Positions 1 to 23,817 of a DNA stretch of 23,817 nt are shown here, piece after piece. This stretch comes from a virus. Below the pieces are notes generated by a model. That model was not told the DNA's origin. It saw nothing but the letters and a program-made list of their open reading frames with translations, and ran no database searches. Within the stretch, counting starts at the first letter, position 1, and every line of letters begins with the position of its first letter. The stretch lies in IMG/VR virus record IMGVR_UViG_3300017757_000162, positions 1 through 23,817 of that record; one strand, 5' to 3'. The position numbers were made by a program, and so were the translations under genes.

Positions 1-70
1 ATCTATCGAGTTACGAAACTTGGTTTCTAAGACTATGGGTAAAATGGGAAATCGGTGCATTTTTGTCCCA

Positions 71-100
71 ATTCCTGCGGATTCCTGCGGATTCCTGCGG
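71..100. repeat. Three tandem copies of a 10-bp repeat
   Basis: The decamer ATTCCTGCGG occurs three times head to tail with no mismatch. A fourth exact copy lies at 341-350, inside the coding region of the downstream zinc-ribbon gene, where it encodes part of its second Cys-x-x-Cys knuckle. The tandem array is upstream of that gene, so it could be a regulatory array or a replication-slippage product. No palindrome is visible within the unit. Confidence 0.9.
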
Positions 101-114
101 ACCCTCAGGATTGG

Positions 115-204
115 CTAACCCCCCTCCCTGACTGCCTTAGCCCTGTCCAGTACTGCAAGGTACAACTCCTCGTCAATTTCCCGGATGTCGTACTCACTCT
201 CTAG
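115..204 (-). pseudogene. Possible remnant of a small gene (29 codons, no start)
   Basis: On the minus strand an open stretch of 29 codons runs from just after a TGA (205-207) to a TAG (115-117). It reads as a charged, helix-like peptide containing EIDEELYLAVLDRAKAVRE. The plus strand opposite is Ser-rich, as is common opposite real genes. There is no ATG or GTG in frame upstream of the stop, and the only TTG lies midway, so an intact gene is unlikely. It may be the end of a decayed gene or chance. Otherwise the leader from 1 to 228 shows only the repeats listed separately. Confidence 0.25.
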
Positions 205-252
205 TCACTGACTACGTTCTCAAGTCCGGTGCATCTTTTTCCCATTTTTTTC

Positions 253-561
253 ATGAACTGCCCCAAATGCGGGACCAAAACCCGCGTGACCAAAACCTGC
301 AACGATTTCTCTGATCACATCCGCAGATACCGTCGTTGTCATTCCTGCGGTCATAGCTTCAGCACCTCACAGGCTTTTGAGGTAATCAACGAAGAGAACA
401 AGGAGCGTAACTTCCAGGTATTTGGCAAAGACGACATCCGCAAGATGCGCGACCTTTACTTTGACGAGGGCAAATCGACAAGGGAAGTAGCGGAGATCTT
501 TGGCTGCTCCATTGGCTGGACAAACAAGATCATGAACGGCAAAGCCTGGGCAAACGTATGA
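253..561 (+). CDS. Zinc-ribbon plus helix-turn-helix protein, putative transcriptional regulator
   Basis: A 102-residue protein from the ATG at 253. Residues 1-36 form a zinc ribbon of the type found at the N-terminus of NrdR: CPKC (Cys3, Cys6) and CHSC (Cys29, Cys32), with a basic run RRYRR between. Residues about 57-97 look like a resolvase- or sigma-type helix-turn-helix, with the recognition part reading STREVAEIFGCSIGWTNKIM. The NrdR ATP-cone domain is absent, so this is not NrdR itself. An in-frame GTG at 229 would add eight hydrophobic residues and is less likely. The gene is co-directional with the endolysin 34 bp downstream and opposite to the virion genes. A role as a DNA-binding late regulator is an inference from domain content and position. 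A small terminase-like or homing-type DNA-binding role is an alternative. Confidence 0.7.
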   Translation: MNCPKCGTKTRVTKTCNDFSDHIRRYRRCHSCGHSFSTSQAFEVINEENKERNFQVFGKDDIRKMRDLYFDEGKSTREVAEIFGCSIGWTNKIMNGKAWANV

Positions 562-573
562 CCAATCATGATG

Positions 574-587
574 TGCCTACGCAGGCA
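574..587. promoter_or_regulatory. Palindromic element copy 1 (GCCTANGCAGGC), upstream of the endolysin
   Basis: TGCCTACGCAGGCA is an inverted repeat, TGCCT and AGGCA around a 4-nt spacer. Its core matches GCCTANGCAGGC, which also occurs at 5054-5065 and 22463-22474, and with one mismatch at 18229-18240. This copy lies 8 bp before the endolysin start. Its right arm contains the only AGG that could serve as a ribosome binding site, so as RNA it might mask it. Operator or mRNA stem-loop are both possible. Confidence 0.5.
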
Positions 588-595
588 ACTCACTA

Positions 596-1222
596 ATGAG
601 CAAAATCTCCTTTCCTGATTTCTGGAAGTTCTACAAGGCCACTCCGAACCAAATGGAAGCCATTGTTCTTTTAGAAAGCCAACTTCCCATTTCGCTTTTG
701 TCTGAAGACGCGGCTTGGGTAAAAAAATATCGAGAACCTGAACCGGTTCCTGATTTTGAGACAGTTGTCCCAGATGCAGCCCTCGACATAATTGCTGAAT
801 TTGAGGGGTTTGTCCCAACGGTGTACGACGACGGCGTAGGGGTGCCCACCATTGGGTACGGAAGCACCTTCTACCTCGACGGCCGAAAAGTTGCCTGGGG
901 TGACCCACCAATTACCGAAACAGAGGCACGGGACATGATGGAAGAAATTTGTGAAAAGGACTTTTGGAATGTCATCTCATGCGAAGTGCCGTATTGGGAA
1001 GACATGAACGACAACCAACGAAGCGCCCTCTGCAGTTTTGCCTACAACCTCGGCGCAAATTTCTACGGGTCGCCAGGGTTCAACACAATCAGCGGCTGCC
1101 TCAAAGAAAAGCGCTGGGATGATCTCCCGGCTGCCTTAATGCTTTATGTCAATCCAGGTTCAGCAGTTGAAGCAGGATTGAAGAGGCGGCGCAAAGCAGA
1201 AGGAGAACTCTGGATTACATAA
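596..1222 (+). CDS. Endolysin, T4-type lysozyme (glycoside hydrolase 24)
   Basis: A 208-residue muramidase that would cleave the glycan strands of peptidoglycan at lysis. The catalytic signature of T4-like lysozymes is intact: Glu70, eight residues, Asp79, five residues, Thr85, followed by IGYGST. Downstream landmarks fit the family: NQRSALCSFAYNLGANF (about 140-156) and a C-terminal GLKRRRKAEGELW. Residues 1-60 are an extra, rather polar N-terminal segment of unknown role. It is not hydrophobic enough for a signal-anchor-release sequence, so export would need a holin, and none is seen in the window. The gene is on the plus strand, convergent with the virion operon, and ends at a shared terminator. 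The family assignment is very likely. Confidence 0.93.
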   Translation: MSKISFPDFWKFYKATPNQMEAIVLLESQLPISLLSEDAAWVKKYREPEPVPDFETVVPDAALDIIAEFEGFVPTVYDDGVGVPTIGYGSTFYLDGRKVAWGDPPITETEARDMMEEICEKDFWNVISCEVPYWEDMNDNQRSALCSFAYNLGANFYGSPGFNTISGCLKEKRWDDLPAALMLYVNPGSAVEAGLKRRRKAEGELWIT

Positions 1223-1250
1223 AAAAAAGGGGCTTAGACGCCCCTTTGTT
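1221..1250. terminator. Bidirectional intrinsic terminator between convergent genes
   Basis: An 8-bp stem (1226-1233 paired with 1240-1247, AAAGGGGC against GCCCCTTT) encloses a 6-nt loop. An A-tract on the left serves as the U-tract for minus-strand transcripts, and TTTGTT follows on the right for plus-strand transcripts. It sits between the endolysin stop (1220-1222) and the stop of the last minus-strand gene (1249-1251), so it can end both converging transcripts. Confidence 0.9.
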
Positions 1251-1503
1251 AATCATCTAGTAATGCCTCAGCTTCAGCTTCTGTGTAACCCGCCGCCATT
1301 AGCTCATCAATTTCAAATTGCCGCTCTTCCTTGATTGGCAAGTACGTTGCATTGCTTAGACGTTTAAACGCAAAAGGAATGAAATCTGGTTGATAAGTCA
1401 GATCATAAATTCCTAGTTGAGGAACGGGTTCTAGTGAGCCATACCGTTGAATCAAATCTTCAGTTTGAATGGCTTGGCCGGTGGTGCTGTTGAAATACAT
1501 CAT
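1249..1503 (-). CDS. Small protein of unknown function, last gene of the virion operon
   Basis: An 84-residue acidic protein that I do not recognise. It starts with two Met codons (1503 or 1500) and ends with a Glu/Ala-rich helix, AGYTEAEAEALLDD. The middle is rich in Pro and aromatic residues (LEPVPQLGIYDLTYQPDF). Its ATG overlaps the TGA stop of the large fibre gene by one base, so it is probably translated by coupling with it. Small genes right after a fibre gene often encode fibre-assembly chaperones, but no such motif is visible, so that is only a positional suggestion. It ends at the bidirectional terminator. Confidence 0.75.
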   Translation of the reverse strand: MMYFNSTTGQAIQTEDLIQRYGSLEPVPQLGIYDLTYQPDFIPFAFKRLSNATYLPIKEERQFEIDELMAAGYTEAEAEALLDD

Positions 1504-4361
1504 CAGGCGTTACCTGTTCTAAACGTGTTATAGAGGGATTCGACAGGATCAGCATTATCGGCGGAATCATATCTAACCTTGACCTGATAAAAAGTGTTAG
1601 CCGTCAGCGTCGGATTCCCCCAAGGGGTAGCGCCGTCTTGGCTCGCGTTTGCTGCTGAATCACTGTATTGACCAACAACAGTCCAGGGCCCAGAAGCACT
1701 ATTACTCGATTCAAGTGTCCAGTAACGTCTGGCCAAAGTGACATTGACCCCTGTCACAGGTGTACTGCCACCATTCATAGAAGTGAAAACAATACTTGAA
1801 GGTGAGGGGCCTGCCCTTGTAATCGTTGCACCTTCTGCATATAAGCCAGTTCTCCAACCACCAGTTCCGGTGGGGGTATCGACAGTAAGAGTATTTCCAG
1901 ATTGGCTTGTAACGTTATTGGATACTGCATTTAATGTTGGGCCGGTAAGAATTGAACCTGTTTCAAATGAACTGCCAGCTACATCTACTGTCTTTGCTGA
2001 TACATCAGCATCTTCTACAAGAGTTCCGCTTGCTGGAAGGCCACCGGCAGTGGCACCTTGTTTGATAGCAACATAGAGATATTTTTGGTTGCCAGAATTA
2101 ACATCAGAGTTGGCGTCGGCAGTAATAGTGAAACCGGTAGAGGTTGCACTTAATTTTCTGCCGCCTCCAGTGTTGGTGCTATCAGCGAAAAGAGCTGTGA
2201 TGTCGCCGCTTGCTGAAGTCGTTAGGCCCCTTGCGCTGTCGAAGATGTTCCAACTACCTGTACTATCTGCGTTTTTGATCATCACCCACCCAGGCTGGAA
2301 GCCAACGTTTACGGCGGTGGTCCCATTATTACCGATGTAGCTACCACACTTAACGCTAGGTCCAGTAAGAGCGAATAGATAAGCGATATAATTTGAACCA
2401 CTGCGATTCAAGTTGAGGGTATTATTGACCATAAACGTTGTGTCAGTTTTATCCCATAATTGGAAGGGGGTGGATGACTCACCGCTACTATCATTCAGCC
2501 TAATGAAATAGGTATTGGGTATATTTTGGTGCCAGGTGTACCACTCATCTGTATCATCGAACTCCTTAGTAATTATTAAGCCCGGCGCTGTTCCAAGTTG
2601 ATGGTTCAAAGTTTTAGTTTGATTGCCATCCCCGATCCATGAAACGATATCCATGAAGGATGGTGCTGCTCTGAAGTTCCAGGCTATAAATGATTGACTG
2701 CCGCCGCTAACGTTACCTTCACTCCCAATAGTAAAACCGCTGTTTGTAAACGCTGTGAGCGAATTTGTGTAGTCTAATTGCCCAGACTGCGAATTACTGC
2801 GTAAAGTTTGCTGAACACCGCGAACGGTGTCGTAGATCATGTGATCAACAGAAGCACTTCTGGATTTGATCCACACCAGAGACTTTGTCGTATTGTCGAT
2901 GCCGGTGTTAACTGTTTGCCCTGTATTGTTCCCCGTATATACCGTGGGGCTGAATGCAGCAGTTTGTGTTGTACTACCTGGGGCCGTAACAGTATCACCA
3001 GCCTTCAAAAATTGAAGGTCTTGCGAGTTAGTAAGGGTTAATTCATTGAAGTCAGGAGTTGCGGCACCTTTACGAATGGCGACGTAGATATAATTAGCAC
3101 CACTTGAACTCATAGCATAGCCAGCTCTGAATGATGTACTATCTAGTCTGTAATACTGATTATTATTCTCAGCATCAGATTTGTTTGCCCACAACGAATT
3201 GTTATAACTTCCTGATGCAGTTTTTCTTTCGCTGTCTGAAATGTGCCAATTTTCAGAAGAATCTGTGCGCTTCGTTAATAACCAGCCAATTTCAAAACCA
3301 ACTTCTACGTTTAAAGTACCGCCAGTACCCGTATAGCTTCCGCACTTAATATTGGTATCATCACTGGCAAATAGATAGGCGACATAGTTGTGCCCGTTAT
3401 AATTTGTTATCGACTGGCCACCCCCACCTAGTTCAGCATAAGTGTCCGTCACAGCATTGACAAACGGACTATAACCAAAATCGTCCATGTTGTTCAGCAT
3501 CCCACCCATCGAAACGCTGTGGTGATAGACAGCCCAATCAGCAATGTTTGAATAGTTTTTTATGAGCACAAACGCCGGTATTGCTGCAAGTCCGTGGTCA
3601 AATCTTCGGTTTGTTGTCCCATCTCCTACATAGGTAACAATATCCAGGAAGCCTGGGGATTGTTTAAAATTATAAGAAATGTATGATTGACCAGCTTTAT
3701 TTACTGCGTAATCGGTGCCAATTACAATGCCGTTAGAAGTAAAACTAGACACACGTTGAGATGCCTCCATTTGGTTGGTATTAGAGTTTGTTAGAAGGTT
3801 TTGGTTGTTTCCCCTACCTGTATCTAAAATATGATGGCTATCACTCCAGGACACGCCTTTTACCCAAGTCAAGCCACCTGCAGTTAAGTCTATTCCTGTG
3901 TTGATTGTTCTATTAGAACCACCATTGCCCCCGTACATCATCGCAACAAACAAATCTTCGCCTGTGACAGCAGTTACATTGGTGACAGCACTTGTAACAG
4001 GAACTTTTACATCACCGTTTGCATCTACCATGCGAACAGGTCCGATGATATTAGATAATTCGGTATTATCCGTAAAAGTAAGAACAGCACCAGATTTGCC
4101 AGTAATTAGTGAGGACAATGGCTCATAAGATTGTCCAGCGTTTAACCCTGCGCCATTTAGTGGGGTCAAGACAGCAACGGGGGTATCAAAATAACCACTC
4201 GGCCCGGTTACATCCTCGGCTTTTACCTTGTAGTTTGTGCCGCCTCTTTCAACAACGAAGAGGTCTGAATCCTGAAGAGTGCTCATTTGATCGTACGAAA
4301 GTTTGTAGTTAGTGCCGTTGCGCTCGACCACAAATAGGTCGGTGTTTGATAAATCACTCAT
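1503..4361 (-). CDS. Large tail fibre / receptor-binding type protein with six internal repeats
   Basis: A 952-residue protein with a layered architecture. Residues 1-50 contain the motif DLFVVERxGTNYK twice (8-20 and 33-45), a likely attachment segment. Residues about 138-432 and 474-769 are two copies of one block. Each block holds three related units of about 95 residues, marked by a Gly-rich turn, a P/G-x-x-x-x-IK strand, a Trp-x-x-x-x/His segment and an aromatic-rich closing strand ending near YVAYLFA or YLYVAIRKG. Residues about 860-950 resemble a fibronectin type III-like beta-sandwich (WTLESSNSASGPWTVVG). No signal peptide or catalytic motif is seen. The repeat style matches lectin-like fibre domains I associate with cyanophages and other aquatic phages. 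Its start overlaps the preceding fibre gene by 4 bp. A receptor-binding role is inferred from size, repeats and position. Confidence 0.8.
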   Translation of the reverse strand: MSDLSNTDLFVVERNGTNYKLSYDQMSTLQDSDLFVVERGGTNYKVKAEDVTGPSGYFDTPVAVLTPLNGAGLNAGQSYEPLSSLITGKSGAVLTFTDNTELSNIIGPVRMVDANGDVKVPVTSAVTNVTAVTGEDLFVAMMYGGNGGSNRTINTGIDLTAGGLTWVKGVSWSDSHHILDTGRGNNQNLLTNSNTNQMEASQRVSSFTSNGIVIGTDYAVNKAGQSYISYNFKQSPGFLDIVTYVGDGTTNRRFDHGLAAIPAFVLIKNYSNIADWAVYHHSVSMGGMLNNMDDFGYSPFVNAVTDTYAELGGGGQSITNYNGHNYVAYLFASDDTNIKCGSYTGTGGTLNVEVGFEIGWLLTKRTDSSENWHISDSERKTASGSYNNSLWANKSDAENNNQYYRLDSTSFRAGYAMSSSGANYIYVAIRKGAATPDFNELTLTNSQDLQFLKAGDTVTAPGSTTQTAAFSPTVYTGNNTGQTVNTGIDNTTKSLVWIKSRSASVDHMIYDTVRGVQQTLRSNSQSGQLDYTNSLTAFTNSGFTIGSEGNVSGGSQSFIAWNFRAAPSFMDIVSWIGDGNQTKTLNHQLGTAPGLIITKEFDDTDEWYTWHQNIPNTYFIRLNDSSGESSTPFQLWDKTDTTFMVNNTLNLNRSGSNYIAYLFALTGPSVKCGSYIGNNGTTAVNVGFQPGWVMIKNADSTGSWNIFDSARGLTTSASGDITALFADSTNTGGGRKLSATSTGFTITADANSDVNSGNQKYLYVAIKQGATAGGLPASGTLVEDADVSAKTVDVAGSSFETGSILTGPTLNAVSNNVTSQSGNTLTVDTPTGTGGWRTGLYAEGATITRAGPSPSSIVFTSMNGGSTPVTGVNVTLARRYWTLESSNSASGPWTVVGQYSDSAANASQDGATPWGNPTLTANTFYQVKVRYDSADNADPVESLYNTFRTGNA

Positions 4362-5029
4362 GGCAATAAGGGCAGAGCGGGGATATTCAATGAGTTATCT
4401 GGCAGCGTCCCTGGCATCCAATGATTCATAGATGAGTGCCAAACCAGATATTGACCATCTGTAGGGACATGACCTGAGCTAGCCGTCTCAACATCTGTTA
4501 AATCATTTATTGACAACGAAACGGTTCCGGTTTGGCCATTGACAGAAAGAACCGCTGAAGCAGGAACATCAGCCGACGTAATGTAACCAGCGTCGTTGTT
4601 TAATTCAGATACATCGTCGCCAGCCTGCAGGGCTGAATCAGCTTTTGTGCCTTGTGATGCAGTTGCGGCGCCAACATTACTGGCCGCTAGAACAACAGTC
4701 CCGGTGAGGCCATTAACTGATGACACTGGTACGGCAGGAATATCAGCCGACGTAATATATCCAGCATCGTTATTTAATGTTGATACGTCGTCACCTGCTG
4801 CCAATGCACTGACATCAGTGGCATTAAGGACAACTACACCAACTTTGCCGTTTACAGATTCAACAGCACTGCCTGGGCCAATGCTGATGATGTTGTCTGC
4901 ACTGTCTTTAAAAAACAATTTGGGCGAATTGACGTGTGCGCCAACAGCAACCTCACCAATTTCTAAATCCGCTGGTAGTGGGATTTTGTCCTGTACTACC
5001 GAGTTTTTAAGCTTGATCCGTGTTGGCAT
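4358..5029 (-). CDS. Fibre-like structural protein with SVNG-repeat modules
   Basis: A 223-residue protein. The N-terminus carries a fibre attachment motif (PADLEIGEVAVG at 19-30, then KLFFKD). Three SVNGxxGxVxL repeats follow at about 58, 103 and 162, and two GDDVSxLNNDAGYITSAD segments at about 79 and 138. The C-terminus has DLTDVETASSGHVPTDGQYLVWH, a degenerate copy of the Trp module shared with five other proteins here. SVNG repeats of this sort are common in phage fibres and probably make trimeric beta stalks. The gene is preceded by a 55-bp gap holding a palindromic element and overlaps the next gene by 4 bp (ATGA). No clear ribosome binding site precedes the ATG. Confidence 0.78.
   Translation of the reverse strand: MPTRIKLKNSVVQDKIPLPADLEIGEVAVGAHVNSPKLFFKDSADNIISIGPGSAVESVNGKVGVVVLNATDVSALAAGDDVSTLNNDAGYITSADIPAVPVSSVNGLTGTVVLAASNVGAATASQGTKADSALQAGDDVSELNNDAGYITSADVPASAVLSVNGQTGTVSLSINDLTDVETASSGHVPTDGQYLVWHSSMNHWMPGTLPDNSLNIPALPLLP
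4568..4778 (-). repeat. Pair of 37-bp direct repeats inside a fibre gene (4568-4604, 4742-4778)
   Basis: The two 37-bp stretches match at 33 of 37 positions and encode the two LNNDAGYITSAD segments of the 223-residue fibre protein. The high nucleotide identity suggests a fairly recent internal duplication of a module about 174 bp long. Confidence 0.8.
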
Positions 5030-5052
5030 AACGCTATTCAGCGAAGGCGATA

Positions 5053-5066
5053 CGCCTATGCAGGCG
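5053..5066. promoter_or_regulatory. Palindromic element copy 2 (GCCTANGCAGGC), upstream of a fibre gene
   Basis: CGCCTATGCAGGCG has perfect 5-bp arms around ATGC. It lies 24 bp before the start of the 223-residue fibre gene. Including flanks, TACGCCT-N4-AGGCGCTAG, it matches the minus strand of the copy near 22458-22477 in every base outside the spacer. It could be an operator or an mRNA stem-loop between two fibre genes. Confidence 0.5.
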
Positions 5067-5084
5067 CTAGCTAATTATAAACGA

Positions 5085-6611
5085 CTAATAACTGCCCCCA
5101 TTTAAAACAGAGGTGTTGTTCCATACCCCGTTGGAGGCGTCGTATTGCAACCGGTCTTCTGGGACTAGATTGGTCAAACTTACGTCTAAAAGTCCAGAAA
5201 GATAACCTGAACCACCCCCGCCAGAACTACCGACTGAAATATGTGTGTAACCCTGCAATTCATTAATACATAGCAACCAATCCCCAGAGACAAAAGAAAC
5301 AGTAGAGACAAAATTCTGAGGCACGTTATTTCCATCATTGTTACAAATTAGATACAAGCCAGACAAATCATCGGACGGTGAAGGGATTAACTGACCAACA
5401 ACTAAGCCCGCACTAACGCCTTGATTTGTAAGAACTTCAACGGTTCCGGCTGCTGCATCAAACACGCCACCCCATCTGAGGTTGTTGGCTTGCAAAGCAC
5501 CAAAGCCAACAGGGCTCCACTGAGTACCTGAAGAACCCCGACCATATACGCGCAATTGTGCTGTAGATGGTTGAAACCACAGCATCCCCAAGAAATAATC
5601 GTCGGAAGCGCCGGGGGATTCTTCCTGCATTAAACAGGTGCCGTAATCTGCCAATTTTTTGGCAAGGATTGAGGCGTCAGCCAATCGCCCTGTTGGAAAT
5701 TGACCAGAAATTATTTTGCTGGCGTCTAAATCAGGGACTTGATCAGGTATCAGAATGCTGCTCCCGGCTGTTACCAACCCAAAAGCATCAACATCAACTG
5801 AGGCCAAACCAGAAACAGCACCGCCAACAATCAAGCGATGAGTCAATGACCCGTCAGCCGAAACTAGCAGCGGTCCAGTGCCAGAATTTGGAATCTTGAC
5901 AGCGCCTAGATCAGTCGCAGACGCGACAGGGAGATCAGTCCCAACAAGGGCGGTCGCATTGATGATGTGCCCGTGTTCGTCATAGGTAAAACCCGAAACA
6001 CCGCCTGGCGTAATCGAATTTGAATGGGTCAGCGCTCCCGTAGCGCTAACAGATAAACCGCTACCCGTTGGGACACTGACAGCACCAATCTGGCTTTCAG
6101 TGGCTGGTGGCAAATCACCTGCTGACAACGCAATGTCGCCAGTGATTAATCCTTGTTCATTCCAAATAATTCCATTGCGCTGCCCCGCAATAATTGCGTT
6201 TGCAATTCCAATATTTGCAGAATCAATATCTATGCCGCGACCAACCGCTGTGGAAGAGACACGGTCAGCGGTGATAGATCCAACAACAATTGAATCCCCA
6301 TTAACAAAAGATATTTTTGGGCCGGTTATTGAAGCATCAGCTAGTTTACTTGTGACAACGCAATTATCAGCGAGTTCGACATTAGTTATGGAGCCAGCGG
6401 CTGGAGCAACTGGGAACGTGTAGCCCGTCCAGTTGATCTTGTTTGGGTCAATGGTGCCATTGGCTAGGAGGTTAATACCTGCAGAGACAAGGGCATCAGA
6501 TCGAACTTTTTTAGTCTCTAGCAATGAAACGTCGGCAATCGCCAAAACGTCATCTGCCTGCAACTGCGCTTCACTAAGTAGCGGCAGATTGCTGATTTCG
6601 GTGTCTGGCAT
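5085..6611 (-). CDS. Tail fibre / stalk protein
   Basis: A 508-residue beta-rich protein. Residues about 90-130 hold the pattern SITNVELADNCVVTSKLADASITG, found in many fibre stalks. Residues about 165-290 hold repeats of DLPxAxxxxxGAVxxPxxG followed by GALTH or GSLTH, which read like triple-beta-helix repeats. The last 45 residues start with a Gly-rich hinge (GGGGSGY) and then LSGLLDV...LQYD...VW...SVLNGGSY, the C-terminal Trp module that recurs in the proteins encoded at 18244-20857. There are no enzymatic motifs. It lies directly downstream of two tube-like genes and upstream of two other fibre genes, fitting a tail-tip fibre. The last residues GGSY before TAG define the end of the module. 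Confidence 0.8.
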   Translation of the reverse strand: MPDTEISNLPLLSEAQLQADDVLAIADVSLLETKKVRSDALVSAGINLLANGTIDPNKINWTGYTFPVAPAAGSITNVELADNCVVTSKLADASITGPKISFVNGDSIVVGSITADRVSSTAVGRGIDIDSANIGIANAIIAGQRNGIIWNEQGLITGDIALSAGDLPPATESQIGAVSVPTGSGLSVSATGALTHSNSITPGGVSGFTYDEHGHIINATALVGTDLPVASATDLGAVKIPNSGTGPLLVSADGSLTHRLIVGGAVSGLASVDVDAFGLVTAGSSILIPDQVPDLDASKIISGQFPTGRLADASILAKKLADYGTCLMQEESPGASDDYFLGMLWFQPSTAQLRVYGRGSSGTQWSPVGFGALQANNLRWGGVFDAAAGTVEVLTNQGVSAGLVVGQLIPSPSDDLSGLYLICNNDGNNVPQNFVSTVSFVSGDWLLCINELQGYTHISVGSSGGGGSGYLSGLLDVSLTNLVPEDRLQYDASNGVWNNTSVLNGGSY

Positions 6612-6641
6612 TACCGCCTTTAATCAACCAATACTTAAATT

Positions 6642-7502
6642 CTACTCGCCAAGAATTAGACGACTTTCGCCATCCTCTTGGAGAATTAAACTGGAACCAT
6701 CCTCCTGAAGCAGGAACGCAGGCGCCATGCCTGTCAACAAATTGAATTGACCAGTGGTAACAAAATTGATTGTTGAGGTGATGGCTTGAGTTGGTTCAAT
6801 GGATAGCGAAGCGCTGGTAACAATGCAATCGGCCTCGTACCATACAGAATTTCCATAAGGATTTTCATCGCGATAAACAAAAAAGCGCCCGAAGAAATCA
6901 GCTCCCTGCGTAAGCCGAATACATAACTGCGCTAGATAAGCGGCATATTCACCATGATTACAAAGATCTGGATTGCATAATTCTGGGACGGTCCAAAAAC
7001 AATTAATTTCACCCTGACCACCGATCAACCCAGCTTCATACTGTTGAATAAATTGACTCCCCAAGTGCGTGGTGTTTATGGTGTCGCGTTCAGTTGTAAA
7101 TTCGTAGCTTGTAATAGAGGCAAGCGGGCGGTACGTGTCACCGCGAGTCGTCATCGTTAGATTTTGCGTAGATGACGATTCAACCAACTGCAACGCATTG
7201 CTTACGCTTCCAGCAATTGACTTCTCAAAGCTGTCGTATAAACGGAAACTACCTAATGGGTCAACATAAATAAAACCGCGCCAGTCATTAAAATTATGGC
7301 CATCAATTAAAACAAGGTTGCTGCCGTCTACGGTTGCAATGTCTACATGATCGCCACTTATAAAAGTACCTATTACTTCTTCTTCAAAAGAAAACCGGCG
7401 TTTAATTACCGATACATCGCCATCTAGCAATGTAGCTTTAACAGATTGAGCGGACACTCGTTTGAGTTCAATGCCGCCTGTATCGCCAAGATATACAGTC
7501 AT
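6642..7502 (-). CDS. Tail tube-like protein with extended domains (distal tail)
   Basis: A 286-residue protein. Residues about 130-255 carry the signature of siphovirus tube subunits: TINTTHLGSQFIQQY, a GL-x-GG-x-G-x-I strand, and a late beta segment ITSTINFVTTGQFNL. The same pattern appears in the proteins at 7509-7958 and 17380-18168. Residues 1-115 are an extra beta-rich domain. The C-terminus ends in a short tandem repeat (LLQEDGSS, LILQEDGES, RLIL), probably an exposed beta hairpin. Cys176 and Cys181 (ELCNPDLCNHG) may form a disulphide or metal site. Position after the tip hub and before the fibres suggests a ring at the distal tail that anchors fibres, which is inference. The family link is by motif only. 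Confidence 0.6.
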   Translation of the reverse strand: MTVYLGDTGGIELKRVSAQSVKATLLDGDVSVIKRRFSFEEEVIGTFISGDHVDIATVDGSNLVLIDGHNFNDWRGFIYVDPLGSFRLYDSFEKSIAGSVSNALQLVESSSTQNLTMTTRGDTYRPLASITSYEFTTERDTINTTHLGSQFIQQYEAGLIGGQGEINCFWTVPELCNPDLCNHGEYAAYLAQLCIRLTQGADFFGRFFVYRDENPYGNSVWYEADCIVTSASLSIEPTQAITSTINFVTTGQFNLLTGMAPAFLLQEDGSSLILQEDGESRLILGE

Positions 7503-7508
7503 AAGAAA

Positions 7509-7958
7509 TCAAAAGCTCCACTCGAATGGTGCGCCATGGACTTGGAAACTTACATCGGCACTAACCACTTCGCCTACGCTGCAAGTCATTGAAAAAGACG
7601 TTACATAAGCATAAATCCCTATAGCGCCGCCACCGTCAACAGCTAGACGAATTTTGCATAACTCAGGCTGTGCATTAGCCCCGTAACTATCAGAGTCAAA
7701 GCTGTTGTTGCCCGTCTTAATTAGCGGACCGCCTACACGTTCAACGTTGCTGACAGTTTCGGAGTAATACAGCAACGAAGCTTGCCCGCTAGCTGTACGA
7801 AGGCCATTGAGAAGAGTGGCATCGGTGTCTTGCAAGCTTGTTGTATCAAGCGTTTGCTGTTGTGTTGAATAACTCCAATTCTTCAGCCTTCCAACCTTCA
7901 CAGGTGTGCCAGACGCTGTGGAAATTTCCATGACGCCATGTTGCCCTGAAAAATACAT
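7509..7958 (-). CDS. Tail tube-like protein (short paralogue)
   Basis: A 149-residue protein with a compact tube-subunit pattern: VGRLKNWSYSTQQQTLDTTSLQD (23-45), then GLRTASGQASLLYYSE and a final strand VSADVSFQVHGAPFEW. The LDTT(S/T)L motif is identical in kind to that of the major tail protein at 17380-18168. It lacks the inserted domain of that protein, and its size is typical of minimal tube folds. It precedes the 286-residue relative by 6 bp, so the two may form a distal tube or tip ring together. A GGAG sequence about 11 bp upstream of the ATG could be the ribosome binding site. Confidence 0.65.
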   Translation of the reverse strand: MYFSGQHGVMEISTASGTPVKVGRLKNWSYSTQQQTLDTTSLQDTDATLLNGLRTASGQASLLYYSETVSNVERVGGPLIKTGNNSFDSDSYGANAQPELCKIRLAVDGGGAIGIYAYVTSFSMTCSVGEVVSADVSFQVHGAPFEWSF

Positions 7959-7987
7959 TGAAGAACTGTCTCCCCATTTAATTTATT

Positions 7988-8395
7988 CTAAGCGCCATAC
8001 AAAAGCCCAATGAACTGGAGCTGAACTGTAGAAATTCCAGGGTAGATGCTTTGTAATTGGGGCGGCTCCTTATAGCGCCACCGGAGCACCTTTTTGCCGT
8101 CTTGCATGGCACCTTGTAAATCAGTGCCCATACCTTGCCAACCTCTGGTGTTCTCAAAGATCACATAATCATCGTTGATCATTGACTCGTAGTGGTTCAA
8201 CAGATCTGCCGCTAGTTCGTCGCTGATGTTGTTGAAATCGAGCGTTAGCTCTGCATTCACAAAGCTTTGGCCGTATTGAACAATTGAAACCGCTCCATTT
8301 TGAGCCTCAAAAACGGTCTGCGGTAAACGGCCAGGTCTATAAGAACGACCAGTCGGAACGATGCCTTGCGGGAATGAACGGAGGTTAGGCGCCAT
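7988..8395 (-). CDS. Small tail-tip protein, unknown family
   Basis: A 135-residue protein following the tip hub gene, with its ATG overlapping the hub stop by one base (TAATG). It starts RSFPQGIVPTGRSYRPGRLPQTVFEAQNGAV and has a segment NISDELAADLLNHYESM that looks like a helix followed by YVIF. The pattern of an N-terminal beta strand, helix and C-terminal QLQFIGLLYG strand is reminiscent of lambda gpM-like minor tail proteins, but I cannot assign it with confidence. Size and context support a minor virion component at the tail tip. Confidence 0.65.
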   Translation of the reverse strand: MAPNLRSFPQGIVPTGRSYRPGRLPQTVFEAQNGAVSIVQYGQSFVNAELTLDFNNISDELAADLLNHYESMINDDYVIFENTRGWQGMGTDLQGAMQDGKKVLRWRYKEPPQLQSIYPGISTVQLQFIGLLYGA

Positions 8396-11300
8396 TAAAA
8401 GGTCTCCTCAACAAACTCATTATCGTTCTCTGTCCAGTCTAAGATTTGCAGCGCTCCGGTACTGGTCAAAGGAGAGACCGAACCCGAAACCTCGACTAAA
8501 CCGTCAGAGCTATAAGTCAAAGATTCGCATTTATAACAACGTGTCTCTTCAACTGAGGAAGCTTTACAGAATAAAGTTCCAAATAAATTGCTGTTAGAAA
8601 CCTTACCCTCTCGAATGCTCATGTTTGTCGGTGAGCTAACGCCAGTTTGACCAGGGCGCCAATACACAATCGTGGTGTCATTGTTCTCCCCAAATGAAAG
8701 AGAGCTAGTAATATTGCCCTCAAAATCTATGCTGCCACTTTGGAAACGGTCTGTGTGAGTAGTCGTGCTAGCCACTCGGAAATATTCACCAGGCTCTAAG
8801 CTCATCGCCGCCTGCGGCGTGGTTTCAAACTTAATTCCGTGATCAATGATTTCGCGAGTTTTTAGGGCATAACGCAAAAACTGACGGGCGTGGTTTTCGC
8901 TAGTCATAAATCCGGTGCAATCAAACTCTTCAACTGGGTCTGAATCACTACCAGAGGCCAGACGCATGGTCATGGTGCGAACAACAGGGAACCCATTCTT
9001 GACTTCACCCCGGAACATACAAACACCGATGAATGGTTGGCGCTCTTCTGGCGAGAGAAAACTCACAGCCATATTGCGCATGATGCCATCAGTGAATAAT
9101 GCTTTGATCTGTGGAGCTGTGCCTTTCTCGATCAAATAAGTTTTTTTATTAAAAGGAACAGAAGGAATTAGCGCAAATTTGCCGCCTTTGATAGTGAAAT
9201 CCAAAAGCATAAAAGCGCCATTCTGATAAATAAATTCTCGAAGATTTTGATTATCTGCAACGATGCCATCCCAATAAAAACCATTAGCGGCACAGAATCT
9301 TGCTGATTCTGTCATAGCTTCTTTGTCTACCGATTGAGTGCCAATTAACTTGCCCGCACCAAATTTATCATCAGTCAACATGTAATAAGCAATTTCAGGG
9401 AAGAAATGGGTAGAGCCAATGATTTTATTGTTTTCAGACTGACCACCTGAAGGACGTTTATTGCCTGAGAATAAATGCTCTACCATCATCCCGCGTTGCA
9501 CATAAGCAGATAAACTATTGAAAGATGTCCATTCTTTTGCGTTTAGTAGTTTAATGCCAGCCAGCGCAAGATTTTCATATTGAGGAACAGGATTTTCAGT
9601 AAATTTATTTGTGTTCGCCGGGAACTGCTCAATCAACTCATTGCAAAAAATAATCTTATGCTCAGGTCCATTTGTATGACTGCTTTGATCCGTGTTGTTT
9701 ATAAAATAATCACAAATTGCATTTAAGGGGCTGTAGTTTGTACCTGGCTCAATAAAGGCTTCAAGGTTGGCTGCAGTGTCGTTACCGCCAGGGTAGCTTG
9801 GTTCTTTTAAACCGCCTGCTTCGTTCTCTTGAATTTCGGTAATGCCAATATTGATTGGTGTGCCATTTATCTGAACGTTAGTGTTCACCCTGTAGCCGGA
9901 ACCCTTACTTGATATTGACCAGCGGTAAGCATCACCAACAGGGGTGGTTTCAGATTGATAATAAACAAGCCTTACAACTGCACTGTCATTTGATCCGTCA
10001 ATAAGACGCCTTGCAAAGACTTGTGGCTCTACAGGCCCGGCCTCATTTAATACTAATTTTTCAATATAAAATTTTCCTGATTGACCGCTAGTAAACATTT
10101 CACGAGATATCCGCCAGGAGTCGTATGTTTCAACGCGAGTGAAATTAGAGATACCATAAAGATCAGGGATCGCAGGCATTGATTGTTGTTTGCGAATATT
10201 AAATATTTCATAAACAGTTCCGCCAATATTATATGAAGAGCCATATCTAGTATCTACAAGCCAATCAACACCATTGGCAGTGACAGTCTGGCCAGCCTCG
10301 GCACTACCTAAGAATTCATTATCAACCCAAACTTGGTATGTATTTGGGTCGCCTCTACGAACAGCACCTTTTATTACTGCGTTTCTAATTATTCCACGGG
10401 AAGCATCAACATCGCGAGTTGTCTGAGCTAAGACTAAAGTGTAAGCAGCGGATCCTGATTGTTTTAATGATGATCGTTGATAAGTAATATTTGTATGATT
10501 TAAGTTTCTATTTGATGAACTTCCAAGATAATTATTTGTTCTATAGAAATCGTTTTGACCGGTTTCCGTATTGAAAATAACGCCAGTTGTGACAGCAGAG
10601 AATTTTTCATTACCGTCATTATCAGTTACGCGCTGTGAGCCGCTGAATCGATCCTGACGGTCTGGGTCTGGGACAAGTGACGAACCGGCGGTAGTGACTT
10701 GGCCTTGGCGTTTGTAGCGACGGCTTTCATTATTGCTATAAAAATAATCGCTGGTACTTAAATTTGTGGTCGCAACAAGCCTGCTATCAAACCAATATTG
10801 GAAAGTGCTACCAACTTTTACAACGCCATAAACATAGACTGGGCTTGAATTGCCAGCAAATTGGATATCATATTCAGTTCTTTTGCTGCCATAACCTGCA
10901 AGAATTAATTGATTATTATCGCCGGTTGGCCGCTCAGTTTGGCTAATAAGTTTGTATTGTAAATCACGGTCGTTGCTTCCTTTTACCTCTATAAAATCAT
11001 TTTCTTTATTTGATGTGCCTTTAATCTGTCCTTCCCACCAATAAGTCCTAGTCTGGGTTTCTTTGTCAACTATGACCATGGATTTATTTTCTAAACCTGT
11101 TGTAAATAAAACACCCAAAGACTTATTTGATGCACTTGCCAAAGGAATCTCGTTTTCATCGCTATAAGCAGATAATTCAACGATTGGGCCGGTATCGTCC
11201 GCCCCTGTATTCTGGTTTTTAAAAGTAAATACCCATTCAGGATTTGCGGCTTTTGTTTGACTTACAACATAATGAATACCAGTATAAAAAATTTGATAGC

Positions 11301-13101
11301 CATTAATTAAACCAGTTGTGTTTTCAGCGAATTTGCCCTTGTGCATAGGCCTACCGTCGAGCAAATGAACGTCAATCCCATCATTTTGGATCGATTGATA
11401 AAACGTTGACCCAGGCACCGGAACAATCTGAAATTCATGCTGCCCTTGCTCTTGCTGAATAAATAAGGTATTAAAAATAAATTCAGGGCTGACGCCTTTG
11501 ACGGCAAAGACTCTTTCGCCTGTGATATCAATCCATGATTTAGCGCCTAATTCGCGTGCATAGACACGAAAAAAACTATATCTAGATGTGTATTTTGTGA
11601 CTGTTCCTAAACCAATCCCTGAATTTTTCTCTTGGTATTTATCGATTGTTTTGTAACTAGGATGCGCATTGAAATTGGCAGATCCTTGAATTTGCCGCCA
11701 TACCTCAGAGCGGATGCCAATTTCCGTGGCATTACATGGGCGGCTATTGCTTAAAGTGGCAACTGCCAGTTGCTGAACGCAACCACGTTCCCAAGGATTG
11801 TTTAATGATTCTTTGTAATTACCTTTTCCTATATCGATGGCTGAACTAAGGCCGATAATTTGTTTACTCCCTGGTAAATTTGGAGGCCTGAAAAAAATAT
11901 AGCTTAGATCTGTTGTAAGTTCTGGCGCCCAAGTTCTATTGGGGCGTTGTATGCAAATGGCCCGAGCTTGGTTAAGCATATATTCTTGGCCTTCCTGGAT
12001 CGATTCATCAACTTGTGCTCTTGTTTCATCCTGAAATTGCAACACATCTGAAAGGCCCCATGGGTCAAACTGTTTCCTGTCTGTATCTAAGCGATGAGCA
12101 CTAATTCTGTATGTTGTTTCACGTCCATCGTTACGGATACACCCCGCAGTCCGAGGGTAATCCTTGATAATCTTTTCAATTTTTACTCGACTATCTTTTT
12201 TTACTTCCCGGCTTGAATCATCACCGGTAGGGTAAGTGACTAGCTCATAGGGGAGCATGAATTTATGACCATTAGGTAATGGCTTGTAAAGACCAAATTG
12301 GGTCCGTGTCGAAGGTGTCCGTGTTCCAGAAAAATGGGGTTTATATTGGCCTCTTCCTGCCGATGGATAATAAGGGCTAAACGCATCATTGTCTGATGAC
12401 GTGGTTAGTTTTCCTTCTTCGTATTGGTCCCCTTCAATTCCATTTGTTAAACGATTGCTATTTGCTTTTCCCAAACTAAAGAACAATTGATTTTTATATT
12501 CAGAAAAATCACGTAACATCAGGTCGCCAATGGCGAAGCCGTCGTAATCAGGTGTCCCACCTAATCGCCCCGCGCCCATCATCATTACGGCCGTCAGGGT
12601 CTGTGTTGTCCCTGCCGTGATCATTTGGCTGTACAAAAGCTGCGTATCAATACGAATGCCCCCGGAATTTTTGTCGCGATCAGCAAAAACCAACGGGATT
12701 GTTTCCCCTAATTCAGCAAGAGATTGAACCCCATTGAAATTGCTTGATTTTGTATAACGGCTACGTCCTGTTGACCCTGCAATTTCTAACCGTGCTTTTG
12801 TCTTTGGTGGTTCTTTTGGCTTTGGTGCTAGAAGGGCGCCAACTGCAGTTAACGCAATACCAACAACAAGATTGACGACTATTGCTGTGATTGGATCATT
12901 TACAACGTCAGGGAGATGGTCATATCCCTCTGGTCTTTCTTTGACTGCGTCTTGTGCATTGGCTACAAAGTCCCAATATTCATCTGCTGTTATCCCTAAC
13001 TGTTCACACAGGCTTATTTCTACCGGGAGCAGTACAGCTCTTCTGCCGCTAGGACGCCGATGGGACTCCAGATTGCCGCCGACCCGCTGAAGTGAATCCA
13101 T
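8395..13101 (-). CDS. Tail tip attachment / central hub protein (lambda gpJ-like)
   Basis: A 1568-residue protein, the largest in the window, in the place of lambda gpJ. It would form the central tail spike and contact the host receptor. A hydrophobic, Gly/Ala-rich segment lies at about 71-92 (ITAIVVNLVVGIALTAVGAL), then a Pro/Lys linker, then LAELGETIPLVFADRD, a motif near the start of hub proteins of this class. A conserved ATEIGIRSEVWRQIQG lies near 480. Residues about 1250-1480 resemble the Phage-tail_3 hub domain (FMTSENHARQFLRYALKTRE, then LEPGEYFRVAS). The ATG at 13101 has GAGG four bases upstream but gives an 82-bp overlap with the preceding gene. The first 22 residues look unlike the rest, so the true start could be a later non-ATG codon. 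Confidence 0.88.
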   Translation of the reverse strand: MDSLQRVGGNLESHRRPSGRRAVLLPVEISLCEQLGITADEYWDFVANAQDAVKERPEGYDHLPDVVNDPITAIVVNLVVGIALTAVGALLAPKPKEPPKTKARLEIAGSTGRSRYTKSSNFNGVQSLAELGETIPLVFADRDKNSGGIRIDTQLLYSQMITAGTTQTLTAVMMMGAGRLGGTPDYDGFAIGDLMLRDFSEYKNQLFFSLGKANSNRLTNGIEGDQYEEGKLTTSSDNDAFSPYYPSAGRGQYKPHFSGTRTPSTRTQFGLYKPLPNGHKFMLPYELVTYPTGDDSSREVKKDSRVKIEKIIKDYPRTAGCIRNDGRETTYRISAHRLDTDRKQFDPWGLSDVLQFQDETRAQVDESIQEGQEYMLNQARAICIQRPNRTWAPELTTDLSYIFFRPPNLPGSKQIIGLSSAIDIGKGNYKESLNNPWERGCVQQLAVATLSNSRPCNATEIGIRSEVWRQIQGSANFNAHPSYKTIDKYQEKNSGIGLGTVTKYTSRYSFFRVYARELGAKSWIDITGERVFAVKGVSPEFIFNTLFIQQEQGQHEFQIVPVPGSTFYQSIQNDGIDVHLLDGRPMHKGKFAENTTGLINGYQIFYTGIHYVVSQTKAANPEWVFTFKNQNTGADDTGPIVELSAYSDENEIPLASASNKSLGVLFTTGLENKSMVIVDKETQTRTYWWEGQIKGTSNKENDFIEVKGSNDRDLQYKLISQTERPTGDNNQLILAGYGSKRTEYDIQFAGNSSPVYVYGVVKVGSTFQYWFDSRLVATTNLSTSDYFYSNNESRRYKRQGQVTTAGSSLVPDPDRQDRFSGSQRVTDNDGNEKFSAVTTGVIFNTETGQNDFYRTNNYLGSSSNRNLNHTNITYQRSSLKQSGSAAYTLVLAQTTRDVDASRGIIRNAVIKGAVRRGDPNTYQVWVDNEFLGSAEAGQTVTANGVDWLVDTRYGSSYNIGGTVYEIFNIRKQQSMPAIPDLYGISNFTRVETYDSWRISREMFTSGQSGKFYIEKLVLNEAGPVEPQVFARRLIDGSNDSAVVRLVYYQSETTPVGDAYRWSISSKGSGYRVNTNVQINGTPINIGITEIQENEAGGLKEPSYPGGNDTAANLEAFIEPGTNYSPLNAICDYFINNTDQSSHTNGPEHKIIFCNELIEQFPANTNKFTENPVPQYENLALAGIKLLNAKEWTSFNSLSAYVQRGMMVEHLFSGNKRPSGGQSENNKIIGSTHFFPEIAYYMLTDDKFGAGKLIGTQSVDKEAMTESARFCAANGFYWDGIVADNQNLREFIYQNGAFMLLDFTIKGGKFALIPSVPFNKKTYLIEKGTAPQIKALFTDGIMRNMAVSFLSPEERQPFIGVCMFRGEVKNGFPVVRTMTMRLASGSDSDPVEEFDCTGFMTSENHARQFLRYALKTREIIDHGIKFETTPQAAMSLEPGEYFRVASTTTHTDRFQSGSIDFEGNITSSLSFGENNDTTIVYWRPGQTGVSSPTNMSIREGKVSNSNLFGTLFCKASSVEETRCYKCESLTYSSDGLVEVSGSVSPLTSTGALQILDWTENDNEFVEETF

Positions 13102-13391
13102 CCTTCCTCGAAAAATGTTGCCAGACCGAGACCAAACTCAGACCGACAAAGCGCAACTGTTTTAATTGTAGGGGAGTCTATTTTGTTGCCCCAAGCTGAT
13201 AATTGTTCTTGAAATACTGAGGTGTCACCCTTACGGATTCTTCGATACCAATCACGTTGCGGCTCAGGTGTTGGGACACCCTGAAAAGCCATAACTATTC
13301 TAAAAATCGATAAACAATCAGCCGCTCCATGGTTATCAGGGGTAGCCCCCAAACGGTACGGCAAACCAATCAACTCATAAGGATGAATCAT
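13020..13391 (-). CDS. NlpC/P60-like tail tip peptidase (lambda gpK-like)
   Basis: A 123-residue protein with the N-terminal signature of NlpC/P60 cysteine peptidases: IGLPYRLGATPDNHGAADC (8-26), in which Cys26 would be the nucleophile. His100 in GWIHFSG is the likely catalytic His. A third polar residue is not obvious. In siphoviruses such proteins sit at the tail tip and may cut peptidoglycan crosslinks during DNA entry, or act in tail assembly. Only the NlpC part is present; lambda gpK also has an N-terminal JAB/MPN domain, missing here. The ATG overlaps the stop of the gpL-like gene by 4 bp, and the 3' end overlaps the hub gene by 82 bp. Confidence 0.75.
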   Translation of the reverse strand: MIHPYELIGLPYRLGATPDNHGAADCLSIFRIVMAFQGVPTPEPQRDWYRRIRKGDTSVFQEQLSAWGNKIDSPTIKTVALCRSEFGLGLATFFEEGWIHFSGSAAIWSPIGVLAAEELYCSR

Positions 13392-13861
13392 CCTGCGTTG
13401 ATGTTTGCAGTCACGGGAAGCCTGCCAACCAATTGTTTGGTTAAGACGCGTGTAGGTGCATTAGCCCCTACCGCATCAATGCCGCTACTAAGGATTACCT
13501 CAAGCGTTTCATAGTCGTAGGTCATTGTTGCCGCCAGCCAAGTCTCTTCAGTTAAAATCTTGCCAAGCGAACCGTAATTTGAATCTAGTACGACTGAATA
13601 AACATTTATATGCTGTCTGTTCATCACAGCTTCTTTAGCAATTCCTTGACTAATTTGGTTAACGGATAAAACAAGAGCCGCTTCTAAATTGTCACCTGTT
13701 CTGTTTTTAGCTGCACCTTGATAGATGAAACTTAGATATTCAAACGTTGGCCCAGTGCCATCTATCTGTATTGCCTGGCCTGGCTCCGCATTTTGATAAC
13801 GCCGTGGTGATGCGCTGCCATCAATCACTTCAATAAAGTTTGCGAGACGAACGAATGACAT
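13388..13861 (-). CDS. Minor tail protein, gpL / DUF1833-like
   Basis: A 157-residue protein between the tape measure and the NlpC-like gene, the place of lambda gpL. The C-terminal half (YSVVLDSNYGSLGKILTEETW, then TLEVILSSGI) and the end PTRVLTKQLVGRLPVTA fit the beta-rich part of gpL/DUF1833 proteins. It has no cysteine at all, so the C-terminal iron-sulphur domain of lambda gpL is absent. It would form part of the distal tail ring joining tube and hub. It starts 3 bp after the tape measure stop. Confidence 0.65.
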   Translation of the reverse strand: MSFVRLANFIEVIDGSASPRRYQNAEPGQAIQIDGTGPTFEYLSFIYQGAAKNRTGDNLEAALVLSVNQISQGIAKEAVMNRQHINVYSVVLDSNYGSLGKILTEETWLAATMTYDYETLEVILSSGIDAVGANAPTRVLTKQLVGRLPVTANINAG

Positions 13862-13864
13862 GGA

Positions 13865-16642
13865 TTAAAGGCCTAAGCGTTGGCGTTGAGATCTTGAATT
13901 TTGAAGTTGTTTCATCGCCATGCTTTTGCCTTGCTTGGCACCTTCAGCAACAAGAGAAGACGCCTCAGACCGTGGGATGTAATCGTTGCCGTTGAAATTA
14001 AGCGTTGGCCCTTTGTAAGTGACTTCGGCTTTGACTGGGCCTGAAGAAGCCGCCGCAGCGCTATTGCCTCCGCTGTAAGTGTCTAAAGCCGCTTTGCTTT
14101 GCTCATTGCTTAAGACAGTGCCAGCCGAATCAGGTACGAACAACTCCGGCCCGCGTTCTCCGACTACAGAAATTTGACCAAGAGGCGGGCGACCACCTTC
14201 CGCAAAACCTGGCCCAAACTTTGGTAATGCAGGCGCCGCAGCTCCACCCCCAGGATTCAATATCCCAAGCACTTTCATCATTAGCGCTTTGGCAATCATT
14301 TTTGTTGCCATATCAATAAACGCTTTGCCAATATTTTTGAACATATCCCCAAAGGCTTCTTTTGCGGTCTTTGTTCCGTCAATCAATCCAGTAATTGCGC
14401 TAGACATTGCGCTGCCTATTTCGCCTTCAATTGTCTGTGCCAAACTTACAATCATTCCTTCTGTATTAGTTAGGTCCGCCTCAAGTTGCGCCATATACGA
14501 CTCAACCTCGCCAGGGTCTGGGGGCTCTATCTTGCTTGCTTCAGCTTGTCGTTCTTTTTCTTGGGTGATTTGTCCAGACAATTCAAGCTCACGTTCTAAT
14601 TTTGCAATAGTTGCGGCCCGTTCTTCATTTGCGGCAACGATTGCGTTCTTTTCTCCGTCAAGCGTATTTACTAAGTTTTGTTCAATTTGTAAGATATCTT
14701 TAGCAGCTTCGAGTCTTAGCTTTTCGATTGGGTCCATTGCCTTAGCAATCGCTAGCTCAGCTTGTTTAATTTTTAAATTTTGCTCAGACAACCTTATTCG
14801 TTTAGCTGTGTCTTCAAGTTCCCTTGCTTCATCTTCAGCGCCAGTATTTGTTGCAGGCGGTTGAATTGTTGGAGGAGGGGTCTTCAACTGGTCTTCGAGC
14901 CTTAGTTGATCTCTAAAGGCGTTTACCTTATCCATATCAAGGGCCGCACCTTGTGTTGGATCAGTATCCGTAATCTGAATGCGGCGCATATTTAATTCGT
15001 CAATTTTTCCAATTAAGCCATCGACTGCTGTAGACGCCCCATCAGTTCCAAGGACAAAATCAAGAATTGATTCGTACCATGTAACCGTTTTATTTTTTGC
15101 ACTTTCAAGCCTTAATTCCAATTCTTTAATTTCAGCTTCAAGTTGTGGAATTGTTCCTTCTCTTAGCAAATTATTGTAGTCATTTGTTGCAGCCCATAAA
15201 TCATATTGTTGCTTGACTAAAACGCCTACTGCTGCCGCAGCCGCTAGCCATCCCATTGATGCAAGCGTACCTTTTACCAATACCAAGGCTTTGTTTAAAG
15301 TTCCAGCCGCAACAGCCTTTCCCAGCAATGCGGTTTTGCCACCAACAATGAGAGGAATTGCCCGAGAGAGCCACCCAGCCAGCGCGGTAGCTTTTAGCAA
15401 AACAATTGCTTTGGTAAGTGCAATTACCCCGGCGGTTGCCAAGCCAATCTTTACGGCCATAATCCCCGCAGGGGAATTAATCGCGTTGATAGTATCCGCT
15501 AACGCCTGCAAAATTGGAATAATTGCTTCTGCCGCTGCTGATTGCTCAGAAAACACATTTTGGAATGCCGTAGCAACTGATTTCAAAGCGCCTTGAATTG
15601 TTTGCGCTGCTGTGTCATTAGCTTTTTGAGCTACCCCTGCAGCGTTGGCCTGATTCAAAATCAAGCGTTCAAGCTTTGGCAAATCATTTAACAGAGGGGC
15701 AATCGCTTGTCCTGCCTCTGTGCCAATAATTTTAAACAGATCCTCTTTGCTAGTTACTTTTTCAAGCTTCCTCAGCGTTTTTGCTAAACCATCCGCCTCA
15801 ATCGTTGCGGCATTAATTTCAACACCGTATTTACCAAGTAATTCGACACCTTCTTTTGTTGGCGCCGCCAGCTTGGCCAAGGAAGAACGGATAGCAGTAA
15901 TACCAATTTCAGCATTTACGCCATTAGCTGTAACTGCAGCAATCGCACCATTGAGATCTGACAACGGGACGCCAAGAGCTGCTGCAATTGGTGCCACCTT
16001 GCCGATGTTCCTGGCGTATTCATCGAGCACAATCTTGCCATCGTTCTGCGTCTGAATAAATCCATCGACTAACCCACCCGCTTTGTCAGCCGACAATCCA
16101 TAAGCATTCAAAACAGACGTTGTGGCATTGGCAACGGTATTGATATCTGAGAAGCCACCAACAGCGCCAAGGCTGGCTGCTTTCAATACCTTGCTTGCAT
16201 CCGCTGCATTATTAAAGCCAGCCGACGCCACGTCATAAGCCGCCCCAGTTAATTCAACAACGCTTGCCTGACCTTTTAATTCTGCGCTGACCTTTTTTAA
16301 ACTGACTACAAGGTCTTCAGAATCAACACCTAGCGAACGAACCTTCGCTTCAAAAAAGTTCTGATCGCTAAGCGTTTTAAACCCTGCACCCAATCCAGCA
16401 ACAGCCACCAACATTGGCGCAATTGTTGATGCCAAACTTTTAAGAGATTTACTTAATACCCCAACGCCGCCGGAAGCCCCACGCGCAGCTCCGCCAAATT
16501 TCTTTATTGAATTGGCTGCCTTTGGCGTTGTTTTCTGCAGCCTTGTGACTTCCTTCTCAAGCGCCTCCATCCGGCGTTCTAGCTTTTGCAGGTCTGAAAG
16601 ACCTTTTACCTGAATGGGGATATCAACGGGTGCTAAAGCCAA
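13865..16642 (-). CDS. Tail tape measure protein
   Basis: A 925-residue protein that sets tail length and is ejected with DNA. An N-terminal coiled coil (about 15-45, KLERRMEALEKEVTRLQK) is followed by the PhageMin_Tail core at about 95-330 (LTGAAYDVASAGFNNAADA, then GKVAPIAAALGVPLSDLNGA). Hydrophobic Ala/Gly/Leu-rich segments lie at about 390-480, then charged coiled coil at about 490-700. The end has FAEGG at 813-817 and VGERGPELFVP at 827-837, frequent in tape measures. At about 0.15 nm per residue the tail would be near 140 nm. The chosen start is a TTG at 16642 with no visible ribosome binding site, directly after the T-tract of a terminator. An ATG at 16570 is an alternative but would cut into the coiled coil. 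Confidence 0.92.
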   Translation of the reverse strand: MALAPVDIPIQVKGLSDLQKLERRMEALEKEVTRLQKTTPKAANSIKKFGGAARGASGGVGVLSKSLKSLASTIAPMLVAVAGLGAGFKTLSDQNFFEAKVRSLGVDSEDLVVSLKKVSAELKGQASVVELTGAAYDVASAGFNNAADASKVLKAASLGAVGGFSDINTVANATTSVLNAYGLSADKAGGLVDGFIQTQNDGKIVLDEYARNIGKVAPIAAALGVPLSDLNGAIAAVTANGVNAEIGITAIRSSLAKLAAPTKEGVELLGKYGVEINAATIEADGLAKTLRKLEKVTSKEDLFKIIGTEAGQAIAPLLNDLPKLERLILNQANAAGVAQKANDTAAQTIQGALKSVATAFQNVFSEQSAAAEAIIPILQALADTINAINSPAGIMAVKIGLATAGVIALTKAIVLLKATALAGWLSRAIPLIVGGKTALLGKAVAAGTLNKALVLVKGTLASMGWLAAAAAVGVLVKQQYDLWAATNDYNNLLREGTIPQLEAEIKELELRLESAKNKTVTWYESILDFVLGTDGASTAVDGLIGKIDELNMRRIQITDTDPTQGAALDMDKVNAFRDQLRLEDQLKTPPPTIQPPATNTGAEDEARELEDTAKRIRLSEQNLKIKQAELAIAKAMDPIEKLRLEAAKDILQIEQNLVNTLDGEKNAIVAANEERAATIAKLERELELSGQITQEKERQAEASKIEPPDPGEVESYMAQLEADLTNTEGMIVSLAQTIEGEIGSAMSSAITGLIDGTKTAKEAFGDMFKNIGKAFIDMATKMIAKALMMKVLGILNPGGGAAAPALPKFGPGFAEGGRPPLGQISVVGERGPELFVPDSAGTVLSNEQSKAALDTYSGGNSAAAASSGPVKAEVTYKGPTLNFNGNDYIPRSEASSLVAEGAKQGKSMAMKQLQNSRSQRQRLGL

Positions 16643-16643
16643 G

Positions 16644-16678
16644 AAAAAAAACCGCCGATAGGTTAATTCTAACGGCGG
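16644..16678 (-). terminator. Intrinsic terminator just before the tape measure start
   Basis: On the minus strand CCGCCG (16678-16673) pairs with CGGCGG (16657-16652). The stem extends three further pairs past one mismatch and is followed by eight T residues (16651-16644). The hairpin overlaps the TAG stop of the second chaperone frame (16669-16671), and the T-tract ends one base before the tape measure TTG. It should reduce transcription into the tape measure and tail-tip genes unless antiterminated. Confidence 0.8.
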
Positions 16679-16818
16679 CCAGATTTTGCTTTTTTCATTG
16701 CCTCTTGTTGCTGCGTCCCCTGGTAATCAAAGAACAGCAACCACAGCCACAACTCTTGTGGCGTCATCTCTTGCCGCAATCGAGTAAGGGACATTCCCAA
16801 CTCTTTCGCAACCGTCAT
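16669..16818 (-). CDS. Tail assembly chaperone, second frame (gpT-like)
   Basis: A 49-residue frame from the ATG at 16818: EMTVAKELGMSLTRLRQEMTPQELWLWLLFFDYQ. The pattern LG-x-S/T-x-x-x-L followed by EL-x-x-W is typical of the second part of split tail-assembly chaperones that bind the tape measure. The ATG lies one base after the TGA of the first chaperone gene, so translational reinitiation is possible. The same frame is open back to a TTG at 16917, and the residues just before the ATG (AQFKRESQLINE) look family-like. That suggests the functional product is a fusion made by frameshifting from the upstream gene. The frame relation needs a +1 (or -2) shift. Confidence 0.65.
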   Translation of the reverse strand: MTVAKELGMSLTRLRQEMTPQELWLWLLFFDYQGTQQQEAMKKAKSGRR

Positions 16819-16819
16819 T

Positions 16820-17239
16820 TCATTTATTAGTTGGCTTTCCCGTTTGAACTGAGCCCTCAGGACTTTTATAATCCATCTCTTCTTCCTCCTCGGTCTCGTC
16901 TGATTGCATAGCGCCAATCAACTTGCTTGCCATTTCCATCGGCAAAACCTTCTGCAAAACAGGAATAGCATCGACTTGATACTGGTTTCTTCCTGCTTCG
17001 TCTAATGCCTTGTTTACAAATAAACGAATGGCAGCTTCGAGTGCATCTTCGGGATTCCTAGATTTTGCTTTTGCTTGTTGGTACTCGTCTATCGTCATTG
17101 GCTTATGCCAAAAGGTGAAATCATCACCATCTAATTCAACGATTTTTTTAGTAAGTTTGTTGTTGCGTGCTGCTACATCTAGCAGCTTTTGCAACATGGT
17201 TTGAGATTGAGCCAAAATTAATTTTGCATACGTATGCAC
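16820..17239 (-). CDS. Tail assembly chaperone, first frame (gpG-like)
   Basis: A 139-residue protein between the tube gene and the tape measure, the canonical place of gpG-type chaperones that coat the tape measure during tube polymerisation. It has KIVELDGDDFTFWHKPMTIDEYQQAK (32-57), helical segments, and an acidic run ETEEEEE near the C-terminus followed by a polar tail. The listed start is GTG at 17239 inside a 14-bp palindrome. An ATG at 17197 would remove 14 residues and is a credible alternative; neither has a strong ribosome binding site. The last third overlaps the gpT-like frame, a hallmark of this gene pair. Confidence 0.8.
   Translation of the reverse strand: MHTYAKLILAQSQTMLQKLLDVAARNNKLTKKIVELDGDDFTFWHKPMTIDEYQQAKAKSRNPEDALEAAIRLFVNKALDEAGRNQYQVDAIPVLQKVLPMEMASKLIGAMQSDETEEEEEMDYKSPEGSVQTGKPTNK
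16864..16867 (-). other. Candidate +1 frameshift site joining the chaperone frames
   Basis: The first chaperone frame reads TAT AAA AGT here. A lysyl-tRNA on AAA can move one base forward onto another AAA with perfect re-pairing because the run is AAAA. The product then continues KVLRAQFKRESQLINEM into the gpT-like frame. The site is inside the overlap of the two frames and right after the acidic run. Most known phage G/GT shifts are -1; the coordinates here demand +1 or -2. Confidence 0.35.
17225..17238. promoter_or_regulatory. 14-bp perfect palindrome at the chaperone start
   Basis: TGCATACGTATGCA is a perfect 14-bp palindrome with no spacer. It overlaps the GTG at 17239 proposed as the start of the first chaperone gene. 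As DNA it could bind a dimeric regulator; as RNA it cannot fold well on itself because there is no loop. Function unknown. Confidence 0.35.
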
Positions 17240-17287
17240 ATTAGCTCAGGCACAAGGGGAAGGTGTATGCCCGTCCCCCCAGCGCCC

Positions 17288-17309
17288 TGACGTGCTGCTC
17301 CCCACGTCA
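17288..17309. other. Stem-loop between the tube and chaperone genes
   Basis: TGACGTG (17288-17294) and CACGTCA (17303-17309) form a 7-bp stem with an 8-nt loop, about 20 bp past the tube-gene terminator in the direction of transcription. It has no T-tract, so it is not a terminator. It may be an mRNA processing or stabilising hairpin in the leader of the chaperone genes. Confidence 0.35.
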
Positions 17310-17326
17310 ACCGCAGTTTATCCAAC

Positions 17327-17349
17327 AAAAAACCCCGCACTAGGCGGGG
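17327..17349 (-). terminator. Intrinsic terminator after the major tail protein gene
   Basis: On the minus strand CCCCGC (17349-17344) pairs with GCGGGG (17338-17333) around a 5-nt loop, followed by six T residues (17332-17327). It begins 31 bp after the tube gene stop and precedes the chaperone genes. Confidence 0.9.
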
Positions 17350-17379
17350 CAAATGTGTGAGGTTGGGGGGATCCCTAAG

Positions 17380-18168
17380 TCACACTAACGCTGTACTAAA
17401 CAGTTGTTTGACGTTTTGAACGCTAAAGGTGACTTCTCCCTGTTGGGGATCATCAGGGTTTACGTCCAGATTGACGCCGGTCAAGGTGATATCACCCTCA
17501 ATAAAGGATGATTTCGCCAAGTCAGGGGCTGGAGTAGACGCACCATCAGAAATGGTGTTGTTAAAAAGCCGAACGCGAGCGCCCCCTTGGTCCTTCAACA
17601 TCACATTTGCAAGCATTCTTTGGCCAATGCTTTGTGCATTGTCAGAGAAAAATAGCGTGATAGTTCCGGTGGCTGACGCATAACCTGCCTGGGTCGAACG
17701 GAAGGTGGCAAATTTGCCCCCACCTGCACCAACACCGCATGGAAGCGTTGTTGTGTCTAATTCTTCCCGAGAGATCTCAATCGAAAACGATTGCACATCA
17801 CAAACTGCGCCGAACGGATCAAACGACACATTTACATGCCCCGCAGAATCAGCAGAACCGGTTCCGCCGTCACCGTTCAGCGTTACTGCAGTACCGCCAA
17901 TTGTTGCCGACACCTGAATGGTTACAGACGTAGCAACAACGACGTAATACTGAGTCCCAGCGACTAGCGCCGTATCCAACGACCCACCGCCTTCAACTGA
18001 AAAGACGACAGGATCACCAACCTCAAAATCATTCCCAGCGGGGACCGTGATTGCAGTCCCTGCAGGGAAATCAACAAAATCCTGAAGACAGAATTCAGTT
18101 CCCGCTGGTGTGAAATACACCGAACCGCTCTGGCCAGTTAAGGCGCTAGAGCTACAAGCAATGGCCAC
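17380..18168 (-). CDS. Major tail protein (tail tube subunit) with an inserted domain
   Basis: A 262-residue tube subunit. The tube-fold signature is split: an N-terminal strand GQSGSVYFTPAGTEF (12-26), then CDVQSFSIEISREELDTTTLPCG (123-145), a SATGTITLFFSDN strand (165-177) and a C-terminal VTFSVQNVKQ. Between them, residues about 30-117 form an extra beta-rich domain with AGTQYYVVVAT and VSATIGGTAVTL. I know this motif as a module displayed on several phage structural proteins. The start is GTG at 18168, supported by GAGG six bases upstream. The gene is followed by a strong terminator. Position after the tail terminator block and before the chaperones fits a tube gene. Confidence 0.85.
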   Translation of the reverse strand: MAIACSSSALTGQSGSVYFTPAGTEFCLQDFVDFPAGTAITVPAGNDFEVGDPVVFSVEGGGSLDTALVAGTQYYVVVATSVTIQVSATIGGTAVTLNGDGGTGSADSAGHVNVSFDPFGAVCDVQSFSIEISREELDTTTLPCGVGAGGGKFATFRSTQAGYASATGTITLFFSDNAQSIGQRMLANVMLKDQGGARVRLFNNTISDGASTPAPDLAKSSFIEGDITLTGVNLDVNPDDPQQGEVTFSVQNVKQLFSTALV

Positions 18169-18228
18169 GTAAAACCTCGAAAAAACAACATTGGGGGCGT
18201 TGTATCTCCGGGGGCAGAGATGCCATCA

Positions 18229-18243
18229 GTCTACGCAGGCGTA
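18229..18243. promoter_or_regulatory. Palindromic element copy 3 (one mismatch), upstream of the tube gene
   Basis: GTCTACGCAGGC at 18229-18240 matches GCCTANGCAGGC with one mismatch in the left arm, and the next three bases GTA also match the copy at 22463. It lies immediately after the stop of the 329-residue fibre gene, in the 75-bp leader of the major tail protein gene. TACGCAGGCGTA within it is itself an inverted repeat with a 2-nt spacer. Confidence 0.4.
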
Positions 18244-19233
18244 TTAATAAGCTCCACCATCCAAAGAAGACGCTGAAACCCAGGCCGAACCATCCCACGA
18301 CAAAACATCGCCAACGGACTTTGAGCCAGCGCTTACATCGCTCAAATTGTTGAGGCCAAGGCTGACAACACCAACTTGACTATTGACGCTTTGCACTGGG
18401 GCCGCCGGAACCGTTGCGGTTGTCAGATAGCCCGCATCGTTGTTCAGATCACTGACATCGTCGCCAGGCTGAACCGCTGTCCCAATGGCCGTCTTTTGTG
18501 AGGCCGTAACGTATTTATTTGTCGAACCTTCCGATACGTCATTTGTTGACAGGACGACCGCGCCAGTTTTCGTGTTGACGCTTTGAACCGGGGCGCCCGC
18601 TGACGTGATGTAGTTGGAATTATTCGTCAGTTCACTGATGTTGTCGCCGCTTGCCAAAGCACCAACGTCACCAGCACCAAGAACAACCGCACCAGACTGG
18701 CTATTAACCGATACAACGGCTGACGATGGGTAGGTCAGCTCTTGCCAGTCCGAAAGCGAGCTTCCACCCGTCTGGATCAAAACAAATGTCGTGCTGGTGT
18801 CAGTCCGGTTACACCAGTCCCCAGCTTGACCCGAAAGGGCCAGCATTGCCGCTTGACTTGCGACTGCCCCTAAATATTGGGTAATAGCAATCGATGGAAT
18901 TTGACTTGACGGCACTTTGCCGTTGACCAAATCAGCCTTTGCATCCAACGCCGTTTGGGTATCCGTTGAAATCGGCTTTGCTAAGTCGCTGGTGTTATCG
19001 ACGTTGGCCAGGCCAACATCTGTCTTGTCGAGCGTGACTGTGCCAATCCGGCCATTCACCGAGGTTTCACCAACCTGACCCACACCGCCTAATTGGCGGA
19101 CAACACCATCAGCGTCCTTGATATAAATGGCTGGGCTTTGGCCGTTTGTATTGAGGGCAATCTCGCCATCTAAAAGATCCGAAGGTTGCGGCGCCTTGGA
19201 TTGTGTGCTCGAACGTTTTTGTTGTTGTCTCAT
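18244..19233 (-). CDS. Fibre-like protein with SVN-repeat modules, encoded between neck and tube genes
   Basis: A 329-residue protein. The N-terminus has a fibre attachment motif (PSDLLDGEIALN at 17-28, then AIYIKD). Four SVNxxxGxVxL repeats lie at about 58, 175, 218 and 282, and GDxxSxLxNxxxYxT segments at about 196 and 257. A separate unit, WCNRTDTSTTFVLIQ followed by DWQELTYP (140-169), resembles a small fibre domain seen in other phage stalks. The C-terminus LSDV...GDVLSWDGSAWVSASSLDGGAY is the shared Trp module. It follows the 250-residue relative by 2 bp. Encoding position among neck and tube genes is unusual for a tip fibre and suggests a neck or tube decoration; that is inference. Confidence 0.75.
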   Translation of the reverse strand: MRQQQKRSSTQSKAPQPSDLLDGEIALNTNGQSPAIYIKDADGVVRQLGGVGQVGETSVNGRIGTVTLDKTDVGLANVDNTSDLAKPISTDTQTALDAKADLVNGKVPSSQIPSIAITQYLGAVASQAAMLALSGQAGDWCNRTDTSTTFVLIQTGGSSLSDWQELTYPSSAVVSVNSQSGAVVLGAGDVGALASGDNISELTNNSNYITSAGAPVQSVNTKTGAVVLSTNDVSEGSTNKYVTASQKTAIGTAVQPGDDVSDLNNDAGYLTTATVPAAPVQSVNSQVGVVSLGLNNLSDVSAGSKSVGDVLSWDGSAWVSASSLDGGAY

Positions 19234-19235
19234 TT

Positions 19236-19988
19236 TTAGTAGCTCCCTGAATCAATAGCGGTTGAGATTTTGTAAGCGCCTGTGGCGGTCTCCCCAGTCA
19301 CTGACGTGTCACGGACAAAGAAACCGCCCTGATTAACACCCCCAACAACAGTCGGAGGCGTTGACACGTTCAGCAGTTCACCCAGCAACGTCGCGCCGCC
19401 GCCAGTAGGTGACTTCAGCCATATCGTTCCGTTCCAGGTGTAACTACCAGGGCCAACCTGGGGACTGGTGTCAGGGTTGCCGCTATCGGTTACAACGCAA
19501 CTATCGCCTGTGTTTAGATCACTCGTGCCGGTGATTATGCCGTCTGCAATTAGACCAGCATTGAGGTCTGACGAAGTTGTGCCAGATGAACCGATATTGG
19601 AATTATCGTTAGCAATCGAATAAACCGAAATGCTGCCTGGCGTCTTGGGGATATACGCGCCAGCGCCACCATTAGCGCCAATGTCCCACGTCAATACCTG
19701 ACCCGACGAAGGTGCCGCCGGAGGGCTAATTAACGTAGTCGGATTAGGAATAAAGTCGCCTTCAATTAATGCCGCAACATCAGAGGCTTTAAGCGGAAAC
19801 TCGATCCACCCTTTGCCATTTGTTGGCGCAGGTGTGGAGGTCGAGCCATTTATCAACGTCTTGGAATTTGACCCGTTTCCAAGGAAGCCGACTGTGTCTG
19901 CCAAGTTGTAAGCCAACTGGCCTGGCTCTAGGTCGCCTGGCTTAGATCCAGCCGAAACGTTCCTAAGTTGCTGCTGAACAATTGCCAT
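19236..19988 (-). CDS. Fibre-like / virion decoration protein, encoded near the neck genes
   Basis: A 250-residue protein starting with the same kind of attachment motif (KPGDLEPGQLAYNLADT at 16-32), followed by a Gly/Ser/Thr-rich beta region. A unit GDSCVVTDSGNPDT...YTWNGTIWLKS (about 160-193) is related in style to the WCNRTD unit of the next gene. The end LLGELLNVS...YKISTAIDSGSY is a diverged copy of the shared C-terminal module. Ribosome binding site AGGT lies seven bases before the ATG. No enzymatic motif is present. It probably makes trimeric fibres or plaques on the virion, with location inferred only from gene order. Confidence 0.7.
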   Translation of the reverse strand: MAIVQQQLRNVSAGSKPGDLEPGQLAYNLADTVGFLGNGSNSKTLINGSTSTPAPTNGKGWIEFPLKASDVAALIEGDFIPNPTTLISPPAAPSSGQVLTWDIGANGGAGAYIPKTPGSISVYSIANDNSNIGSSGTTSSDLNAGLIADGIITGTSDLNTGDSCVVTDSGNPDTSPQVGPGSYTWNGTIWLKSPTGGGATLLGELLNVSTPPTVVGGVNQGGFFVRDTSVTGETATGAYKISTAIDSGSY

Positions 19989-20030
19989 CAGGCGACCTAT
20001 AAATAACTACTCAATTTTAGGAGCACTCAA

Positions 20031-20270
20031 TTACACAAAAGTTCCAGAGTCCAGCACGCTCTCAGGCGTCCAATTGCTGCCATCCCAGCCAAGCAAATTT
20101 CTTGCATCTGGTGGCGTTGTACTTGTATCTACGTCACCCATTTGATCAATTGAATAGTCAGCTTTTGCCGCTATGACTGCGCCAGTGCGGCCAAAAACGC
20201 TGTCAACATTACCGGCTGCGTTTCGAGTTGCGCCTGCGACTGGCAATCCGCCTTGTGTTGGGTAAGTCAT
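20031..20270 (-). CDS. 79-residue stand-alone copy of the C-terminal virion module
   Basis: Residues 22-79 (DSVFGRTGAV, DYSIDQMGDVD, LLGWDGSNWTPESVLDSGTF) align along their whole length with residues 142-195 of the tail terminator protein encoded just upstream. At the DNA level 20141-20160 and 20371-20390 match at 18 of 20 bases. The first 20 residues are a short Gly/Ala-rich leader. The ATG overlaps the stop of the preceding gene by one base. It looks like a tandem duplication of the fused module that became a separate gene. The VFGRTGAV motif is widespread in phage fibres. Role: probably a small decoration or adaptor at the neck, unproven. Confidence 0.7.
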   Translation of the reverse strand: MTYPTQGGLPVAGATRNAAGNVDSVFGRTGAVIAAKADYSIDQMGDVDTSTTPPDARNLLGWDGSNWTPESVLDSGTFV

Positions 20271-20857
20271 TAGAAATCCTCCGAATCAACGCTAGCGGCT
20301 GGAATCCATTGCGTTCCATCCCATTCCATTACCTCACCAGGCGCAGGCGTTGCCGAGCTGACATCTGCCATCTGATCAATTGAATAATCACCTTCTTGGC
20401 TGTTGACATTGCCTGTCCGCCCATAAACAGAACTCACAGCGCTGCCCCCCGAAATCCTTACGTTAAATGGGGCGCTGATATTACTAAGGGCTAACGGATC
20501 ATCTCCCGACAAGACCTGGACAGGGCCTAGGACTTCCCCAACGCTGAACTCATTGGTTTTCATCTGATCCAATAGCGCCATCCCCGTAAAATCCAACTCT
20601 TCAATTCGGCGCATGCCATTACCTTTCGGGCTATAAATCGAAAGCTGGATGTTTCCCCGTATCGCTTCGATCCCGTTGGTTTCGAGCCTCAGTACAGGAA
20701 GATAAAAATTGACATAACTAATCGATAGCTCTACATATTCGGTGGCAGGCGGTTCCCCACCAACGTTGTCGAATACAACCGGAACAGGTGGCGTTAACGC
20801 TGAAAAGGCATTGATCGTCCTGGTTTCAACTAAGGCGCGGATCTGTTGGAAGCTCAT
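20270..20857 (-). CDS. Tail terminator protein (gpU / DUF4128-like) with a C-terminal fibre module
   Basis: A 195-residue protein. Residues 1-133 match the tail-terminator pattern: FQQIRALVETRTINAF, then YVELSISYVNF, GNIQLSIYSPKGNGMRRIEELD and a late strand PFNVRISGGS. These proteins form a hexamer capping the tube beneath the neck. Family members usually end here. Residues about 139-195 add a module, SSVYGRTGNV, DYSIDQMADV, EVMEWDGTQWIPAASVDSEDF, shared with the next gene and with fibre proteins of this window. The ATG overlaps the stop of the gp10-like gene (ATGA). Tail-terminator identity is likely; the role of the extra module is inferred as surface display at the neck. Confidence 0.75.
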   Translation of the reverse strand: MSFQQIRALVETRTINAFSALTPPVPVVFDNVGGEPPATEYVELSISYVNFYLPVLRLETNGIEAIRGNIQLSIYSPKGNGMRRIEELDFTGMALLDQMKTNEFSVGEVLGPVQVLSGDDPLALSNISAPFNVRISGGSAVSSVYGRTGNVNSQEGDYSIDQMADVSSATPAPGEVMEWDGTQWIPAASVDSEDF

Positions 20858-21267
20858 TTCACTTTCCTCAGGAAAAAGTCAAAGGACTTATCAGCGTCCT
20901 TGCCAAGATTGTTGGCGATGGTGGTGAACCAAGCTGCGCCGCCTACGCGGCCGCCTTTCCCGTATTTGGGATCAAATGCCACGCGCTCTGAATAATCCAA
21001 ATTGGAACTAATAAACCAATCACGATCCATCGTTATCCTGCCATCGTATTTGGTGATTGATGGAGTGTTTTTCCCATCCATTTCATCTGGGACGCTTCGG
21101 TCAGGAATACCCGCACCGATAAACCATGAACTAGCCAAACGGCCCGTATCGACTGGCGATGATTTGCTCAGTTTGCCCTGAGTCAAAATCAAAAACCGGG
21201 CAAGGCCTCGGTCCAGCGCTTGATCAATTTCTCGAACAAGTTCAGCGCCTCGAAATTTTTTAGCCAT
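20854..21267 (-). CDS. HK97 gp10 / lambda gpZ-like neck protein
   Basis: A 137-residue protein. The landmark SPVDTGRLASSWFIG (37-51) is the classic HK97 gp10-family motif, preceded by a long N-terminal helix (AELVREIDQALDRGLARFLI). These proteins complete the tail at the head-proximal end. The C-terminal half contains RVAFDPKYGKGGRVGGAAWF and ends basic. It overlaps both neighbours by short start/stop overlaps, as expected in a tightly coupled head-tail joining cassette. Confidence 0.85.
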   Translation of the reverse strand: MAKKFRGAELVREIDQALDRGLARFLILTQGKLSKSSPVDTGRLASSWFIGAGIPDRSVPDEMDGKNTPSITKYDGRITMDRDWFISSNLDYSERVAFDPKYGKGGRVGGAAWFTTIANNLGKDADKSFDFFLRKVK

Positions 21268-21635
21268 TAGTTCGCCCTCGCTGTAAGCGTTGCCGTGTAA
21301 AGCAGGTCGCCAGACGACAGGTCAACGCGAACCACCTTCCATGGCCTGCCTAAGTAATCGAGCCGATCGCGTGTTGTTGGAATTACATTTCCAACCCCGG
21401 CCAAATCAATTACGACCTTGATCTCAATGTCGTTTGATGGCCCGCCGTTGTCTTGGTCTTGAAAAGATGGGAAGACAGCACCGGCAGAAGTAAACGTAGT
21501 TTCAGAAGGCGTTGACGTGCCATCGGAAGGGTCATAAACCGGCTGATCTACGCGGATGTAATTCAAGCCAGTGACCCGGAATTTATCTACCAGGCTTTTG
21601 GCCAGCGGGACAGCAAAGCCATCTTGGTAAGCCAT
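21267..21635 (-). CDS. Head closure / head-tail joining protein
   Basis: A 122-residue beta-rich protein with the end pattern TTRDRLDYLGRPWKVVRVDLSSGDLLYTATLTAR. It resembles head-closure proteins of the SPP1 gp16, lambda gpFII and HK97 gp7 type. The central region FPSFQDQDNGG lies before a strand EIKVVIDLAG. Its place between the adaptor and the gp10-like gene is canonical. The family call relies more on position and fold pattern than on a sharp motif. Confidence 0.65.
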   Translation of the reverse strand: MAYQDGFAVPLAKSLVDKFRVTGLNYIRVDQPVYDPSDGTSTPSETTFTSAGAVFPSFQDQDNGGPSNDIEIKVVIDLAGVGNVIPTTRDRLDYLGRPWKVVRVDLSSGDLLYTATLTARAN

Positions 21636-22219
21636 TAGGACCGCACCCTCAAGATGACCTTGCCGCCTGACGTAGAGCTAAATACGGCATAACAAGAGAC
21701 CATCCCTTTCAACCAAGGGAACATAGAAATTACTTTTGGATCGCTGCAACTGCTGCAGCTTTCCCCAGTAGCGCCCGCTGGAAAAGCAGAGTAATTAACT
21801 TCCAAATCACCAAGTTTTTCTTTACTCGTATAGACCCCAGCGGTATTGGTACTAGGTGCCCCCGGCTGCAGTGCGCTTGGGTTTTGGCTGAGTTGATAAG
21901 CCAGCTCAATTGTTGCCTCAGTAATTGCCTGAGGTATCAACGTGCAGGTTGCCGCGACCCCATCACACGACACACCAGAACGGGGCCACGAAAGAGCCTG
22001 TGGTTTATCTGCATTGTCCGTCGATGGATTGCAGCGTTTGCCCTTCCAGGTCAAAGTTTCAAGCGCCGACGTGGCCCCGATTAACGCAATCTTTTTGGCG
22101 TCAGCAGAAAGAGCCAGCCAAGTGCTTCCCCACCATGAGATCCCTGCGTAGGCGTCTGCATCCGCTTCAGAAACGTAAGAATTTGCCGTACAAGACCCGA
22201 GAGTTGCATTAATAGCCAT
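21635..22219 (-). CDS. Head-tail adaptor protein (DnaT-like / Ad1 type)
   Basis: A 194-residue protein with ANSYVSEADADAYAGISWW (12-30), KKIALIGATSALETLTWKGKR (42-62) and ALSWPRSGV (75-83). These are the landmarks of a family labelled putative DnaT-like domain in databases but placed next to portal and capsid genes in siphoviruses, where it acts as a connector adaptor. There are seven cysteines (10, 63, 85, 92, 155, 158, 176), including a CSSC pair, which is high for a connector protein. The ATG directly follows the TAA of a 45-residue gene. Ring formation beneath the portal is inferred from the family. Confidence 0.75.
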   Translation of the reverse strand: MAINATLGSCTANSYVSEADADAYAGISWWGSTWLALSADAKKIALIGATSALETLTWKGKRCNPSTDNADKPQALSWPRSGVSCDGVAATCTLIPQAITEATIELAYQLSQNPSALQPGAPSTNTAGVYTSKEKLGDLEVNYSAFPAGATGESCSSCSDPKVISMFPWLKGMVSCYAVFSSTSGGKVILRVRS

Positions 22220-22357
22220 TTACAAAATTTCGGAGTGGTAAACGGTGACATCTTCTGCTCTCAGTCTACGCCTGGTTTTTAGGGCTACATCTCGCGGACA
22301 ATCCTCAATCCAAGTGACACCATTTTTGATGCAGTAAAACCGCGCAATTCCGCACAT
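22220..22357 (-). CDS. Small basic protein, 45 residues, unknown function
   Basis: An ATG at 22357-22355 opens 45 codons ending in a TAA (22222-22220) that abuts the ATG of the adaptor gene. The peptide begins MCGIARFYCIKNGVTWIEDC and continues with RRRLRAEDVTVYHSEIL. It has cysteines at 2, 9 and 20 and a basic patch RRRLR. GGAAG lies about six bases upstream. The exact stop-start junction and the well-packed context between the capsid terminator and the adaptor suggest a genuine gene. I do not recognise a family. Confidence 0.6.
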   Translation of the reverse strand: MCGIARFYCIKNGVTWIEDCPRDVALKTRRRLRAEDVTVYHSEIL

Positions 22358-22408
22358 CGGAGGCTTCCGGGTCGGTGGATATCAATTCTATTGGCCTTAA
22401 TTAGCCAT

Positions 22409-22438
22409 AAAAAAGCCCCCTAACTTTCGTCAAGGGGC
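22409..22438 (-). terminator. Intrinsic terminator after the major capsid protein gene
   Basis: On the minus strand a 10-bp stem (22438-22429 with 22424-22415, two G-T pairs) is closed by a GAAA tetraloop and followed by six T residues (22414-22409). It lies 46 bp past the capsid gene stop. A C-rich stem with a GNRA loop and U-tract is a strong intrinsic terminator. Confidence 0.92.
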
Positions 22439-22461
22439 CATGATCTCGTATTTTTACCTAG

Positions 22462-22475
22462 CGCCTAAGCAGGCG
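22462..22475. promoter_or_regulatory. Palindromic element copy 4 (GCCTANGCAGGC), after the capsid gene
   Basis: CGCCTAAGCAGGCG has 5-bp arms around AAGC. It lies 9 bp beyond the capsid gene stop and 24 bp before the terminator stem. Including flanks, its minus strand equals the plus strand of the copy near 5051-5070 except for the 4-nt spacer. As RNA it would form a hairpin directly after the capsid reading frame. Confidence 0.5.
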
Positions 22476-22483
22476 TAAGGCTA

Positions 22484-23569
22484 TTAGGCAACAGTGCCGC
22501 CAAACGGTGAGTTAACGACCAATTCCACAGCAGGAATTAGGCGAGGATCACTAAAGGCAAGACCCCAATTGGAAGGTGTTGCCAGTGCGGTATCAGATGG
22601 GTTGTCTGAAGAAGCCGACCAAGTCGTTCCGAGGACGTGATAAGTGCCGGAGTACCGAACGCTCATCAGGTTCTGGAATGAGAGCATGTTGTAATCCGTG
22701 AAGACTTGCAAGGGGTATTGACTACCGGTCTGAACTGAGCCTGAGCCCATCAGATAGCAGACAAACTGTTCTTGCTCGCCAGATGTGCCACGGATTGGGC
22801 AACTATCGTCCTTAATGACATTTAGGCCCATAAACGTGCCAACTTGTGGCTCAGTTAGGCCAACGCCACCGCCACCTAGCACCACGCTGTTGCCAGCACC
22901 TGCAGCGTTAGCACTGAAGGTCAACGCCCCAACAACTTCGAGCGCAGCAGCGACACTTGGGTGGACAACCAAGGTGTCCAGGCTGCCAGCACGCTCGCTC
23001 AACAGATACTTGGCACGCGTAACAGTGTTCGCGCTTAGGAAATTGGCATCACCTGCACTAGAAGCAACCGAAACATCGAGGCTATTGGTGGCCGCCAACG
23101 GACCGGCGGGACCAAGCAAGCCTGTCAGTTGTGAGATCAGCTTGGTTGTGTTCTGCACGTTGACGGCGTCAGCCATCTGATTGCGAACATGAGCCAACGC
23201 GTCTTCACCGGTTTGAAATGCGCTGAGATCATCAGCGGCATAAGAGAAGGCACGATTACAGAGGGTGGCGTACTGAGTAGACGCTTCGACCTTGGCAGGA
23301 ACTAGCGCACCGTTAGTGCCCCAAGTGTTGTTGGATTCAACAACGGTGGCTACTGGTGCAATCGGATCGAAAAACGGAACCTCAACACGCGTGCCGCTTG
23401 TGTTGTTCAGAACCGCGTTGGTCTGAATAACACCAGATTTGATGAACGCACTTTGCTTAAAAATGGCTTCAGCCAAATAACGAGCGAAAGGCGCAGACGT
23501 GGCCAGGCGAGTCAGTGAACCGATGTCACCGGTAAAAGTTCCGCCATAGTTGCCGGGATAACCAGCCAT
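22484..23569 (-). CDS. Major capsid protein (HK97-fold)
   Basis: A 361-residue protein with a major-capsid layout: FARYLAEAIFKQSAFIKSGVI (28-48), VEVPFFDPI (62-70), a helix AHVRNQMADAVNVQNTTKLISQL (125-147), a segment LDTLVVHPSVAAALEVV (about 198-214) and a final part MLSFQNLMSVRYSGTYHVLGTTW. The VVHPSVAAAL and GLNVIKDD motifs are usual for HK97-fold capsids that form the P-domain and A-domain. AGGT eight bases before the ATG is a good ribosome binding site. There is no N-terminal delta domain visible, so scaffolding is probably a separate protein to the right. It is followed by a palindrome and a strong terminator, consistent with high expression. Confidence 0.88.
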   Translation of the reverse strand: MAGYPGNYGGTFTGDIGSLTRLATSAPFARYLAEAIFKQSAFIKSGVIQTNAVLNNTSGTRVEVPFFDPIAPVATVVESNNTWGTNGALVPAKVEASTQYATLCNRAFSYAADDLSAFQTGEDALAHVRNQMADAVNVQNTTKLISQLTGLLGPAGPLAATNSLDVSVASSAGDANFLSANTVTRAKYLLSERAGSLDTLVVHPSVAAALEVVGALTFSANAAGAGNSVVLGGGGVGLTEPQVGTFMGLNVIKDDSCPIRGTSGEQEQFVCYLMGSGSVQTGSQYPLQVFTDYNMLSFQNLMSVRYSGTYHVLGTTWSASSDNPSDTALATPSNWGLAFSDPRLIPAVELVVNSPFGGTVA

Positions 23570-23610
23570 GTTTTTTACCTAAAAAAATGTACGAGTTCGC
23601 ACCACAGGTG

Positions 23611-23817
23611 CTAACCGCCTGCCTGTTGCTTCAGACGAACCGCTAGATCAGGGTCGCTGTGCTCTAGCTCGACGATTTTTGTGAGGTTGCCCGATAGATA
23701 CGGGTTCTCACTCCCAGCCGCTGAGGTGGGTGAAGATCCAACAGCAGACATTCCACGAGCGCCGCTAGCTCGGAAGTGATAATCCCAACCGCTATTTTCT
23801 GATTTCATGCCAGAGAC
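23611..23817 (-). CDS. C-terminal part of a small protein upstream of the capsid gene (partial)
   Basis: The frame is open to the window edge. An internal ATG at 23808 gives 65 residues, but three codons (V S G) precede it in frame and no ribosome binding site is seen, so the gene may begin outside. The C-terminus reads ENPYLSGNLTKIVELEHSDPDLAVRLKQQAGG. A pattern NP-x(n)-NLT...DP-x-LA-x-x-LK at the end of short proteins just before capsid genes is familiar from other phages, whose function is not settled; a scaffold or head-decoration partner is possible. It precedes the capsid gene by 41 bp. Confidence 0.6.
   Translation of the reverse strand, partial: VSGMKSENSGWDYHFRASGARGMSAVGSSPTSAAGSENPYLSGNLTKIVELEHSDPDLAVRLKQQAGG

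Follow-up and report, generated by a model that had tools for sequence, protein, structure and literature searches.

Neck fibres are known in a few cultured phages. In the Anabaena myophage A-1(L), a three-gene operon (gp82-gp81-gp80) encodes a chain-like neck fibre, the proximal subunit of which is encoded first; these fibres are mounted on the adaptor gp5, their genes are located far from the connector genes, and the tail is contractile (PMC10966104). Siphophages of lactococci (936 and P335 phages) have an optional accessory fibre at the neck, the neck passage structure, which consists of a single large protein with a BppU-like N-terminus (PMC6669499, PMC4493119) and is encoded far downstream (orf51 in TP901-1), not beside the tube gene. 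In the siphophage R7M, ORF28 occupies the interval between the capsid and adaptor genes, and its product ranks second in abundance among the virion proteins detected by mass spectrometry; whiskers are visible at the head-tail interface by TEM, and the authors propose, by inference, that ORF28 forms them (PMC8265664). The whiskers of T4 (fibritin, wac) are also fibres at the neck. We found no report in the literature of neck fibres built on the tail terminator.

The window analysed here is a stretch of 23,817 nucleotides of viral DNA (IMG/VR record IMGVR_UViG_3300017757_000162). Its structural genes are all located on the minus strand, in the order head-tail adaptor (Ad1; 21635..22219; PHROG 477, E 1.5e-27), head closure (Hc1-like; 21267..21635; PHROG 161, E 1.7e-4), gp10-like tail completion/Neck1 protein (20854..21267; PHROG 169, E 4.5e-8), tail terminator, tail tube (17380..18168; aligned end to end with the S-2L major tail protein at 46% identity), chaperone, tape measure, tip and fibres. 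The structural block of Cyanophage S-2L has the same gene order, and its neck, terminator, tube and chaperone proteins are 20-46% identical to those of the window in alignments, from which we infer that the host is probably cyanobacterial. As described in the first-pass annotation, four genes for proteins of 195, 79, 250 and 329 residues are located between the gp10-like and tube genes. A second contig, L001, contains the same insertion in near-identical sequence. We put the probability at about 0.6 that the products of these genes form a set of neck fibres mounted on the tail terminator.

The 195-residue protein (20270..20857), previously counted among fibre genes additional to the terminator, is itself the tail terminator, with a fibre module of about 60 residues fused at its C-terminus. 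Residues 1-88 match the PHROG 179 tail terminator (E 1.1e-8) and a three-sequence profile retrieved PDB 2L25 (E 9e-8). An AF2 model inferred from 36 aligned terminators was confident in the core and matched 2L25 and the solved terminators of T1, T5 (p142), lambda (gpU) and R4C in Foldseek searches. The gene sits between the Neck1/completion gene and the tube gene. With the boundary set where relatives end, near residue 135, the fused module spans residues 135-195 (DNA about 20273-20455) and was modelled with lower confidence (block means 47-78). In L002, in S-2L and in L011-L013, the closest relatives, the terminator ends at about residue 140-143; the tube gene starts about 30-80 nt further on, and there is neither an extension nor any extra gene. 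Other terminators illustrate two fates of the C-terminus: in the myophage Milano it forms an arm that reaches outward to the sheath (PMC10491603), and in T5 it takes part in subunit contacts (PMC11784142), so that outward exposure of the extension in the window is not assured.

The locus resembles that of A-1(L) in its probable cyanophage context and in encoding several fibre-type proteins, and its gene arrangement would fit a multi-protein fibre encoded by one operon. It differs in the placement of the genes and in the terminator, which has no fused fibre module in A-1(L), and no significant sequence match was obtained between gp80-gp82 and the window proteins. The lactococcal neck passage structure is set apart by size and gene place and likewise has no terminator fusion. 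Unlike the T4 whisker gene, the fibre genes of the window come after the terminator, and none of the four proteins matched a Pfam family above the cut-off, fibritin included.

We aligned the last 62 residues of the proteins and scored each pair against 300 shuffles. The 79-residue protein (20031..20270), which ends in LDSGTFV, is nearly a free copy of the terminator module (z 20.9) to which a terminal tag is added, and the end of the 329-residue protein (18244..19233) resembles both (z 13.4 against the terminator and 8.8 against the 79-residue protein). The end of the 250-residue protein (19236..19988) showed no detectable similarity to these three (z at most 0.3) and has in common with them only its last six residues, IDSGSY. 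Hence, the claim that all four proteins end in a related module stands for three of them, at levels well above chance, and the view of the 250-residue protein as a diverged case was not borne out; its end scored z 3.4 against that of the 508-residue fibre of the tip cluster. The latter protein (5085..6611, minus strand) contains the module (z 5.5 and 5.9 against the 79- and 329-residue proteins) and ends in the tag LNGGSY. Another tip-cluster fibre, of 223 residues (4358..5029, minus strand), has the module at residues 155-209 (z 8.4, 6.5 and 9.6 against the 195-, 79- and 329-residue proteins) but no terminal tag; the modules reported for the two tip proteins were thus recovered in both, and the tag in the larger one only. 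The fibre attachment motif noted earlier in two proteins is present as GEIALN in the 329-residue protein (N-terminal DLLDGEIALN) and as GQLAYN in the 250-residue protein (N-terminal DLEPGQLAYN), with a weaker form, GEVAVG, in the N-terminus of the 223-residue protein (RIKLKNS...GEVAVG).

In other proteins the module, a generic fibre repeat, is mostly internal; what is conserved at the true C-terminus is the short tag. Receptor binding or chaperone recognition, as proposed for this end in the first-pass annotation, is a putative role. In addition to the C-terminal WDG module, the 329-residue protein carries SVNGxxGxV repeats; since its repeats match those of tail fibres and minor tail proteins of hundreds of phages, the description as fibre-type is sound, and ordinary in itself. 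There was also a weak match (E 6e-4) to a solved protein named FtbO (9j1l). The sole match of the 250-residue protein in a sequence search of PDB, a beta-lactamase, was rejected as a chance hit. AF2 yielded no confident fold for the 79-residue module from 29 sequences (mean pLDDT 53), as would be expected if the protein folds only as an oligomer.

To place the terminator extension in context, we surveyed the slot between the terminator and tube genes at 60 loci in which both genes were found, and scored 55 contigs. The sequence beyond the terminator domain amounted to 62 residues in the window and L001, to 17-29 residues in L021, L043, L052, L054 and L057, and to at most 6 residues at all other loci except L069, the long terminator of which is an artefact of a match split over two frames. 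Extensions were present exactly where a fibre-type gene fills the slot. In the five contigs other than the window and L001, the slot genes encode 62-133 residues, start within the end of the terminator gene or shortly behind it and terminate in IDGGTY, INGGTY, IDGGDY, IDGGTF or IDCGPY; the L057 protein contains a repeated 'ITALDGRVTTNEGD' coiled-coil-like shaft that was matched by a tail-needle family. A match of L196 to these small slot genes occurs in a different context and was left out of the count. On a tree built on the neck protein, terminator core, tube and chaperone, the extension and the slot gene changed five times each, and 5/5 independent pairs agreed (sign test p 0.0625, which is the floor for five pairs). 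Both traits were absent from L022 and L026 (sisters of L021), L045 (sister of L043 and L052) and L002 and L014 (sisters of L057). The small slot genes of the five contigs share homology with one another, and some of the changes may therefore be losses, which are no less possible than gains; in either case the extension and the fibre-type slot gene move together. HNH, homing-type and HTH ORFs have also landed in the connector gene block of the relatives (L042:2362-3285; L055:1326-2171; L034:7304-7513; L052:6034-6465).

Fibre-type proteins of many aquatic phages end in the tag [I/L][D/N]GGx[Y/F]-COOH, for which we found no published description in a phage context. When viral contigs were scanned for stretches of DNA that encode IDGGTY directly before a stop codon, at least 120 were returned. 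Among the matches listed, the peptide was in frame in 80/80 inspected, in ORFs of at least 66 residues that were fibre-like by eye, whereas 8 matches to YTGGDI-stop, the peptide in reverse order, came from a full scan, and 2 of them lay in an open frame of 40 residues or more. The tagged proteins belong to many unrelated aquatic phages (contigs L073-L152, for example L100:107-2062), with IDGGTY or close variants at their ends. The S-CRES1 protein gp107 (L072:42040-43185), annotated as fibritin, has two tag-like copies at its end, TIDGGDF and IVDGGNFS.

A profile of the window module identified 33 small ORFs, including two window copies, and the tag or a close variant was present at the end of 33/33. 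A large gene follows directly in 30/33; nearly all of the encoded proteins have IKxKRS...GELAYS at the start and the tag, exact or slightly varied, at the end. As most of these contigs were chosen via IDGGTY, the tag of the large genes is there by selection, which is mostly not so for that of the small genes. The two families, PHROG 13853 (small) and PHROG 15769 (large), are of unknown function and come from aquatic T4-like phages; cultured examples of the pair are found in P-SSM2 (PSSM2_117/118), S-CAM9 and Mosig. In P-SSM2 and S-CAM9, the tagged pair is located beside the gp13/gp14 neck genes, separated from the gp13-type gene by one small gene in P-SSM2 and by none in S-CAM9, where that gene carries a hypothetical annotation and was judged by eye to resemble P-SSM2 gp13. 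The slot of the pair in P-SSM2 corresponds in T4 to gp12 as well as wac, which counts against reading the position as that of whiskers. The 79-residue protein of the window resembles the small PHROG 13853 proteins in having the module and a C-terminal tag and in being encoded directly before a large fibre gene. It differs in that it gave no match to that family at E 0.001, compared with 27/29 aligned members, and in its setting, since the small genes of the cultured T4-like phages are not fused to a siphophage terminator and have none as a neighbour. The 250-residue protein (LRNVSAGSKPGDLEPGQLAYN ... IDSGSY) and the 329-residue protein (QKRSSTQSKAPQPSDLLDGEIALN ... LDGGAY) match the KRS...GELAYS/N pattern loosely, by eye, at their N-termini.

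If the proteins are indeed terminator-anchored neck fibres, the ring of terminators that forms the upper end of the tail would carry up to six C-terminally fused fibre modules at the head-tail junction. The 79-, 250- and 329-residue proteins would then be added to this ring, most likely in the form of trimers. Gene order, by analogy with A-1(L), suggests the sequence terminator, 79, 250, 329 from the neck outward. Besides the tag, the two larger proteins have a GELAYN-type N-terminus and additional repeats or domains, and the C-terminal tag of one protein may be held by the GELAYN-type N-terminal region of the next. Such docking would be the weakest step of the model, and it cannot be the only use of the tag, unless something else is bound there, since the last protein of the chain is tagged as well. 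The set may represent a local version of the two-gene fibre cassette of many aquatic phages, with a probably whisker-like function, such as weak contact with the host surface or support of other fibres. A broader reading, which we consider possible but doubtful, is that the tag serves as a general docking signal of aquatic phage fibres, to which the KRS/GELAY-type N-terminal region of the following protein binds, that chains are interchangeable between siphophages and T4-like myophages, and that a module on a neck ring protein re-addresses the fibre to the neck.

The neck assignment has to be weighed against ordinary tail or tip fibres, the genes of which were inserted here by chance; they would assemble with the tip fibres, and the terminator would have gained the module through accidental recombination and tolerate its presence. 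Fibre genes are freely mobile, the generic module occurs in several copies in P-SS2 proteins, and because the tip cluster has the same modules and tag these do not mark a neck fibre. However, the five co-changes of extension and slot gene include no discordant case, and the extensions of the other contigs consist of a different short sequence accompanied by a slot gene of their own, rather than repeating the same accident. Furthermore, terminators are unextended where the slot holds non-fibre ORFs (HTH-bearing homing-type ORFs in L042 and L055, an HTH ORF in L034). We therefore consider chance insertion unlikely. A different attachment site is suggested by L061, in which a homologue of the 250-residue protein (5450-6214; 57% identical) is located between the major capsid protein and the adaptor, together with a gene for a tagged fibre-type protein of 571 residues, while the terminator is unextended. 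R7M (Alteromonas) is a marine siphophage with a candidate whisker gene between capsid and adaptor (PMC8265664), the interval that houses the homologue in L061. Its ORF28 is a single protein of 1154 residues with neither module, GELA motif nor tag, and its terminator has 140 residues and is unextended. The comparison of L061 with R7M, which favours the neck, is purely positional, as ORF28 has no sequence in common with the window proteins. The fibres of the window might accordingly belong to the head or portal vertex, as a collar attached to the adaptor or portal, much as the A-1(L) fibres are bound to the adaptor gp5 (PMC10966104), and the terminator module would do no more than cap or contact them. 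Since the window genes come after the terminator, with an overlapping start, and the module is on the terminator itself, this seems quite improbable. Of the original proposal that the fibres sit at the neck or along the tube, the terminator fusion, the co-occurrence of extensions and fibre genes and the L061 homologue favour the neck; the tube found no support.

The tag could also be a by-product of the Shine-Dalgarno sequence (GGAGG) of the next gene instead of a protein signal. The terminator ends in VDSEDF (20273..20290, minus strand; codons GTTGATTCGGAGGATTTC), and these codons include GGAGG (20278-20282), which closely precedes the TAATG at which the 79-residue gene starts, overlapping the terminator gene. 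Where a start codon overlaps the tag or lies within 12 nt of it, the first Gly codon is GGA or GGG in 26/33. Away from any start, the peptide stays the same but this codon is GGT or GGC in 39/47, and the tags of the 329-residue protein and of the slot genes of L043, L052, L054, L057 and L021 are about 70-85 nt before the tube start. A ribosome site also leaves the Asp/Asn and the terminal Tyr/Phe unexplained. Since codons, not residues, vary with the proximity of a start, the peptide appears to be kept for the protein, the ribosome site being an added use, and we regard the by-product explanation as very improbable.

Should the terminator-anchored reading hold, the terminator, an ordinary ring of tail assembly, would also serve as a mount for fibres, and the length of its C-terminus would allow siphophages with neck whiskers to be recognised by sequence alone. 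In the genomes of cyanophages and pelagiphages, many genes of multi-gene fibres are annotated as hypothetical; the tag offers a simple way to find such fibres from sequence and makes their joining directly testable by binding assays.

A tube-profile search of bacterial genomes found no relatives. The tip cluster of the window contains a second tail-tube-like protein of 149 residues (7509-7958; PHROG 10528 'major tail protein', E 4.6e-9), encoded far from the tube gene. A fibre-type protein of 952 residues encoded in the window (1503-4361) has DUF7483 domains in two stretches (E 6e-89). Tube-type genes are arranged in tandem pairs in L033 (41-1806) and L060 (2927-4986), where the second gene (324 residues) has an internal stretch that was unmatched by the tube profile.
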